This document shows positions 1-64,000 of a stretch of 64,000 bases of DNA, in pieces. Under the pieces are notes generated by a model. The model saw only the letters and a program-made list of their open reading frames with translations. It had not been told where the DNA came from and did no database searches. The stretch comes from Methylocystis sp. ATCC 49242 (lineage in GTDB: Bacteria > Pseudomonadota > Alphaproteobacteria > Rhizobiales > Beijerinckiaceae). Numbering within the stretch: position 1 is the stretch's first letter; each line of letters opens with the position of its first letter. The position numbers and the translations under genes are program-made. The stretch covers positions 780,736 through 844,735 of the forward strand of contig NZ_KE124774.1 in NCBI RefSeq assembly GCF_000188155.2. Reading direction: 5' to 3'.

Positions 1-57
1 CGCGGCGCGAAGGCGTATGAAGCGGTCAATGATGACCCTCGTCAAAACTTGGCGCTG

Positions 58-681
58 ATGCCCGAAATCGCTCCCGGCGCGTTCCATTATCCCGGCTTTC
101 TCGATGGCCGGGCGCAGGAGGCCCTTGCGCGGGAGATCGCGGAGGTCATCGCGCAGGCGCCGCTCTTCGTGTCGCTAATGCCGAAGAGCGGCCTGCCGAT
201 GTCGGTGCGCATGACCAATTGCGGGCCGCTCGGCTGGATGAGCGACAAGGACAAGGGCTATCGCTACGAGCCGCGCCATCCCGAGACGAGCGAGCCCTGG
301 CCCCCGATGCCGCAAATGCTGCTCGATACTTGGGACGCGTTGACGGGCTATCCGAAGCCGCCCGAGGCCTGCCTCGTCAACGTCTATTCGGACGACGCGA
401 AAATGGGTCTGCATCAGGACCGCGACGAAGCGGACTTCGACGCGCCGATACTCTCCCTGTCGCTCGGCGCCGATTGCCGCTTCCGGCTGAGCGGTCCGCG
501 CCGGGCCGACAAGTCGATCGCCTTCGTGCTTGCCGCCGGCGACGCGCTCGTTCTCTCCGGCCCGTCACGCCGCTCTTTTCATGGCGTCGACCGCATCCTG
601 CCGACTGTCCACGCCGAATTGCCGGCGCCGCTCGCAGGGGTGGGCGCGCGGGTCAACCTCACTTTGCGTCGTGTTACATGA
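58..681 (+). CDS. alkB: AlkB-family Fe(II)/2-oxoglutarate dioxygenase
   Basis: Oxidative demethylase of the AlkB family, which in characterised members removes alkyl groups from DNA or RNA bases using Fe(II) and 2-oxoglutarate. From the ATG at 58 it is 207 aa, close to the usual size. Visible family features are N108-x-Y110, the iron ligands H119-x-D121 and H175, and the C-terminal RxNxTxR signature (R198 to R204) that binds 2-oxoglutarate and substrate. The reading frame is open to the left edge and a TTG lies at 49, so the true start may be further upstream; no clear ribosome binding site precedes 58. The family call is firm, the substrate is unknown. Confidence 0.85.
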   Translation: MPEIAPGAFHYPGFLDGRAQEALAREIAEVIAQAPLFVSLMPKSGLPMSVRMTNCGPLGWMSDKDKGYRYEPRHPETSEPWPPMPQMLLDTWDALTGYPKPPEACLVNVYSDDAKMGLHQDRDEADFDAPILSLSLGADCRFRLSGPRRADKSIAFVLAAGDALVLSGPSRRSFHGVDRILPTVHAELPAPLAGVGARVNLTLRRVT

Positions 682-900
682 GCGCCGACCGCGGATCGCG
701 GTTCAGCTTCGGTTCACTGCGCACGGGATAATCTCCCAACCGTTCGAGAGTCGGGGTCTGGCGTATTGTCTCGGGGCGCACCTTCGTTGTAGTTTCGAAG
801 TCGTCTAAAGAGCGCCACAGAGGCGCCAACTTTTGGCCAGGCGCGTTTCAAGAAAAGGGCGGACGCTGAAGTGGACGCCGAGATGAGGAAAGGAACAAGG

Positions 901-1299
901 ATGAAGACGATTTCCCTGCTGACGTTCGCTGCGAGCGTCGCTTTCGCCGCTTCCGCCGGCCAGGCTTTCGCTGGCGGCGACGCCGCGGCGGGCGAGAAGG
1001 TCTTCGCCAAGTGCAAAGCCTGCCATCAGGTTGGCGAAGGCGCCAAGAACGCCGTCGCGCCGCAGCTCAACGGCATCGACGGCCGCAAGGCTGGCTCGGT
1101 TGAGGGCTACAACTATTCCGAGCCGATGAAGGCCTCCGGCATCGCGTGGGACGAGGCGTCCTTCAAGGAGTTCATCAAGAACCCGAAGGCCAAGGTCCCC
1201 GGCACGAAGATGATCTTCCAGGGTCTCGCTTCCGACGGCGACCAGGAGAACGTCTGGGCCTACATCGCCCAGTTCGGCGCCGACGGAAAGAAGAAGTAA
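901..1299 (+). CDS. Secreted class I cytochrome c (c2/c550 type)
   Basis: Small periplasmic electron carrier, 132 aa. A Sec signal peptide occupies about residues 1-24 (cleavage near AFA-GG). The haem is attached through C38-K-A-C41-H42, with H42 as the proximal ligand and M104 (in GTKMIF) as the likely distal ligand, the arrangement of mitochondrial-type cytochrome c and bacterial c2. The ATG at 901 follows a purine-rich AGGAACAAGG; an upstream start at 871 would put extra charged residues before the signal peptide and is less likely. A strong terminator follows directly, so it is probably monocistronic. The redox partner cannot be told from context. Confidence 0.9.
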   Translation: MKTISLLTFAASVAFAASAGQAFAGGDAAAGEKVFAKCKACHQVGEGAKNAVAPQLNGIDGRKAGSVEGYNYSEPMKASGIAWDEASFKEFIKNPKAKVPGTKMIFQGLASDGDQENVWAYIAQFGADGKKK

Positions 1300-1328
1300 G
1301 AATCAGGATCTTTCGCGATCCAGAGAAG

Positions 1329-1353
1329 CGGCCCTCCGGGGCCGTTTTTTTTT
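1329..1353 (+). terminator. Rho-independent terminator of the cytochrome c gene
   Basis: A six-base-pair GC stem (CGGCCC / GGGCCG) with a TCCG loop is followed directly by nine T residues, about 30 bases after the cytochrome c stop codon. This is a textbook intrinsic terminator. Confidence 0.9.
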
Positions 1354-1595
1354 GGCGCGCCGCCAGCGCTGTATCGAATTTGCCACAGTCAAGAACAATT
1401 ACTTTTGTAGGCAATGAAACAATTCCAACAAAGGCGTTTTGACTGCTTTGCGCCAATAGACGGCATCTTTTTACAAGACTTCCAACATCAGCTGGCGCGC
1501 GTTGACGGAAATCATATCCTAAGAATACTTGAGAAACAGACCGCAGCTTGAGTCCTGTCACGACTCTTGCGCCAGTTGTTCCTTTGGAGCCCGCC

Positions 1596-4043
1596 ATGAC
1601 GCCTGTTTCCTTGCCCGCGAAGCGTATTCGTCGCCCCTTGGTCAGCCTCTGCGCGCTCAGCGCCGCATTGGCGATTTATAACGACGCTGCGCGGGCCCAA
1701 CAGGTTTTGCCCGGTATCGACGTCGGCGGACGCCGTCAGGTTTCAAGGTCGGGAACGCCGCGCGCGGCGGCGCCCAGAACTTCGGCTCCCGCAGTCGCCG
1801 CTTCCTCCGGGCCTGCGGTTCCCGGTCCCGCCTCGGGCCCGGCTCCCTTCGTGCCGCCAGGCCAGCATATCTGGCGCGGGCCGACCGGCGTCGTCGGCTA
1901 TCTGGCGCGCGGCACCTCGACCGCGACCAAGACCGACACGCCGATCATGGACATTCCGCAGTCCATCACGATCATCACGCAGCAGCAGCTTCAGGACCGC
2001 AACAGCCTGACGCTGAATCAGGCGCTGACCTATGTGCCGGGCGTGACCGTTGCGCAGGGCGAGGGCCAGCGCGACCAGATCACCATTCGCGGACAACCGA
2101 CCACCGCCGACTTCTACACGGACGGCGTGCGCGACGACGCGGAATATTATCGCGACCTCTACAACATGCAGGCCGTCGAGGTCCTCAAGGGTCCGAGCGC
2201 GCTGATCTTCGGCCGCGGCGGCGGCGGCGGCGTCGTCAACCGCGTGACGAAGAAGGCTGATGGCGAGACGCTGCGCAACGTGCAGGTGAGCACGGGCAGC
2301 TTCGGCCGCAAGCGCGTGACCGTGGATGTGGGTCAGGCCATTTCAGACACGCTGGCCTTCCGCATCAATGGGCTCTACGAGCAGTCATACAGCTACCGCA
2401 ACTTCTTCGACATGCAGCGGTACGGAATCAATCCGACCTTCACCTGGAAGCCGCTCGACAAGACCTTCGTGACGCTCAGCTACGAGCATTACCACGACGA
2501 CCGTTTCCTCGACCGCGGCATTCCTTCAGCGAATTTCAATCAGGCGCAGCCGATTCTGGATATCCAGAAACTCGGCTTCACCAACATCTTCCAGGGATAT
2601 CCGGCTCCGACGAACAGCTGGACCTTCTTCGGCAATCCCGACGCCAATTACGCCAAGGTCGACGTTGATCGCGCTGCCCTCATGCTCGACCACACCACGG
2701 ATTTCGGCGTCAACATCAAGAACCAGACAGTCTTCGCGAATTACGCGAAGTTCTATCAGAACACCTTCGCCAACTCTGCTGTCCAGTTCACGGGCGGCGG
2801 CTGCGGCGGAACGGTTCCGCCCTGCGTGAACATCTCGGGTTACAACAACGAAACGCCGCGGCAGAACATCTTCAATCAGACCGACATTACTTATAAATTC
2901 CAGATGACCCCGGAGATCCGGCACACATTCCTTGCGGGCATGGAGTTCGGCAACCAGAAGTCCGACTCGAACCGCAACAATGCGCGGTTCAACAACTTCT
3001 TCACTGGCTCCAGCTCGATCAACACTTTCTATGGCTTCCCGACGATCTGGAATCCGGTTGTCTTCAACAATCCCAAGTTCCGCCGTCACACGGATCTCGA
3101 TCTCGCGGCCGGCTACGTGCAGGACCAGATCGCGGTCACGAAATATTTCGACGTGATCGCCGGCGTTCGCTACGACAGCTTCAATCTCAAATTCGTCAAC
3201 AATCTTCCGAACGCCAAGCCGACCTTCGACAACTACTGGGGCCAGACGATTTACAGCAACAGCAATCGCTGGTCGCCGCGCTTTGGTCTGGTGTTCAAGC
3301 CCTTCGAGCAGCTCTCGCTTTACGGCAGCTACTCGCGCTCGTTCCTGCCCGCCTCCGGCGATCAGTTCACCACGATATCTGTCTCCTCGTCGACGTTGCA
3401 GCCGCAGGGCTTTGAAAATATCGAAGCGGGCTTCAAGGCCGAGATCACGCCGCGACTGCTGTTCACGGGCGCGATCTACCAGCTCAACCGCACCAACCAG
3501 CCGATCAACATCAACGCCTTCTACAATGTGCTCACCAACACGCAGACCAACGGCGGCGAACTGGCGCTCGTCGGCTATGTGACGGACCAGTGGGAGGTGT
3601 CGGTCGGCTACGGCAATCAGGGCGCCTATGTCACGAGTTCCGACAGAAATGCGGTCCTATCTCAAATCATCACCGGCAGCAGCAGCGCGCCGTTCTTTAC
3701 CGAAAAGGGCAAGGTCGTTCCGTCGGTTCCCAAGAACACTTTCACCTTCTGGAACAAATACGACGTGTCCTCGATCTTCGGCCTCAATCCGGGCATGCTC
3801 GGACTTGGCGGCGGCATGATCTACAACGACAAGTTCTATGCGTCGCTGGACAACGCCGTGATCATCCCGGGCTACGCCCGCTTCGACGGCGCCGTCTATG
3901 TGAAGATCAACGAGAATATTTCCGGACAGGTGAATATCGAAAATATTCTCGGCGCGAACTACTACGCCTCGGCGCACAACAACAACAACATCATGCCCGG
4001 CGCGCCGCGGTCGGCCTTCGTGACGATCAACGCGAAGTTCTAG
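1596..4043 (+). CDS. TonB-dependent siderophore receptor
   Basis: Outer-membrane ferric-siderophore receptor, 815 aa from the ATG at 1596, which has GGAG eight bases upstream; a TTG at 1548 is an alternative without such a site. A signal peptide ends near ARAQQ (about residue 34), followed by an unusually long Ala/Pro/Ser-rich linker of roughly 60 residues. The plug domain comes next (DIPQSITIIT, then the NQAL..VPGVTVAQGEGQR stretch and VEVLKGPSALIFGRGGGGG), then a beta-barrel ending in a terminal aromatic residue (NAKF). The plug resembles FhuE/Fiu/FcuA-type receptors, so a hydroxamate or catecholate ligand is possible but not shown. No TonB, ExbBD or siderophore genes lie nearby, and no convincing Fur/Irr/RirA site was recognised. 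Confidence 0.92.
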   Translation: MTPVSLPAKRIRRPLVSLCALSAALAIYNDAARAQQVLPGIDVGGRRQVSRSGTPRAAAPRTSAPAVAASSGPAVPGPASGPAPFVPPGQHIWRGPTGVVGYLARGTSTATKTDTPIMDIPQSITIITQQQLQDRNSLTLNQALTYVPGVTVAQGEGQRDQITIRGQPTTADFYTDGVRDDAEYYRDLYNMQAVEVLKGPSALIFGRGGGGGVVNRVTKKADGETLRNVQVSTGSFGRKRVTVDVGQAISDTLAFRINGLYEQSYSYRNFFDMQRYGINPTFTWKPLDKTFVTLSYEHYHDDRFLDRGIPSANFNQAQPILDIQKLGFTNIFQGYPAPTNSWTFFGNPDANYAKVDVDRAALMLDHTTDFGVNIKNQTVFANYAKFYQNTFANSAVQFTGGGCGGTVPPCVNISGYNNETPRQNIFNQTDITYKFQMTPEIRHTFLAGMEFGNQKSDSNRNNARFNNFFTGSSSINTFYGFPTIWNPVVFNNPKFRRHTDLDLAAGYVQDQIAVTKYFDVIAGVRYDSFNLKFVNNLPNAKPTFDNYWGQTIYSNSNRWSPRFGLVFKPFEQLSLYGSYSRSFLPASGDQFTTISVSSSTLQPQGFENIEAGFKAEITPRLLFTGAIYQLNRTNQPININAFYNVLTNTQTNGGELALVGYVTDQWEVSVGYGNQGAYVTSSDRNAVLSQIITGSSSAPFFTEKGKVVPSVPKNTFTFWNKYDVSSIFGLNPGMLGLGGGMIYNDKFYASLDNAVIIPGYARFDGAVYVKINENISGQVNIENILGANYYASAHNNNNIMPGAPRSAFVTINAKF

Positions 4044-4054
4044 GAAGCGCGCAT

Positions 4055-4090
4055 GATGCTGGTTGAACCCTCAACGGGTTCTCCAGCATC
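4055..4090. repeat. Inverted repeat after the siderophore receptor gene
   Basis: The arms GATGCTGG and CCAGCATC enclose a second pairing GAACCC / GGGTTC with a short loop. It lies twelve bases after the receptor stop codon. There is no T-tract, so it may be a weak or Rho-assisted terminator, or a structure protecting the mRNA end. Confidence 0.5.
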
Positions 4091-4229
4091 TCGCGCCACC
4101 AGGAGAGCGGCGCTGGCGTCTCGCTTCCCGTCTTGGGATGGACTATAGGAGCGGCGTCAGTCACATCCGTAAACGCGGAGCAGGCGAGGCGATCGGCCTC
4201 CCGCGCCGCGCGACGGCTACAAGAGCGCC

Positions 4230-5639
4230 ATGACCCGCCGACCCGACGAAGTATCATCCGACCTCATGCAGCCCCTCGAGACGCTGCCGGTGTTCTATCC
4301 GCTTGCCGGCAAGCGGGTCATCGTCATCGGCGGCGGGGAGGGGGCCGCCTGGAAGGTCGATCTCGCCGCCGCCACCGGGGCGCAGGTCGACGTATTTGCG
4401 CTGGAGCCATGCGAAAAACTGCGTGAGATCGCCGCCGGACGGGACAATGTCGCATTGCATGCGCGACCGGCCGAAGCCGCCGATTTTACCGGCGTGGCTC
4501 TCGCTTTCGGCTCGACCTTCGACGACGCCGAGGCGGAGGCCGCCCGCGCCGCGGCGACTGCGGCTGGCGTGCCGCTGAATCTGGCCGACCGGCCGTCGAT
4601 GAGCGATTTCATCATGGGCGCCATCGTCAACCGCTCGCCCCTCGTGATTGGGGTTTCGACCGGCGGCGCGTCGCCCGTATTCGCGCAGGCCGTTCGCGGG
4701 CGGATCGAGTCGCTCGTGCCGGCGACTTTCGCCGCCTGGGCGAAGGCGGCGCAGGCGTGGCGCCCGCAGGTGCTGGCCTCGGGCCTGGACTTTCTCGCGC
4801 GGCGGGACTTCTGGCGTCGCTTCACGCGCCTCGCTTTCCGCGACATCGAGCGGGCGCCGACCGACCACGACCGCGACGCCCTGCTGGCCGAGGCGCGCGC
4901 TGCCGGCGACGACGCCGCGCGGGGCCGCGTGACTCTCGTCGGTGCGGGGCCGGGCGATCCCGAACTGGTCACGCTCAAGGGCATGCGAGCGCTGGCGGGC
5001 GCAGACGTCGTCCTTTTCGACGATCTCGTGCCGGCGAGCATTCTCGATTTTGCCCGCCGCGAGGCGACGCGCATCAACGTGGGCAAGCGGGGCTATGCCC
5101 CATCGGTGCGACAGGAGGAGATCACTTCCCTCCTCGTCGAGCTGGCCCGCGCGGGCAAGAATGTCGTGCGACTGAAGGGCGGCGACCCGTTGATATTCGG
5201 CCGCGCCAATGAGGAAATCGCCGCGCTGCGCGAGGCGGGTTTCACCATCGAGATCGTGCCGGGCGTCACGGCCGCCTGCGCCGGGGCCGCAGCTCTTGGG
5301 GCGTCGCTGACGAGCCGCGAGACCGCCCGCCGCGTGCAGTTCATCACCGCTCATACAAAGGACGGCGAATTCCCCGAGGATTTCGACTGGGGCGCGCTCG
5401 CCGACAAGCGCGCCACGACGGCGGTCTATATGGGCAATCGCACATTGCCCACCCTCTCGCGAAGGCTTCTGCAGGAAGGCATGGCGCATGACACGCCGGC
5501 CTTTGTGATCGAGCGGGCCTCGACGCCCGACGAGCGGATCATCAAGGGCACGATCGCCGATCTTCCGGAGAAGGTTGCGGGAGAGTCGCTCGTCGGGCCG
5601 GTGATGGTGCTGATCGGTTGGGCTTTGGTGGAAAACTAA
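4230..5639 (+). CDS. cysG: Siroheme synthase (trifunctional CysG)
   Basis: Makes sirohaem, the cofactor of sulfite and nitrite reductases, from uroporphyrinogen III. The 469-aa protein has the two expected halves: an N-terminal precorrin-2 dehydrogenase/ferrochelatase with a Rossmann GGGEGA motif (about residues 29-36) and a C-terminal SAM-dependent uroporphyrinogen-III methyltransferase with VGAGPGDP (about 237-244) and VRLKGGDPLIFGR (about 313-325). Length matches the full CysG fusion. A second ATG at 4266 is a possible start. The hemC and hemD genes, which supply its substrate, lie close by on the other strand. Confidence 0.93.
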   Translation: MTRRPDEVSSDLMQPLETLPVFYPLAGKRVIVIGGGEGAAWKVDLAAATGAQVDVFALEPCEKLREIAAGRDNVALHARPAEAADFTGVALAFGSTFDDAEAEAARAAATAAGVPLNLADRPSMSDFIMGAIVNRSPLVIGVSTGGASPVFAQAVRGRIESLVPATFAAWAKAAQAWRPQVLASGLDFLARRDFWRRFTRLAFRDIERAPTDHDRDALLAEARAAGDDAARGRVTLVGAGPGDPELVTLKGMRALAGADVVLFDDLVPASILDFARREATRINVGKRGYAPSVRQEEITSLLVELARAGKNVVRLKGGDPLIFGRANEEIAALREAGFTIEIVPGVTAACAGAAALGASLTSRETARRVQFITAHTKDGEFPEDFDWGALADKRATTAVYMGNRTLPTLSRRLLQEGMAHDTPAFVIERASTPDERIIKGTIADLPEKVAGESLVGPVMVLIGWALVEN

Positions 5640-5684
5640 TTCGGTTCTAGTGTGGCGCCTGGCTTTTATCAGGCGGAGCGCGGG

Positions 5685-7235
5685 ATGCCGATTTCGAGAC
5701 GCGATATATTGCTGTCGTCAGGCTTTGGCTTGCTGGCGCCGGGCTTTGCCCATGCGCGCGTCAGACCGACGGCGCCGCGTGACGCCGTCGAACGTCATCT
5801 TCCCGCTCTCGATCGTCTCGTCGCCGACACGATGAAAAAGACCGGCGTCCCCGGAATGTCCGTCGCGGTCGTCAGTCATAATCGCGTCGTTTATCTCAAG
5901 GGCTTCGGCGTGCGGCGGGCAGGGAGCCCGGAGCCAGTCGACGCCGACACGGTCTTTGCGCTGGCGTCGCTCTCCAAGCCGCTGGCGACGACGGTCGTCG
6001 CCGGACTCGTGGGCGACGGCGTCGTGTCGTGGGACGACAAGATCGTGCGGCATGATCCGGGTTTCGCGATGAGCGATGCTTGGGTGACGCGCGAAATCAC
6101 GCTGCGGGACATGTTCTGCCATCGCAGCGGCCTGCCGGACCACGCCGGCGACCTGCTGGAAGACATCGGCTATGATCGCGGCGAAATCCTGCATCGTCTG
6201 AGATTTGTCAAACCGGCGGGAGCTTTTCGCGCGTCCTACGCCTACAACAATTTCGGGTTTACGGCGGCGGCGGTGGCCGCGGCCAGGGCGACAGGGAAAT
6301 CGTGGGAGGAGCTTTCCGCCGAGCGCCTGTATCGCCCTCTCGGCATGTCCAGCACGAGTTCGCGTCATGCGGATTTTACCGCGCGCGCAAACAGGGCTTT
6401 TGGCCATGTTCGCAGGAATGGCGCATGGGTCGTTGGCGAGCAACGCAATCCCGACGCGCAATCGCCGGCGGGCGGCGTGAGTTCATCGGCCCGCGACATG
6501 GCTGCCTGGCTTCGGCTGCAACTTGGCCGGGGAGTCGTCGAGGGGCGTGAGATCGTGAAGGCAGGGGCGCTCGACGCAAGCCATCGTCCGCAGGTCGTCA
6601 GCAAGCCGGCGGCGGATCCGATGACGACCGCTCCGGGATTTTACGGGCTCGGTTGGGACATCGGTTATAACGAACATCCGTTAGTACGGTGGGGTCATTC
6701 CGGCGCTTTTGCGCTCGGCGCCGCGACCTGCGTCAGCGTCTCGCCCTCGGAAAAGCTCGGCATCGTGGTGCTGAGCAACTCCTCGCCCGTTGGCGCGCCC
6801 GAGGCGATTTGCCGGAGCTTCTTCAATCTGGTCTTTGCGGGGAAGGTTGAAAGGGACTGGCTGACGCTCTTTGGCGGCGTCTTCGCGAAGATGATGCAGC
6901 CTGCGTATGGCCGCGACGCCGATTATGCAAAGCCGCCCATCGGCGCCGCGCCGCCCGCCGCGCTGTCGGCCTATCTCGGAAAATACAACAACGACCTCTA
7001 TGGGCCGATCGCCATTACGCAAGACGTAAACGATCTCGCTGTCAGGATCGGACCACGACTTATGCCTTACGTTATGCGTCATTATGATAGGAACATCTTT
7101 ACATTCCAACCTCCCGGCGAGAACGCCGGCGGCCCCAGCGCTGTGAGATTTACGCTGGACGGAAGTGATAAAGCGACGTCCGTGACGATCGATTATTTCA
7201 ATGAAGACGGTCAGGGCGTTTTCGTGCGCGCCTAA
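5685..7235 (+). CDS. Class C beta-lactamase-like serine hydrolase
   Basis: Serine hydrolase of the beta-lactamase/transpeptidase-like superfamily (AmpC/EstB/Pab87 type), 516 aa. Nucleophile motif S95-L-S-K98, second motif Y187-N-N189, and a late WGHSGAF that corresponds to the third (KTG/HxG) box. The N-terminus SRRDILLSSGF reads like a twin-arginine signal, suggesting periplasmic export. The ATG at 5685 has AGGCGGAG upstream; a GTG at 5652 is less likely. A C-terminal extension of about 120 residues follows the catalytic domain, as in peptidases and esterases of this group. The substrate is unknown; antibiotic resistance should not be inferred. It meets hemD tail to tail with a 4-base overlap. 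Confidence 0.85.
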   Translation: MPISRRDILLSSGFGLLAPGFAHARVRPTAPRDAVERHLPALDRLVADTMKKTGVPGMSVAVVSHNRVVYLKGFGVRRAGSPEPVDADTVFALASLSKPLATTVVAGLVGDGVVSWDDKIVRHDPGFAMSDAWVTREITLRDMFCHRSGLPDHAGDLLEDIGYDRGEILHRLRFVKPAGAFRASYAYNNFGFTAAAVAAARATGKSWEELSAERLYRPLGMSSTSSRHADFTARANRAFGHVRRNGAWVVGEQRNPDAQSPAGGVSSSARDMAAWLRLQLGRGVVEGREIVKAGALDASHRPQVVSKPAADPMTTAPGFYGLGWDIGYNEHPLVRWGHSGAFALGAATCVSVSPSEKLGIVVLSNSSPVGAPEAICRSFFNLVFAGKVERDWLTLFGGVFAKMMQPAYGRDADYAKPPIGAAPPAALSAYLGKYNNDLYGPIAITQDVNDLAVRIGPRLMPYVMRHYDRNIFTFQPPGENAGGPSAVRFTLDGSDKATSVTIDYFNEDGQGVFVRA

Positions 7236-7930
7236 ACCTGTCGCAACAGCGCGAGCAGCCGCTCTTCATTTGGCTTTTGCGCGACCCGAGGCTCGAGCGC
7301 GATGGCTCGAAGCGGCGTGGCGACGTCATCCGACAGAGCGAGATGCGTGACGCCCCCGAGGCGGGGCGTCAGCCCGACCGCTTCGGCGAGCGCGAGGAAA
7401 ATTTCGACGCTGCGGCGTGAATAGTGCAGCGCAATGTCTATGTCGCCCGCTGCGAGGGCGCGGCGCGCGTCTTCCCCAAGCGCAGTGGCGGCGCGGGCTG
7501 CATATACATCGACCGCCGTGACGCGATGCCCCGCCGCGCGCAACCCGGCTTCCAGCGCGGCCTGCCGGTCGCGGCCGGCGAGGTAAAGGAAATGCGCCGG
7601 TTGAGCATATCGCGCAAGGAGCAGCGGAAGGATCGCCTCGGCGTTGCCCGCGACGATATCGGGCCGCCAGCCCCGCGTCTCGGCGGCCTTCGCCGTCTTG
7701 GCGCCAACGGCGTGGAAGGGCAGGCGCAGCAGTGCCGATATATTCCCTGCGCATTCGACGCCCTTGGCGCTCGACGCCAGCACGGCGTCAAATTCGCCTG
7801 ACGGAATCGCGGCGCCCGTCGCGACGATCTCCAGCACCGGCGAGAGCACGGACTCAAACCCGAGCGCACGCAATTTTTCCGATGTGCGCGCAGCGTCTTC
7901 CCGCGCGCGCAGCACGAGCACGCGCTTCAC
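7232..7930 (-). CDS. hemD: Uroporphyrinogen-III synthase
   Basis: Cyclises and inverts hydroxymethylbilane to uroporphyrinogen III, the branch point to haem, sirohaem and other tetrapyrroles. At 232 aa it has the usual HemD length and weak conservation; recognisable parts are the N-terminal VLVLRAREDA, a central FLYLAGRDRQ and the ALHYSRRSVE segment. Its start overlaps the hemC stop by four bases, so hemC-hemD is a translationally coupled operon, the usual bacterial order. Identification rests on both sequence and position. Confidence 0.9.
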   Translation of the reverse strand: MKRVLVLRAREDAARTSEKLRALGFESVLSPVLEIVATGAAIPSGEFDAVLASSAKGVECAGNISALLRLPFHAVGAKTAKAAETRGWRPDIVAGNAEAILPLLLARYAQPAHFLYLAGRDRQAALEAGLRAAGHRVTAVDVYAARAATALGEDARRALAAGDIDIALHYSRRSVEIFLALAEAVGLTPRLGGVTHLALSDDVATPLRAIALEPRVAQKPNEERLLALLRQV

Positions 7931-8853
7931 ATCAACCCCGCGACGCCATGCGGTAGCTTCAGCACGATCTCATTGCCGGCGTCGGCGCCGATCATCGCGG
8001 CGTCGATGGCGCGGCCGTGGCGGCGCACGATCCAGACCTCGCTTCCGTCGGCCTTGAGCACCTCGCCATAAAAGGTGAGGTCGCCGTCCTTCACGGTTGC
8101 ATGGCCCGCGATGGGCGTGCGGCACGAGCCGTCGAGCGCGGCGAGGAACGCGCGCTCGGCGAGGAGGGCGAGGGCGGTCGCTTCGTCGAGCAGCGGCGCC
8201 AGCGCGGCGCGCGTCTCGGGGTCATTGGCGCGGGAGGTGATCCCGATGGCGCCCTGTCCGACAGCCGGCGGAAAATCGTCGAGCGGCAGAAGCGCCGTCG
8301 CGCGGTCGGCGAGACCGAGGCGCTTCAGCCCTGCGAGCGCGAGGAGCGTTGCGTCGATTTCGCCGCGCTCGACCTTGTTGAGCCGCGTATGGACGTTGCC
8401 GCGCAGGAGAGTGGTCTGCACGTCAGGACGGAGGCGCTTCACCTGCGCCGCGCGGCGCAGCGAGGCGGTGCCGACAACGGCGCCGGCGGGAAGCTGATCG
8501 AGCGTCACGCCATTGCGGCCGATCCATGCGTCGCGGGCGTCCTCGCGCGGCAGATAGCCGGCGATGACGATCTCGGCCGGCAGATGCGTCGGCAGGTCTT
8601 TCGAGGAATGAACCGCGAGGTCGATGTCCCCGGCGATGAGGGCCGAGTCCAGCTCCTTGGTGAAAAGGCCCTTGCCGCCCGACTCCGAAAGCGGCCGGTC
8701 CTGAATCTGGTCTCCGGTCGTCTTGATGATCTCGATCGCGAAATGATCCTCGGCGACGCCATGCGCTTGTGCAAGCGCGGCCCGGATCATATGGGTCTGC
8801 GCGAGCGCAAGCGGGCTGCCGCGCGTGCCGATGCGTAGGCTTCTGACCGTCAT
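7927..8853 (-). CDS. hemC: Hydroxymethylbilane synthase (porphobilinogen deaminase)
   Basis: Polymerises four porphobilinogens into hydroxymethylbilane in the cytoplasm. The 308-aa protein contains the family hallmarks: RIGTRGSPLAL near the N-terminus, the HSSKDLPT loop (about residues 83-90), TASLRR, LLRGNVHTRL, and the dipyrromethane-cofactor cysteine in GSCRTPIAG. It heads the hemC-hemD operon and is divergent from the MFS gene, with about 80 bases between them. Confidence 0.96.
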   Translation of the reverse strand: MTVRSLRIGTRGSPLALAQTHMIRAALAQAHGVAEDHFAIEIIKTTGDQIQDRPLSESGGKGLFTKELDSALIAGDIDLAVHSSKDLPTHLPAEIVIAGYLPREDARDAWIGRNGVTLDQLPAGAVVGTASLRRAAQVKRLRPDVQTTLLRGNVHTRLNKVERGEIDATLLALAGLKRLGLADRATALLPLDDFPPAVGQGAIGITSRANDPETRAALAPLLDEATALALLAERAFLAALDGSCRTPIAGHATVKDGDLTFYGEVLKADGSEVWIVRRHGRAIDAAMIGADAGNEIVLKLPHGVAGLM

Positions 8854-8933
8854 GAACTTTCCTGTGTAACGAGTTGCGCGGGACTATAGGGGCGCGGGCG
8901 GGAAGGGCAAGCCGCAGACGCGGGGAGATATCT

Positions 8934-10154
8934 GTGACCACAAGCGCCGCCGACGAACGCCAGAGCGCCTACCGCTGGGCCGTGCTGGCCCTCGCGACCC
9001 TCGCGCAGACGGGCGGGTGCTTTCTGGTGCAGGGGCTCGGCGCTCTGGGCCCGGCCCTGCAGGCGGCCTTCGGTCTGGACGCGGCGCAGGTGGGGCTGAC
9101 CATGTCCGCCGCGCAGACCACGCCGATTGTGGGGCTGCTCGTCGCCGGACTGCTGCTCGACCGGTTCAGCGAGCGGATCATCGTCGGCGTTGGCGCGACA
9201 ATGGTCGCGGCTTCGCTCTTCGGCGCCGGACGCGCGCAAAGTTTCAGCGACGTCCTGGCCTGGCTCGTGGTGGCCAGCATCGGCTATTGCACCGTGCAGC
9301 CGGGCGGCGGGAAGGTGGTCGCCGCTTGGTTTTTACCCGCCACGCGCGGCTTCGCCATGGGGATCAGGCAGGCGGGCCTGCCGCTCGGCGCGGCGCTGGC
9401 GGCGCTGATCCTGCCTGCGGCTGCGGCGCGACATGGCTGGCGGGCGGCCTTCGAACTCGGGGCCCTCGCCGCGCTCGCGAGCGGCTGGTTGTTCGCGTTT
9501 CTCTATCGCCCGCCGCCGGACCCCTTGCGGGAGCGCAAGCGAAGCCACGGTCACTGGCGGGAGCGGCTCGCGGAACTCGCGCCGCGACTGCCGCGGATCG
9601 TAACGCCCGGCGTTGCGCTTGTGACTGTGCAGTTCTGCATAACCGTCTACCTGCCGCTGGATTTGCGCGACCGTTTCGGCATTCCAGCCGAGACCGGAAC
9701 GAAACTGCTTTTCGTCGCGCAATTCGCAGGCGCGATCGCCCGCATAATCCTCGCCGCGTGGAGCGACCGCAGCCGCCGCGGGCGCTTCTTCCCGCTGGCG
9801 ATGAGCATGGGCGCGATTGTCGTCGGAATAGCGGCCTATATCGCAGCGCCGGGCGCGCCTTTGTGGCTCGTGGCGGCGCTTGCGGCGTGGCTCGGCTTCT
9901 TCGGCTTCGGCTGGTACGGGCCATGGATCGCGCTCGTAAGCGAGGCCGCGCCACGCGGCGGAGTCGGTTTCACGATCGGCTTCGCGATGGCGATCAATCA
10001 GGTCTTCGTGGTGCTGGCGCCGCCGGCCTTCGGCGCGCTGCGCGATGCGACGGGGACTTTCGCCTATGGCTGGGCGGCCATCGCCATCGCCGTGCTGATC
10101 GCGCTGCTGAGCCAGGCGCGGGTCTTCAGTCGGCGCTCGGAAGGCGGCGGATGA
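8934..10154 (+). CDS. Major facilitator superfamily transporter
   Basis: Inner-membrane secondary transporter, 406 aa, with about twelve hydrophobic segments separated by a basic central loop (PPPDPLRERKRSHGHWRERL). The loop between helices 2 and 3 carries the MFS-like GLLLDRFSER. The GTG at 8934 is chosen because GGGGAG sits seven bases upstream; an earlier in-frame ATG at 8874 would add 20 Arg/Gly-rich residues without a binding site. The substrate is not predictable from sequence or neighbours. Confidence 0.85.
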   Translation: MTTSAADERQSAYRWAVLALATLAQTGGCFLVQGLGALGPALQAAFGLDAAQVGLTMSAAQTTPIVGLLVAGLLLDRFSERIIVGVGATMVAASLFGAGRAQSFSDVLAWLVVASIGYCTVQPGGGKVVAAWFLPATRGFAMGIRQAGLPLGAALAALILPAAAARHGWRAAFELGALAALASGWLFAFLYRPPPDPLRERKRSHGHWRERLAELAPRLPRIVTPGVALVTVQFCITVYLPLDLRDRFGIPAETGTKLLFVAQFAGAIARIILAAWSDRSRRGRFFPLAMSMGAIVVGIAAYIAAPGAPLWLVAALAAWLGFFGFGWYGPWIALVSEAAPRGGVGFTIGFAMAINQVFVVLAPPAFGALRDATGTFAYGWAAIAIAVLIALLSQARVFSRRSEGGG

Positions 10155-10365
10155 CGAATTCTATACGTCCGTCGTCGAGTTCGCGCCAGAATTCGATCTC
10201 GGTCATATAGGCGGCCTTGGGGTAGCGCTCGAACCACTCACGCGCCTTGGCGCGGGCGTCCAGACGCGGGAGCGTGAAGGTCTCGCGCCGCCAGCCGTCG
10301 CCGCGCGCGCGGCTTCTTTCGCCGAGCCGACGGGCGATGTCCCGGGGGGCTTTCATTACGCTCAT
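10126..10365 (-). CDS. Conserved hypothetical protein, 79 aa
   Basis: Small soluble protein rich in Arg and Trp, from an ATG at 10365 preceded by GGGAGC. It has two halves: a basic N-terminus (PRDIARRLGERSRARG) and a C-terminal part with KAREWFERYPKAAYMTEIEFW ending in a beta-strand-like segment. A longer frame exists upstream but lacks a binding site. No family was recognised. Its 3' end overlaps the MFS gene tail to tail by 29 bases. Confidence 0.6.
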   Translation of the reverse strand: MSVMKAPRDIARRLGERSRARGDGWRRETFTLPRLDARAKAREWFERYPKAAYMTEIEFWRELDDGRIEFVIRRLPSAD

Positions 10366-10487
10366 ACCGACGCTCCCTGCGCAGTTAGGATAACGCGCGA
10401 CGAGCGGGAAGGGGAGTCGATTCGCGCTCTTTCGCCGCTTTCGCCAAGCCGTTATTCTTCCGTGCATATTTCAGGGAGATTAACTTG

Positions 10488-10934
10488 ATGCGACTTGTAT
10501 CCGCTGCGATCTTCCTCCTCGCCGCCGGCCTGTCGCCGGCTTGCGCGACCGCCAATCTCGTCTGCGAGATCGCCGACAAATCTTTGAATGGCCATCTCGG
10601 CGCGCTCATGGGGACCCTTCCGGGACTGATGCAGGTCAAGGGCGAGTTCGAGATCGTCGCCAAAGGCGTCCCCGAAGACTTTCGGAAGGTCAGGCTGACC
10701 GGCGAGAATCTGCCGCATTCATGGGCGCATGGCCGGGAATTGAAGCTCCACGCCTACATGGAGCGCGACAAGGGACATTTCGCGAGTTTCGAACTGGTCA
10801 TCGATACGAAGGCGACCAGCGCGGGGAGCTATCGCGGCCCCTATGAGCTGAAAGTGAGCTTCACGCCAGGCGAAGGCGCCGGCGAAAACAGGGTCATCAC
10901 GCTCAGGGGCAAGGCTTCCTGTTCGCTGGGGTAA
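10488..10934 (+). CDS. Hypothetical secreted protein, 148 aa
   Basis: Begins with a clear Sec signal peptide (MRLVSAAIFLLAAGLSP, cleavage near ATA) and continues as a beta-rich domain with two cysteines (C near residue 26 and the last CSLG), which could form a disulfide in the periplasm. The ATG at 10488 has GGGAG about ten bases upstream. No known domain was recognised. It lies 56 bases before metG on the same strand. Confidence 0.65.
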   Translation: MRLVSAAIFLLAAGLSPACATANLVCEIADKSLNGHLGALMGTLPGLMQVKGEFEIVAKGVPEDFRKVRLTGENLPHSWAHGRELKLHAYMERDKGHFASFELVIDTKATSAGSYRGPYELKVSFTPGEGAGENRVITLRGKASCSLG

Positions 10935-10990
10935 AATAACAGTCGGGGCGACGCTTCCCCGCATCGCAAAAGCGCGCTATCTCGCAGCCC

Positions 10991-12553
10991 ATGTCTGAGC
11001 GCCCCACCTATATGATCTCCACGGCCATTCCTTACGCGAATGGCGCGCCCCACATCGGCCATGCCTATGAGCGCATCGCCACGGACGCCTTCGCGCGTTT
11101 CAAGCGGCTCGACGGCTATGACGTTCTCTTCGTCACCGGAATGGACGAGCACGGCCAGAAGATGCAGCGCACGGCCGAAAAGGAGGGGTTGACGCCGCAG
11201 GGGCTCGCCGACCGCACCGCCGCGCAGTTCGCGCGCATGGGAGAGGCGCTGAACGCCCGGGCCGACGACATCGTCCGCACGACGCAGGAGCGCCACAAGG
11301 AGACGGTTCTCGAAATCTGGCGGCGCATGGAGGCCAATGGCGACATCTATCTGTCGAAATATTCCGGCTGGTATTCCGTCCGCGACGAGGCCTATTACGA
11401 CGAAAGCGAACTCACGGAGCGAGAGGGCAAGAAATTCGCGCCGACCGGCACGCCGGTGGAATGGGTCGAGGAAGAAAGCTGGTTCTTCAGGCTCTCGGCA
11501 TATGCCGGGAAGCTGCTGGCCCATTATGAGGCCAATCCCGATTTCATCACGCCCGAGCATTACAGGAACGAGATCATCGCCTTCGTGAAGCGCGGCCTCT
11601 CGGATCTCTCCGTTTCGCGCACCACATTCGACTGGGGCATCCCGATACCGCCGAGTCCGCAGACCACAGCCAACCACGTGATGTACGTCTGGGTGGACGC
11701 GCTGACCAATTACATCACCGCGACGGGCTGGCTGACGGGGAAAGGCGAGCGCGCCCGCTTCTGGCCCGCCGACGCCCACGTCATCGGCAAGGACATCACG
11801 CGCTTTCACGCGATCTACTGGCCGTCATTCCTGCTCTCGGCCGGCGCGCCGCTGCCGAAACAGATCGTGGTGCATGGCTTCCTGTTCTCGCGCGGCGAGA
11901 AGATGTCGAAGTCGCTCGGCAATGTCGTCGATCCGCTGGAGCTCGCGGAGCGCTATGGCGTCGATCAGCTGCGTTACTTCTTCCTGCGCGAAATACCCTT
12001 TGGTCAGGACGGCAATTATTCGCACGAAGCGATCGTGAACCGCATCAATGCGGACCTCGCCAATGATCTCGGCAATCTGGCGCAGCGCTCTCTGTCGATG
12101 ATTGGGAAGAATTGCGCCGGCGCGGTTCCGAAGAAGGGCGAACTGACGGACGCGGACAGGGACATTCTCGCCCAAGCCGCCATCGCGCTCGACAAGGCCC
12201 GCACGGCGATGAACGACTATGCCCCGCATCACGCGCTGGCGGAAATCTTCCGCGTCGTGGCCGAGGCGAATCGCTACTTCGCCGGCGAAGAGCCGTGGTC
12301 GAAGAAGAAGACCGACCCGGCGCGGATGGAGACGATCCTCTACGTGACGGCGGAGACCCTGCGGCGCCTCGCGATCCCGTTGCAGCCGTTCATTCCGGAT
12401 GCGGCGGGCAAACTGCTGGACCTCCTCGGCGTCGGCCCGGACGAACGCGATTTCGCGCATGCCGACCCAGCGAACGCCCTTCAGGAAGGCGCGCCGCTGC
12501 CGCCCCCGGCGCCGGTGTTTCCGCGCTTTGTGGAGGAAGAGGCGCAGGCATAG
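10991..12553 (+). CDS. metG: Methionyl-tRNA synthetase
   Basis: Charges tRNA-Met and initiator tRNA with methionine. The 520-aa class Ia enzyme has the HIGH-type motif in [10 protein letters not shown] (about residues 18-27) and the signature KMSKS in [10 protein letters not shown] (about 304). The connective region around residues 120-170 lacks the CxxC knuckles of the zinc-binding subclass, and there is no C-terminal EMAP-like tRNA-binding domain, as in the short alphaproteobacterial form. Confidence 0.95.
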
Positions 12554-12556
12554 CGC

Positions 12557-12925
12557 TCACTGAGCGACAGTCATCAATTCCAGCACATGGCCGTCGGGGC
12601 TCTTGAAATAGACGCCCCGGCCGCCGTTCCAGTCGTTGAGCTTGCCATCGTCGAAATGGCCCGGCCCGCTGCCGAAGGGCAGCCCCGCCGCCTTCACGCG
12701 CCCGAAAATCGCGTCGAATTCCGCGTCGCTGACATGGAAGGCGTAGTGGCGCGAGTCGAATGAAGGATGATCGTCGAAAAGCAGCGTCAGCGTGTCGTTG
12801 ACGCGGACCGGCGCGAAATGAGCCTTTGTCGGCTCGCAGGTCAGTCCGAAGATCTGCGCAAACCAGCGCGCCGCCTCCTGCTTGTTGTGCGACGACACAA
12901 TCGTGTGATTGAGGATAATCGTCAT
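12557..12925 (-). CDS. VOC-family (glyoxalase/dioxygenase fold) protein
   Basis: A 122-aa vicinal oxygen chelate protein. Possible metal ligands are H7 (LNHTIV), H61/H64 (RHYAFHVSD) and E116 (GHVLELM), the usual spacing for this fold. Members include glyoxalase I, fosfomycin-resistance enzymes and ring-cleavage dioxygenases; nothing here fixes the substrate. It converges on metG, with 3 bases between the stop codons. Confidence 0.8.
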   Translation of the reverse strand: MTIILNHTIVSSHNKQEAARWFAQIFGLTCEPTKAHFAPVRVNDTLTLLFDDHPSFDSRHYAFHVSDAEFDAIFGRVKAAGLPFGSGPGHFDDGKLNDWNGGRGVYFKSPDGHVLELMTVAQ

Positions 12926-13097
12926 CGTCGCTCTCCCGACGCCGTATGACGGTCATATGGGCCGGGGGGCCGGTATTATCACGAGCCCGGCCGTACACGC
13001 CGACGCCTCCCAAGCGACCCAATAATTGACATTCCTTCGAGGCGCCGGGTTCGGCTATCCACAGCCGGGACCCCGGACTGACAGGAGTGATCTACAA

Positions 13098-13675
13098 ATG
13101 CGAAAAATTCCGCTGCTGGCTCTCGTTACGTGCGTCATCGCCAGTCCCGCCGCCCTCGCGCAAACGAACCTGTCACGGGCGACGGCAGGGTCGCTGGACT
13201 GGAGCTGGCTGAAGAACACCTACTGGATCGTTCCGCCGCAAATCTTCCGTCGCTCCTGTTCAACCCGTCGAGCAATGTCCTGCTGCCGGCGGCCGATCAG
13301 ACCGTGTACCATATCACCGATTACCGGGGCGGCTATTTCTGGGGGAAGAACGTAACGAAGGTGGGGCGGTTGCCCGTTGCCTGCTCCTCGCTCGTCGGCT
13401 CGGTCACGCCGACCGGCCGCGTGCTTTTGAGTTTCACTTCGGTGAAAAGCGACGGCTCCGAGTCCGTGCAGCAAGGCTTCGGCGAGATGGTTCTGCAGGG
13501 CCATGCGTGGACCATGCTCAACCAGACCTCGACCTCGAGTTTTGCCCATTGGGCGTATATGGTTCAGTCGAAGCCGGGCGACGCCAGCTGGCGCTCTCTG
13601 CCGGGCGTTCGCCAGTCCGTCCCCGATTTCCTTGCGCAATGCCCTGGCTCCGGTCCCCAAATCGGGGTCAGGTAG
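13098..13675 (+). pseudogene. Frameshifted secreted protein gene
   Basis: The ATG at 13098 opens a frame with a good Sec signal peptide (MRKIPLLALVTCVIASPAALA) and about 48 residues through NTYWIVPPQ. The coherent protein then continues in another frame (LPSLLFNPSSNVLLPAADQ) to a stop at 13675. The switch is at CAAA, 13239-13242: one extra A would join both parts into one 192-aa secreted protein with two later cysteines (PVACSS and AQCPGS). So this is either a genuine one-base deletion or a sequencing error in a short A run. No family was recognised. Confidence 0.7.
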
Positions 13676-13775
13676 CCGGCGATCCGCCAGGAGAATTTGC
13701 GCCTCCGGCGGATTGGGGCGAAAATTCCTTTCGTCGGGCTCGATATCGCCGGACCGGAGGAAGGAGAGCGGAGTC

Positions 13776-14585
13776 ATGACCGCAGATACGGCCCGCTTCG
13801 TCGGCGATATTCCGCTTCATTACGACCGCGGTCTCGGGCCTGTGATCTTCGAGGATTACGCCGCCGACATCGCGTGGCGAGCCGCCCTGAGGGGGCCGCG
13901 CGAGGTGCTCGAGATCGCCGCCGGCACGGGCATCGTCACACGCAAGCTGCGAGATGCGCTGCCGGCCGATGCGCGACTGATCGCGACCGATCTCAACGCG
14001 CCGATGCTGGAGGTCGCGCAGGCGAAGTTCCGTCCGGGCGAGGGGGTGACCTTCGACGTTGCCGACGCCCTCGTGCTGCCCTTCGCGGACAGCGCCTTCG
14101 ACGCCGTCGTCTGCCAGTTCGGCCTGATGTTCTTTCCGGACAAGGACGCCGCCCATCGAGAGGCGCGGCGAGTGCTGAAGGCCGGCGGGCGCTATCTTTT
14201 CAGCGTCTGGGATTCGCCGCGCCACAATCCCTTCTCGCGCCTCGGCCTCGAAGTCGTGGAGAGATTCTTCCCGGACAATCCGCCTCAGTTTCTCAAGACG
14301 CCCTTCTCCTGCCCGGAGATCGATCCGATCAAGGAATCGCTGATCGGGGCAGGGTTCACGAGGATCGTCGCATCGGTGCTGCCGCGCGTGCATGAAACCG
14401 GGGATGTGACCGCTTTCGCGAATGGCCTCGTTTTCGGCAGCCCTCTGATCGACCAGATCCGCGCGCGGGGCGACGTGGCGCCGGAAGCGATCGTCGCCGC
14501 GCTCGTGGAGCGGTTCGAGCAGGAATTCGGGGCGCCGACCCGAATGCCGATGCAGGCGATTTTCTTCGAGGCGGAGCGGGCATGA
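13776..14585 (+). CDS. SAM-dependent class I methyltransferase
   Basis: A 269-aa UbiE/COQ5-like methyltransferase: motif I VLEIAAGTGIVT (about residues 44-55), acidic ribose-binding DL in LIATDLNAPML, then DVADALVLPFAD and the post-motif FDAVVCQFGLMFFPD. The ATG at 13776 is preceded by AAGGAGAG; a much longer frame from 13503 overlaps the frameshifted gene and is not used. It overlaps the next gene by four bases (ATGA), so the two are cotranscribed. The substrate is unknown. Confidence 0.88.
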   Translation: MTADTARFVGDIPLHYDRGLGPVIFEDYAADIAWRAALRGPREVLEIAAGTGIVTRKLRDALPADARLIATDLNAPMLEVAQAKFRPGEGVTFDVADALVLPFADSAFDAVVCQFGLMFFPDKDAAHREARRVLKAGGRYLFSVWDSPRHNPFSRLGLEVVERFFPDNPPQFLKTPFSCPEIDPIKESLIGAGFTRIVASVLPRVHETGDVTAFANGLVFGSPLIDQIRARGDVAPEAIVAALVERFEQEFGAPTRMPMQAIFFEAERA

Positions 14586-15061
14586 CGGTCCACCGCGCCG
14601 CATTGCTGGCGTTTGCGCTCATCAGCGCATCGAGCGCCTCCGCCGAGACATGGCGCGCCTATCGCAATGAGCGATTCGGGACGGCGGCCGACGTTCCCGT
14701 AGGGTGGCGCATGGAGCCGCCGCCGGAGAACGACGACGGGCGGGTCTTCGCCTCGCCGGACGAGCAGGCCGAGATCATCGTGTCGGGAAGCCACGTCGTC
14801 CTGTCCCGCGACGAGGAATTCGGCGTCAGAGGCGGGGCGCTGGACGGTGAGACAATCCGTTACAAGCGGCAGGGCCGCGACTGGATCGTTGTCTCGGGTG
14901 TGAAAGGCGAGAGGATTTTCTACCGAAAATCGCTGCTCTCCTGTGGCGATACGGTCTGGAACAGCGTCTCCCTCGAATATCCTGCCGCGGAAAAGAAGAA
15001 ATACGACGCTCTCGTCGCCCATGTGGCCGGATCACTTCGCGGCGCCGACAAATGCAGGTGA
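14582..15061 (+). CDS. Hypothetical secreted protein, 159 aa
   Basis: Starts with a signal peptide (about 21 residues, cleavage after ASA) followed by a mixed alpha/beta domain containing TWRAYRNERFGTAADVP, a pattern often seen in small periplasmic proteins of Hyphomicrobiales. Two cysteines (LLSCGD and DKCR at the C-terminus) could form a disulfide. It is translationally coupled to the methyltransferase upstream. No function can be assigned. Confidence 0.7.
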   Translation: MTVHRAALLAFALISASSASAETWRAYRNERFGTAADVPVGWRMEPPPENDDGRVFASPDEQAEIIVSGSHVVLSRDEEFGVRGGALDGETIRYKRQGRDWIVVSGVKGERIFYRKSLLSCGDTVWNSVSLEYPAAEKKKYDALVAHVAGSLRGADKCR

Positions 15062-15201
15062 CGCGGGGCCGCGAACAGCGCTAATTATCGTCCTCAAACT
15101 TGACGATCTTCTTGTCCGCGCTTGTCGCGGGCGTCCACGCGCCCAAATTCGCGGGGGACGGCCGAGACAGGTTGCGCCGCGACGGAATGAACCGGGACAG
15201 C

Positions 15202-15993
15202 ATGCTCATCGACACTCACTGCCACCTCGACTTCCCCGATTTCGCGCCGGAGCAGGCGGAAATCATCGCGCGCGCTAAGGCGCGCGGCGTCGGGCGAATG
15301 ATCACCATTTCCACCCATCTCTCGCGATTCGACCGCGTGAAGGCGGTTGCGGAGGCTTATCCCGACGTTTTCTGCACCGTCGGCACCCATCCGCACCATT
15401 CCCATGAAGAGGCTGAACCGACGGTCGAAGAGCTGGTGAAGCTCTCGCAACATCCGAAATGCGTGGGTCTGGGCGAGGCGGGGCTCGACTACCACTACGA
15501 TCGCGCGCCTCGCGAAGTGTCGCAGCGCGTGTTCCGCACCCATATCGCCGCTGCCCGGGAGACAGGGCTTCCGCTCGTGATCCACACGCGCGACGCCGAC
15601 GAGGATTGCGCCGCGATCCTTCGGGAAGAAATGGGGAAGGGGGCCTTCCCGGCCCTGCTCCATTGCTTCACTTCGTCGCGTGCGTTGGCGGAGACCGCCG
15701 TGGATCTGGGTCTCTACATCTCTTTCTCCGGCGTCGTGACCTTCAAGAACTCCGCCGAACTGCGCGAGACCGCCAAAGCCGTGCCGCTCGAGCGGATGCT
15801 CGTCGAGACCGACGCGCCCTTCCTTGCGCCCGTCCCGCACCGGGGCAAACGCAACGAGCCCGCTTTCGTTGTCGATACGGCGCGCGTCCTTGCCGAGGTC
15901 AAGGGCGTAAGTGAGGCCGAATTGGCCCGCGTGACGACGGAAAACGCGCTGCGACTCTTCACAAAGATGCCGCCGATGGAGGCCGCCGCGTGA
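15202..15993 (+). CDS. TatD-family metal-dependent hydrolase (putative DNase)
   Basis: TIM-barrel metal hydrolase of 263 aa. Metal ligands are visible as H-x-H in IDTHCHLDF (residues 6 and 8), E in GLGEAGLDYHYD, H in LPLVIHTRDA, H in LLHCFTS and D in LVETDAPFLAP. Members show 3'-5' exonuclease or deoxyribonuclease activity. The ATG at 15202 gives the canonical MLIDTHCHLD start; 15187 is a close alternative. Its stop overlaps the GTG of the next hydrolase by four bases. In many alphaproteobacteria this pair follows metG; here four genes intervene. Confidence 0.93.
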   Translation: MLIDTHCHLDFPDFAPEQAEIIARAKARGVGRMITISTHLSRFDRVKAVAEAYPDVFCTVGTHPHHSHEEAEPTVEELVKLSQHPKCVGLGEAGLDYHYDRAPREVSQRVFRTHIAAARETGLPLVIHTRDADEDCAAILREEMGKGAFPALLHCFTSSRALAETAVDLGLYISFSGVVTFKNSAELRETAKAVPLERMLVETDAPFLAPVPHRGKRNEPAFVVDTARVLAEVKGVSEAELARVTTENALRLFTKMPPMEAAA

Positions 15994-16784
15994 CTTTGAC
16001 GGTCACGATTCTTGGGTGTGGTTCGTCGGGCGGCGTGCCGCGGGTCGGGCAGGGTTGGGGAAAATGCAATCCCGCCAATCCGAAGAATCGCCGCCGCCGA
16101 TGCTCGATCCTCGTCGCCAAGGGTTCGGCCGAATCGGCGACGCAAATTCTGGTCGACACCGGCCCTGACCTCCGCGAGCAGCTCATCGCCGCGGATGTGA
16201 AGCGGCTCGACGCCATTCTCTACACCCATCCGCACGCCGACCACACGCATGGCGTCGACGACGTGCGTGGTCTCGTGATCATGAGCGGCCGTCGCATACC
16301 CGCCTATATGGATGAGCCGACATCACGCCAGATCACCAATAAGTTCGACTATATTTTCGAGACGCCGCCCGGCAGCTTCTATCCGCCGCTGCTCACCGAG
16401 CACCGGCTGCGGCCCGGCCGGCCGGTGACGATCGAGGGCCCCGGAGGCGAGATGGACGTGACGCCTTTCCGCCTCGACCACGGAGACATGGACGCCCTCG
16501 GCTTTCGGTTCGGGAACATCGCCTACACGCCGGACCTGCACGCCATTCCGTCCGAGAGCGCGCAGTTTTTGGAGGGACTCGATCTCTGGATCATTGACGC
16601 GCTGCGCTACCAGCGCCACGGCACGCATCTTTCCGTCGAGCAGGCGCTGGCATTCGTGGCGCAGTTCAAGGCGAAGCGAGCCATCCTGACCGATCTCCAC
16701 GTCGATCTGGACTATGACGCGCTTGCCGCGATGCTGCCGGAGAATGTGGCGCCGGCCTATGATGGGCTGCGGATCGAGGTCTGA
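15990..16784 (+). CDS. Metallo-beta-lactamase-fold hydrolase (PhnP-like)
   Basis: A 264-aa MBL-fold enzyme with GTG start overlapping the tatD stop. The dimetal motif HPHADHTHG sits at about residues 75-83, with further ligands in LDHGDMD, TPDL and DLHVDLD. The N-terminus ILGCGSSGGVPRVGQGWGKC, with its cysteines, is typical of the PhnP/PqqB-like branch, which contains cyclic phosphodiesterases. Translational coupling to tatD suggests a common nucleotide or nucleic-acid role, which is inference. Confidence 0.88.
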   Translation: MTLTVTILGCGSSGGVPRVGQGWGKCNPANPKNRRRRCSILVAKGSAESATQILVDTGPDLREQLIAADVKRLDAILYTHPHADHTHGVDDVRGLVIMSGRRIPAYMDEPTSRQITNKFDYIFETPPGSFYPPLLTEHRLRPGRPVTIEGPGGEMDVTPFRLDHGDMDALGFRFGNIAYTPDLHAIPSESAQFLEGLDLWIIDALRYQRHGTHLSVEQALAFVAQFKAKRAILTDLHVDLDYDALAAMLPENVAPAYDGLRIEV

Positions 16785-17370
16785 ACCGCGCAGTCGTTAG
16801 CCGCGGATTTTCCATGTTCCCAGAAATCGCCGCCGGCCGTGCCGCGGGGTGATAGCTTCTTCGGCGTTCGCGTTTCCCACCTAGGGTGCCGAAGGTCGCG
16901 CGCCACCCGATTCCCCGGCCGAATATGGGCTTCGGTTCCATAATATCGATTATGCGAATCGTTGATATCCGCTCCCCTTGTTTTTGCTGCGTCTTCCAGG
17001 CGCCTCGACTGTCTCGCTCCTTCTGAACGACCTCCGGGCCCATTTATCGCCTCGCATCTGCGCGGGAAACGTCGCGCGCCATAGGCTCGACGGGCAAAGT
17101 CGTTGAAAAGCAACAATGCGGGATTGCTTGGCCGCTGCCGGCGACGCTTCAACTGCTGCGTTTATTGGGATTTTTCGATGAGGCCACGAAATTTTCTGGC
17201 CATGACAGGCAAAAATCTGCTAAAAGACTTGCCGCGCGGGACTATATGGCATTCAACAGGCAAATCTCATCGTCTCCCAACGGTCGCTATTTGCGCCCGA
17301 GCGGGATCGTATGGGCGCACGCGTTTGACATAGGGGTCTTGCCGTTTTTGGCGGAGACGAGCAGGTAGAC
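16785..17370. other. 586-base intergenic region before the cold-shock gene
   Basis: No convincing gene. Short open frames exist but have no protein-like pattern or binding site. It contains an imperfect palindrome at 16943-16968 (ATATC-GATT ... AATC-GTT-GATAT) and, near the 3' end, complementary segments that could fold the leader of the cold-shock gene (see separate entry). Confidence 0.5.
17270..17360 (+). promoter_or_regulatory. Possible structured 5' leader of the cold-shock gene
   Basis: TCGTCTCC at 17270-17277 is complementary to GGAGACGA at 17353-17360, and AACGG at 17279-17283 to CCGTT at 17342-17346, so the leader can fold into a long hairpin whose 3' arm lies just upstream of, and partly covers, the ribosome-binding region of the cold-shock gene (ATG 17371). 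Known cspA leaders are temperature-responsive RNA structures; that this one is, is inference. Confidence 0.35.
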
Positions 17371-18045
17371 ATGAGCAAAGGTAGAGACTTCCGGGGCCCG
17401 CGCAAGCGCGGATTCGACGATGACGCCCCGTATGGCTATGACGCGCCGCGGCAGAGCCGCCCGCCGCGTTCGCAGTTCGGAGGCGGCTTTCCCGACGCGC
17501 CTCCGCCGTCGATGAACGAGCCGGCCGTTGACGCCATCGTCAAGTGGTTCAAGACCGACAAGGGGTTCGGCTTCGTCGAACTCGCCAATGGCACGGGCGA
17601 CGCCTTCCTTCATATCGGAGCCGTGCAGGCGGCGGGATATGACACATTGCCGCCGGGCGCCAAATTGCAGGTGCAGGTGACGAGCTCGGTCAAGGGTCAG
17701 CAGGTCGCGCGCATTCTCGACGTCGACCTTGCAGGCGCCGCGGAGCGCGCCCCGCCGCCGCCGCCGCGTGGTGGTGGATTTGGCGGTGGTTACGACAGCC
17801 CCCGGCCCCGTCGCCAGGCTCCGGATCCGTCGACCGCTGTTCCGGTTTCGGGCAAGGTCAAGTGGTTCGATGAGACCAAGGGCTTCGGCTTCGTCCAGTC
17901 CAACGATGGCGGCAAGGACGTCTTCGTCCACATTTCGATCCTCGGCCCCTCCGGCGTCAGCCGGCTTGTCGAAGGCCAGCCGGTGACGATGCAGGTCGTC
18001 GACACCGCGAAGGGTCGTGAAGCGCTGTCCATCAGCGTCGACTGA
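17371..18045 (+). CDS. Double cold-shock-domain protein
   Basis: RNA/single-strand DNA-binding protein of 224 aa with two cold-shock domains: the first about residues 52-117 (VKWFKTDKGFGFVEL ... DAFLHI) and the second about 156-222 (GKVKWFDETKGFGFVQS ... DVFVHIS). RNP1 (KGFGFV) is intact in both and RNP2 (VFVHI) is best kept in the second. The N-terminus and the linker are disordered, rich in Arg, Gly and Pro. This two-domain form is typical of Hyphomicrobiales. It is followed by a large perfect inverted repeat. Confidence 0.93.
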   Translation: MSKGRDFRGPRKRGFDDDAPYGYDAPRQSRPPRSQFGGGFPDAPPPSMNEPAVDAIVKWFKTDKGFGFVELANGTGDAFLHIGAVQAAGYDTLPPGAKLQVQVTSSVKGQQVARILDVDLAGAAERAPPPPPRGGGFGGGYDSPRPRRQAPDPSTAVPVSGKVKWFDETKGFGFVQSNDGGKDVFVHISILGPSGVSRLVEGQPVTMQVVDTAKGREALSISVD

Positions 18046-18099
18046 TTTCATTTCGTGTCGGCGCGAGGCCCTTCCGCTTCGCGCCGGCGCTTTTCATGC

Positions 18100-18151
18100 G
18101 AGCCTGAAGGCTTGCGGCGCCGGCCGCTCCGGACCGCAAGCCTTCAGGCTC
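18100..18151. repeat. Perfect 18-bp inverted repeat after the cold-shock gene
   Basis: The arms at 18100-18117 (starting GAGCCTGAAGGCTTG) and 18134-18151 are exact reverse complements, separated by 16 bases. The first arm contains its own smaller palindrome (AGCCT-GA-AGGCT). It can act as the terminator of the cold-shock gene although no proper T-tract follows, or it may be a copy of a dispersed REP-like element; no second copy was noticed in this window. Confidence 0.75.
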
Positions 18152-18173
18152 GCTGCGTTTTGCGAGTTCGATC

Positions 18174-19004
18174 ATGTCGGAAAAAATCGCGCGCCTCATC
18201 GAGATCATGGCGGCGCTTCGGACGCCGGGGACCGGCTGCCCCTGGGATCTGGAGCAGGATTTCCGCTCAATCGCGCCCTACACGATCGAGGAAGCCTATG
18301 AGGTCGCCGACGCCATCGAAGGCGGCGATCTGAACGAACTCAAGGATGAACTCGGCGATCTGCTTCTCCAGGTCGTGTTCCACGCGCGCATGGCGCAGGA
18401 GATCGGAGCCTTCGCTTTCGATGACGTCGTCCTCGCGATTTGCGACAAGCTCGTCCGGCGCCACCCGCATGTCTTTGGCGGAGGCGGGTCGCTGACCGCG
18501 GAAGGCGTCACGACGCAATGGAGCGAGATAAAGGCCCAAGAGAAAGCCGGGAAACAGAAAGTCGGCAAGGGCGCGGCGGCCCCTGCGAGCCTTCTCGACG
18601 GCGTTCCGCTCGCCCTGCCCGCGCTGACCCGCGCCGTAAAGCTTCAACAGAAGGCGTCCCGGGTCGGGTTCGACTGGGATGACGCTCTGCATGTGATGGG
18701 CAAGATTCGCGAGGAGACCGAGGAGGTCGCGGCCGAACTCGCTCAACCCGGCGCAACCGCTTCGCCTGCTCTCGAGGAAGAAATCGGCGATCTGCTTTTC
18801 GTCGTCTCTAACCTCGCACGCCACGCCCGGGTCGATCCGGAGCAGGCGTTGCGCGGCGCCAACGCCAAATTCGAACGGCGTTTCCATCACATCGAGCGCC
18901 GGCTCGCCGAGATGGGCACAACGCCCGCAGCCGCCTCGCTCGACGAGATGGAGGCGCTGTGGGCAGAGGCGAAAAAGATGGAAAAGGCTCGTAATTGCGA
19001 CTGA
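18174..19004 (+). CDS. mazG: Nucleoside triphosphate pyrophosphohydrolase MazG
   Basis: Hydrolyses (d)NTPs to monophosphates, a house-cleaning enzyme also linked to ppGpp control. The 276-aa protein has two tandem MazG domains: the first has CPWD near residue 22 followed by the EEAYEV...ELKDELGDLLLQV metal-binding helices, the second has EETEEV...EEEIGDLLFVV. Both EExxE and ExxD motifs are intact. It begins 22 bases after the inverted repeat. Confidence 0.95.
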   Translation: MSEKIARLIEIMAALRTPGTGCPWDLEQDFRSIAPYTIEEAYEVADAIEGGDLNELKDELGDLLLQVVFHARMAQEIGAFAFDDVVLAICDKLVRRHPHVFGGGGSLTAEGVTTQWSEIKAQEKAGKQKVGKGAAAPASLLDGVPLALPALTRAVKLQQKASRVGFDWDDALHVMGKIREETEEVAAELAQPGATASPALEEEIGDLLFVVSNLARHARVDPEQALRGANAKFERRFHHIERRLAEMGTTPAAASLDEMEALWAEAKKMEKARNCD

Positions 19005-19078
19005 TTCTTGCTGGATGGGAGCGATGTGATCGCCGCGCGAGCGGCGCCCATCAGTAGGCGCCCATCAGGAGGCCATGC

Positions 19079-19657
19079 ATGTCCGTAAGCAGCGCAAATT
19101 TCCGCTACAGCCCCGCCTCTCAGTTATTTCACTGGGCCTCGGTCCTGTTCGTCGGCGCCGCCTGGGGGCTTGGTCTGCTCGGCGACGAATTGCCCAAGGG
19201 TTCGATCAGGCACATGGGCGAATTCGCGCATATCATTCTGGGCGAAATGGTCGTTCTGCTGCTTGTCCTTCGCCTCGTCTGGCGTTTCGTCGATCCTGCG
19301 CCGCGCCCCGAGCCCTCGGGTTTTGGCCCGCTTGTCGACATCGCCGCCAAACTAGCGCATCTCACGCTCTACGGCTTGCTTCTGGCCGTTCCGGCCGTCG
19401 GGCTCGTGACCCTGTTTCAGGGTGGAGAGTCCCTCTCGCTCTTCGGGTTTTACGACATTCCCTCGCCTTGGCCCAAAAACCGCGAGCTGAAACATTACGC
19501 CAAGGAATTTCACGAGTTTCTGGCGCATGGGTTGATTGCGCTGGCGGCCCTGCACGCAGCCGCTGCATTGGTCCATGACCGCATTCTGCGTGACCGGACG
19601 CTGATGCGGATGCTGCCGGCGTTCGTCGAGAATCTCAGTGACCGCCGCCAAATTTGA
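19079..19657 (+). CDS. Cytochrome b561-family membrane protein
   Basis: Four-helix di-haem b membrane protein, 192 aa. Probable haem-ligand histidines lie in QLFHWASV (helix 1), HMGEFAHI (helix 2) and EFLAHGLIALAALHAAAAL (helix 4). Such proteins transfer electrons from quinol or superoxide to partners. It meets the minus-strand SMR gene tail to tail with a 23-base overlap. Confidence 0.88.
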   Translation: MSVSSANFRYSPASQLFHWASVLFVGAAWGLGLLGDELPKGSIRHMGEFAHIILGEMVVLLLVLRLVWRFVDPAPRPEPSGFGPLVDIAAKLAHLTLYGLLLAVPAVGLVTLFQGGESLSLFGFYDIPSPWPKNRELKHYAKEFHEFLAHGLIALAALHAAAALVHDRILRDRTLMRMLPAFVENLSDRRQI

Positions 19658-19955
19658 GTATCACGACCCCTACGCAGATCAGCGCGATGCCGAATAACTC
19701 GACCGAGCTGAGCGCCTGCTGGTAAAGCTGCCAGCCCGCGATCGAGATGAGCGCGACGCCCACGCCCGACCATATGGCGTAGGCGACGCCCATTGGAATC
19801 GACTCCAGCGTCAGAGACAGAAAATAGAAGGACGTTCCATAGCCAACCGCGACGACAAGCGTCGGCAGAGGGTTACGAAACCCTTCGGCGGCACGTAGCG
19901 CTGTGGTGCCGACAACCTCCGAGAGGATCGCGATAGAAAGATAGAGCCAGGGCAT
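19635..19955 (-). CDS. Small multidrug resistance (SMR) family transporter, EmrE type
   Basis: A 106-aa protein of four transmembrane helices. It has the essential membrane glutamate in SEVVGTTAL (residue 13) and the EmrE-like signature GVAYAIWSGVG. Family members export cationic compounds or polyamines by proton antiport as antiparallel dimers. A single gene suggests a homodimer. The substrate is unknown. Confidence 0.9.
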   Translation of the reverse strand: MPWLYLSIAILSEVVGTTALRAAEGFRNPLPTLVVAVGYGTSFYFLSLTLESIPMGVAYAIWSGVGVALISIAGWQLYQQALSSVELFGIALICVGVVILKFGGGH

Positions 19956-19974
19956 GCGGGCCTATTGGTTTCGT

Positions 19975-21309
19975 TCAGACGGGACGGGCGAAGCGGCGGC
20001 TGACCTCTTCCACCCGCTCGGACGCGACGCGCACCGTCAGCCGCGAGCCGCCGTCCTCCCGGGCTTCACGGGTCAGCACCTCGGCGTGGGCATGGAGCCA
20101 GGCGAGACCCTGCCCGTCTTCAGGCTCCAGCTCCAGCGCGAGCGTGACGCGGCTGGCGGCAAGAATCGTCTCGATACGCGCCAGAAGCTCGTCGAGCCCC
20201 TGCCCGGTCAGCGCGGACGCCAGCACCGGACGCCTCTGAGGGTCGAAGCCGCGCGCGGTCTGACGCAGCGCTTCCTGTCGTTCGGGGTCGAGCGCGTCGA
20301 TCTTGTTCCAGACCTCGAGAATCCGGCCTTCCGCCTCGCCTTTCAGGCCGAGTTCGTCGAGGATCGTCTCCACGTCCCGCGCCTGCGCCTCCGAGTCCTC
20401 ATGTGACACGTCCCGCACATGCAGGATCACGTCTGCGAGGGTCACCTCCTCGAGCGTCGCGCGGAAGGCGGAGACGAGCATGGTCGGCAGGTCGGAGATG
20501 AAACCCACCGTGTCCGATAGCAGCACACGGGCGCCATGGGGCAGCCGGATTTGCCTCAACGTCGGGTCGAGCGTGGCGAACAGCATGTCCTGCGCCAAGA
20601 CCTCGGCCTTGGTGAGCCGATTGAAGAGCGTTGATTTTCCGGCGTTTGTATAGCCGACGAGCGCCACTACGGGGTAAGGAACCTCGCGTCGCGTCTTGCG
20701 ATGCAGGCCGCGTGTGCGCTTGACCTTGTCGAGATCCTGCTCGATACGGCGCATCCGCTCCTCGATGAGGCGCCGGTCGGTTTCAATCTGTGTTTCGCCG
20801 GGGCCGCCGAGGAAGCCGAAGCCGCCGCGCTGACGCTCCAGATGGGTCCAGGAGCGCACGAGGCGGGACTTCTGGTAGGCGAGATGTGCGAGTTCGACCT
20901 GTAGCGCGCCCTCTTTCGTGCGCGCGCGCTGGCCGAAAATCTCCAGTATCAGCCCTGTGCGGTCGATGACCTTCGCGCCCCAGGCCTTTTCCAGATTGCG
21001 TTGCTGCACCGGCGAGAGCTGGCAGTCCATGCTGACGAGGCCGGCCTCGCGCTCCTTCACGGTTTCCGCAATCTCGTCGACCTTGCCCTTGCCGAGATAG
21101 GTGGCCGGCCTAACTTCATTGAGGGAAACAGATATGTCGCCCACAATGTCGAGGTCGATGGCTTGCGCGAGGCCAACGGCCTCGGAGAGGCGGGCGTGAG
21201 GGTCGCGCGACAGGGCAGCGGCCCCGCGCGAGAGGTAAGGGCCGACGACGAGCGCGCGCGTGCGCCCGTCTTTGGACGCGCGATAGCCCTCTTTTTGATC
21301 AGTGTTCAA
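19975..21309 (-). CDS. hflX: Ribosome-associated GTPase HflX
   Basis: Splits stalled or heat-damaged ribosomes and binds the 50S subunit. The 444-aa protein has the HflX N-terminal domain ([22 protein letters not shown]) and coiled linker, then a Walker [13 protein letters not shown] (about residues 218-229), DTVGFI (G3) and NKID (G4). The start appears to be a TTG at 21309, a few bases after GGTAGG and 5 bases from the hfq stop. The order hfq-hflX downstream of ntrX is typical for alphaproteobacteria. Confidence 0.94.
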
Positions 21310-21314
21310 AATGC

Positions 21315-21578
21315 CTACCGTTTATTCTCCCCAAGCGCCTCGTCGTCGCTCGGCTCGAACATCTGGATGGGATGTCCGGGCATGATGGTCGAGATGGCGT
21401 GCTTGTAGACGAGCTGCGAATGCCCGTCCCTGCGCAACAGGAGGCAAAAATTGTCAAACCAGGTGACAATGCCCTGCAACTTCACGCCGTTGACGAGGAA
21501 GATTGTGAGCGGGACTTTGTTTTTCCTGACAAAATTCAGAAAAGTATCCTGCAGATTCTGCGTACGCTCCGACGACAT
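21315..21578 (-). CDS. hfq: RNA chaperone Hfq
   Basis: Hexameric Sm-like protein that pairs small RNAs with mRNAs. The 87-aa protein starts at the ATG at 21578 ([15 protein letters not shown]); the longer frame upstream is not conserved-looking. Sm1 ([15 protein letters not shown]) and the Sm2 motif LVYKHAIST are intact; Gln8, Phe42 and the YKH motif of the RNA-binding surfaces are present. Confidence 0.97.
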
Positions 21579-21827
21579 CGGCTGTCCTGTTCTATTTTTG
21601 TTGAGCCGAGCGGTTTGACGCCGCCCCCCGGGGAATCTTTTTCTACTTTTGGCCGCCGCGCTGCGCATTAGAACCCTTCAAATGACGAAGCGCAAGGCGG
21701 AACTCGCGCCAAGCTCCACTCGGCGAGCGGATTTCATTTGATCGGACGGGCGCGTTTCGAGGCCGCAAAACGGCGGATCGAAAGTTAATGCATCGCATGA
21801 AGTTTAATTGATACAGCGTTGCAATTA

Positions 21828-23192
21828 CTATTCTATCGCCAGTGACTTCAACTTCCGGTGCAAGGCCGAACGCTCCATGCCGATGAACTCGGCCGTGCGC
21901 GAGATATTGCCCGAGAAGCGGTTGAGCTGGGCGACGAGGTATTCGCGTTCGAAAACCTCGCGCGCCTCCCGCAGCGGGAGACTCATCAGCTTTTCGCCCC
22001 TCACGCCCGCCGGCGTCGCGGGCACGAGTTCGCCGACGTCGGCCGGCAGCATATCGGCGGTGATCGAGGCGCCCGGCTCTCCCGCGGTCAGGATCATCAG
22101 GCGCTCTACATTGTTCTTCAGCTGACGGATGTTCCCCGGCCAGTCATGCAGCTGCAGCACGGCGAGGGCGTCGTCGGCGATCTGCCGACGCGGCATGCCG
22201 GAAGCGAGCGACATATTCTCCATGAAGTATTCGATCAGCGCCGGAATATCCTCGCGCCTCTCCGCGAGGGACGGCACGCGTATCGGCACGACGGCGAGGC
22301 GGTGGAACAGGTCCTCCCTCAGCGCGCCCTCCTCGATGGCCGACGCGAGATCGCGGGCGGAAGACGAGATGATTCTCACGTCCACATGCACCTTTGTAGC
22401 GCCGCCCACGCGCTGGAAGGTCTGGTCCACGAGGACTCGCAGGATTTTCGCCTGGGTGTCCTTCGGCATGTCGGCGATCTCATCGAGGAAGAGGGTGCCG
22501 CCATGGGCCTCCTCCAGCGCGCCGATCTTGCGTTCCCCGTCCGCCCCCTCGCGGCCGAAGAGCTCGATCTCCATGTTTTCGGGCGTGATCGTCGCGGAAT
22601 TGATGACGACGAAAGGTCCGCCGGCGCGGCTCGAGGCGTCGTGAATGCAGCGGGCGGCGAGCTCTTTGCCGGAGCCCGGCGCGCCGGTGATGAGCACGCG
22701 GGAATTCACCGGGGCCACCCGCGCGATCAGCTGCTGCAACTGGTGGGCGGCCGGCGACGAGCCCACGATGCGGTCGAAGGCCCCCGCACGTTGCCGCAGC
22801 GCCGACAACTCGCGCTTGAGCTGATAGGCCTCGAGCGCGCGTTCGGCGACGAGCACGAGCCGGTCCGCCTTGAACGGCTTCTCGATGAAGTCGTATGCGC
22901 CGATCTTGATGGCGCTGACCGCCGTCTCGATATTGCCGTGGCCGGAGATCATCACGACCGGCAGGCCCTTGTGCTGCTTCTGGATGACTTCCAGCACCTG
23001 CAGGCCGTCGAGCCGCGAGCCCTGCAGCCAGATATCGAGGAAAACGAGATGCGGCCGGCGCGCTGAAATTGCCGCCAGCGCATCGTCGGCGTCTTTCGCC
23101 GTGCGCGTTCCGTGGCCCTCGTCGCTCAAAATGCCCGCGACCAACTCCCGGATGTCTTCTTCGTCGTCGACGATGAGAATATCGCTCGCCAT
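21828..23192 (-). CDS. ntrX: Nitrogen regulation response regulator NtrX
   Basis: Sigma-54-type activator paired with NtrY, 454 aa. Receiver domain with DDEEDI and phospho-acceptor D53-like residue in LVFLDIWLQG; AAA+ domain with Walker A-like GAPGSGKE and Walker B TLFLDEIAD; C-terminal Fis-type HTH. The GAFTGA loop that normally contacts sigma-54 is not present (ELFGREGADGERKIGALEEAHG instead), which is characteristic of NtrX and indicates it may not activate sigma-54 in the standard way. The ATG at 23192 overlaps the ntrY stop (TGATG); a GTG at 23195 is an alternative. Confidence 0.95.
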   Translation of the reverse strand: MASDILIVDDEEDIRELVAGILSDEGHGTRTAKDADDALAAISARRPHLVFLDIWLQGSRLDGLQVLEVIQKQHKGLPVVMISGHGNIETAVSAIKIGAYDFIEKPFKADRLVLVAERALEAYQLKRELSALRQRAGAFDRIVGSSPAAHQLQQLIARVAPVNSRVLITGAPGSGKELAARCIHDASSRAGGPFVVINSATITPENMEIELFGREGADGERKIGALEEAHGGTLFLDEIADMPKDTQAKILRVLVDQTFQRVGGATKVHVDVRIISSSARDLASAIEEGALREDLFHRLAVVPIRVPSLAERREDIPALIEYFMENMSLASGMPRRQIADDALAVLQLHDWPGNIRQLKNNVERLMILTAGEPGASITADMLPADVGELVPATPAGVRGEKLMSLPLREAREVFEREYLVAQLNRFSGNISRTAEFIGMERSALHRKLKSLAIE

Positions 23193-25468
23193 CACGCCCC
23201 GCTTTGTTGTCCGGAATGTTCCAACGCCGCCGCCTGTTCTTCAGCCCCCTGAGGTTGCTGCGTTTCCTGTTCGGCCGCCATCGGCAGGATCAGACGCACA
23301 CAGGCGCCCCGCCCCGTCGGCGCGTCCAGCAGCTCCAGCCGGCCGCCGTGGTCCTCGATGATCTTGGCGACGATCGGCAGGCCGAGCCCCGTGCCGTCCG
23401 ATCGGGTGGTCATGTATGGCTCGAGGAGACGCTGGCGGTTCATCGCCGGGAACCCCTTGCCATTGTCGATTACGTCGATCTCGACCATGTGGTCGCGCGT
23501 CGCCAGACGGATCTCGACCCTGCCCTTTTCGGCCGCGTCCGCTTCCTCGCGCGCGGCAATGCCCTCGATCGCGTTCTTGACGATGTTTGTGAGCGCCTGC
23601 GACAGCAAGCGACGATCGAATTGCGCATAGATCGCCGCATCCGGCAGCGCTTCGACAATGTCGACGTCGGCGTTCCCGACCCGCATCAGAAAGGCGACCT
23701 GACGGACGCATTCATTGAGGTCGTCTCGCTCGGGCCGCGCCTTCGGCATGCGCGCGAAGGAGGAGAACTCATCCACCATCCGCTTGATGTCGTCGACCTG
23801 CCGCACAATCGTGTCGGTGCATTGGTCGAATATGTCCTTGTCCTCCTGAATCAGCCGGCCGTATTTGCGCTTCAGGCGTTCGGCCGAAAGCTGGATCGGG
23901 GTCAGCGGATTCTTGATTTCATGAGCGATGCGCCGCGCGACGTCAGCCCAGGCGGAAGTGCGCTGCGCGGTCACGAGATCCGTGATGTCGTCGAGCGTGA
24001 CGACGAAATTCGGATGCGCCTGGTCGGCGCGCGACGAGGTGACGCGTATGTTGAACGTCCGTTCCGCCACGCCGCGTTTGATGGTGATCTGGCTCTGCAC
24101 GGAGCGTGGGAAAAGCTCGACCGCGTCGGAAAGTATGGGCGCCAGCTCCGGCATCACGTCCGCGATGCTGGCCCCGACGGTCGCCTGCCCCTTCGCGTCG
24201 TTGAGCGACAGCTCCTCGGCGGAGCGATTGAGGATGGTGACGATTCCGTATGCGTCGACGCCGATCACCGCCGCCGGCACGCCCGCCAGCACGGCCTCGG
24301 TAAACTCACGGCGCTCGTCGTTGATGCGATTGGCTTCCAGCAGGCGGCGCTGCTGGAGGTTCAGCTCGGTCGTCATGTTGTTGAATACGTCGCCAAGGCG
24401 CGCCAATTCGCCGTGCGAGCGATCCACTTTCACGCGCACATCGAGGTTGCCGGTGGAGACTTCGTCCGTCGCCGCGATCAGCGTACGGATCGGCGTCACC
24501 AGACGATCGGCGAAATCGAGACCGAACCAGATCGACGACAGCAGCATGATCGTCGTCAACAGCGAGTACATCAGAACGAAGGCTCGCTGGACGGCGCCGC
24601 GATAGGCGTCGAAGGCGTCATAATTGCTGATGAGCGTCTGCGTCTGCTTGGGAAAATCGACTGCGAAAGGGTCGACCGGCCGGGTGACATAGAGGAACGT
24701 GTCCTCGAACTTGCTCAGCGAGCGAAGCGCGACGAAGCTCTTGCCGTCGTCGATCACGAGGCAGAGCGGCTCGCCCCGCCGGGCGTTCTCGAACTCCGAC
24801 TCCGGCGGAGCGATGATGATCGAGGCCGTGTTCCGCGCGACGTCGACCCGGTCGAGAATCTGGCCGTTGGATTTGACGAGCGCCGCGACCGAAAAGCCGA
24901 GAAACTGGGCGCGCGACGCGAAAATCTGATGGAAAAAGGTTCGATCGGCGTCGAACATCACCTTGGCGCGGTCGAGATCGGAGGCGGTAAGCTGCGCCTC
25001 CTGCAAAAGCGCCTGGCACTGGCTCGACTGAAACGCCTCCGCGGCCTTGGCGGTGTTGTGGACGAAAATCTTGACGCTGGACATGAAGGCCGGGTTGAGC
25101 GCCCGCTCCAGCGTCAGCGATCCCGCGATCGCCAGAAGGATCGCCGGGATGAGGGCGATGACCGCGAAAATGCCGACGATGCGCACATGCAGCCGGGCGG
25201 CCGCCTCGCCGCGCCGCCAGACTCGATAAAGCCGCCACGCTTTGACGACGACCATGATCGCCAGCACGCCCAGCAGCACGCCATTGGCGATGAAGAGCGG
25301 GAGCAGCCGGTCGTCGGTTGGCGAAAGAATGCGGAATTCCGTGACAACCAGGAAGGTGGCCAAAGCGCACCCCGCGGCGCCGATCGCTATGATCGGGCCG
25401 AACCAGGCGCGACGCGAGGATGGTTCTTTCTCGCTTCGCGGCGGAGCGTTTTCTCCCGTAAGGGCCAT
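23192..25468 (-). CDS. ntrY: Nitrogen regulation sensor histidine kinase NtrY
   Basis: Membrane sensor kinase of 758 aa. Three to four hydrophobic segments near the N-terminus frame an extracytoplasmic region, followed by HAMP, PAS, a HisKA box with phospho-accepting H in [13 protein letters not shown], and a HATPase domain (NIVKNAIEG, DNGKGFP, GTGLGLPI). The C-terminal tail is Gln/Glu/Ala-rich. It is cotranscribed with ntrX. A palindrome (GTTGCA-AATC-TGCAAC) lies about 30 bases upstream. Confidence 0.96.
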   Translation of the reverse strand: MALTGENAPPRSEKEPSSRRAWFGPIIAIGAAGCALATFLVVTEFRILSPTDDRLLPLFIANGVLLGVLAIMVVVKAWRLYRVWRRGEAAARLHVRIVGIFAVIALIPAILLAIAGSLTLERALNPAFMSSVKIFVHNTAKAAEAFQSSQCQALLQEAQLTASDLDRAKVMFDADRTFFHQIFASRAQFLGFSVAALVKSNGQILDRVDVARNTASIIIAPPESEFENARRGEPLCLVIDDGKSFVALRSLSKFEDTFLYVTRPVDPFAVDFPKQTQTLISNYDAFDAYRGAVQRAFVLMYSLLTTIMLLSSIWFGLDFADRLVTPIRTLIAATDEVSTGNLDVRVKVDRSHGELARLGDVFNNMTTELNLQQRRLLEANRINDERREFTEAVLAGVPAAVIGVDAYGIVTILNRSAEELSLNDAKGQATVGASIADVMPELAPILSDAVELFPRSVQSQITIKRGVAERTFNIRVTSSRADQAHPNFVVTLDDITDLVTAQRTSAWADVARRIAHEIKNPLTPIQLSAERLKRKYGRLIQEDKDIFDQCTDTIVRQVDDIKRMVDEFSSFARMPKARPERDDLNECVRQVAFLMRVGNADVDIVEALPDAAIYAQFDRRLLSQALTNIVKNAIEGIAAREEADAAEKGRVEIRLATRDHMVEIDVIDNGKGFPAMNRQRLLEPYMTTRSDGTGLGLPIVAKIIEDHGGRLELLDAPTGRGACVRLILPMAAEQETQQPQGAEEQAAALEHSGQQSGA

Positions 25469-25496
25469 GTCGCCTCTATAGGCTCCGAATGCGGCT

Positions 25497-25512
25497 GTTG
25501 CAAATCTGCAAC
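25497..25512. promoter_or_regulatory. Palindrome upstream of ntrY
   Basis: GTTGCA and TGCAAC flank a 4-base centre, followed by another GTTGCA. It lies in the region where the ntrYX promoter should be and may be a regulator site. The factor is unknown. Confidence 0.35.
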
Positions 25513-25725
25513 GGTTGCATGAAGATGGTCCTCCGGCTCAAAGCAAAGACTTAGCTATTTGATTCTTCGTTTCTTATTGCGCCGATCAACGAAAGATTCA
25601 CCGAAATTGCCATTCCGCGGGAGAGGCGCCATGACATTCTTTGCTTGTCCCCTGATCCATGTTTTCAATCGCCATGTCATTTTCGCGGCCCGGCCGGCGC
25701 CCCGGCAGCCGGACGCACATTGACC

Positions 25726-27585
25726 ATGGCTCTCTCCAGCTTGCAGAAGGCGTTCGCAGGCCTGCGCCGACGAAGAACGATCGTTCAGCCTCCCTCCCCC
25801 GCGGCTGTCGCGACGCATATTCGCCAGATCGTAGAAAAGCCCGCCGCGGACGCTGATCTCGGATCGTTCGCGCTGAGCGCGAAAGACGTCGACACGGTCC
25901 TCGACCATGTTTCCCGTGTTCGCGCCGCGCTTGCGCTGAATCTCCTGTTTCTGCGCGCAAAAGGCGACATCCGTGCGCTGGCTTCGCTGCAGGCGTTCAT
26001 TCGCGAGGCTTTCGACAGGCCGGACGGCGTCGTCGATTTCGAACGGCTGATGGAGGACGTCGAGGCGTCGTTACGACGGCGAGCCGTCTCTGCGATAACG
26101 GCGCGCAACCCCATTCTTGCGCGAGCGGTCAATCGAATGATCGGCGCCTCCGAGCTGTTCGCCGAGCTGAAGCGCGTCATGGACGGCGCCTTCGGTTGCA
26201 CCGAACTGGCGACCCGGGAGTCATTTGACGAACAGGCCTATCTCGCGGCGAATCCGGACGTGGCCGCGGCGGTCGCGAATGGCGAAATCCGCTCGGGGCG
26301 CGCGCATTTTCTCAAGCATGGAGAGCGGGAAGCACGCGTTCAATGGAGGTTCGATCCGGATACCAGCGAATCGGGCATGGACCTGATCTATCCAATCGCG
26401 CTCTGCCGCCATGACGCCTCAGGCTGCGGGGTGGGATCGTTGCTCGAGGGCGCGCCGGTCAATCGCGATGCGCTGCTCTCCGCGCCCCTGGACGGAACGT
26501 TCTCGATTTCGGTCGTCGCCGACCGGGAATCACATGACGCGTCGCCCTCCTTCATTCGGGAGATTTCGATCGGCGCCGACCTGACGAAATTCCGCGACCT
26601 GCTGAAAAGCCTCGCCTGGACCGCGCCGCCGATCTATCTCGCCGCCTTCCGCGACGCCTGCGCCGACATCGAAAACGGCGTCGTGATGTTCGATGGCGGC
26701 AAGGCCTGGGGCGATTCCAGCTTCACTACCATTTTGTCGCCGGGTGGCCGACGCCGCGCGGCGGACATATTCCCGCTCGCCGGGCGATACGCGAGGGTTC
26801 GCCGCGCCGGCGAGGAAGTGGTTTTGCATGCCGACGTCCCGCTCATGCTATGCACGTCGTGGGCGAGCCGCTGCAATTACGGCCATTGGCTGATGAATTC
26901 GCTGCTCTCGGTCTATCTCGTTCTCGATGAGCTGAAAGCCGGTCGTCTCAAGCTGCTTTGCCCGCCGCTCACCGACCGGCAGCGCGCGGAAATCCTAGCG
27001 CTGGGCGCGCCCGCCGCCTGCATCGTCGAAAGCGGCGCGCGCTATGTGCGAAGCGAGCGGCTGATCTATCCCTCTCCGCTCGCGACCTTTGCAAATATGG
27101 CTCCTTCCGGCTTGTCGGTCGATTTCCTCGACCGTCTCAAGGAACTCGCCCTGCCGGCGGAGGAAGGTTCGGGTCCCGAGCGCCTGTTCCTGAGCAGGAT
27201 GGGTTTTCCGTCTTCGCGTCGCATGAGCAACGAGGAAGTGTTGGCCGCGGCGCTGGAAAAGATCGGCGTTCGCACGGTTTTCACCCACCGCATGACGCTC
27301 GGGGAACAAATCCGCCTCATGTCCGGGGCGAAACTGGTCGTCGGGCAGTTCGGCGCCGCTCTCTGGAACGCGCCCTTCCTGCCCCCCGGCGCACATGTCG
27401 TCGAAATCTCCACCAGCAATTATGCCTCGAATGAATACCTCTACATATCGCACCTTTGCAGGCTGAAATTCTCGCGGGTAATGATCGAATCGTCCCTGCC
27501 GGAAAGGAACGCCCGCGCCGGGGAAGACTTCGACTTCGAAGCGCCGGTCGACAAGATAGCGGCTCTTGTCCGCTCGCTGATATAG
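25726..27585 (+). CDS. Family 61 glycosyltransferase (DUF563 type)
   Basis: A 619-aa cytoplasmic protein whose C-terminal third matches glycosyltransferase family 61: RLFLSRMGFPSSRR, then MSGAKLVVGQFGAALWNAPFLPPGAHVVEI. The middle contains CNYGHWLMNSLLS, also typical. The N-terminal part has FDEQAYLAANPDVAAAV with a following HFLKHGEREAR, a module found in polysaccharide-related proteins of alphaproteobacteria. It probably adds a sugar to a surface polysaccharide. It sits alone on the plus strand between ntrC and ntrY, which are usually adjacent. The ATG at 25726 has only a weak binding site; earlier in-frame starts exist. Confidence 0.8.
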   Translation: MALSSLQKAFAGLRRRRTIVQPPSPAAVATHIRQIVEKPAADADLGSFALSAKDVDTVLDHVSRVRAALALNLLFLRAKGDIRALASLQAFIREAFDRPDGVVDFERLMEDVEASLRRRAVSAITARNPILARAVNRMIGASELFAELKRVMDGAFGCTELATRESFDEQAYLAANPDVAAAVANGEIRSGRAHFLKHGEREARVQWRFDPDTSESGMDLIYPIALCRHDASGCGVGSLLEGAPVNRDALLSAPLDGTFSISVVADRESHDASPSFIREISIGADLTKFRDLLKSLAWTAPPIYLAAFRDACADIENGVVMFDGGKAWGDSSFTTILSPGGRRRAADIFPLAGRYARVRRAGEEVVLHADVPLMLCTSWASRCNYGHWLMNSLLSVYLVLDELKAGRLKLLCPPLTDRQRAEILALGAPAACIVESGARYVRSERLIYPSPLATFANMAPSGLSVDFLDRLKELALPAEEGSGPERLFLSRMGFPSSRRMSNEEVLAAALEKIGVRTVFTHRMTLGEQIRLMSGAKLVVGQFGAALWNAPFLPPGAHVVEISTSNYASNEYLYISHLCRLKFSRVMIESSLPERNARAGEDFDFEAPVDKIAALVRSLI

Positions 27586-27587
27586 CG

Positions 27588-27620
27588 TCTGCGGGCGCCG
27601 CGACAGCGCCCGCCCGCAGA
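27588..27620. terminator. GC-rich hairpin between the convergent GT61 and ntrC genes
   Basis: TCTGCGGGCG at the left pairs with CGCCCGCAGA-type sequence at the right (one bulged C), just after the glycosyltransferase stop and ending 3 bases from the ntrC stop. It lacks a T-tract on either strand, so it is at best a weak shared terminator. Confidence 0.5.
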
Positions 27621-27623
27621 GGC

Positions 27624-29102
27624 TTATCGCGGCGACCGCATCAGGCGGATATCGAGATCGTTGACTTTCTTGCGAAGCGTGTTGCGATTTAGGCCCAGAA
27701 GCTCCGCGGCCTTGATCTGGTTGCCGCGCGTCGCCGCCAGGGCCGCGGAGATCAGGGGGATCTCGATCTCGCGGATGACGCGGTGATAGAGGCCCGGCGG
27801 CGGCAGGCCGTCGCCGCAATCGCGAAATAGCTTGGCGAGATGCTGCTCGACCGATGTCGCCAGCGTCTGTCCGTGCTCCAGCTCGCGCGGCGGCAGAGCG
27901 CCCCCCGAGGCCGCCGCCTTCTCGCCATTCGTCGCCTGCCGCAACTCGTGATCGAGTTCGACCTCGACCAGCGCTTCCGAGATCATCTCCTGCGGATGCA
28001 GCGCGGCGAGCCGGCGGATGAGATTTTCCAGCTCCCGGATGTTGCCCGGCCAGCGATATTTCTTCATGCGGTCGAGCGCCGCCTGCTCGATGTATTTTTG
28101 CGGCAGACCTTCGTTCACCGCCACCTTGAAGAAGTGGTTCACGAGATCGGGAATGTCCTCTGTGCGCTCGCGCAGCGGCGGCAGGCGCAGCGGCACCACG
28201 TTGAGGCGGAAGTACAGATCCTCGCGGAACAGGCCCTGCTGGATCAGGATCCGCAAATCCTTGTTGGTCGCGGCGATGATGCGGACATTCGTCTTGATCG
28301 GCGTGCGGCCGCCGACCGTCGTATATTCGCCCTGCTGCAGCACGCGCAGCAGACGTGTCTGCGCCTCCATCGGCATGTCGCCGATTTCGTCGAGGAACAG
28401 CGTGCCGCCCTCCGCCTGTTCGAATCGGCCGGCCGAGCGCTGGTTTGCGCCCGTAAAGGCTCCCTTCTCATGGCCGAACAGCTCGCTCTCGATAAGGTCG
28501 CGAGGGATTGCGGCCATATTGACGGCGACGAAGGGCCCCTTTTTACGCTTTCCGTAATCGTGAAGCGCGCGCGCGACGAGCTCCTTGCCGGTGCCGGATT
28601 CGCCGTTGATCATTACTGTAAGGTCGGTCTGCATCAGGCGGGCGAGAGAGCGGTAGATTTCCTGCATCGCCGGGGAGCGGCCGACGAGCGGCATCCCCTC
28701 GATCTCTTCAGGCGGGTGGTCTTCGCCGTTCTTTCGCGGCTCCGCCATGGCGCGGCCCACGATGCCGACGAGCTCCTTCAGGTCGAAAGGCTTCGGCAGA
28801 TAGTCGTAGGCTCCCCTTTCCGAGGCGCGTATCGCCGTCATGAAGGTGTTCTGCGCGCTCATGACGATGATCGGAAGCTCCGGCCGCAGCTTCTTGATGC
28901 GCGGCAGAAGTTCGAAAGCGTTTTCGTCCGGCATGACGACATCCGTCACGACGAGGTCGCCCTCGCCGGACTGCACCCAGCGCCACAGCGTCGCCGCCGT
29001 GCCGGTGGTGCGCACTTCATAGCCGGCGCGCGACAGCGCCTGAGCGACGACCGTCCGGATGGCGGAGTCGTCGTCGGCGACAAGGATTTCCCCACGGTTC
29101 AT
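27624..29102 (-). CDS. ntrC: Nitrogen regulation response regulator NtrC (GlnG)
   Basis: Sigma-54 activator of nitrogen-scavenging genes, 492 aa. The receiver domain contains DDDSAIR and the phospho-accepting D in [11 protein letters not shown]; the AAA+ domain has Walker A GESGTGKE, the sigma-54 contact loop GAFTGA in full, and Walker [10 protein letters not shown]; a Fis-type HTH ([17 protein letters not shown]) ends the protein. It follows ntrB by 28 bases. Confidence 0.97.
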
Positions 29103-29130
29103 CGATGCGTTCTCCCGCGGTGGCGAAGCG

Positions 29131-30303
29131 TCACGAGCGACGCTCCTCCTGTTTGTTCGACTGCTTGACTCGGTACATGGGCATCAAAATTCGAAAGGTC
29201 GTGCGTCGGGGAAGGGATTCGCATTCAATAATGCCGCCGTGGTCGTTGACGATCTTCGCAACCAGTGCAAGACCGAGGCCAGTCCCCGAAGACTTCGTTG
29301 TGACAAAGGGGTCGAAGAGATGCGCGGCGATGTCGTCGGGCACGCCGGGACCGTTGTCGCGCACACAGAATTCCAGCGGCAGGCCAACGGGGCTCTTTTC
29401 CCCCATGGCGCGCAGACTTACGCCCGGCCTGAAGGCCGTGGAAAGCTCGATCTCTCCGTCGACCGCGTCTCCAATCGCTTCCGCCGCGTTTTTCACGAGA
29501 TTGAGAAAGGCCTGCACCAGTTGGTCGCGGTTGGCGTAGACCGGCGGCAGCGAGGGGTCGTAGTTCTCGACGAAACGCACCCGCCGCGCGAAGCCGCTCT
29601 GCGCCACCTGCTTCACATGGTCGAGCACGGAATGGATATTTACCTGCTCGCGCTTCAGCGGCCGCGCGTCGGAGAAGACCTCCATGCGGTCGACGAGCCG
29701 GACGATGCGGTCCGTTTCCTCGCAGATCAGCCGCGTCAGCGCCCGGTCGGCGTCGCCGAGGCCTGGCTCCAGCAATTGTGCGGCGCCACGAATTCCCGAT
29801 AAAGGGTTCTTGATTTCATGCGCCAGCATCGAGGCGAGCCCCGAAACAGAGCGAACTGCCCCGCGATGACTAAGCTGTCTGTCTATTTTATCGGCAATTG
29901 TACGTTCTTGCAGCACGACGAGCACAAGTCCGTCGCCATCCGGCAATGGCGCGCAGTGGACGTCGACGCGGCGTTCGCTGTCCTGACCCGGGCGGCCGAC
30001 GTCGACCTTGTATTCATTGATCGTCGCGCCGCGCTCGCGCACCTGCTGGATCAGCGTGATCAGCGGCGAGCCGAAGGGCAGCAGCTTGTCGATGTTCTGG
30101 CCGATGAGCAGCGGCTTGCCGAGTTCGAAAAAGGCTTCCGCCGCGGCGTTGGCGTCCTCGATCGTCCCATCTCGGGCGACGGTCAGGATCGCGTTCGGCA
30201 ACGCCTCCAGCACGGCTGCGCGACTCTGTCCGTCGAGCATCTTGAGCGGCGCGATCCCTTTTCGCGTCAGGCCGTCCCCGCCGAAACGATCGGAAATGCT
30301 CAT
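29131..30303 (-). CDS. ntrB: Nitrogen regulation sensor histidine kinase NtrB (GlnL)
   Basis: Soluble kinase/phosphatase that sets NtrC phosphorylation according to PII status. From the ATG at 30303 it is 390 aa: an N-terminal PAS domain ([13 protein letters not shown]), HisKA with the histidine in [13 protein letters not shown], and HATPase boxes [25 protein letters not shown] longer in-frame opening to 30687 runs inside dusB and is rejected. Its start overlaps the dusB stop (ATGA). Confidence 0.96.
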
Positions 30304-31334
30304 GCAGCGGCCTCGCTCTCCTGCGTGGCGAAAATCGCGTCGATCAGACGCCCCGCCTCTTCCGGCGAGTTTGTGGTGACGAGCGCGCGGCGAAGTTGGG
30401 AGACCTGCTCGCAGGCGCCGCCGAAAGCTTCGTCGACATAGGCGGCAAGATGCTTGCGCGCGTGGCGCAGGCCGGCCTGCCCCATTTGCGACAGCAACCC
30501 TTCGAGATGTTCGCGCGCAATTGCGCCGCGCTCTTTCGATGAAGGCTGCGGACGCAGCCGGCCGGTGGCCAGATAATGCGAGATGTCGCCTACGAGCCAC
30601 GGACGGCCCTGCGCCGCGCGGCCGACCATCACGGCGTCGGCGCCGGATGCGCGCAGCATCTCCGCGGCGTCCCCGGCGCTCGCGCAATCGCCGTTGGCGA
30701 CCACCGGGATTTTGACCGCCTGCTTCACGGCGGCGATCGCCGCCCAGTCCGCGCGGCCCGTGTAGAATTGCTGGCGGGTTCTTCCGTGCACCGTGACAAG
30801 CGCCGCGCCCTCGCCCTCCGCGCGACGTGCCAGTTCGGGTGCGTTACGCGACGCGTCATCCCATCCAAGGCGCATTTTTATGCTTAACGGAATGCGTATG
30901 GCGGCCCGGGCGGCGGCGATCAGCGACGTGGCCTGATCGAGATCGCGCATCAACGCGGCGCCGGCGAGTCCGCCCGTGACGCGCTTGCAGGGACAGCCCA
31001 TGTTAATGTCGACCCATTGAGCCCCCGCCGCTTCGGCGTGGCGGGCGGCGGCGGCGATCTCCGTCGCGTCTCGGGCCGCGATCTGAATCACGCGCGGCGC
31101 CGAATTTGCCTCATCGTTGGAGCCGCTCAACCGCAGCGCCGTTTCCCGGTCGCCGCGCGCGACGCCGGCGGCGGTGATCATCTCGCTGATCGTCACCGAG
31201 GCGCCATAACGTTCGGCGATACGGCGCATGGCCGGGTCGGTGACGCCCGCCATCGGCGCCAGAAAAGCGCGGCCGGAGAGCGTTACGCCCCCCACGCGGA
31301 GGGGCTCCGCGCCTATTTTTTCGGCAGTATACAT
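30300..31334 (-). CDS. dusB: tRNA-dihydrouridine synthase DusB (NifR3)
   Basis: Flavoenzyme that reduces uridine to dihydrouridine in tRNA D-loops. The 344-aa protein starts at the ATG at 31334 with GGGCAGG upstream. Signature sequences are LAPMAGVTD, the active-site cysteine in [21 protein letters not shown] and NGDCAS (FMN phosphate binding). In alphaproteobacteria it heads the ntrBC operon, historically nifR3, as here. It is divergent from ispDF. Confidence 0.96.
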
Positions 31335-31437
31335 CCTGCCCACACTATAAGCAGCCTTCTTCGCACTTGCAATATCCCACTTCGTCGCGGGAAGGCGCGT
31401 ATTTGACGCCGGGCCTGAAAACCGACACACAACGCGG

Positions 31438-32652
31438 ATGCTCGCCAGGACCCGATCTCCATCGATCGCAATTCTCGTCGTAGCCGGCGGACGCGGCTCG
31501 CGCGCCGGCGAAGGCTTGCCGAAACAATACAGAACGCTCGAAGGCCGGACGGTGCTTGCACGCACGCTTCGCGCCATGCGAGCCGGCGCGCCGGACGCTT
31601 CGCTGAAGGTCGTTATCCACCCCGACGACCGAGAGCTTTACGCACAATCCGTCGCGGAACTGGACGCCGCCGATCGCGCCGCCCTGTCGGAGGCCGCGCT
31701 TGGCGGCGCTACCCGGCAGGAGAGCGTCAGCAACGGGCTGGAGGCGATCGCCCGCGAGGGCGCGCCGGAGATCGTGCTGATTCACGACGCCGCCCGCCCC
31801 TTCGCGGACCCTGCCCTCATCGCTCGCGCGATCGAGGCGGCTCGCGCCCATGGCGCGGCCGTGCCGGGCGTGCCGCTCGCCGACACGGTGAAGGAGATCG
31901 ACGCGAACGGCTTCGTGGTCGCGACGCCCGACCGCGCGAGGCTGCGCGCCGTGCAGACCCCGCAATCCTTCCGTTTCGATCTCATCGTCGCAGCGCATCG
32001 GGCCGCCGCGGCCGGCGGGCGGGAATATACCGACGACGCCATGATCGCCGAGGCGGCCGGCCACGCCGTCCATGTCTTTCCGGGCGATGCGGCCAATTTC
32101 AAGCTCACTACGCCAGAGGATTTCGCCCGCGCCATGGACCAGCTGAAACAGCCTTCCCTCGCCAGCCTGCCGGACGTCCGGACAGGTCAGGGCTATGACG
32201 TCCACGCCTTTGCCGAAGGCGACAAGGTGTGGCTGGGCGGCGTCGCGATTCCGCATTCGCACGCCCTCGCCGGCCATTCCGACGCCGACGTTCTGATGCA
32301 CGCCATCACCGACGCCGTGCTCGGGGCGATCGCGGAGGGCGACATCGGCGCGCATTTCCCACCTTCCGACCCGCAATGGAAAGGCGCTGCTTCGTCCATC
32401 TTCCTCGCCCACGCCTGCAAGCTCGTGCGTGATCGCGGCGGCGCGATCGCGCATATCGATGCGACAGTGGTCTGCGAGGCGCCGAAGGTCGGTCCGCACC
32501 GCGACGCCATCCGCGAAAGCCTCGCGAGGATAATGGGAATGGACGTCGGCCGGGTGGCGATCAAGGCGACGACGACGGAGAAGCTGGGATTTACAGGGCG
32601 TCGCGAGGGCATCGCGGCGCTGGCGATCGCGACGGTGCGGCTGCCGGAGTAG
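31438..32652 (+). CDS. ispDF: Bifunctional IspD/IspF of the MEP isoprenoid pathway
   Basis: Fusion of two non-consecutive MEP-pathway enzymes, 404 aa. The N-terminal cytidylyltransferase (IspD, about residues 1-230) has [16 protein letters not shown] and HDAARPF; the C-terminal MECDP synthase (IspF, about 245-404) has GYDVHAF with metal ligands D and H, and [14 protein letters not shown]. Fused IspDF is common in alphaproteobacteria, epsilonproteobacteria and some others. It is divergent from dusB. Confidence 0.97.
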
Positions 32653-32995
32653 TTTTCGGCAATGGTGGAAGCATTCTTGCCCGTTTGCAGGAGGAAGGCG
32701 CCCCGCTCGCGCGGGCGACTCCGATGGAGACGAACGTCCTGACGCCTTCGACGCCAGATTATGAATCGGCTCGTTCCTCAGTTCTTAACGCGCGCGGGCG
32801 TCACCGAGAATGGATGTATCGAAATTCCCTTTCCGCGCAATCCCTTGCGCGCCACTCAAATTCCTAACGACGTAAAATCGGTTAACTTTACCCTCTTGCG
32901 GCAAAGTTGAAGACAATTGCGCTGATCCCGCGCATGTTTGGCGCAGATGGGGCGCGCGGCTGATGCGTCGAAATACTTTTGCGGAGAGCGCGGCA
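32653..32995. other. 343-base intergenic region before the acyltransferase gene
   Basis: No credible gene. The right part is less GC-rich than its surroundings and contains an imperfect inverted repeat around 32884-32909 (AACTTT ... AAAGTT). It probably holds the promoter of the next gene; no clear -35/-10 pair was chosen. Confidence 0.4.
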
Positions 32996-34099
32996 ATGCA
33001 GTCTCGATCGGGCGCGCAGGAGCGTGTGGATTGGGTCGATTACGCCAAGGGCTGGTGCATCATTCTCGTCGTGATGATGCATTCGACCCTCGGCGTCGAG
33101 GAATCGCTGGGCCGCGAGAGCTGGCTCAATGATTTCATCGACTGGGCGCGGCCGTTCCGCATGCCGGATTTCTTCCTCGTCGGCGGGCTTTTCCTGTCGC
33201 GAACGATCGACAGACCGTGGTGCGATTACCTCGACCGCAAGGTTCTCCACTTCGTTTATTTCTTCATGCTGTGGACGCTCATACAGGGCGCGCCCAAGCT
33301 CCTTTTCACGGAGGGCGCCGATCCGCTGGCGATCCTCCATGGTCTCGCCTTCGCGATGGTGGAGCCGTTCGGCACCCTGTGGTTCATCTATCTGCTGCCG
33401 ATCTTCTTCGTCGTCACGAAGGCGCTACGCCGCGCCGAGGTCGACGTGGTGCTTTTCCTTGCCGCGATGGCTCAGATCGCGGGAATCGAGACGCCCTCGA
33501 CGGTCGTCGACGAATTCGCGTCCCGCTATGTCTATTTTTACGCAGGCTACGCCTTTGCGCCCCAGATATTCGCATTTGCGGAGCGGGCGCGCGCAAATGT
33601 GCGCAAGACGATCGCAGCGCTGTTCCTCTGGGGCGTCGTGAACGGGCTTGCAGTGCGTTACGGCCTCGCTCCCCTGCCCGGCGTTTCGCTTGTTCTCGGC
33701 TTTGTCGGCGCCGCCGCGGTCGTCGCCTTCTCGGCGCTGCTCGCGCAGGCGCGCATCCTTCCCGTTCTGCCGGCGCTCGGCGCGCGCTCCATCGTTGTCT
33801 ACCTCGCCTTTTTCCTGCCGATGGCGATGACGCGCGTCGCGCTCGTAAAAAGCGGGCTGAACATGGACGCCGGTTTGATGGCGCTGATCGTGACCGCAAG
33901 CGCGATCAGCGTCCCGCTGGCGATGCGCCGTTTCACGCAGGGAACGCGGTTAGAATTTCTGTTCGAACGGCCTGCGTTCTTTCGCCTGCCCCGCGAGCCG
34001 CAGAGGCAGCCGCTGTACCTGAAGAGCGGTGACGAAAGCGAGAGGCGCGGCGACGCCTGGCCGTTCCGCCGGGACTGGGAGCACTCGACCCGGTTCTGA
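32996..34099 (+). CDS. Membrane acyltransferase-3 family protein
   Basis: Integral membrane protein, about 367 aa and ten hydrophobic segments. It begins with VDWVDYAKGWCIILVVMMHS, the family signature in which the histidine of the H-x(n)-R type motif acts in transfer of acyl groups to sugars, and continues with RPFRMPDFFLVGG. Members decorate surface polysaccharides, lipids or periplasmic glucans. The ATG at 32996 has GGAGAG seven bases upstream; 32963 is an alternative. The C-terminus is a charged cytoplasmic tail. The substrate is not known. Confidence 0.85.
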   Translation: MQSRSGAQERVDWVDYAKGWCIILVVMMHSTLGVEESLGRESWLNDFIDWARPFRMPDFFLVGGLFLSRTIDRPWCDYLDRKVLHFVYFFMLWTLIQGAPKLLFTEGADPLAILHGLAFAMVEPFGTLWFIYLLPIFFVVTKALRRAEVDVVLFLAAMAQIAGIETPSTVVDEFASRYVYFYAGYAFAPQIFAFAERARANVRKTIAALFLWGVVNGLAVRYGLAPLPGVSLVLGFVGAAAVVAFSALLAQARILPVLPALGARSIVVYLAFFLPMAMTRVALVKSGLNMDAGLMALIVTASAISVPLAMRRFTQGTRLEFLFERPAFFRLPREPQRQPLYLKSGDESERRGDAWPFRRDWEHSTRF

Positions 34100-34187
34100 A
34101 GCAACGCTCTGGCAAGTGCGCCTTGACAAGCGCCGCCGCCCTTTGCCGATAGTGCCGGCGCGCCTTTTGCGCTCCGAGCGCTGAAAA

Positions 34188-34610
34188 ATGATCCGTATCA
34201 CGCCGACGATATTTCTCGACGACTCCGAGCTCACGGAGGAATTCCTGCGCGCCTCGGGGCCCGGCGGCCAGAATGTGCAGAAGGTCGAAACGGCGGTGCG
34301 CCTCCGTTTCGACGCGCGCCGCTCCCCCAACCTGCCCGAATTCGTGCGCCTGCGGCTCGAGCGCCTCGCGGGAAAGCGGCTCACTAAGGACGGCGTGATC
34401 GTGATCGAGGCGCAGCGCTATCGCACGCAGGAGCGCAATCGCGCCGACGCGCTCGAGCGTCTCGTCGATCTGATCCGCGAAGCCGCCGCGCCCCCGCCTC
34501 CGCCACGGCGGAAGACCAAGCCGACATTGGGCTCGAAGATCCGGCGCCTCGAAGGCAAGAAGCTGCGCGGCGACGTGAAGGCGCTGCGCTCGAAACCGTC
34601 GCAGGATTGA
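34188..34610 (+). CDS. arfB: Alternative ribosome-rescue factor ArfB (YaeJ)
   Basis: Peptidyl-tRNA hydrolase acting on stalled ribosomes, 140 aa. The catalytic GGQ loop is in ASGPGGQNVQKVET (about residues 23-36), and the C-terminal tail is basic (RKTKPTLGSKIRRLEGKKLRG), as needed to enter the empty mRNA channel. It lacks the codon-recognition domain of release factors. It lies 9 bases before the next gene, likely in the same operon. Confidence 0.95.
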   Translation: MIRITPTIFLDDSELTEEFLRASGPGGQNVQKVETAVRLRFDARRSPNLPEFVRLRLERLAGKRLTKDGVIVIEAQRYRTQERNRADALERLVDLIREAAAPPPPPRRKTKPTLGSKIRRLEGKKLRGDVKALRSKPSQD

Positions 34611-34619
34611 GGATTTCCC

Positions 34620-35111
34620 ATGGAAAATATGATTTACGTAAAGGCTAATATGCTTGTCGTAAAAGCTAAAAGCGGCCGTTTACGCATCGCGACCGCCGAA
34701 TCCTGCACCGGCGGACTGGTCGCGGCGGCGATCACCGACGTTCCCGGCGCCTCGGAGGCGTTCGACCGCGGCTTCGTGACCTATTCCAACGCCGCGAAAC
34801 ACGACATGCTGGGTGTTGATGAGCGAATCATCGAGGCGCATGGCGCCGTGAGCGCCGAAACTGCGCGGGCGATGGCTCAGGGCGCGCTGGACCACTCCCT
34901 TGCCGACCTTGCGGTGGCGATTACGGGCGTCGCTGGCCCCGGCGGCGGATCAGCGGAAAAGCCGGTCGGGCTCGTGCATTTCGCCTGCGCGCGACGTGGC
35001 GAGGGCGTTACGCATGTGGAGCGGCGCTTCGGCCCCCTCTCCCGTCGGGAGATTCGGGACGCAGCGGTCGTTCAGGCGCTGGATTTGCTGATCGAGGCGG
35101 CGGCCGACTGA
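34620..35111 (+). CDS. pncC: Nicotinamide-nucleotide amidase (CinA C-terminal domain)
   Basis: Deamidates NMN to NaMN in pyridine-nucleotide recycling. This 163-aa protein is the stand-alone CinA C-terminal domain without the N-terminal MoaB-like part. It has AESCTGGLVAAAITDVPGAS with the catalytic serine and threonine, FVTYSNAAK, and AITGVAGPGGGSAEKPVG. Its first 20 residues are less conserved. It meets the following minus-strand gene tail to tail, with 1 base between the stop codons. Confidence 0.92.
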   Translation: MENMIYVKANMLVVKAKSGRLRIATAESCTGGLVAAAITDVPGASEAFDRGFVTYSNAAKHDMLGVDERIIEAHGAVSAETARAMAQGALDHSLADLAVAITGVAGPGGGSAEKPVGLVHFACARRGEGVTHVERRFGPLSRREIRDAAVVQALDLLIEAAAD

Positions 35112-35112
35112 T

Positions 35113-35583
35113 TTACCTCCGGCCGTAGACTTCGTCGGCGCGCTTCGCGAAGGCGTCGGCATATTTCTGAAAGGCCTTGTCGAACATCGCGCCCATGACC
35201 AGACCAAGGGCCATGCTCTTGAATTCATAAGCAATAAAGAAATCCACCAGAGAGCGCGGCCTGCCGTCCGGACCCGGAGCCTCCTCCCGGAAGGTCCACC
35301 GGTTGTCCAGCTTCCGGAACGGGCCGTCTATATAGTCGACCCTGACTTCGAGCTTGTTTGCGTCGCAGGTCACACGGCTCGAATAGCGCTCGCATATCGC
35401 CTTGAAGCCGACCTGCATCTCCGCGACAAGTTCTTCGACGCCCGGCGCCGTCTGCTTGCGACTGCGCACCCGCATGCCTTCACAGAGCGGCACGAACTGC
35501 GGATAGGCCTCCACGTTGCAGACCAGTCTGAACATGTCGGCGGCGCTGTGCGCGACGTGGCGGCGGTTTCGAAAGCTCTTCAT
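35113..35583 (-). CDS. RatA/Coq10-like START-domain protein
   Basis: A 156-aa single-domain protein of the polyketide-cyclase/START fold: HSAADMFRLVCNVEAYPQFVP at the N-terminus, LVAEMQVGFKAICERYSSRV in the middle and ALGLVMGAMFDKAF at the end. In mitochondria Coq10 binds coenzyme Q; in E. coli the related RatA was reported to inhibit ribosome-subunit joining. In alphaproteobacteria a ubiquinone role is the more likely one, by inference. It often neighbours lipA, as it does here within about 1.2 kb. Confidence 0.88.
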   Translation of the reverse strand: MKSFRNRRHVAHSAADMFRLVCNVEAYPQFVPLCEGMRVRSRKQTAPGVEELVAEMQVGFKAICERYSSRVTCDANKLEVRVDYIDGPFRKLDNRWTFREEAPGPDGRPRSLVDFFIAYEFKSMALGLVMGAMFDKAFQKYADAFAKRADEVYGRR

Positions 35584-35727
35584 GAAGCGATGCTCTTAAA
35601 GCATTTGGGCGGGCGATGAAAAGCGCGGCGCGGCGAAGCTTGCCGACCGGGGACGGAGCTATAATTTCCAATGGTTGCTGAAAACGCGAACTTAGGTCGC
35701 TCCTCACGAATCCGATGGGAGAGAAAC

Positions 35728-36222
35728 ATGGCGAACAAGTCCAATTTCACGGCGGATGAATGGAAAAAGATTTTGGAAGCCCCGCTCCTTGCGGGGTTCG
35801 CGGTCAGTGCGGGCGATCCGAGCGGGTTCATCGGCACGCTTCAGGAGGGATTGGCCAGCGCCAAGGCGCTCGCGGCCGCCAAGGCCGACCCCGGCGCGGA
35901 CGAACTCATCAAGGCCGTGGTCGAGGATTTGCTCACGCCAGAAGGGCGCACGGCGGCCAGAGACGGCGTCAAGGAACTCATCCAGGGCGCGCAGCTCGGC
36001 GAGATCAAGACGCGCGCGCTGGCCGAACTCGGCCGCACCGCCGCAATCCTGAATTCGAAGACCCCCAACGAGGCCAAGGCTTTCAAGAACTGGCTCAATC
36101 ACATCGCCAATATGGTGGCCGAGGCGGGCACCGAGGGGGGCTTCCTCGGCTTCGGCGGCGTGAAGGTCACCGACTCCGAACGCGCTACGCTCGCCGAAAT
36201 CGCTTCGGCCCTCGGCGCGTAG
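35728..36222 (+). CDS. Conserved hypothetical protein, 164 aa
   Basis: Largely alpha-helical soluble protein (NFTADEWKKILEAPLLAGFAVSA... ) with no signal peptide. The C-terminal part contains NWLNHIANMVAEAGTEGGFLGFGGVKVTDSE. The ATG at 35728 is preceded by GGGAGAG. Similar proteins are common in alphaproteobacteria and cyanobacteria, but no function is known to me. Confidence 0.75.
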   Translation: MANKSNFTADEWKKILEAPLLAGFAVSAGDPSGFIGTLQEGLASAKALAAAKADPGADELIKAVVEDLLTPEGRTAARDGVKELIQGAQLGEIKTRALAELGRTAAILNSKTPNEAKAFKNWLNHIANMVAEAGTEGGFLGFGGVKVTDSERATLAEIASALGA

Positions 36223-36226
36223 CGAC

Positions 36227-36262
36227 AAAAAATTGGCGGCGCAGTCGAAAAGACGCGCCGCC
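36227..36262 (-). terminator. Terminator of the Flp pilin gene
   Basis: On the minus strand, GGCGGCGC and GCGCCGCC form an 8-bp stem with a 12-base loop, followed by AATTTTTTG. It lies about 55 bases after the pilin stop codon. Confidence 0.75.
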
Positions 36263-36316
36263 GGGATGATTGTCAGCTCTTCCCGCCGGCCGCTCCGCCG
36301 GCGATGCGAGCAGCTC

Positions 36317-36481
36317 TCAGGCGAGGTTACCAGAGACCTTCGCGAAGGTGCCCGACAGATTGGTGCCGAGCGCGCGGACGCCAGCAATGATGGCGACGCC
36401 GATCAGCGAGGCGATGAGGCCATATTCGATCGCGGTGGCGCCGGACTCGTCGCGGATGAAGGTCTTGAGATACTTCGTCAT
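36317..36481 (-). CDS. Flp/Fap-type IVb pilin, 54 aa
   Basis: Very short gene. The protein begins MTKYLKTFIRDESGATAIEYGLI: a basic leader ending in G15 (in ESGA), then the ATAIEYGLIA segment with the conserved glutamate and the hydrophobic helix typical of Flp pilins. A prepilin peptidase would process it after the glycine. GAGGAGC precedes the ATG. The rest of a tad/cpa locus is not in this window, so this is an isolated pilin gene with its own terminator. Confidence 0.93.
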   Translation of the reverse strand: MTKYLKTFIRDESGATAIEYGLIASLIGVAIIAGVRALGTNLSGTFAKVSGNLA

Positions 36482-36764
36482 GGAGCTGCTCCTCTTGCGT
36501 GTTTCAAATCAGGCGGGCTGCTTTCCAGAACAGTCGGCCGCTCACCTGCGTGAATGGATACAGCCAAGCTTGCGAAGCATTGGTTAATGCGTGAGCGCGG
36601 TTTCCCCGGGTCGACGCAATAACTGTTCCGATTTCGCTTTATGATTTCCGATTGGTTGCCGGGATTGCGTGTGGCTGGAAGCTCTCGGCGCCGGGAGCAA
36701 GGGCAAAAGCGCTTTACGCCGGCGTCTTTGCTGACGCCTGTTCGCCCGCCGATCAAACGGCGGA

Positions 36765-37757
36765 TCAGGGCTGACTGGCGCCTTCCGCTGTAGTCCGCGA
36801 AGCGCGCAACGCCCGAAGCCGCTCGAAATCCTCGCCCGCGTGATGGGAGGAGCGGGTGAGCGGAGACGCCGCCACATAGGTGAACCCTTTGGCGTAAGCC
36901 ATTGTTTTATAGGCTTCGAACTCCTCGGGCGTCACGTAACGGGCGACCGGATGGTGTTTGCGGGTCGGCTGCAGATATTGACCGAGCGTGATGAAATCGA
37001 CATCCGCCGAGCGCATGTCGTCCATCACCTGCATGACCTCGTTCCGGGTCTCGCCCAGCCCGAGCATCATGCCTGATTTCGTGAACAGCTCCGGATTAAG
37101 CTCCTTGGCCCGCTGGAGGAGGCGCAGCGAGTGAAAGTAGCGCGCCCCCGGGCGCACGGTCACATAGAGCGAGGGCACGGTCTCGAGGTTGTGGTTGAAG
37201 ACGTCTGGCGCGGCCTCGACAACCTGCTCCAGCGCGCCCGGCTTTCGCAGGAAGTCGGGGGTCAGAACCTCTATCGTCGTTTCCGGACAGGTCTCGCGGA
37301 TCGCCATGATGGTCCGCGCGAAATGCGCAGCGCCACCGTCCGGGAGGTCGTCGCGGTCGACCGATGTGACGACCACGTGAGAGAGACCGAGCGCGCGAGT
37401 GGCCAGCGCCACCCTGCCCGGCTCGCTGGCGTCCAGCGGCGCCGGCAGGCCGGTCGCGACATTGCAGAAGGCGCAGGCGCGGGTGCAGACCTCGCCCATG
37501 ATCATGAAAGTGGCGTGCTTCTTTTCCCAGCACTCGCCGATATTCGGACAGGCCGCCTCCTGGCAGACGGTCGCCAGCCCTGAGCCTTTCAGCAGCGCGC
37601 TGGTTTCGCCCCAGGCGGCCGAGCCCGGCGCCTTGACCCTTATCCACGGAGGCTTGCGCAAGACCGGCTGGTCTGGCCGGGCGGCCTTCTCGGGGTGGCG
37701 CAATTCCGCCGGGGTCTTTCGGCGCGGATCGTTGTTCAGCAGATCTAGGACGGTCAC
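36765..37757 (-). CDS. lipA: Lipoyl synthase
   Basis: Radical-SAM enzyme that inserts two sulfurs into octanoyl groups on lipoate-dependent dehydrogenases. The 330-aa protein starts at a GTG at 37757 following GGGGGA. It has the auxiliary-cluster motif [12 protein letters not shown] (C-x4-C-x5-C), the radical-SAM motif CTRACAFC (C-x3-C-x2-C), and the terminal SSHHAGED with the cluster-ligating serine nearby (RSSHHAG). The much longer frame upstream to 38240 is not used. Confidence 0.97.
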
Positions 37758-37780
37758 GGCAATCCCCCGTGCGCCATAAC

Positions 37781-38110
37781 TTAGGCGCGCGGGCGGTGAA
37801 CCGCAATGTGATCGTCTTCCTCCGGCCGCGGATGGAGCCGACGCCAAACGTGTGCCATGAGCGCCGCCCCGGCCATGGCCGCCAAAAGCTGCCCCGGGCC
37901 GCCACGCGGCTCCTGCCCGAGAAGGTGGGTCGCTTCGGCGCCCAGCCAGGCGCCCCAGACGCCGACCATCGCGATTGTCGCAAGCCAGCAACTGAACGCG
38001 CAAGGTCGCGCCATCAACCAGCCGACAATCGAGCCCAGCAGCGCGAGTGCGATGAATTGAACATTCGCGGATATGTTCGTGCCGAACGCCGCGGTGAGGA
38101 TCGAGTCCAT
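37781..38110 (-). CDS. Small membrane protein, 109 aa (possible GlsB/YeaQ-like)
   Basis: Contains three hydrophobic segments: [35 protein letters not shown] and [17 protein letters not shown], then a charged tail. The first ([11 protein letters not shown]) resembles the GlsB/YeaQ/YmgE stress-response membrane family, but the match is only a short pattern. It lies 23 bases before lipA on the same strand, so the two may be cotranscribed. Confidence 0.6.
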
Positions 38111-38543
38111 GGCTGCCTCTTAAGACCGACTCCCAAGGCCCTCTCTTCCGCCGGCATGAATGCCGACGGACGATAATGGTTAACGCATGAAGTGTGCGAC
38201 TGTTCCTGTCTGGCCCAAAAATATATACAGGAATAATCACCTATTCAGAAGCTGCGGCCGCTTTTGCTTCCAGCTAGCGAGGTCGGCGGTCATTTATTCT
38301 CGCTGCTGGGTCATCGCCCGGACGATGCCGGTTCTCGACCAGATGATCGAGCGGGCGCGCCGCGTCCTAACGACGTCGCCATCGCTTTCAGCTGGGGGAC
38401 ATTGCAGCGAGAGGACGCCGTCAATCACCTGTTAAAGCACATGAAGAACTCTAAAAATGCAAAACATGAGATTTGAAAACATTGAAAATCAATATATTGC
38501 TACTTAAAGTTCCAGTTGAAGATCAGGAGAGCAAGGCGCTGGG
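38111..38543. other. 433-base AT-richer intergenic region before dnaE's 3' end
   Basis: No convincing gene. Both ends are clearly AT-rich compared with the surroundings (for example around 38215-38245 and 38445-38515), while the middle has normal GC. An open frame on the plus strand, 38264-38476 (70 codons, ending in a Lys-rich tail), reads somewhat protein-like but has no ribosome binding site. Possible remnant of transferred DNA. Confidence 0.4.
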
Positions 38544-41500
38544 TCAAAGGTGTTCGACGTCGACAACGCCGGGGATCGCGCGCAGGGCGCTCGCCACCTG
38601 GGCGTTCACCGGGTAGCTTCCCGGGAGGCGGATCTCGATTTCCTCGGGCGCGACGTCGCGCTTGATGAGCAGCGAAACTTCGCCTTCGCCCTTTCCAGTA
38701 AGCTTGTTTTTAATCCTGTCCAACGGACTTTGATCTCTTACGACTATCCGCAATCCCTTCTGGGCGCGCGCCGCGGCATTGGCCAGAGGCTCGACCGCGA
38801 CGATCCGGGCACGCACGTCTTCGCCCTCGACGCTCGCCGAAAGGGTCACCAGCACCGCCGCGCCCTTCTCCAGCACGTCGCGATACTGGTTGAGCGCCTC
38901 CTGAAAAAGTATGGCTTCATACTGGCCAGTCGTATCCGACAATTGCACGATGCCCATCTTGGAGCCGGACTTCGTCCTGCGCTCCGCGCGATCCAGAACG
39001 ACCGCCGCGAGCCGCCCCGCGGTCGCCCCGCCCTTCACGTCAGCGACGAATTTGGACCATCGCGATACCCTCAATTTGGGTAGGAGACCGGCATAGGCGT
39101 CGAGCGGATGACCAGACAGGAAGAAGCCCGCCGCGTCATACTCCCGCTGCAGCCTCTCGGCCGCATTCCAGGGAGTGACCCTGGGCAGAACCAGATCATC
39201 AGCCTCCGCCTCGCCGAACAACGCGTTCTGTCCGGCCTTGCGATCTTCGGTGTGGCGATTGGCTGCGGCCAGCACCGGTTCGACGGCCGCGAAAGCGGTC
39301 GCGCGATCGGGTTGAAGCTCGTCGAAGGCGCCGCAGGCGGCGAGGTTCTCGAGCACCTTCTTGTTCACTTCGCGCGGATTGATCCGGCGGGCGAAGTCCG
39401 AGAGACTCTTGAACGGCAGGTCGCCGCGGGCGCGAACGATCGACTCGGCCTGCCCCTCCCCGACGCCCTTGATCGCCGAAAGCGCATATCGGATGGCGAG
39501 CTTGCCGTCGGACCCCGGCGCTACGTCGAAGTCCACCCCCGAACGGCGGATCGAGGGCGGCTCGACGGCGATCCCCAGACGCCGCGCCTCGTCGCGGAAC
39601 TCGGCCAGCTTGTCGGTCTGGCTCTTGTCGAAAGTCATTGATGCGGCAAGGAATTCCGCCGGGTAATGCGCCTTGAACCAGGCTGTCTGATAGGCGATCA
39701 GAGCATAGGCGGCCGCGTGCGACTTGTTGAAGCCATAGTCGGCGAACTTCGCCAGCAGGTCGAAGATGAAGTTGGCGAGATCGGCCTTCACCTCGCGCTC
39801 GATCGCGCCCTTCACGAAGCGCTCGCGCTGGGCGTCCATCTCGGCCTTGATCTTCTTGCCCATGGCGCGACGCAGCATGTCGGCCTCGCCCAGCGTATAG
39901 CCGGAGAGCACCTGGGCGATCTGCATCACCTGTTCCTGGTAGATGATGACGCCGAAGGTCTCTTTCAGAATGGGCTCGATCTTCGGGTGATAGTAGTCGG
40001 CCTCCTCGTCCCCGAGTTTCACCGCGCAATAGGTGGGGATATTCGCCATCGGGCCCGGCCGGTAGAGAGCCACGAGCGCGATGATGTCCTCGAAACGGTC
40101 GGCGTGCATTTCGACCAGCGCCTTCCGCATGCCGGCGCTTTCGAGCTGGAACACGCCGACGGTCTCGCCGCGCCCGAGCATGGCGTATGTCTCGGGATCG
40201 TCGAGCGGCACCTTGGCGAGATCGAAATCCGGGTCGCGGCGTCGGGCCAGATCGCCCGCCATGGCGAGCACGGTCAGGGTCTTGAGGCCCAGAAAGTCGA
40301 ATTTGATCAGGCCGGCAGGTTCAACCCACTTCATGTTGAACTGGGTCGCCGGCATGTCGGACTTGGGGTCACGGTAGAGCGGCGTCACCTCATGGAGCGG
40401 CCGGTCACCGATGACCACGCCAGCGGCGTGAGTGGAGGCGTTTGAGTAAAGGCCCTCGAGCGCTCCCGCGACCTTGAAGAGCCGCGCGACGCGCTCATCC
40501 TCCGCGGCGGCCTCGCGCAATTTCTGCTCGCCAGCCAGCGCCTCGGCCAGAGTCACGGGCTTCGCGGGGTTCTGCGGCACGAGCTTCGCGAGCTTGTCCA
40601 CCTGCCCCAGCGGCATCTCAAGCACGCGGCCGACGCTACGGAGCACCCCGCGCGCAAGGAAGGAGCCGAAGGTGATGATCTGAGCGACCCGGTCCGCGCC
40701 GTAGCGGTCGCGGACATATTCGATGACTTCCCCGCGCCTCGTCTGGCAGAAGTCGATGTCGAAATCCGGCATCGACACGCGCTCGGGGTTGAGGAAGCGC
40801 TCGAAAAACAGGCCGAAGCGGAGCGGGTCGAGATCCGTAATGGTCAGGGCGTAGGCGACAAGCGAGCCTGCGCCGGAGCCACGCCCCGGTCCCACCGGAA
40901 TTCCTTTTGATTTCGCATATTTGATAAAATCCGAAACGATCAGGAAGTAGCCGGGAAAGCCCATCTTCTCGATGGTGCTCAACTCGAAGTCGAGTCGGGC
41001 GAAATAGTCCTCCCGCGCGTGTCCTTCCGCCGGTCCGTGCGCGGCAAGGCGCGCTTCGAGGCCCTCCGTCGCCTGTCGTCGAAGCTCTTCCGCCTCCACC
41101 TCGTTGAGCGGCCGGTCATCGGGCGTGTCGCGCATGAAACGCGGCATGATCGGCTTTCGGGTCTTTGGCCGGAAGCTGACGCGGCGGGCGATTTCCACCG
41201 TATTGGCGGTCGCTTCCGGGAGGTCGGCGAAGAGCGCCCGCATGTCGGCCCGGGTTTTGAACCAGTGCTCCGGCGACACGCGGCGGCGTTCGCTCACGCT
41301 TGTAACCGTGCCCTCGGCGATGCAGAGCAAGGCGTCATGCGCCTCGAAGTCTCCAAGGGAGGCGAAATAAGGCTCATTGGTAGCGACCAGCGGCAGGCCG
41401 CGACGATAGGCTATGTCGAGCAGCTGAGGTTCAACTTCAAGCTCAAGTTTAAGTTTATGTCTTTGAATTTCAATATAAAGTCTGTTATTGAACATTCGCT

Positions 41501-42005
41501 CGAGCACGTCCAGCCGGGCGCGGGCCTGCTCCGGCCGGCCCGCGGCGAAAGCGCGATCGAGCGCGCCGTCGGGTCCGCCGGTGAGCGCGATCAGTTCCTC
41601 GGCGTCCGCGGAGAGCGCGGCGAGAGTCACGTGCGGGGCGTCGCCTTGCTCGGTTTCGAGATAGGCGCGCGAGGCGAGCCGCATCAGATTGCGATAGCCG
41701 GCCTCAGTCTTGGCGAGGAGCACGAGATTGGCGAGACGCTCATCCTGTCCCGCGAGTCCCCCCGACTTGCCGTCGCCGAAGTCGACGCAAAGCTGCACGC
41801 CGGCGATGGGTTGGAGGCCGGCCTTCGCCGCCTTCTCGGAAAACTCCAGCGCGGCGAAAAGGTTGTTCGTGTCAGTGACGGCCAGCGCCGGCTGCTCGTC
41901 TCGCACCGCGAGATCTATGAGCTTGCCGATGGATAATGCGCCCTCGCGCAGCGAGAAGGCGGTGTGGACATGGAGATGGACGAAACCGGGGTCGGCTTTG
42001 GTCAT
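38544..42005 (-). CDS. dnaE: DNA polymerase III alpha subunit
   Basis: Replicative polymerase of 1153 aa, from the ATG at 42005 (MTKADPGFVHLHVHTAFS). N-terminal PHP domain with HLHVHTAFSL; palm with the catalytic acidic residues in PDFDIDFCQ; fingers, then tandem helix-hairpin-helix, OB-fold (GKGAAVLVTL region) and a C-terminal domain. Length and order match DnaE1. A short AT-rich patch in the PHP domain encodes a Lys/Leu/Glu run (about 41430-41490) that looks inserted. The 45 codons upstream of 42005 are not part of the protein. Confidence 0.97.
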   Translation of the reverse strand: MTKADPGFVHLHVHTAFSLREGALSIGKLIDLAVRDEQPALAVTDTNNLFAALEFSEKAAKAGLQPIAGVQLCVDFGDGKSGGLAGQDERLANLVLLAKTEAGYRNLMRLASRAYLETEQGDAPHVTLAALSADAEELIALTGGPDGALDRAFAAGRPEQARARLDVLERMFNNRLYIEIQRHKLKLELEVEPQLLDIAYRRGLPLVATNEPYFASLGDFEAHDALLCIAEGTVTSVSERRRVSPEHWFKTRADMRALFADLPEATANTVEIARRVSFRPKTRKPIMPRFMRDTPDDRPLNEVEAEELRRQATEGLEARLAAHGPAEGHAREDYFARLDFELSTIEKMGFPGYFLIVSDFIKYAKSKGIPVGPGRGSGAGSLVAYALTITDLDPLRFGLFFERFLNPERVSMPDFDIDFCQTRRGEVIEYVRDRYGADRVAQIITFGSFLARGVLRSVGRVLEMPLGQVDKLAKLVPQNPAKPVTLAEALAGEQKLREAAAEDERVARLFKVAGALEGLYSNASTHAAGVVIGDRPLHEVTPLYRDPKSDMPATQFNMKWVEPAGLIKFDFLGLKTLTVLAMAGDLARRRDPDFDLAKVPLDDPETYAMLGRGETVGVFQLESAGMRKALVEMHADRFEDIIALVALYRPGPMANIPTYCAVKLGDEEADYYHPKIEPILKETFGVIIYQEQVMQIAQVLSGYTLGEADMLRRAMGKKIKAEMDAQRERFVKGAIEREVKADLANFIFDLLAKFADYGFNKSHAAAYALIAYQTAWFKAHYPAEFLAASMTFDKSQTDKLAEFRDEARRLGIAVEPPSIRRSGVDFDVAPGSDGKLAIRYALSAIKGVGEGQAESIVRARGDLPFKSLSDFARRINPREVNKKVLENLAACGAFDELQPDRATAFAAVEPVLAAANRHTEDRKAGQNALFGEAEADDLVLPRVTPWNAAERLQREYDAAGFFLSGHPLDAYAGLLPKLRVSRWSKFVADVKGGATAGRLAAVVLDRAERRTKSGSKMGIVQLSDTTGQYEAILFQEALNQYRDVLEKGAAVLVTLSASVEGEDVRARIVAVEPLANAAARAQKGLRIVVRDQSPLDRIKNKLTGKGEGEVSLLIKRDVAPEEIEIRLPGSYPVNAQVASALRAIPGVVDVEHL

Positions 42006-42138
42006 GTGCGGACTGCCGGGATATTGCGCGCTCACGCAGGACGCGCAGACATTTACTCGGATATGTAAGTCTACCGACTGATAATGGCCGCAGGAACAGG
42101 CAATTGCGCTTCGTCCACAGCGCAACCGTTGATTAACC

Positions 42139-42177
42139 AAAAAAGCAAAGCCCGGTGGAGGCGGACCTCACCGGGCT
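42139..42177 (-). terminator. Terminator of the phasin gene
   Basis: On the minus strand AGCCCGGTG and CACCGGGCT form a perfect 9-bp stem with an 11-base loop, followed by TTGCTTTTTT. It lies about 60 bases after the phasin stop. Confidence 0.9.
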
Positions 42178-42235
42178 CGGGATATTCGGGGCTGCGTCCC
42201 GGACGAACATGCGGCGCAGCCGTGTTCGCGCCGGA

Positions 42236-42574
42236 TTACTCCGCGGAGGTAAAAGTCTTCGTCACCGACTCCATCGGCTTGAAGGCTTCCTTGGCCATGG
42301 AGGAGTAGAGTTCGCCGATCTTCGTAGCCTCGGCGACGAAATCCTCATAAGCGCTCTTGGCGAAGTCGGTCTGAAGCTGGAAAGCCTCGTCGATCTTCTT
42401 CACAGAGATGAGCTTCTCCGCGAGGAGGCGGCTCTTTTCAAACGACTTCTTCGAGTAATCCGTGGTCTCGGCGGCAATGCTCTGCCAGCCTTTGGTGACC
42501 GCCGCGGCGGCTGCGGAAACAGCCTCGAACTGCTCTTTTCCGATCTGCTGCACGCTTTCGAAATTGGCGACCAT
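42236..42574 (-). CDS. Phasin-family protein
   Basis: A 112-aa helical protein that in this family coats polyhydroxyalkanoate granules. It has the phasin_2-type pattern: EQFEAVSAAAAAVTKGWQSIAAETTDYSKKSFE followed by LQTDFAKSAYEDFVAEATKIGELYSSMAKEAFKP. Phasins are usually highly expressed under carbon excess; the strong terminator downstream agrees with a monocistronic, abundant mRNA. Confidence 0.9.
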   Translation of the reverse strand: MVANFESVQQIGKEQFEAVSAAAAAVTKGWQSIAAETTDYSKKSFEKSRLLAEKLISVKKIDEAFQLQTDFAKSAYEDFVAEATKIGELYSSMAKEAFKPMESVTKTFTSAE

Positions 42575-42840
42575 TGGGCTCGTCCTTCTCTTGGCGGCTG
42601 ACTCGCAATCGCCGCCCTCCTGGCGGCGCGGCGTGCGCGCCTGCTAACAGATTTCTATATATGCGCTGCACAAAAGTTCGTCAATAAAAATGTTGCGTCG
42701 CAAAATCAGCCAAAAAAATTCATGTGCCGCTTAACCGCCGGGTAACCGCGTTCTTCTAGCCTGATCAACTGTGGCGTTTTGGCGACGCTGCCTCCCCGGG
42801 CGTTCCGCCAGTTCAAACGCCAGTAGTTGAGGCGAGTAAA

Positions 42841-44619
42841 ATGTTGAAACCGAGTCTATTGGACCGCCTGGCGCAGCCACGCTCCCTGGCGGCAATCTTC
42901 ACGGTCATTATGGCCTTCGTGGCGATTTCGGCGATCCCCGCGGAGGCGCGTCGTCATGGCTACCGCCAGCATTACGCCTATCGCCACACCTATCACCATT
43001 ATTTCGCGCAGCACCGCGGCTATGCGCGTCATGCACGCAGTTATCGCATCGAGCGGGCGCGGTATTCGGGCGGCGACGGCGGAATTGTCGGCGAGCATCG
43101 CGGCTTTGCCGCCATCGTGGTCGATGGCAACAGCGGCAAGACGCTCTATGCGCGCAACGAGCACGAGCTCCGACACCCCGCTTCCGTCACCAAGGTGATG
43201 ACGCTCTATCTGCTTTTCGAGCAACTCGAGAAAGGCAAGCTGCGTCTCGACTCCCCGCTGATGATCTCCTCCCATGCCGCCGCGCAGGCGCCGTCGAAAC
43301 TCGGCCTGCGGCCCGGCGAGACGATCAGCGTCGAAAACGCCATCAAGGCCGTGGTCACCAAATCCGCCAACGACATCGCCTGCGCGATCGCGGAAAACAT
43401 CGGCGGCGACGAGCACACATTCGCGCAGATGATGACGCGCAAGGCTCATGCTCTCGGAATGCGCAACACGCATTACGAAAACGCGTCGGGCCTGCCCGAT
43501 CCCGGCCAGATCACGACCGCTTATGACCTCGCGGTGCTCGGCCGCGCCATTCAGGATCGCTTCCCGCGCTACTACCGCTATTTCTCGACGCACAGCTTCG
43601 CCTACAATGGCGCGCTGCACCGCAACCACAACCATCTCCTCGGTCAGGTCGAGGGCATGGACGGCATCAAGACCGGCTATACGCGCGCCTCCGGCTTCAA
43701 CCTGCTGACATCGGTCCGTCGCGGCAATCATCACATCGTCGCCGTCGTCATGGGCGGCGCCACCGCCGGCGGTCGCGACCGGATCATGGCGGGGCTGATC
43801 GAGGACAATATCGGCGGCGGAGCGTCGATCCGCACCGCGGCGGCAATTACCGAGGACTCCGCCGCAGAGCAGCTCGCGGAGGAGTCGCCGGTTGACCGCG
43901 TCCAGGAGCGCCAGCCCGAGCGTTTCGCCGAGCGTGAGGTAGAACGCCCGGTCGATCGTCAGGTTGAGCGCGTCGCTTATGCGGAAGAGCCGTCGGTCGA
44001 GTCCGACGAGGTCGCGTCCATCCCGGAGCCCCGCGTCCTGCGTCGTCCAGCCGCGCCCGCCCCCGCCGCCCAGATCGTTCCGCCCGCTCCGATCCCCGGC
44101 CGTGAGAAGGCCGAGAAGATCGAGAAGGCCGAAAAGCCCGCCCAAGTTCGCCCGGCCTTCGTCTCCGGCGTGCAGAAGCGCGTCGCGGAGGAAAGCCCGG
44201 ACAAGAAAAAGAGCGCCAAAAACCAGGCCAAGAATGACATAGCCGCCATCATCGACGGCTCCACGACGAGCCGCGTCGCCAGGTCCCGCGAGGTCACGGT
44301 AGCGACGACGACGCCCTCCGCGATCCGTTCCACCAACTCGCAGGTCGCCAAGGCCGATCCGGCGCGGCCGTCCCGCCCCGGCTGGATGATCCAGATCGGC
44401 GCGGCCGAGAATCCGGACAAAGCCAATCAGCTCCTGTCGCGCGCTCGCAGCCAGTTGCAGGGCTTCCCGGTCAACGCCCGGGCATTCACGGAAAAGGTGC
44501 AGAAGGGCAATGAGACGCTCTATCGCGCACGCTTCGCCGGTCTTGAGGAACAGAGCGCCGAATCCGCCTGCAAGGCGCTGAAACGCTCCGGCTTCTCCTG
44601 CTTCACCACCAAGAACTAA
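42841..44619 (+). CDS. D-alanyl-D-alanine carboxypeptidase with C-terminal SPOR domain
   Basis: Periplasmic penicillin-binding protein (S11 family) trimming peptidoglycan stem peptides, 592 aa. After a signal/anchor segment comes an unusual His/Tyr/Arg-rich stretch (about residues 38-65). The catalytic domain has S-V-T-K (in HPASVTKVMT), S-A-N in VTKSANDIA, and K-T-G in DGIKTGYTRASG. A long charged linker with repeated VDR/VER-type units follows (about 345-385), then Pro/Ala and Lys-rich stretches, and a SPOR domain (about 516-590) that in this family binds denuded septal glycan, so it likely acts at the division site. Confidence 0.93.
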   Translation: MLKPSLLDRLAQPRSLAAIFTVIMAFVAISAIPAEARRHGYRQHYAYRHTYHHYFAQHRGYARHARSYRIERARYSGGDGGIVGEHRGFAAIVVDGNSGKTLYARNEHELRHPASVTKVMTLYLLFEQLEKGKLRLDSPLMISSHAAAQAPSKLGLRPGETISVENAIKAVVTKSANDIACAIAENIGGDEHTFAQMMTRKAHALGMRNTHYENASGLPDPGQITTAYDLAVLGRAIQDRFPRYYRYFSTHSFAYNGALHRNHNHLLGQVEGMDGIKTGYTRASGFNLLTSVRRGNHHIVAVVMGGATAGGRDRIMAGLIEDNIGGGASIRTAAAITEDSAAEQLAEESPVDRVQERQPERFAEREVERPVDRQVERVAYAEEPSVESDEVASIPEPRVLRRPAAPAPAAQIVPPAPIPGREKAEKIEKAEKPAQVRPAFVSGVQKRVAEESPDKKKSAKNQAKNDIAAIIDGSTTSRVARSREVTVATTTPSAIRSTNSQVAKADPARPSRPGWMIQIGAAENPDKANQLLSRARSQLQGFPVNARAFTEKVQKGNETLYRARFAGLEEQSAESACKALKRSGFSCFTTKN

Positions 44620-44679
44620 GAGGGGCGCGCCGCTATGTCCGCCAGCTGGGATCAGAACTTCGGCTCTGGTCGGCGCCCC

Positions 44680-45396
44680 TCAATGATGTCGCCGCATCAG
44701 GACATCCTTGGCTTCATTCACCCGGGCCGCCAGAGCCGTCGTCCCGCCAAGGTCTGGATGAAATTTCTTCATCAGATCGCGGTGCGCCCGCGCGATTTCG
44801 TCGGCCGCCGCGCCTTTTTTCAGCCCGAGGATTTCATAGGCTTCGTCCTCGGAAATCGTGCCCGCTCGGCGAGCGCGCGCCTCGCCCGCGCCGAAGCCCC
44901 CCGCGTTCTGGTTCGCATCGCCTGCCGCACGCCATCCGGGAAAGCGGCGATCCAGATACGCCTCTAGCAGGCGCGCTCCGTCGGGATCGTCCCGCTGGCA
45001 GATCGCGTAAAGTTCGAGGAGCGCGGGACGGGCGAGAGAAGAAAGACGTTTCCCCTCATCCTTTCCCGCAAGGATGACTCCGCTGATCGCGCCGGTGGAG
45101 TGATCGAGCTCCATCTCGATCATCGCGGAACGGACGCGGGATACGCCAGCGCCCCCTGCCCCAGCGTTACGCAATCCCCGGGGGACCGAAAAACCCATCA
45201 GCCAGAAGCCGAACCCTCCGAGCGCCAGCCCGAGGTCGAGCCGCCCGCGCAGCAGTAGCAGCCCGCCGAGCGCCATGAGCGCGAAGCCGCCGCCCCGCCG
45301 GATGATCTGCGCCAGCGCCGCGGGCGAGGCTTTGGTGTAGGCCTTCAACGCGACCAGCGTAAGAACGAGCGCGAAAAATCCGAGAAGGACAGGCAT
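44680..45396 (-). CDS. Membrane-anchored J-domain protein
   Basis: A 238-aa protein with two or three N-terminal hydrophobic segments (residues 1-20 and about 36-70) and a C-terminal J domain of about 55 residues: EDEAYEILGLKKGAAADEIARAHRDLMKKFHPDLGG. The HPD tripeptide needed to stimulate DnaK ATPase is intact. Such TM-plus-J proteins are common in Hyphomicrobiales. It starts three bases after the stop of the VWA gene, so the two form an operon. Confidence 0.88.
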   Translation of the reverse strand: MPVLLGFFALVLTLVALKAYTKASPAALAQIIRRGGGFALMALGGLLLLRGRLDLGLALGGFGFWLMGFSVPRGLRNAGAGGAGVSRVRSAMIEMELDHSTGAISGVILAGKDEGKRLSSLARPALLELYAICQRDDPDGARLLEAYLDRRFPGWRAAGDANQNAGGFGAGEARARRAGTISEDEAYEILGLKKGAAADEIARAHRDLMKKFHPDLGGTTALAARVNEAKDVLMRRHH

Positions 45397-45399
45397 GGC

Positions 45400-46113
45400 T
45401 TATCTTGCCCCCATCTGCGACAGAAGCAGGCGCGCGGCTCCCTCGCCCCGCTCCGCCCGACGCTCCAGCTCCATCATCCCGCCGACGGCGTAGGCCGCCG
45501 CCGCGCCTAGCAGTTCCGCGAGGCGACGCGGGGCCGACGAGTCGAAGGCCACATGGGCGCCGCCCGTGAGGCGAGCGATTTCGCGATAGGCGCGCTGCGT
45601 CTCCAGGTCGGCCCCCTCCTGAAACATGAAGGCTTTGAGCCCCAGCAATCCGAGTTCTCCGGCGGTCGACGCGAGAGCGTCGGGGTTTTCCTCCATCGCG
45701 TCGCCGATATAGACCAGAGCGCCCACGCGCTGTGCGCGGGTTTCATCGAGCGCATGGCTCAGCACCCTGCCGATCTGGGTCTTGCCGCCGCGACAGGAAA
45801 TCTTCGCCATCAGGGCGCCAAGCCCCTCGCCGCCCGAGACGAAACGTGAAGCGCGGCATTCTCCGAACCCTCGAAAATAAACCAGCTGAACATCCAGTCC
45901 GCCATGCGCGGCGGTCGTGCGGAACATTTCGCCCTGTATCGACTGCGCCAGATCCCAGGTGGGCTGTCGGCTCATCGTGGCGTCGAGCGCGAAAATCAGG
46001 CGTCCCCGCGAGGCGCGCGAATCCGTGACGCTTCTCGCCTTTTCGAGAAATGCGTCGATCGCACTATTCTGTGCGGGTCGCGTCGCCGGCGTCTTGTTCA
46101 GGTCATCGCCCAC
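45400..46113 (-). CDS. VWA-domain-like protein
   Basis: A 237-aa cytoplasmic protein with a von Willebrand factor A-type fold: RLIFALDATMSRQPTWD carries a D-x-T/S-x-S-like MIDAS (DATMS), and later VGALVYIGDAMEEN and GGKTQIGRVLSHAL. Similar proteins in alphaproteobacteria are annotated only as VWA domain-containing. The start is a GTG at 46113. It is cotranscribed with a J-domain protein, hinting at a chaperone-linked role, which is inference. Confidence 0.75.
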   Translation of the reverse strand: MGDDLNKTPATRPAQNSAIDAFLEKARSVTDSRASRGRLIFALDATMSRQPTWDLAQSIQGEMFRTTAAHGGLDVQLVYFRGFGECRASRFVSGGEGLGALMAKISCRGGKTQIGRVLSHALDETRAQRVGALVYIGDAMEENPDALASTAGELGLLGLKAFMFQEGADLETQRAYREIARLTGGAHVAFDSSAPRRLAELLGAAAAYAVGGMMELERRAERGEGAARLLLSQMGAR

Positions 46114-46276
46114 GGCAGTTCACGTCGCTTGATGGTAACGCTATATAAAATCGGGCGTCGCCTCTTGCAAAACAAGTGGCCGCAGAGGGGGCGAAGCGGC
46201 TTGCGCGCGCCCACGCCGAAGATTGCTCGCCTGGCTTTCGCGAAAACGGCGAGCGACGCAGCCGACGAGGCGTCAA

Positions 46277-46807
46277 GTGATCCGCAACGAGCTTCCTCCC
46301 ACGCCCATCGCCGCCTTGCCGGCGCAAGACAGCGAAAATGTGCAAAGTCTCATGCGCCGATTCGCGGAAGAGCTGGCCGCGGCCGGCGTGCGTATCGCGG
46401 GGGTGACGCAGACGCGCGTCGCCGACCCGGATGGAAAGACGCGCATCATGCTGCGCGATCTGTCCTGCGGCGCGCATTATCCGATCTCGCAGGATCTCGG
46501 CCGCGGCTCGGTCGCTTGCAATCTCGACACGGGCGAACTCGCCATGGCCTGCGCCGCCGTGGAGCGCGCCGCGCGCGCAGGCGCCGACCTGATCGTGATC
46601 AGTAAATTCGCAAAGCAGGAGGCGAGCCGCGGCGGCCTTTGCGACGCCTTCCGCGCCGCCATGACCGCGCGCATTCCGGTGATCGCGGCGGTGTCGCCGC
46701 ATTTCCGCGAGGAGTGGAGCGTCTTTGCGGGCCCGCTCGCCGAGGATGTCGCGCCGGATCGCGAGGCTCTTTCCCGCTGGTGGACGCGGGTGAGAAATCC
46801 GAATTGA
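46277..46807 (+). CDS. DUF2478-domain protein
   Basis: A 176-aa protein matching the DUF2478 pattern: GVRIAGVTQTR, RDLSCGAHYPISQDLGRGSVACNLDTGELAMA, ADLIVISKFAKQEASRGGL and TARIPVIAAV. The domain is often seen beside molybdate-transport and molybdenum-enzyme genes and resembles NTPase folds without a good Walker A; its function is not established. The GTG at 46277 has GAGG six bases upstream; an in-frame start at 46223 is less likely. Confidence 0.8.
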   Translation: MIRNELPPTPIAALPAQDSENVQSLMRRFAEELAAAGVRIAGVTQTRVADPDGKTRIMLRDLSCGAHYPISQDLGRGSVACNLDTGELAMACAAVERAARAGADLIVISKFAKQEASRGGLCDAFRAAMTARIPVIAAVSPHFREEWSVFAGPLAEDVAPDREALSRWWTRVRNPN

Positions 46808-46940
46808 AACGACGAGCACGACGACGCAATCTGTGACATGTTTGATGTCGCGAGGGGCACGCTCAAGCGCGATAGCGGATGCGCCGCCGGGTCTGACCGA
46901 CGTGGCGAGGCGGGCTTTGGAAGCGAGGGGGGAAACGCGG

Positions 46941-47816
46941 ATGAGACGATACAAGTCGCTACTGCTGGCCATCGGCGCAATTCTGGCTTCAGCCGTTCTG
47001 CCTTGCGCGGGACAGGCGGAAGAGGCCTCCGGACGAAGCGCCAATGCGTATGGCTACAACAATTTCGATCCATACACGCCAATATTCACCAGATTCCAGG
47101 TCAAGGACGTAATGACGAGCGATAGCCGGTTCACATACCTGCTCCTCGCCGACGCAATAAACTACGAACCGCTTCTGGTGGCGCGCGGAACCCAGGTGCA
47201 TATGGGCTTCTGGTCCGGCTGGGGCAATCACGGGAGCCTTGTGCGGCTTCTGGACAATATCAATGAAGGCCAGAACCCCGGTTACGACAGAAAGAAATGC
47301 AGCTCGGACTCGACCGAGCGAAATTGCGCCATCTGGGACGAGGGGCAGACCACATCCTTGCAATATCCGTCTTATGTGAGGATGTTGGTGGAGCACTGGT
47401 ATGACCGCGGCAACGCAGGACCAAGCGCCTGGACGGTGCCAATTTATGGGCGAATTTACAGAAACATAAATCCGCTGACCTTCGAGCAGGCCGACGTCAT
47501 TTGGGGCAAATATTCGCAACGATATGCGGACATGGCGCAGGAATTCTATCTTAGAACCGGCAAACCTGTGAAAGTCTGGTGTTTTGTCGAAGGCGCCCGG
47601 AAGAACCGCATTTTCTACGCTTACGAATATCCTGAGCTGCAAAGACTCGAACGCGCCGGCGTCGTGCGGGTCTATTGCGCGAAGAATCAAAACGCGAAAT
47701 GGACGAATCCGAACGATTGGACCGTCGGGTTGGGCTCAGCCAGTTGCAACAAGGACTCTGCGCCTGTCGCTCCGCGCGTTCCCGGCGAAATCATCAACGT
47801 GAGCAACAGAAAGTAA
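46941..47816 (+). CDS. Hypothetical secreted protein, 292 aa
   Basis: Begins with a Sec signal peptide (MRRYKSLLLAIGAILASAV, cleavage near GQA). The mature part is aromatic-rich (FTYLLLADAINYEPLLVARG, MGFWSGWGNHGSLV, YVRMLVEHWYDRGNAG) and has about five cysteines (CSSDSTERNC, VWCFVE, VYCAKN, SASCNK), compatible with disulfides in the periplasm. It uses less GC-rich codons than neighbouring genes. The ATG at 46941 follows GGGGGGA. No family was recognised. Confidence 0.7.
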   Translation: MRRYKSLLLAIGAILASAVLPCAGQAEEASGRSANAYGYNNFDPYTPIFTRFQVKDVMTSDSRFTYLLLADAINYEPLLVARGTQVHMGFWSGWGNHGSLVRLLDNINEGQNPGYDRKKCSSDSTERNCAIWDEGQTTSLQYPSYVRMLVEHWYDRGNAGPSAWTVPIYGRIYRNINPLTFEQADVIWGKYSQRYADMAQEFYLRTGKPVKVWCFVEGARKNRIFYAYEYPELQRLERAGVVRVYCAKNQNAKWTNPNDWTVGLGSASCNKDSAPVAPRVPGEIINVSNRK

Positions 47817-47870
47817 GATCGGTCGCCCGGTCAGGGAACTGCGGAGGATCGGGTTTCTTCGCCGCCGCCT

Positions 47871-47904
47871 AAAAGGAGACGCCGCGTCATTCGACAAGGC
47901 GTCT
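47871..47904 (-). terminator. Hairpin terminator after the amino-acid binding protein gene
   Basis: On the minus strand AGACGCC and GGCGTCT form a stem with a 14-base loop, followed by CCTTTT. It lies between two convergent genes, 43 bases from the minus-strand stop codon. Confidence 0.6.
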
Positions 47905-47946
47905 TCATTTGTAACGGAAACCAATAAAAGTTTGCGCCGCCCCCCG

Positions 47947-48984
47947 TCACCGGACTGGCGGCGCATACATCAGCCCGCCGTTGCTCCACAGGGCGTTGAT
48001 CCGCCGGTCCATCGCCATAGGGGTCGCCGGCCCCAGATTGCGATCGAACATGTCGCCGTAATTGCCGATGTGCTTGATGATCCGAAAGGCCCAGTTCTTC
48101 GCGAGACCGAGACCCGCCCCGAGATCTCCGTCCACCCCCACCAGCCGGCGAATGTCGGGATTTTCCGACTTCAGCGCGAGATCGGCGTTGAGGATCGAAA
48201 CCTGCAGCTCCTCCGCGTTGATCATGGCGTAGAGCGTCCAGCGCACGATGTTGAGCCATTGGTCGTCGCCTTGCCGCACGACAGGCCCGCGCGGCGCCTT
48301 CGACAGCATGTCCGGCAGGACGGCGTGGTCGGCCGGCGAGGCGAATTTCGCGCGCGCCGCATAGAGCATGGAGGCGTCGGCCGTCAGCGCGTCGCACTTC
48401 CCGGCCTCATAGCCGGCGGCCGCCTCCTCGAAGGTCTCGAAGGCGCGCGGCTCATAGGGAGCCTTGCGCACATTGAAGAAATCGGCGAGCGTCAGCTCAT
48501 AGGACGTGCCACGCTGCACGCAGACCGAGACGCCCGATAGGTCCCGCGCCGAGGCGAAGCTGCGCTGCCGCCGCACCAGAAAGGTCTGGCCGTCATATAA
48601 TGAGACCCCCGCATAGATGATGCGCTGGCCGGTGTCTCGCGACTGCGTCCAGGGCGCGCCGCTGGCAAGAAGATCAACCCAATTGCCCTGTAACGACGCA
48701 GCGCGCTCCTTCGCCGGGAGCGCCGAATACATCACTTTTGTCGGATCGTCGAAAATCGCCGAGGCAAGGGCGCGGCAAATATCGACGTCGAATCCGCGCC
48801 ATTCGTTTCCGTCGAGCGGCTCGGCGAAGCCGTCCGCTTCGGTCATGCCGCAGATGACAAAGCCGCGTTTGAGGATTTCACTGAGCGTCGGACCAATCTC
48901 GATTTGCGCCTCCGCATCCTGCGCGGCGGCCAGCGCGCACATAACCGCCAGAGCGACGGCGAGGAAAAAGCGTCGGGCGATCAT
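47947..48984 (-). CDS. Amino-acid ABC transporter substrate-binding protein (AapJ/BztA-like)
   Basis: Periplasmic solute-binding protein of 345 aa with signal peptide (cleavage near AEA). It resembles the general L-amino acid binding proteins AapJ/BztA: ILKRGFVICGMTEA, GFDVDICRALASAIF, GQTFLVRRQ, and the late GNYGDMFDRNLG near the C-terminus. The usual permease and ATPase genes (aapQMP) are not next to it, so it is an orphan binding protein. It is divergent from metC. Confidence 0.88.
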   Translation of the reverse strand: MIARRFFLAVALAVMCALAAAQDAEAQIEIGPTLSEILKRGFVICGMTEADGFAEPLDGNEWRGFDVDICRALASAIFDDPTKVMYSALPAKERAASLQGNWVDLLASGAPWTQSRDTGQRIIYAGVSLYDGQTFLVRRQRSFASARDLSGVSVCVQRGTSYELTLADFFNVRKAPYEPRAFETFEEAAAGYEAGKCDALTADASMLYAARAKFASPADHAVLPDMLSKAPRGPVVRQGDDQWLNIVRWTLYAMINAEELQVSILNADLALKSENPDIRRLVGVDGDLGAGLGLAKNWAFRIIKHIGNYGDMFDRNLGPATPMAMDRRINALWSNGGLMYAPPVR

Positions 48985-49071
48985 GGACGGGCTCGGATTC
49001 GGTTGGTCGGTATATTAGTTTGGCGCCGGCCCGGCGCAAGCTGGGGGCCCATGGGCGCGCCGGGGAATAGC

Positions 49072-50253
49072 ATGAGCACTGATAATCGGAAAAAGCGGCG
49101 GAAAATGCGCATGGACACATTGGTGACCCAGGCCGGCCGCGCGCCATTCGATCATTTCGGCTTCGTCAATCCGCCGATCTATCGCGGCTCCACGGTGCTT
49201 TTCCCCACGCTCGCCGATCTCGAAGCGCTGCGGCAGCCCTACACCTACGGCACCAAGGGCACGCCAACGACGCGCGCGCTGGAGGACGCCTGGAGCGAAA
49301 TCGCCGGCGCTGCGGACACAGTGCTGGTCCCCTCCGGCCTTGCGGCCATCGCCCTCGCCTTGCTCACTGCGACGCACGCCGGCGCCCACGTACTTGTCGT
49401 CGATTCGGCCTATCAGCCGACACGGAGTTTCTGTGACGGTTTTCTGAAGCGCTTCGGGGTAACGACGGAATATTACGATCCGCGGATCGGCGCCGAAATC
49501 GCCGCGCTGATAAGGCCCGAGACGACGGCGGTGCTGCTCGAATCGCCCGGCTCGCAGAGCATGGAGATACAGGACGTTCCCGCCATCGCCGCGGCGGCGC
49601 GGGAGAGAGGCGCTTGCGTCATCATCGACAATACCTGGGCGACGCCGCTTTACTTCCCGCCGCACGAACGCGGCTGCGATCTCGCAATCGAGGCCGGAAC
49701 CAAATATCTCTCCGGTCATTCAGACTTGCTGCTCGGCCTCATTTCCGCAAACGCCAAATGGGCGAAGCGTCTGCGCGCAACCTTCAACATGTTCGCAATG
49801 GGCGCCGGGCCTGACGACGCCTCGCTCGCTCTGCGCGGTTTGCGCACCATGGCGCTGCGCTTGCGCGAACAGGAGCGAGCGGCGCTCGAAATCGCCCGCT
49901 GGCTTTCGGCGCGTCCGGAGGTGTCCCGCGTGCTGCACCCCGCCCTGCCCGACCATCCGGGCCACGCCCTCTGGAAGCGCGATTTCTCGGGCGCCTCGGG
50001 CGTGTTTTCGGTCATTCTGAAACCTGTGTCGAAACAGGCCGTCGCCGCCTTTGTCGACGGACTCGAGCTCTTCGGAATCGGCTTTTCCTGGGGCGGCTAC
50101 GAGAGCCTCGTGATCCCCTTCGACTGCTCGTCCTATCGCACGGCGACCCGCTGGGTTGCGGAAGGCCCCGCCCTGCGTTTTTCGATCGGGCTGGAGGATG
50201 TCGCGGATCTCGAGGAGGATCTGGAAGCGGGCTTTGCGCGCCTAAACGCCTAA
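49072..50253 (+). CDS. metC: Cystathionine beta-lyase (MetC-type PLP enzyme)
   Basis: PLP enzyme of the trans-sulfuration family, 393 aa, cleaving cystathionine to homocysteine. It has VNPPIYRGSTVLF, the TYGTKGTPTTRALE phosphate/substrate loop, VIIDNTWATPLYF with the PLP-binding aspartate, and the Schiff-base lysine in EAGTKYLSGHSD. The GWGGYESL-type sequence near the C-terminus (FSWGGYESLVIPF) is typical of MetC rather than MetB. The start at 49072 has GGGGAA upstream. Confidence 0.92.
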   Translation: MSTDNRKKRRKMRMDTLVTQAGRAPFDHFGFVNPPIYRGSTVLFPTLADLEALRQPYTYGTKGTPTTRALEDAWSEIAGAADTVLVPSGLAAIALALLTATHAGAHVLVVDSAYQPTRSFCDGFLKRFGVTTEYYDPRIGAEIAALIRPETTAVLLESPGSQSMEIQDVPAIAAAARERGACVIIDNTWATPLYFPPHERGCDLAIEAGTKYLSGHSDLLLGLISANAKWAKRLRATFNMFAMGAGPDDASLALRGLRTMALRLREQERAALEIARWLSARPEVSRVLHPALPDHPGHALWKRDFSGASGVFSVILKPVSKQAVAAFVDGLELFGIGFSWGGYESLVIPFDCSSYRTATRWVAEGPALRFSIGLEDVADLEEDLEAGFARLNA

Positions 50254-50720
50254 GCCTTCAGCGCCGCGCCGAAAGCCAGGATGATCTCGCGCAATTGCAG
50301 CTCGTCCACCTGTTCGGCGGCGATCCTGTAGGGAAACCAGTGCGTGACGCGCTGGCCCTTTTCCGGCCATTTCTTGCGCTGACGCTCGACACGCAGGGAA
50401 AACACCTCCACGCGACAGGTGACGGAAGCGCCGCCTTTCATGCGCTTGTCATACTCGTAGTCGCCGAGCTTGGTCTTCTCGATCTTGCCGTGCAGACCCG
50501 CTTCCTGCGTGGCCTCGATGGCGGCGGCGATATGGGGCTTGCGGCCCTTCATCGGCCAGCCCTTGGGGATCACCCAGCGCTTCGTGTCGCGCGAGGTTGC
50601 GAGAAGGATCTCGACGCCCTCCTCCTCGCTAATGCGCCATGGCAGGGCCGCATATTGAACCCGGGTCGCGGCGCCGTCAGCTTTCTTCCTGGCCTTCGGC
50701 GCCTTTTTGGCAGCCTTCAT
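50250..50720 (-). CDS. Nudix hydrolase (diphosphoinositol polyphosphatase-like)
   Basis: A 156-aa Nudix-fold protein starting at the ATG at 50720 with a Lys-rich N-terminus. The fold is recognisable from ALPWRISEEEGVEILLATSRDTKRWVIPKGWPMKG. The Nudix box is degenerate: in GWPMKGRKPHIAAAIEATQEAGL the positions equivalent to the conserved R and one E are I and Q, though E16 and E20 of the box remain. It may bind or hydrolyse a diphosphorylated substrate. It is overlapped four bases by pit upstream. Confidence 0.82.
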   Translation of the reverse strand: MKAAKKAPKARKKADGAATRVQYAALPWRISEEEGVEILLATSRDTKRWVIPKGWPMKGRKPHIAAAIEATQEAGLHGKIEKTKLGDYEYDKRMKGGASVTCRVEVFSLRVERQRKKWPEKGQRVTHWFPYRIAAEQVDELQLREIILAFGAALKA

Positions 50721-51715
50721 CCGGCTAGCCTCGCCAACGTGTAAAACATTGCCGCGATGAAGGCCGCCATCGGCATGGTGATGATCCATGCGACGACAAT
50801 ATCCTTGGCGATGTTCCAGCGAACGGCCGACGCCCGTCTTGCGGCCCCGACGCCGACTATGGCGCCGGTGATCGTATGCGTCGTCGAAACCGGAATGCCG
50901 AAACCCGTAGCCAGAAACAGGGTGATCGCCCCGCCCGTCTCGGCGCAGAAGCCCTGCATGGGCGTGAGTCGCGTGATCTTCGAGCCCATGGTGTGGACGA
51001 TCCGCCAGCCGCCGAAGAGGGTGCCAAGGCCCATCGCGGCCTGACAGGTCAGCACCACCCAGAAGGGCACATGAAACTCGCCGCCATAGACGCCATGCGA
51101 GTAAAGCAGCACCGCAATGATGCCCATCGTCTTCTGCGCATCATTGCCGCCATGGCCGAGGGAGTAAAGCGAAGCAGAAACAAATTGCAATGTGCGGAAA
51201 AGCCTGTCGACCGCGGCAGGACTCCTGCGCACGAAAATCCACGACACCGCCAGCACCAGCATGAGCGCCAGCACGAAACCCAGCGCCGGGGAGAGCACAA
51301 TTGCGGAGCCGGTCTTCAACAGGCCGCTCCAGACGATGGCTCCGGTTCCGATCTTGGCCACGCCGGCGCCGACGAGGCCGCCGACGAGCGCATGCGAACT
51401 CGACGACGGAATGCCCAGCGCCCAGGTGACGAGATTCCAGACGATGGCGCCCATCAGCGCGCCGAAGATCACTTTGTCGTCAATGATTTCCGGCGAGATG
51501 ATGCCGGTGCCGATGGTCTGCGCAACATGCAGGCCAAAGAAAAGGAAGGCGATGAAATTGAACGCCGCCGCCCAGAAGACCGCATATTGCGGGCGCAGCA
51601 CGCGCGTCGATACGATCGTGGCGATGGAGTTGGCGGCGTCGTGCAGACCATTGAGGAAGTCGAAAGCCAGCGCCACGGCGATGAGGCCATAAAGAAGGAA
51701 CGCGGAATCGGCCAC
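50717..51715 (-). CDS. pit: Low-affinity inorganic phosphate transporter (Pit)
   Basis: Membrane protein of 332 aa that takes up metal-phosphate with protons. It has the internally duplicated signature: DFLNGLHDAANSIATIVSTRVL near the N-terminus and TGFGIPVSTTHTITGAIVGVGA in the C-terminal half. The start is a GTG at 51715. It lies 10 bases after a DUF47 gene, an arrangement conserved as orfA-pit in rhizobia. Confidence 0.95.
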   Translation of the reverse strand: MADSAFLLYGLIAVALAFDFLNGLHDAANSIATIVSTRVLRPQYAVFWAAAFNFIAFLFFGLHVAQTIGTGIISPEIIDDKVIFGALMGAIVWNLVTWALGIPSSSSHALVGGLVGAGVAKIGTGAIVWSGLLKTGSAIVLSPALGFVLALMLVLAVSWIFVRRSPAAVDRLFRTLQFVSASLYSLGHGGNDAQKTMGIIAVLLYSHGVYGGEFHVPFWVVLTCQAAMGLGTLFGGWRIVHTMGSKITRLTPMQGFCAETGGAITLFLATGFGIPVSTTHTITGAIVGVGAARRASAVRWNIAKDIVVAWIITMPMAAFIAAMFYTLARLAG

Positions 51716-51725
51716 GCGTATCCCC

Positions 51726-52370
51726 TCAGTTGTGCTCGATGACGATGCCCGTCACCCGATTCGCCACATCCTCGAAACCATCGACGACCTTCTCCAGATG
51801 GCCGTAGATCTCGGCTCCGACCACGAAAGCCATCGGATCACTGTGGCGATGCGCGCGGAACAGCTCCTTCAGCCCCTGGTCGTGGATCCCGTCGGCCTCT
51901 TCCTCGATGCGGGAGATTTCCTCGCTGAAGCTGTTCAGTTTGCCGGCGTTCTGATGCATCGCGCGCAGCAGCGGAATCGCCGCGCGGGTCAGATCCGCGG
52001 CCTGCACGATGATGTCCCCCATCCGACGCATTTGCGGATCGAACTCCCGCGTCTCATAGAGAAGCGTCGCCTTGGCTGTCTGATGCATCTGATCGATCGT
52101 ATCGTCCATCGCGGTGATCAGATCACGGATGTCGCTGCGGTCGAATGGCGTGATGAAGGTGCGCCGCACGGCGAGCAGCGTGTCGCGCGTGATCGCGTCA
52201 GCCTCGTGTTCCTGACGGCGAATTTCCTGGCTGCATGGAAAGACGTTGTCACCGCCCTCCAGAAGCGTCCGCAACCCCTTCGATCCCGCGACAAGCGTCT
52301 CCGCGTGCTTCTCGAAGAGGTCGAAGAAACGCTCCTCTCTGGGCATGAGCGCCTGAAACCAAGACAGCAT
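51726..52370 (-). CDS. DUF47/PhoU-like Pit accessory protein
   Basis: A 214-aa all-helical protein of the DUF47 family (TIGR00153), with LMPREERFFDLFEKHAETL, the acidic metal-binding IRRQEHEADAITRDTL and SRIEEEADGIHDQ repeats. It partners with Pit transporters (orfA of Sinorhizobium meliloti) and probably modulates phosphate uptake. It begins the operon DUF47-pit-nudix, with a PHO-box-like sequence about 25-40 bases upstream. Confidence 0.93.
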   Translation of the reverse strand: MLSWFQALMPREERFFDLFEKHAETLVAGSKGLRTLLEGGDNVFPCSQEIRRQEHEADAITRDTLLAVRRTFITPFDRSDIRDLITAMDDTIDQMHQTAKATLLYETREFDPQMRRMGDIIVQAADLTRAAIPLLRAMHQNAGKLNSFSEEISRIEEEADGIHDQGLKELFRAHRHSDPMAFVVGAEIYGHLEKVVDGFEDVANRVTGIVIEHN

Positions 52371-52389
52371 CGTCGCCTCCGCCGGTTCG

Positions 52390-52422
52390 CCGCTGTCACA
52401 AATCTGTCACAAACGACAGCGG
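52390..52422. promoter_or_regulatory. PHO-box-like direct repeat upstream of the Pit operon
   Basis: Two copies of CTGTCAC at 52393-52399 and 52404-52410, spaced with an 11-base period (CTGTCAC-AAAT-CTGTCAC), match the known alphaproteobacterial PhoB box. GACAGCGG at 52415-52422 also mirrors CCGCTGTC at 52390. The repeats read on the strand opposite to the operon. In S. meliloti PhoB is known to repress orfA-pit when phosphate is low; repression here is inference. Confidence 0.7.
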
Positions 52423-52475
52423 CACTTAGCCGGCCTGGCGGCCCGCTGTAAAGCGCTAAAGCGACCGCGATGCGA

Positions 52476-53273
52476 CTAACGCGTTGTGGTTCCGGTCCGA
52501 TCGGCCTTGCTTAGCTCGACCGCCTGTTCTTGCGGCGTCAAAATCTCGGATAGCGACGGGTTCCTCGCCGGAGCGCGATTCAGGACCATCCGGAGACGCT
52601 GGCGAACCTGCGACGGCACGAAAGATGCGCGGTTGAGCGGCACCAGTGTCGTTCCACTGTAAACGAAGGCGCCGTTGGCCTCGACGACGATGTCGCCGGA
52701 GTGCAGCGTGGGGTCCGTGAGCGCGGTGCGCTCGAAAAATGCCGCCGAGGATTTCGGGTCATTGCAGGAGCAGTTGACAGACGCCTTGTCGCGGAAGGCG
52801 AAGGCTGTCTTGAGCGCCGTATAGCGTTCGCCCTTGTAATTGCGCGCCGTCTCTATGCTCCCGCCGTCGTAGATCTCCATCGGCGCGGAAGGACAGGCGA
52901 ATTCGCAGGATTGCTGCCGCGTGGCGCGGGTCGATTTTATCAAGGGGAAATAATAGCCGTCGCAGATGCGCACACAGTAGCCGCCCGTCGACGGCTCGCC
53001 CTGTCCCGGCCCCCCTTCTCCAGGCTTGGCGAAACGCAACTCGCCGACGGCGCCTTTATGGGCGCTCGCGCGGCGGCTCGACGCCGAATCGCGGGGCGCG
53101 CGCGGCGGCGGAGCCGAAGGCCTGGCCGGCGTCGGGTCCGGACCGAAGAGAAATTCGAGCAGGCCCTCGGCCTGCCCTTCCGCGGGAGCCAACAGAAATG
53201 CCGCTGCAAGGCCCGCGGCGATCGCTGCAAATATTGGACGGATGCGCCGCATTGCTTCTGTTTCCGTTTTCAT
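52476..53273 (-). CDS. DUF2865 secreted protein
   Basis: A 265-aa protein with signal peptide (cleavage near AEGQA) and a disordered Pro/Ala/Arg-rich stretch (about 48-70), followed by the DUF2865 domain: GGYCVRICDGYYFPL, QQSCEFACPSAPMEIY, the RYTALKTAFAFRDKASVNCSC region. Several cysteines suggest disulfides in the periplasm. This family is largely restricted to Hyphomicrobiales; its role is unknown. Confidence 0.85.
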   Translation of the reverse strand: MKTETEAMRRIRPIFAAIAAGLAAAFLLAPAEGQAEGLLEFLFGPDPTPARPSAPPPRAPRDSASSRRASAHKGAVGELRFAKPGEGGPGQGEPSTGGYCVRICDGYYFPLIKSTRATRQQSCEFACPSAPMEIYDGGSIETARNYKGERYTALKTAFAFRDKASVNCSCNDPKSSAAFFERTALTDPTLHSGDIVVEANGAFVYSGTTLVPLNRASFVPSQVRQRLRMVLNRAPARNPSLSEILTPQEQAVELSKADRTGTTTR

Positions 53274-53287
53274 TTCCCGCGTCGCGC

Positions 53288-53364
53288 TGGTGACCCCGGC
53301 AGGATTCGAACCTGCGACCCACTGCTTCGAAGGCAGTTGCTCTATCCAGCTGAGCTACGGAGCC
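53288..53364 (-). tRNA. tRNA-Arg (anticodon TCG)
   Basis: Cloverleaf on the minus strand: acceptor GGCTCCG / CGGGGTC, D-arm GCTC...GAGC, anticodon stem ACTGC / GCAGT with loop CTTCGAA, T-arm GCAGG-TTCGAAT-CCTGC, and encoded CCA. Reads CGA and, with wobble, other CGN codons. Confidence 0.97.
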
Positions 53365-53561
53365 CGAGCTACGCGAACGCAAGCTGCTACCAAAATATGT
53401 CGTTTCTGGCGACGCTCATAAGAATCGTCTCAATGGCGGACAAGCCTATATCAGACTTCGCCGTAAACTGTGCACTGGCTCACACGCGCCACTGGAATAG
53501 CGGCGAATTCGGGGAATGTCTCGGCGGGCTGCATCCGATGATTTTCGCCGCAAAACGCGGC

Positions 53562-53638
53562 TGGCGACCCCGGCAGGATTCGAACCTGCGACCTACTGCT
53601 TAGAAGGCAGTTGCTCTATCCAGCTGAGCTACGGGGCC
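53562..53638 (-). tRNA. tRNA-Arg (anticodon TCT)
   Basis: Cloverleaf on the minus strand with anticodon loop CTTCTAA, T-arm identical to the neighbouring tRNA-Arg, discriminator G and encoded CCA. It differs from the TCG tRNA 200 bases away at only four positions, including the anticodon. Reads AGA/AGG codons. Confidence 0.97.
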
Positions 53639-53659
53639 GTGAGGACGGCAAATCTCCTG

Positions 53660-53971
53660 TCAATGTGTCCAGAGACCGATGCGGCTGGTCTTGAAATTAT
53701 CCGAATAGGAAGCTGTGCGCCGCGCCGCAAGGTTCTCCTTGGGCTCCTCGACGCGATAAGGAATGCCGTTGCGCTCTGCGTAGGCGATCGCCTCTTCCTT
53801 GGTGTCGAATCGCAGGCGCACCTGCTGCTTCATGTCGCCGGAGCTGGTCCAGCCCATCAGCGGGTCGATCGTGCGCGGCGATTCCGGATCGAAATCGAGC
53901 CGCCACGGTTTGACGGCTCCCGGACCTGATTGGGTGGCGCTCGGCGCCGGACGATAGATTCGGGCGGTCAT
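53660..53971 (-). CDS. NDUFS4-like complex I accessory subunit
   Basis: A 103-aa protein of the ETC complex I conserved-region family (NDUFS4/NDUFA-type): ARIYRPAPSATQSGPG, WRLDFDPESPRTIDPLMGWTSSGDMKQQVRLRF and the C-terminal FDTKEEAIAYAERNGIPY with a tail SDNFKTSRIGLWTH. Supernumerary subunits of this kind in NADH dehydrogenase occur only in alphaproteobacteria and mitochondria. It lies 21 bases from the tRNA-Arg(TCT). Confidence 0.93.
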   Translation of the reverse strand: MTARIYRPAPSATQSGPGAVKPWRLDFDPESPRTIDPLMGWTSSGDMKQQVRLRFDTKEEAIAYAERNGIPYRVEEPKENLAARRTASYSDNFKTSRIGLWTH

Positions 53972-54330
53972 TTCAACCTCACGATTTAGAAGGCGGGGAA
54001 AACCACCGCTGCGCCGGCTCGGCTTCCGCCCATCGGACGCCGACGCCAGCCGCTCGACGTTCTTCGTAATGGGCCGACAATTTTTTGCAACCTCATCTTC
54101 GCGGCCGGGGGAGAACTTTCCGGGTCGCGGGCTTTCCGGCTTTCAAATTCCTGTGCCCGCCTTGGCGCCCGCCAGCAGTCGCCTGCACCCAGGCAAGCAT
54201 CGATGGCCGGGAAATCCGTGGACCACAGACAGGCGATCACGCTGGGGATAGCCGCGAAAAAACAGTCAATAACGGACTTTGCCGCAATCTGTCGATTTTG
54301 CAAAGACAGCGGGGTTCGCGTCGGGCGGTC
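53972..54330. other. 359-base intergenic region before tRNA-Pro
   Basis: No credible gene; the open frames here have no binding site or protein-like pattern. It separates the last chromosomal protein gene from tRNA-Pro(TGG). The promoter of the NDUFS4-like gene must lie within it. Confidence 0.4.
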
Positions 54331-54407
54331 TGGTCGGGGCAGCAGGATTCGAACCTGCGACCTGAAGTACCCAAAACTTCCGCGCTACCAGGCTGCGCTA
54401 TACCCCG
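54331..54407 (-). tRNA. tRNA-Pro (anticodon TGG)
   Basis: Cloverleaf on the minus strand: acceptor CGGGGTA / TGCCCCG, D-arm GCGC...GCGC, anticodon stem GAAGT / ACTTC with loop TTTGGGT, T-arm GCAGG-TTCGAAT-CCTGC, encoded CCA. Its 5' end faces the integrase gene 36 bases away, marking the left limit of the integrated element. Confidence 0.97.
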
Positions 54408-54443
54408 ACGTTGATTTTACTCAGTTTCTTCCCACGGCTTACC

Positions 54444-55511
54444 TTACAACTCCTGCTCCTGTGAGAGCAATGTGCTGGGACTGTGTTTGTTGATCGACAC
54501 TAGGAGTGTCTCAATCGATCCGTTTGCATATCCTCCGTGCGTTGTGTCGTCCAGATGCCCGAGGACGTCTTTTCGGTCTTCGCGCGACATTCCTGACTGC
54601 CTCGTCCAAGACGCAAATGTATGACGCAGATCATGAATGCGCGCTTTTGGAACCCCTGCTCTCAGCCTCAACCTTCGCCATCCAGCGCCGATCGATTTGT
54701 ATCGATCTCCAGTCCTGTGGTTAACGAAGACATAAGGACAAGCTGTGAGTCGGGAAAGGTGTGTGAGTGTGTGTAGAGCTGTGTTTGACAGTGGGATGAT
54801 GCGACCTCTCTTGGCCTTCTCTCGCTCCCATCCAAGGGTGATAATCTTCCTGTCAAGGTCAACCTCTGACCATGGAAGGCCGAGAGCTTCCTCGTGCCTC
54901 ATCCCGGTCTCGAGGATCAGGGTGATGAATGGATGCCAGAAGCGGTCGCCCTTGGCAGCGTCGAGCAGCTTTCGGACTTCCGGCAGCTTGAGCCACCGTG
55001 GTTTCTTGACAGGCTGCGCCAGTCCTTTCTTCCGGTAGTGGTGGCAGGGGTTCTCTTTTGGGGCCCCTTCCATCTCCCGATCGATGGCGAACTCGATGAC
55101 CGAGGAGAGAGCGGTCAACTCTCTCCTGATCTGGATGTCGGTGGTTGCCTCCCGGCGCAGACGAACGAAGTCACGCACCCAATCCACGGTCAGGTCGCAG
55201 AGCGCCGGCCGGATGGGCGTCGCCTTGAGGATCTTCGTAAGCTTCAGCGCGTAGTGCCGCCGCGTGGAGGCCTTCAACCATTTGGTTGAGGCATCGAGGA
55301 ACTCGAACGACGCCTGCTCGAGCGAAACGCTCAGCCTACGGGCGCCCTGTTCCTTGAGCTCCTGCTCTTTCTGAAGGGCTACTTCAAGAGCCCTCTTCTG
55401 AGTAGCTCGGCCTCTGGGGATATTGGTTGATACTCTTTTGATCTTACCGTCGTGATTTGTGATTTCAGCATACCAGTAGGGGCTGTCTGGACGTTCGTAG
55501 AGCTTCGGCAT
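54444..55511 (-). CDS. int: Tyrosine recombinase (phage-type integrase)
   Basis: Site-specific recombinase of 355 aa (start ATG 55511; an earlier TTG/other start overlaps the upstream gene further). Arm-type N-terminal domain (PYWYAEITNHDGKIKRVSTN), SAM-like core-binding domain (about 70-170), and catalytic domain with R in ETGMRHEEALGLPWSE, H-x-x-R in IHDLRHTFASW, GH in LGHLDDTTHGGYAN and the nucleophile Y in that same segment. All catalytic residues are present, so it looks active. It stops 36 bases from tRNA-Pro and reads toward it. Confidence 0.95.
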   Translation of the reverse strand: MPKLYERPDSPYWYAEITNHDGKIKRVSTNIPRGRATQKRALEVALQKEQELKEQGARRLSVSLEQASFEFLDASTKWLKASTRRHYALKLTKILKATPIRPALCDLTVDWVRDFVRLRREATTDIQIRRELTALSSVIEFAIDREMEGAPKENPCHHYRKKGLAQPVKKPRWLKLPEVRKLLDAAKGDRFWHPFITLILETGMRHEEALGLPWSEVDLDRKIITLGWEREKAKRGRIIPLSNTALHTLTHLSRLTACPYVFVNHRTGDRYKSIGAGWRRLRLRAGVPKARIHDLRHTFASWTRQSGMSREDRKDVLGHLDDTTHGGYANGSIETLLVSINKHSPSTLLSQEQEL

Positions 55512-55693
55512 GATACCTCTGAGGTTCGATTGGCAATCCACTCATTAAGAATATGTGGATCAACCAGCCAAGTCCTGTTGAGGTTGACAGCCTCAGGCAA
55601 GAGCCCGTGCCGTGCCCAGTAATATACTACCCTCTTACTAACTCCCAGTTGGTTATATACCTTTGAGAGTCTAACTAGATTACGAACGTCCAT
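55379..55693 (-). CDS. Excisionase-like HTH protein overlapping int
   Basis: A 104-aa protein starting at the ATG at 55693. The N-terminal part fits a small HTH excisionase/AlpA-like domain: LVRLSKVYNQLGVSKRVVYYWARHGLLPEAVNL, followed by WLVDPHILNEWIANR. Such proteins control integration direction or int transcription. Its last 133 bases overlap the integrase start in another frame, which is a large overlap; the 3' part of the protein looks less conserved, so either the C-terminus is not needed or the integrase starts later. Confidence 0.65.
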   Translation of the reverse strand: MDVRNLVRLSKVYNQLGVSKRVVYYWARHGLLPEAVNLNRTWLVDPHILNEWIANRTSEVSCRSSTNVQTAPTGMLKSQITTVRSKEYQPISPEAELLRRGLLK

Positions 55694-55702
55694 GATTCTC
55701 AA

Positions 55703-55817
55703 TCTGTAGTGTTAGAGTGGAGGTGGTTTGGAACCCACCTCTCACTTAACACCTCACCTCAAGAAGTTAAACCTCCTTAAAGGTTTATTGACATTAGGAC
55801 TTTGTAATATCTAATAT
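55703..55817. promoter_or_regulatory. AT-rich control region before the excisionase-like gene
   Basis: It contains a hairpin at 55720-55741 (GAGGTGG / CCACCTC), a perfect Shine-Dalgarno-like AAGGAGGT on the minus strand at about 55771-55778 with no long frame after it, and on the plus strand TTGACA (55788-55793) 18 bases before TAATAT (55812-55817). Nothing in the plus direction encodes a recognisable protein, so the promoter call is weak. Confidence 0.35.
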
Positions 55818-56030
55818 TTAATGCTGAGCTTTCTTGAAGATCCTGATCACCTCACTAACAGTGAATGGGACGGGAACACCCTCCTGAGTTAAAGCATCAC
55901 TGGCCCGTATCAGCCGAACCAGTGATTTGTCCAAATGGACATAATCCTCTTCATCAAACCCGGAATATAGCTCGAGAGCTAGATCCTCGCTAACATCGGC
56001 AAGGATCTCAAGGATTTCACGTTTCTCCAC
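55818..56030 (-). CDS. Small phage-type protein, 70 aa
   Basis: Acidic helical protein (EKREILEILADVSEDLALELYSGFDEEDYVHLDK). The start is a GTG at 56030 with AGGAG six bases upstream. It overlaps the end of the cysteine-rich gene by 52 bases, consistent with coupled translation. No family recognised. Confidence 0.6.
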   Translation of the reverse strand: MEKREILEILADVSEDLALELYSGFDEEDYVHLDKSLVRLIRASDALTQEGVPVPFTVSEVIRIFKKAQH

Positions 56031-56725
56031 ACATAACTCCTACTCGAAAATTGCTGATCAATATTTTTCTTACGAGACCCATGAGCTGGGAACCCGATGA
56101 TAGTGCCTCCCACGCGTGGTTTCGAACACGCCTGGCAGTGAGCACAATCCGTCTTGAGGTATGTAGCTGGACATATTGCAACCCGGTTTCCACCCTGGGT
56201 TGTAAAGCGCAGCCTACCTCCGATACGATCACGATATTCGCGTAGAGTTTCATCTTTATACTTACCCTGATCTGAGGGTAACACGACTACCACAGGTAGT
56301 CCTGTCTTGTACAACTCGTCTGCCTCTTCGATGGTAGAAGCCGACAAGTTAACATGCATACCATGTTTTGAGAGTGTCCGATATAGCTCGAAGTCTCGTT
56401 TATGGGTGTAAACGATTGATTTTGTATGAGACGAAGCCTTTGCCAGAGTAATCACCTCTGCCTCATCATTTGGCAGATCACCAGCTTGTCCATAGCGCCA
56501 GAGTGTTCCTCTTGGGAGGTTCTTGATGTTCTGGATCAGAGTAGTGAACGAAACACCACTTTCTGTGGTGCTATCCCAGACCCAGGAGATAGGCCCAAGC
56601 TCTGCGTAGCACCCCTTCCCCATCAGCGGACAGTCAGTCGGACAGGTGTCTCTTGACGATGTAACGACCGGGATCGGGCCTGTCTTTGGATTACGGGAGA
56701 TGGGGGTGAAAAGATATCTCGACAT
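55979..56725 (-). CDS. Cysteine-rich phage/plasmid protein (possibly DUF7227 family)
   Basis: A 248-aa soluble protein with two cysteine clusters: RDTCPTDCPLMGKGCYAE near residue 27 (C-x3-C-x6-C) and CPATYLKTDCAHCQACS near residue 200 (C-x8-C-x2-C-x2-C), the second ending in VGGTIIGFPAHGSRKK. This layout suggests iron-sulfur or zinc binding. From memory it resembles proteins of phages and broad-host plasmids catalogued as DUF7227; function unknown. The ATG at 56725 is used; a TTG eight codons upstream lies in the conserved hairpin element. Confidence 0.65.
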   Translation of the reverse strand: MSRYLFTPISRNPKTGPIPVVTSSRDTCPTDCPLMGKGCYAELGPISWVWDSTTESGVSFTTLIQNIKNLPRGTLWRYGQAGDLPNDEAEVITLAKASSHTKSIVYTHKRDFELYRTLSKHGMHVNLSASTIEEADELYKTGLPVVVVLPSDQGKYKDETLREYRDRIGGRLRFTTQGGNRVAICPATYLKTDCAHCQACSKPRVGGTIIGFPAHGSRKKNIDQQFSSRSYVWRNVKSLRSLPMLARI

Positions 56726-56741
56726 GGATGTTGGGGTTCCT

Positions 56742-56780
56742 TTAGGCAAAGAAAAAGCCCGCCCCTTTCAGGGGCGGGCT
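56742..56780 (-). terminator. Hairpin element, copy A (conserved TTTTTCTTTGCCTAA)
   Basis: On the minus strand an 11-bp perfect stem (AGCCCGCCCCT / AGGGGCGGGCT, TTC loop) is followed by TTTTTCTTTGCCTAA, then a short spacer and the ATG at 56725 of the next gene. It has the form of an intrinsic terminator placed immediately before a start codon. Confidence 0.85.
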
Positions 56781-56812
56781 CTGTTAGAACAGATGTTATG
56801 ACGGTTTACGCT

Positions 56813-57181
56813 TTACGTATCTCGTGGATGGATAATGAACCGGCCATCGTTGAACTCAGTCTCCGGTCGCGCCCACAACCTCCCATCAACGGGAGATCGA
56901 TAAACAACGATCTTCGTCCCCTCAGATATGGGAAAGGCTGTTTGAAGCTCACCTACTCCCATCACATCGTAGGTTGAGGGTGATCTTCCCCTCACATGAG
57001 TGGCAGTCCCCTCATAAGGTTGCAGAGCCCACCCATCGTATTGGAGGAAATTGAGGAAGCCATTGATGGCTCGCTCGACATCCTCCGCTGATACATTTTC
57101 CCCAATACAGGCCCAGGCGACACGCTTGGCTCGCTTAAGCGAGGAGTCGAAGTCAGCCAAGATGATCCTCCACCCAGTCAT
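56813..57181 (-). CDS. Phage-type protein of unknown function, 122 aa
   Basis: Soluble mixed alpha/beta protein from the ATG at 57181 (MTGWRIILADFDSSLKRAKRVAW). The middle has EDVERAINGFLNFLQYDGWALQPYEG, the end a beta-strand-rich KIVVYRSPVDGRLWARPET. It overlaps the upstream 55-aa gene by 29 bases. No family recognised. Confidence 0.6.
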   Translation of the reverse strand: MTGWRIILADFDSSLKRAKRVAWACIGENVSAEDVERAINGFLNFLQYDGWALQPYEGTATHVRGRSPSTYDVMGVGELQTAFPISEGTKIVVYRSPVDGRLWARPETEFNDGRFIIHPRDT

Positions 57182-57320
57182 AGATCCGACGACAGGTTCG
57201 TGCTGTGATAGTTGAAAGACCCCACAGCAAAGCAAAACCGATGAGGGATAGGAGAGCCCAGGCCAGGATCTGGAACACCCAGTCGATGACCACCGTGAGG
57301 ATGGCGACGATCGTGATCAT
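57153..57320 (-). CDS. Small membrane protein, 55 aa
   Basis: Begins MITIVAILTVVIDWVFQILAW with a hydrophobic region through LLSLIGFALLWGL, then a basic/amphipathic tail (RTCRRIYDWVEDHLG), the layout of a single- or two-helix inner membrane protein. The ATG overlaps the stop of the preceding gene (ATGA), and GAGGAGG is placed ten bases before it inside that gene. It could be a small holin-like or membrane-active accessory; no direct evidence for that. Confidence 0.75.
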   Translation of the reverse strand: MITIVAILTVVIDWVFQILAWALLSLIGFALLWGLSTITARTCRRIYDWVEDHLG

Positions 57321-57643
57321 GCGGCGATGTCCTCCTCGACGGGACGACGGAGCTCAGAAGGAGGGACCGGTGTGTAGTAACCACCTTCGCTCTTGATAAG
57401 GGCCACATCCTCGTTGATGAACACCACGGTCCAGAGGTTGTCTTCGTCAGCCACCGTCACCTTATCCCCAACAAGGATCATTGGTTTCTCAACGTGGATG
57501 AGATTCTTCTCTTTGATGTAGATTGTATCATACTCCCTTCCTTCTACGACAACCGCGAGATTGTCATCCTCATTAGTATTGGTATCATATTTCATGACCA
57601 TACGAACAGCGACCACATCGCCCTTGCGATATTTGATTGCCAT
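57317..57643 (-). CDS. Phage-type protein of unknown function, 108 aa
   Basis: A beta-rich, probably small-barrel protein (YRKGDVVAVRMVMKYDTNT ... LVGDKVTVADEDNLWTVVFIN). It overlaps the preceding gene by one base (TAATG) and the following one by four bases, so expression is coupled. No family recognised. Confidence 0.65.
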   Translation of the reverse strand: MAIKYRKGDVVAVRMVMKYDTNTNEDDNLAVVVEGREYDTIYIKEKNLIHVEKPMILVGDKVTVADEDNLWTVVFINEDVALIKSEGGYYTPVPPSELRRPVEEDIAA

Positions 57644-58137
57644 TAGAGGTGTTCCTCTTCCAGAATGTCGTTGATGATGTCGACCGTGCTCTTCCCGCGG
57701 ATCTTGTCCTTGGTGATCACATGGGCGGCTCCACCAAAGTCGTGAGGCCGCATCTTGTCGCAGTAGAAGGCTGAAACCACCGTGATGTAGGTGAGCGTCT
57801 CGGAGCGCTTCACGATGTCCTGCAGGATCTCGAAATAAGTCTGCCCCGGGGTGGTGAGGTTGATGTCGAAGTCCTCGTCGATCTCAGTTGAGAGCAGAAG
57901 ATCCTCGACCAGCTTGTTGAGGAAGCTATCCCTATCGTTCGACGTTGCGAGAGCATCGGCCAGTTCCTCGCGAGATATATAGACAACGTCGTTGGATGCT
58001 TCCTCCGCGAAGAAGTAAGCCTTGTCTCCGTCGACCACAGATGTGAAGACCGTGTGGAGGATCAGGAACTCAAGGTCCGTCATGTCCTTGAGCGGGATGT
58101 TGGGCTGGATGATGGTGGGGAAGTAGTTGTTGGCCAT
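57643..58137 (-). CDS. Phage-type protein of unknown function, 164 aa
   Basis: Helical protein from the ATG at 58137 (MANNYFPTIIQPNIPLKDMTDLEFLILHTVF). It contains EEASNDVVYISREELADALATS and later KRSETLTYITVVSAFYCDKMRPHDFGGAAHVI. It starts 1 base after the stop of the gene upstream. No recognised domain. Confidence 0.65.
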   Translation of the reverse strand: MANNYFPTIIQPNIPLKDMTDLEFLILHTVFTSVVDGDKAYFFAEEASNDVVYISREELADALATSNDRDSFLNKLVEDLLLSTEIDEDFDINLTTPGQTYFEILQDIVKRSETLTYITVVSAFYCDKMRPHDFGGAAHVITKDKIRGKSTVDIINDILEEEHL

Positions 58138-58138
58138 G

Positions 58139-58435
58139 TTACAGCCTCTCCCCTGCGAACGTCTCGCGACCGAGAGGTGCCTCGGGTTCATCCGGCGCCG
58201 TCGCTGGTGCTGGTGCTTTGAACTGCACCTGCTCCAAGGCCAGATCCAATGCCAGCTGGAAGGCTCGATGCGTGACCGAGTTCGTGTCGCCGCGCATCAG
58301 TTCGGCGATCACGTTGGAGTGAAAACGATCTTCCAGCAGGCGGAAGTCGTGCTGCTTCGCCTCGACCTCAGTTGCGAAGAACTTGTTGACGAGGATCCGG
58401 GATTGATAGGCAAGAACCTGAGGGTAGTAGACCAT
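58139..58435 (-). CDS. Phage-type protein of unknown function, 98 aa
   Basis: Helical N-terminal part (VLAYQSRILVNKFFATEVEAKQHDFRLLEDRFHSNVIAEL) and a Pro/Ala-rich C-terminus. It begins just after the second copy of the conserved hairpin element. No recognised domain. Confidence 0.6.
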   Translation of the reverse strand: MVYYPQVLAYQSRILVNKFFATEVEAKQHDFRLLEDRFHSNVIAELMRGDTNSVTHRAFQLALDLALEQVQFKAPAPATAPDEPEAPLGRETFAGERL

Positions 58436-58453
58436 GTTGTGTTGCCCCGTTCA

Positions 58454-58501
58454 TTAGGCAAAGAAAAACCCGCACACATGCCTGAGATCATGTGTGCGGG
58501 T
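58454..58501 (-). terminator. Hairpin element, copy B (conserved TTTTTCTTTGCCTAA)
   Basis: A perfect 13-bp stem (ACCCGCACACATG / CATGTGTGCGGGT) with an 8-base loop is followed on the minus strand by the same TTTTTCTTTGCCTAA as copies A and C, then CGGGG-type ribosome-binding sequence and the ATG at 58435. Confidence 0.85.
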
Positions 58502-58533
58502 CTGGAAGCCTCCTGGGAGGGAGGATGGAGTAT

Positions 58534-58908
58534 TTACGCGGCGAGCTTCACGTAGAGCGTCTGCGTCTCTTCGTCGATGCGGGCTTCCGGATGGTAGGTG
58601 TTGACCTTCTCGGTCGTGCCTGCCGGCTTCAGGGCCGAGCTCGCATAGACGCCGACGCCGTTCGGCTGGATCTTCAGCTTCGCACGATGCTTCGCATCGG
58701 TCGGCGTCAGAGCGAACCAGCCGGCGTCTTCATCCGTGCCGACCGCGATGTCGAGACACGTATCGGCCTGCCAGCCCAGCACCTTCACGAGCTCGACCGG
58801 CATCTTCAGACGACCGGTCAGATCGTTCGGCGTCTTCACGACGGCATAACGGAGCTCGGTGACGAGAGCCGCACGACGCGGCTCGCGGGAGATCTTTTCA
58901 AACGCCAT
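58534..58908 (-). CDS. Unknown phage-type protein, 124 aa (AbrB-like pattern)
   Basis: Beta-rich protein with NDLTGRLKMPVELVKVLGWQADTCLDIAVG, a pattern reminiscent of swapped-hairpin AbrB/SpoVT DNA-binding domains, then FALTPTDAKHRAKLKIQPNG. It lies 17 bases after the rIIB-like gene and ends close to hairpin copy B, so it is likely the last gene of that transcript. The AbrB link is only suggestive. Confidence 0.55.
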   Translation of the reverse strand: MAFEKISREPRRAALVTELRYAVVKTPNDLTGRLKMPVELVKVLGWQADTCLDIAVGTDEDAGWFALTPTDAKHRAKLKIQPNGVGVYASSALKPAGTTEKVNTYHPEARIDEETQTLYVKLAA

Positions 58909-58925
58909 AGAAAGTGTTCCTCACA

Positions 58926-59735
58926 TCAGTTGTAATCGTAGTGGTCGTAGTTGTCGTCACCAAAACCGTCATCGGTGTTGTCGTCGACAGTGACTACAAT
59001 CTGATTATTTCGGATGAAATCGTCAACGTAGTTTCTATCCAAGACAGACAGTGACTCATACTCACAGACACGAATTTTTGTCTGCAAGTCCTGAGGAACT
59101 GCGACGACATCATGCGGCCAGAAGGCGACGAGGATGATCTTGTCGCTGTGGCTATTTCCATAGCTGGCGACATATTCCCACGAGCCCACATGAAGCCCGG
59201 GAGCACAATGCACATTGGGATCATCGCTGATCAGGCTTCGATCCATACGGCACACCTTGCCCGGGGTGTTGTCGAACTTGCCCTCCCACTTGTCCATGAA
59301 ATCGTGACGCACGGCCTTGAGGCCAGTCAGGCGCCCATCAGGCAGGAACCCAAGCTGGTTGTGCTCCTGGAACAGAGGGAGTCGCTCACGAGCCATGTAG
59401 GAGGGGTTGCGCTGCAGGCTCTCGAGTGCGGAGACGAGCGGGTCGATCGGCAAGCCCTCGGAGAGGAAGCCAAGGAGTTTCTCCGTCCACACGTTGTGCA
59501 GTGGGGCGCCGTTGTAGAAGACTTCACGGCCCTCACGGACCTCGATCTTGCCGGCCGTGAACATGTGGATCGCAGTCGGGATGTCGGCGAGGTCGACGAG
59601 CTCCTGCGGATCGTGGTTCCCGGTGAGGAGCTTTTCACGGATGGTCGTGAAGTTCATGTGGTCGCGGCCGACGTGGTAGGGTCGGCCGTTGACGAAGAAG
59701 ATGACGTTGTGGTCGGCGATGTTGAACGGGATCAT
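58926..59735 (-). CDS. rIIB-like phage protein
   Basis: A 269-aa protein resembling T4 rIIB-type proteins: FLSEGLPIDPLVSALESLQRNPS at about residues 90-112, FLPDGRLTGLKAVRHDFMD at about 130-148, GKFDNTPGKVCRMDRSLISDDPNVHCAPGLHVGSWEYV at about 152-189. The tail is Asp/Asn-rich. In T4, rIIA and rIIB are membrane-associated and needed for growth on hosts carrying the lambda rex exclusion system. Its start overlaps the rIIA-like stop by one base (TGATG), the same order as in T4. Confidence 0.8.
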   Translation of the reverse strand: MIPFNIADHNVIFFVNGRPYHVGRDHMNFTTIREKLLTGNHDPQELVDLADIPTAIHMFTAGKIEVREGREVFYNGAPLHNVWTEKLLGFLSEGLPIDPLVSALESLQRNPSYMARERLPLFQEHNQLGFLPDGRLTGLKAVRHDFMDKWEGKFDNTPGKVCRMDRSLISDDPNVHCAPGLHVGSWEYVASYGNSHSDKIILVAFWPHDVVAVPQDLQTKIRVCEYESLSVLDRNYVDDFIRNNQIVVTVDDNTDDGFGDDNYDHYDYN

Positions 59736-61855
59736 CAGGCAGCTTCCTTCTGGGTGTGATTAGCGAGAAGTGTGAAGTAGTGGTTGATCTCTGCAACACC
59801 CTTGGGTTTCACCTCCCAGTAGTAGGAGATGTAGGACGACAGTAGATGAAGCAGAGGATACTTGATCTCGAGGGCCATTCTCTGGTCCTTGAGGATAGTG
59901 TTGAGAGTTTTTCTCTCCGTCCTGGATTGGGAGCAGTATTGAATGTAGGCAGTATAAAGCCCGTCATCGACGAATTTGAGATTGAAGGCTTCATCAACCT
60001 GCTTGCAGAAATCAAGAAGATCCTGCGGAACAACAGTGGTGTCGAGATGAGGAAGGCACTTGCTCCACCGCTGAAGTTCGCCTTCAAGTCCCTTGCGATC
60101 CTGGAACCGGATCAGTTCCTTGTCGTCGATGAGAGGGGTGAGCTGAGCATCGATGTAATCCCCGAGAAGCACCCAGTCATCAGTCTGGGGAACTTCATCA
60201 GGCAGGAAGCACCAGATGTGTTTCTGATCGATCAGCTTTCGATCAGTCAGGAAGTTGGTGATATTCCTGACCTCATACCCACCAACAACATTCTTGAACG
60301 GAGACCTGAGAAAGAACTTCTCACGACGATGGTGGGGACGATGATGCAGCACCACGAATACACCACCCTGTGACAGGTCACACGGCAGCTTGGCATCTGC
60401 CCTACCATTCGAGTTGATGAAGTAGACAGGCTTGACGTTCGGATCACGCTTCTGTGCAGGTTTCACAACCCGCTTCGGGAGTTTGACCTCATCAATGTTC
60501 TGGCAAGGCAGATCATCGAGGCCCAGATTGAGAAGGGCTTCGTTGATCGACATGTTCTTGGGGCGAACCCACAGGAACGGAGTTTCTGGGTTGAGATGCT
60601 TCAGCTTCAGGAGCGTCAGGAGCATCAGGGACGACTTAGTGTTGTAGACGACGCTCTTGATGCGGGACATGTTACAAGCGCTGATGCTCCAGCTGGAAGC
60701 TCGGCGATCATGGACCCCATCAGCTTCGAACTTGTCGATATTGGACAGATCATCAACGACCATCACTCGGCACTCTAGAAGTCTGGTCGAGAAAGATGTG
60801 CGGAGGTTCTTACCCTTGAAGTTCAAGAGATTATTGCTGAGAAGATGACCGACTCCCTGATGGGTTTGGTAGAGACTTTCAACGATGCTGCACGCCTCGA
60901 CGTAAGTCTTGGCGCTGTCGATCTTGGATTGCAGCTTGGCTGCGTAGTCCACCTCGAATGAACGAAGGAGCTCGTTGATCTGCTTCTTCGTCGGTTCGTC
61001 GTAACCAAGTTCCTCACGCGAAGTCGTGAAGCTCAGAGATCCGATCGGTGCGTCGAAAACGATATTGGCATGGCTCCAAGGCCAGTTGCGTTGACCAATT
61101 GTCTCGAAGTTGATCGGATAGGCCACGCATCCCATGCGGACGTGAGGATATTTGAAGGGAGGGTTGTTGAAGGAAGTGTTGCTGTTATACAGCGTCCAAT
61201 TGGACCCCTTCTCGAGCTCCGATCCAGTCCACTCAATTACAGATGAGGGGGTGATGTTGGGACGAACCGGGAAGTGCCAGTAGATCTCCTTCGCCGCGTT
61301 GGTGAACTCCGCGATATCCTCCTTATCGACCGTGAAGGAGACCTCGAGTCCTGAAGGTTCATTGGTGGGGGTTGATCCGAAGTAATGACACTCAGGCATT
61401 CCCTCGGGAGAAAGAGCCATGACGTAGGTATGAACTTCACCGTTCTGGAACGACTGCACCGTGAAGGAGGCACCTCCCTGCCCTTTCGAGATCAGATAAG
61501 CAATCGGGCTCTTGCAGCCATATCCTAGACCGCCGACCTGATCGTTCGTGTGCCGCTTTCCGGAACCACCGAAGGTCGTGTAGAGTGTCATCATGGCATG
61601 GTGGCTGAGACCGGAGCCGTTGTCCCGAACCTTGAACGTCGGGTCAAACATCGTGGGGAGCTGAACGTGGAACGGCTGCGAGGGGTTCGCGTCGTAGGCG
61701 TTGGTCCCGACCTCGCGGACAGGATAGCGGATCTTATCTTTGGCGATGCCCGACATCAGGGCATAGGCCATCGTGGCGTCGAAGTTGATGCAGAACTCGG
61801 TTGTGGCGAGAGCACCGTTGGAGACGGACGTGAAGTCCTTGTGGATGATTTTCAT
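59735..61855 (-). CDS. rIIA-like protein with GHKL ATPase domain
   Basis: A 706-aa protein whose first 130 residues show the GHKL (histidine-kinase/Hsp90/MutL) ATP site: E48-x3-N52-x2-D55 in VREVGTNAYDAN, D78-N-G-S-G82, and G108-G-L-G-Y-G113. The remaining part is a long domain typical of phage rIIA-like proteins (T4 rIIA is about 725 aa). It follows hairpin copy C, with GAGGAACG before the ATG, and is coupled to the rIIB-like gene. Together with rIIB it would form the known two-protein module; role here is inference. Confidence 0.82.
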   Translation of the reverse strand: MKIIHKDFTSVSNGALATTEFCINFDATMAYALMSGIAKDKIRYPVREVGTNAYDANPSQPFHVQLPTMFDPTFKVRDNGSGLSHHAMMTLYTTFGGSGKRHTNDQVGGLGYGCKSPIAYLISKGQGGASFTVQSFQNGEVHTYVMALSPEGMPECHYFGSTPTNEPSGLEVSFTVDKEDIAEFTNAAKEIYWHFPVRPNITPSSVIEWTGSELEKGSNWTLYNSNTSFNNPPFKYPHVRMGCVAYPINFETIGQRNWPWSHANIVFDAPIGSLSFTTSREELGYDEPTKKQINELLRSFEVDYAAKLQSKIDSAKTYVEACSIVESLYQTHQGVGHLLSNNLLNFKGKNLRTSFSTRLLECRVMVVDDLSNIDKFEADGVHDRRASSWSISACNMSRIKSVVYNTKSSLMLLTLLKLKHLNPETPFLWVRPKNMSINEALLNLGLDDLPCQNIDEVKLPKRVVKPAQKRDPNVKPVYFINSNGRADAKLPCDLSQGGVFVVLHHRPHHRREKFFLRSPFKNVVGGYEVRNITNFLTDRKLIDQKHIWCFLPDEVPQTDDWVLLGDYIDAQLTPLIDDKELIRFQDRKGLEGELQRWSKCLPHLDTTVVPQDLLDFCKQVDEAFNLKFVDDGLYTAYIQYCSQSRTERKTLNTILKDQRMALEIKYPLLHLLSSYISYYWEVKPKGVAEINHYFTLLANHTQKEAA

Positions 61856-61869
61856 GTTTCGTTCCTCGA

Positions 61870-61906
61870 TTAGGCAAAGAAAAAGCCGCCCAGAGTTGGG
61901 GCGGCT
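61870..61906 (-). terminator. Hairpin element, copy C (conserved TTTTTCTTTGCCTAA)
   Basis: An 8-bp stem (AGCCGCCC / GGGCGGCT) followed on the minus strand by TTTTTCTTTGCCTAA, with the ATG of the rIIA-like gene 14 bases further on. Confidence 0.85.
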
Positions 61907-61920
61907 GTTTTCGGTAGGTA

Positions 61921-62265
61921 TCAGTGACTGGTGGTCATCACCCTTTCTCTTATCTTGTTGAATAGATCAGGATGTTCAGTTCGAATGATCGAGATGAACC
62001 TCTGATCCAGGGACTCACGATACATGCGCTTGAGGGCCGAGCGCTTTCTCTGCACGATTACTAGCCCCACCTTTTTGAGCATCAGAGCCCTGTTGGCTTT
62101 GTGGATCCAAGAGGGATCATCATCATATTGGTAGGGTTGCTCGAGCTGGAGTTTGATAGTCGCTATCTGCTCGTCGAGGATCGACTCTGCCTCATCGCAA
62201 CCCTCGAGAGTAGTAATGTCGTCGGTCGTGAAATTTTCATCGATAACTATGGGTCTGTGTTTCAC
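61921..62265 (-). CDS. Phage-type protein of unknown function, 114 aa
   Basis: Chosen start is the GTG at 62265, with AGGAGG nine bases upstream; a longer frame running to 62547 overlaps the phosphoesterase gene and is discarded. The protein is helical and charged (TLEGCDEAESILDEQIATIKLQLEQPYQYDD ... RKRSALKRMYRESLDQRFISIIRTEHPDLFNKIRERV). No family recognised. Confidence 0.6.
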   Translation of the reverse strand: MKHRPIVIDENFTTDDITTLEGCDEAESILDEQIATIKLQLEQPYQYDDDPSWIHKANRALMLKKVGLVIVQRKRSALKRMYRESLDQRFISIIRTEHPDLFNKIRERVMTTSH

Positions 62266-62278
62266 TATTTGATGCCTC

Positions 62279-62761
62279 CTATTTAAGAACCTCATGAAGA
62301 GCGAGTGGGCGATACCCAGGAACCGCGTCCACACCAACATCCCGTTTGCGAGGAGTTGCCGGAATGGTGTTGTGGGTGTGGCCGTGGAGGTGGATGTCGC
62401 CAAGGAAGTGATCCTTGGGGTGATGAGCCAGGAACAGGGACTTCCCACTGATGCCAACAGCGCAGGTTTGATAGACAGCATACCAACCCGGTGATTTTCG
62501 GGTGGCTTCATGATCGTGATTGCCGACCACAAGGATCTTCTGTCCATTGAGCTTGGAGAGAAGGGCCGTCACCTCACGCTTGTTGCGATAGAAGGCGAAG
62601 TCCCCGAGGTGGTAGACGACGCCATCGGGTGGGATGGTCTCGTTCCATTTGGTGATGAGGTAGTCGTCCATTTCGTCGACTGACGAGAACGGACGGTTGC
62701 AGTATTTGATGATGTTGGCGTGGCCGAAGTGGGTGTCCGAGGTGAAGTAGATGTGTTTCAT
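62279..62761 (-). CDS. Calcineurin-like metallophosphoesterase
   Basis: A 160-aa single-domain enzyme with all the dimetal motifs: SDTHFGH (D9, H11), HLGDFAF, VVGNHDHE, FLAHHP and LHGHTHN. It is compact, like phage and plasmid phosphoesterases in which activity ranges from nucleotide to protein phosphatase; the substrate is unknown. It lies 13 bases before the next gene and 31 bases after the winged-helix gene. Confidence 0.9.
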   Translation of the reverse strand: MKHIYFTSDTHFGHANIIKYCNRPFSSVDEMDDYLITKWNETIPPDGVVYHLGDFAFYRNKREVTALLSKLNGQKILVVGNHDHEATRKSPGWYAVYQTCAVGISGKSLFLAHHPKDHFLGDIHLHGHTHNTIPATPRKRDVGVDAVPGYRPLALHEVLK

Positions 62762-62792
62762 CGTGAGGGAAGCATCCTCGGTGCGTTGGGGT

Positions 62793-63215
62793 TCATGTTT
62801 CTTTATCCTGAGTAGAGATAAGCCTGTATGTCGTCTCAGATCGTCGGGCTCCTCCCATCTTTCCAGGAGATCGAGTAGTCTCTCTCGATATGAGACCCTG
62901 TTTGATGAGCCCCGTCATAACTGCTGAAAAAGAGTTCTCCTTTATTCCGGTTGCTTCCAATAGGTCGGTTCCAGTCATTGGATGACCTACCTGTTTAAGA
63001 ACCTCGAGGATTTCTTGCTGCTGAGGACTTATTGTTGATGACGTCCCAGGAGAATCTGGGCGTGGAGAGGAGGCTCGTGAAGAACCACTTTCAAAGGTCA
63101 ACACACCAGTTTGTGAAAGTCGTTCAAGAGTAGCGAGGGCACCCGCGGCGCTCGCCAAATCCTCAAGAGACAGCTTGTCTAAATCAACTCTGCCTCTGAA
63201 ATAACGAAGGCTCAT
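62793..63215 (-). CDS. Winged-helix DNA-binding protein
   Basis: A 140-aa protein with a short helical N-terminus, a Ser/Pro-rich linker (about 45-62) and a C-terminal winged-helix domain: QQEILEVLKQVGHPMTGTDLLEATGIKENSFSAVMTGLIKQGLISRET. It could be a regulator of the element; a MarR/ArsR-like fold is suggested only by the pattern. It overlaps the upstream gene by four bases. Confidence 0.7.
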   Translation of the reverse strand: MSLRYFRGRVDLDKLSLEDLASAAGALATLERLSQTGVLTFESGSSRASSPRPDSPGTSSTISPQQQEILEVLKQVGHPMTGTDLLEATGIKENSFSAVMTGLIKQGLISRETTRSPGKMGGARRSETTYRLISTQDKET

Positions 63216-63667
63216 CGGGCTATAATCCTGACGTCGAAGATCTGACCGTTGTCGAGGTGGATAACAGGGTTGGGGGCGTCGCCTACATCGACGAAGGTGA
63301 CCCTCTCGGTAAGACGAGTGGAGATCACTTCACAGTCGCGTTGCTCGAAGTGTTCTATGATCACGTCTTCGAGAAGATCCCGGATAGCGATGCCGATGTC
63401 GAAGGTGGTGAACTTTATGTTGAAGGTGTCGATCGCCCACCATATGCCTGCAACTCTCTCCCGATAGTCACAGACTTCGGAGCTGGTCTCCGCGAGTTGC
63501 TGAAGAGCTTCGGCGGCGTCGAAGAGCATCTTGTGCTGTAGGGTGCCCTTTTTGAAGGAGCGTGCGGCATTTGACATTTTGTTTGCGAGCCACGCTCGTG
63601 CCTCGCTGATGTCGGTGAAGTTTCGCACCGGGTGGTTGTTCCAACTGACCTTAATTGTCGCGGGCAT
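63212..63667 (-). CDS. Phage-type protein of unknown function, 151 aa
   Basis: Soluble protein, N-terminal NFTDISEARAWLANKMSNAARSFKKGTLQHKMLFDAAEAL helices, middle FDIGIAIRDLLEDVIIEHFEQRDCEVISTRL and a beta-rich end (TFVDVGDAPNPVIHLDNGQIFDVRIIAR). Overlaps the winged-helix gene by four bases. No recognised family. Confidence 0.6.
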   Translation of the reverse strand: MPATIKVSWNNHPVRNFTDISEARAWLANKMSNAARSFKKGTLQHKMLFDAAEALQQLAETSSEVCDYRERVAGIWWAIDTFNIKFTTFDIGIAIRDLLEDVIIEHFEQRDCEVISTRLTERVTFVDVGDAPNPVIHLDNGQIFDVRIIAR

Positions 63668-63688
63668 GTTCAGCTTCCTTCATATATG

Positions 63689-63716
63689 AAAAAGGCCACG
63701 TGTTGTGGGCGTGGCC
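63689..63716 (-). terminator. Hairpin terminator between two phage-type genes
   Basis: On the minus strand GGCCACG and CGTGGCC form a 7-bp stem followed by five T residues. Unlike copies A-C it is not followed by CTTTGCCTAA, and the sequence after the T run is CATATATGAAGGAAG with the next ATG at 63667. Confidence 0.7.
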
Positions 63717-63748
63717 GTGTCGTTGGGTATCGGTGGGTGTGGGCGGGA

Positions 63749-64000
63749 TCAGTCACCCCATTCGTCAGGGTCGAAGTGCTTGAGGACTTCGGGACATTCC
63801 TGTCCTGGTTCCTTTGGATAGAAGGGAACCAGTATTCCTCCTGGGTAGTCGAAGTGTGCCAGATCAACGTCGACGTTCAGGTGAAGGCAGAGCCGTTCAG
63901 CCAGTTGGTTGGCGACTGCTTCAATGATGTCCACGAAGATGTTGGCTCCGTCCATCTTGGACAGGCGAGCAGCCTCAAGCATTTCGTCGATGGTGAGTAG
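63749..64000 (-). CDS. Partial phage-type protein, at least 83 aa
   Basis: The frame is open to the right edge (LLTIDEMLEAARL at the edge) and ends at 63749. Visible part: FVDIIEAVANQLAERLCLHLNVDVDLAHFDYPGGILVPFYP, acidic C-terminus. Family unknown; the 5' part is missing from the window. Confidence 0.55.
   Translation of the reverse strand, partial: LLTIDEMLEAARLSKMDGANIFVDIIEAVANQLAERLCLHLNVDVDLAHFDYPGGILVPFYPKEPGQECPEVLKHFDPDEWGD

What the first reader, a model, noticed from the sequence alone, without database searches (positions are those of the whole stretch)
58926..61855. T4 rIIA/rIIB-like module inside an integrated element
The 706-aa protein has an intact GHKL ATP site (E48-N52-D55, D78-N-G-S-G, GGLGYG at 108-113), and the next protein matches rIIB-type signatures (FLSEGLPIDP, NPS, LKAVRHDF, FDNTPG, GLHVGS). 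They overlap by one base in the T4 order. rIIA/rIIB are known from lytic T4-like phages, where they allow growth on rex-carrying lysogens; finding them in a chromosomally integrated element next to an integrase is unexpected. They could be an exclusion or anti-exclusion module of a temperate phage, or a host-defence cargo.
Basis: partly seen in the sequence, partly recalled or inferred. Interest (0 to 1): 0.75.

Follow-up and report, generated by a model that had tools for sequence, protein, structure and literature searches.

The report
T4-type rII genes in deleted prophage
A bacterial chromosome carries the leftover ends of a virus that once lived in it, and those ends include an intact pair of genes related to the rII genes of the virus T4, which suggests that viruses able to live dormant in bacteria also carry this pair.

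Summary
The two ORFs are true homologues of T4 rIIA and rIIB (26% over 448 aa, E=6e-27; 31% over 228 aa, E=3e-32), with the main GHKL ATP-site residues kept. They lie in a 23.8-kb element bounded by a 46-bp repeat in tRNA-Pro(TGG), next to a tyrosine integrase.

The element is best read as the two ends of an ~80-kb temperate tailed phage. Thirteen of its 48 listed ORFs match the two ends of an 80-kb virus record that has terminase, portal, head and tail genes. The ~60-kb middle is absent here. At that point stands an IS4/5-type insertion sequence with 24 near-identical copies listed elsewhere in the genome and unmatched target-site flanks; it truncates a 5'-3' exonuclease gene.

The pair is no stray: five related loci repeat the order rIIA-rIIB-DUF7227-integrase, and a Methylobacterium phage-plasmid has the pair too. 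Most likely function is counter-defence against exclusion by other prophages, as published for divergent rII pairs; not tested here. "Host-defence cargo" is not supported. The genes are ordinary rII family members; the temperate setting is the mildly new part.

The parts
59735..61855 (-). rIIA homologue, 706 aa, GHKL-type ATPase N-terminal half
58926..59735 (-). rIIB homologue, 269 aa; lacks the N-terminal helix-turn-helix part of T4 RIIB
54365..54410 (.). attL copy of the 46-bp direct repeat (other copy at contig C6:858850-858895, outside the window); covers the 5' 43 bases of tRNA-Pro(TGG)
54331..54407 (-). tRNA-Pro (TGG), integration target
54444..55541 (-). tyrosine integrase (Phage_integrase, E=1.2e-20)
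55379..55702 (-). small helix-turn-helix protein, excisionase/regulator type (phrog_66 E=3.1e-6; HTH_17 E=6e-7); called AlpA-like here; partner next to the integrase in related loci
55979..56725 (-). DUF7227 protein (PF23872, E=2.3e-65), regular neighbour of this rIIA/rIIB/integrase group
58534..58908 (-). small gene between rIIB and DUF7227, also in L041 (40% identical over 127 aa)
61885..61905 (-). G+C-rich hairpin followed by a T run, directly upstream of the rIIA ribosome-binding region (terminator-like)
62279..62761 (-). metallophosphoesterase (phrog_547 E=3.3e-47)
54365..64000 (.). window part of the 23,796-bp element (contig C6:835100-858895); the IS at about C6:852516-853454, SNF2-type helicase, HNH genes, truncated exonuclease and attR lie beyond the window

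Best explanation
A temperate tailed phage of ~80 kb integrated at tRNA-Pro(TGG) of a probable type II methanotroph (inferred from two pMMO/AMO subunit A genes). An IS-associated deletion then removed about 60 kb of replication, head and tail genes, leaving a 23.8-kb remnant with both att sites, the integrase and the early region. rIIA/rIIB are normal early genes of this lineage. Likely mechanism (inferred from published work on other rII pairs): RIIA, a GHKL-type ATPase, acts with RIIB at the cell envelope to stop exclusion systems of other resident prophages from depolarising the membrane when the phage enters or is induced. Shown here: homology, conserved ATP-site residues, element ends, IS at the missing middle, conserved gene order in relatives. 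Inferred: the deletion event, expression, membrane action and the target.
For: Homology; the tree pairs the window with integrase-bearing L041 (97/94) inside an 18-row clade (96/99). Element ends: 46-bp repeat at tRNA-Pro; G+C 46-56% in 1-kb bins inside against 60-63% in the four bins outside. Deletion: 13 of 48 element ORFs match the two ends of the 79.8-kb record G455, whose ~59.7-kb middle has no counterpart and holds terminase, portal, head, tail and primase genes; the IS (DDE and IS4/5-type transposase ORFs) has 24 other copies listed at 100% over >900 bp; 7 of 8 inspected copies have matching 3-bp flanks, this one does not (TAA/TTA); the exonuclease reads ~58 aa up to the IS against 255-269 aa in three relatives (family). 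Temperate lineage: in 81 related loci (79 viral, 2 genome contigs) DUF7227 is found in 10 and an integrase like the window's in 8, all 8 among those 10; six of these integrases were tested and all six pass Pfam Phage_integrase; Methylobacterium plasmid pMaq22A_3p carries rIIA/rIIB with terminase, tape measure and holin. Function: PMC11879866 (passages), PMC9391042 (passages), PMC8594841 (passages).
Against: No expression, excision or phenotype data. RexB (PF15968) is over the cut-off in 0 of 61 genomes, own included (one match below the cut-off, E=9.3e-4, in another genome), so the published target is not evident in these hosts; that search had no positive control (0 of 14 control genomes ring). 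G455 proteins are only 27-48% identical to the element's, 35 of the 48 ORFs have no match in it, its record ends look trimmed, and four small genes are locally reordered, so it is a guide to the ancestor, not the ancestor. One of 8 inspected IS copies elsewhere also has unmatched flanks, so that sign alone is not proof. No empty site was searched for.
Confidence: 0.7

Rival explanations
1. A phage satellite or integrative island in its own right: a small element that keeps integrase, regulator, helicase and rIIA/rIIB and relies on a helper phage for particles.
For: Both att copies, an open integrase and small genes, no structural genes among the 20 proteins scanned.
Against: The gap in gene content falls at an IS with unmatched flanks that cuts an exonuclease gene; five relatives with the same end genes are 69-81-kb records and one is a phage-plasmid; L041 and L047 are fragments of 39 and 41 kb. 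The M. jeotgali contig (24.9 kb) runs on past the exonuclease into a family A DNA polymerase.
Confidence: 0.12
2. Host-defence or superinfection-exclusion cargo: the pair is expressed from the prophage and protects the lysogen.
For: The pair lies near the integrase end of the prophage, a usual place for cargo; GHKL proteins occur in defence systems (both recalled).
Against: The order rIIA-rIIB-DUF7227-HTH-SNF2 is kept where the integrase sits elsewhere or was not found (M. jeotgali, M. suomiense, pMaq22A_3p, L049, L050), so it looks like early-region phage equipment; PADLOC gives no match for either protein; published rII pairs act as counter-defence.
Confidence: 0.1
3. Neutral relic: rIIA/rIIB are intact only because the deletion is recent, and do nothing in this host. 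This does not exclude the best explanation, which is about the ancestral phage.
For: The ORFs listed in the element are open apart from the exonuclease, and the IS copy is near-identical to 24 others, as a recent event would give; no expression evidence.
Against: None decisive.
Confidence: 0.5

Closest known systems
T4 rIIA/rIIB
   Same: Homologous over the conserved parts, same order, neighbouring genes
   Different: T4 RIIB has an extra ~78-aa N-terminal part with an HTH-like match just under Pfam's cut-off; T4 genes are 11 bases apart; T4 is lytic and has no integrase (recalled)
rII pairs of T4, MM02, EdH4, SUSP1 and N4, shown to counter RexAB (PMC11879866)
   Same: Divergent members of the same two families acting as a pair (passages)
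   Different: Lytic phages of E. coli (recalled); here an integrated remnant in an alphaproteobacterium with no RexB over the cut-off
Bradyrhizobium phage BDU-MI-1 (KY940711.1)
   Same: Top-listed phage record for rIIA (34.8%); has an integrase
   Different: 121 kb, tail sheath gene; the gene after rIIA matches only the first 86 residues of rIIB
Methylobacterium aquaticum plasmid pMaq22A_3p (NZ_AP014707.1)
   Same: rIIA-rIIB-DUF7227-HTH-SNF2 order, with terminase, tape measure, holin and DNA polymerase
   Different: 85.7-kb circular plasmid, no match to the window's integrase; rIIB 574 aa

Membership tests
T4-type RIIA | Significant homology to T4 RIIA in the N-terminal ~420 residues | tested here: met
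   26% over 448 aa, E=6e-27; phrog_612 E=6.3e-88
T4-type RIIA | GHKL ATP-site motifs | tested here: met
   E48, N52, D78, G108, G111, G113 invariant and G80, G82 at least 90% in 37 sequences; Pfam HATPase_c itself below cut-off (14.5 bits), as for T4 RIIA
T4-type RIIA | Groups with RIIA and not with Hsp90 | tested here: met
   HtpG rows parted by a 100/100 branch; Pfam HSP90 not found in the window protein but in 8 of 8 other profile hits examined
T4-type RIIA | Does not group with MutL | not tested
   No MutL sequence was compared
T4-type RIIB | Homology over the ~225-residue conserved part | tested here: met
   31% over 228 aa, E=3e-32; hhalign E=4.6e-55
T4-type RIIB | N-terminal HTH-like part as in T4 RIIB (not required by the PHROGs RIIB families) | tested here: not met
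   T4 residues 1-78 have no counterpart
rII counter-exclusion module | Pair needed for growth on exclusion-bearing lysogens | not testable with these tools
   Only inferred from PMC11879866 and PMC9391042 (passages)
Integrated prophage | att repeats, integrase, phage genes | tested here: met
Complete temperate phage | Terminase, portal, capsid, tail genes | tested here: not met
   None among the 20 of 48 element proteins scanned with both libraries; the other ORFs are small and were not scanned, except the two transposase ORFs; present in G455
Phage satellite | Same-size relatives without phage structural genes | tested here: inconclusive
   No such relative recognised; sampling incomplete and loci cut at 10 kb flanks

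The most novel reading that the evidence does not exclude
rIIA/rIIB are standard early genes in several separate temperate phage and phage-plasmid lineages of Alphaproteobacteria, tied to DUF7227 and the integrase, so the rII system serves prophage-prophage competition against exclusion systems other than Rex, and DUF7227 may be a third partner.
Probability: 0.3. Interest if true: 0.6.

Novelty: new member of a known kind. Interest (0 to 1): 0.4.

Why it matters
rII is a classic gene pair known best from lytic phages, with an unclear mechanism. Finding it as regular equipment of temperate phages and phage-plasmids in Alphaproteobacteria offers natural systems in which its role in competition between prophages can be tested, and points to exclusion systems other than lambda Rex as targets. 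The remnant itself is ordinary.

Tried and rejected
Tried without result: the single-protein scans of genome contigs and viral contigs found no relatives; the alignment-based scans did. Solved structures: no sequence relative of either protein better than E=0.17. The profile search of 385 genomes of the class gave 30 with hits, own included; the other 29 are weak (at most 42 bits), 8 of 8 examined are Hsp90, the remaining 21 were not examined; none of the 29 was counted as rIIA. With the single protein, 2 of 101 relatives matched including own and 4 of 397 genomes of the order including own, one of them weak (E=6.6e-4, not examined). RexB: none over the cut-off. Literature: seven searches. Lists were capped: 23 of 24, 6 of 6, 1 of 1, 20 of 41, 10 of 17, 6 of 7 and 1 of 1 papers shown; the ten shown were about Fc receptors, so that search told nothing. 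No listed title or abstract start describes rII in an integrated phage; only passages of seven papers were seen, no paper whole. Rejected: satellite, defence cargo, Hsp90-type protein (see rivals and membership rows).

Full report
What is there. The two ORFs are at the stated coordinates and share one base. PHROGs names the first RIIA (E=6.3e-88) and the second RIIB (E=1.1e-48). Directly against T4 the first gives 26% over 448 aa (E=6e-27), the second 31% over 228 aa (E=3e-32), and a 35-row RIIB alignment matches T4 RIIB with hhalign E=4.6e-55. In 37 aligned rIIA proteins the ATP-site residues E48, N52, D78, G108, G111 and G113 never vary. A 100/100 branch parts three HtpG (Hsp90) rows from all 44 rIIA rows (first 420 residues used). 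Pfam's HATPase_c model alone is below its cut-off, as for T4 RIIA. T4 RIIB has an N-terminal HTH-like part that this protein lacks, and T4's genes are 11 bases apart rather than overlapping.

The element. A 46-bp repeat (96% identical) lies at contig C6:835100-835145 and 858850-858895. The left copy covers the 5' half of tRNA-Pro(TGG). The integrase ends 36 bases from that tRNA. The other two proline tRNAs found by similarity read GGG and CGG, so this may be the only TGG tRNA, and its upstream side is now the element; the whole genome was not scanned for tRNAs. The element is 23,796 bp. I listed 48 ORFs on the minus strand (my own choice from the six-frame list; two are transposase ORFs). Family searches of 20 of these proteins found integrase, DUF7227, the rII pair, phosphoesterase, helicase and HNH proteins, several unknowns and no structural protein. 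The host has two pMMO/AMO subunit A genes, hence probably a type II methanotroph (inference).

Where the rest went. The record G455 (IMG/VR 2937884906_000001, 79,841 bp; the identifier looks like an isolate genome's, inference) has matches to 13 of the 48 ORFs: g856504, the SNF2-type helicase, g853862 and the exonuclease within its first 6.1 kb; four small genes, rIIA, rIIB, DUF7227, the AlpA-like ORF and the integrase in its last 14.1 kb. The four small genes are locally reordered, 35 ORFs have no match, and one further weak opposite-strand match (E=0.007) was disregarded. The ~59.7 kb between has no other counterpart in the element and contains terminase, portal, major head protein, tail protein and primase. 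At the matching place the element has an IS, about C6:852516-853454, with 24 other copies listed at 100% over more than 900 bp (40 of 107 candidates scored, so a lower bound). Read by eye, 7 of 8 inspected other copies have equal 3-bp flanks; one does not, and neither does this one (TAA and TTA), as expected when a deletion or recombination has joined two different flanks. The exonuclease reads ~58 residues up to the IS; three relatives have 255, 268 and 269 residues from the same point. The family label rests on G455's and M. jeotgali's homologues (phrog_107, 5_3_exonuc_N).

Relatives. The alignment-based scan of viral contigs gave 79 loci and that of genome contigs two, Methylobacterium jeotgali and Methylorubrum suomiense. 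Of these 81 loci, 81 have an rIIA match by selection, 72 an rIIB match (some over its first ~86 residues only), 10 DUF7227 and 8 an integrase like the window's; all 8 are among the 10. Loci are limited to 10 kb on each side and many are short, so absences are weak, and other integrase types would be missed. Six integrases (L041, L047, L049, L050, L054, M. jeotgali) plus those of BDU-MI-1 and Ruegeria phage RpAliso pass Pfam's Phage_integrase cut-off; those of L052 and L053 were not tested there. The order rIIA-rIIB-DUF7227-(AlpA)-integrase is seen in L041, L047, L052, L053 and L054 (the AlpA-like match is missing in L052); in M. jeotgali, L049 and L050 the integrase precedes rIIA. The M. aquaticum plasmid pMaq22A_3p has rIIA, rIIB, DUF7227, HTH and SNF2 helicase in the same order and phage structural genes, without a match to the window's integrase. 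In the tree the window pairs with L041 (97/94) inside an 18-row clade (96/99) that also holds L047, the Methylobacterium rows and the BDU-MI-1 group; L052-L054 and the Sinorhizobium/Shinella/Variovorax plasmid rows lie elsewhere. So rII genes probably entered temperate or plasmid elements in more than one branch; the tree has long branches (T4 1.92, L114 2.19) and rows of odd composition.

Rarity. rIIA matches were found in 2 of 101 relatives and 4 of 397 genomes of the order, own genome included in each and overlaps between the samples not removed. In 385 genomes of the class 30 match, but the other 29 are weak and 8 of 8 examined are Hsp90.

How it likely works. CRISPRi-ART knock-down showed that divergent rII pairs of five phages, under 40% identical, protect against lambda RexAB and are dispensable without it (PMC11879866, passages). 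T4 clones that lost rII fail on lambda lysogens (PMC9391042, passages), and N4-like phages carry a homologous locus (PMC8594841, passages). A temperate phage entering a population full of other prophages would gain from the same protection. I therefore rate counter-exclusion as the most likely function of the pair in the intact ancestor; in this remnant it may be inert. RexB itself was over the cut-off in 0 of 61 genomes (no positive control), so another target is likely.

Known or new. The proteins are members of known families. rII is not confined to T4-like phages: 2,699 phage records match. What I did not find described in the searches is the link of rIIA/rIIB with DUF7227 and an integrase in temperate phages. 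The library lacks most subscription papers, and I saw listings and passages only.

Noticed in passing
window 61885-61905, and upstream of 58435 and 56725 (- strand): Three genes (rIIA, a small gene, DUF7227) each start directly after a G+C-rich hairpin with a T run followed by the same CTTTGCCTAA box, leaving little room for a usual promoter; L047 rIIA and L052/L053 DUF7227 have similar hairpins. Suggests read-through or antitermination control.
   Followed up: partly
L024 (7 sites), L035 (4), L049 (3), L050 (2), L028 (1): Palindrome GGTACGNNNCGTACC recurs, with a copy 38-39 bases before rIIA in the first four loci; none in 20 simple shuffles; absent from the window's element. Operator-like.
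   Followed up: partly
window 54331-54444: The element took over the 5' half of tRNA-Pro(TGG); the tRNA now lies just downstream of the integrase and its native upstream DNA is at attR. How the tRNA is transcribed is unclear.
   Followed up: partly
L002 6358-6819; L038, L039, L040, L042, L043, L044, L046, L051: In the BDU-MI-1 group the gene after rIIA is only about 154-162 aa and matches the first ~86 residues of rIIB: a shortened or split rIIB.
   Followed up: no
L111 7916-8658: 59% identity to window rIIA in the best segment of residues 1-245, but only an 88-aa open frame around the best match: a broken or interrupted rIIA in the closest relative by identity.
   Followed up: no
L026 (Variovorax sp. 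SRS16 plasmid 2, 801 kb): rIIA/rIIB-like pair in the same stretch as LigD, ExbD/TolQ-like genes and a DNA polymerase on a very large plasmid.
   Followed up: no
L181 1469-5118 (Ruegeria phage RpAliso): Tyrosine integrase gene about 0.8 kb from rIIA on the opposite strand in a 149-kb phage.
   Followed up: no
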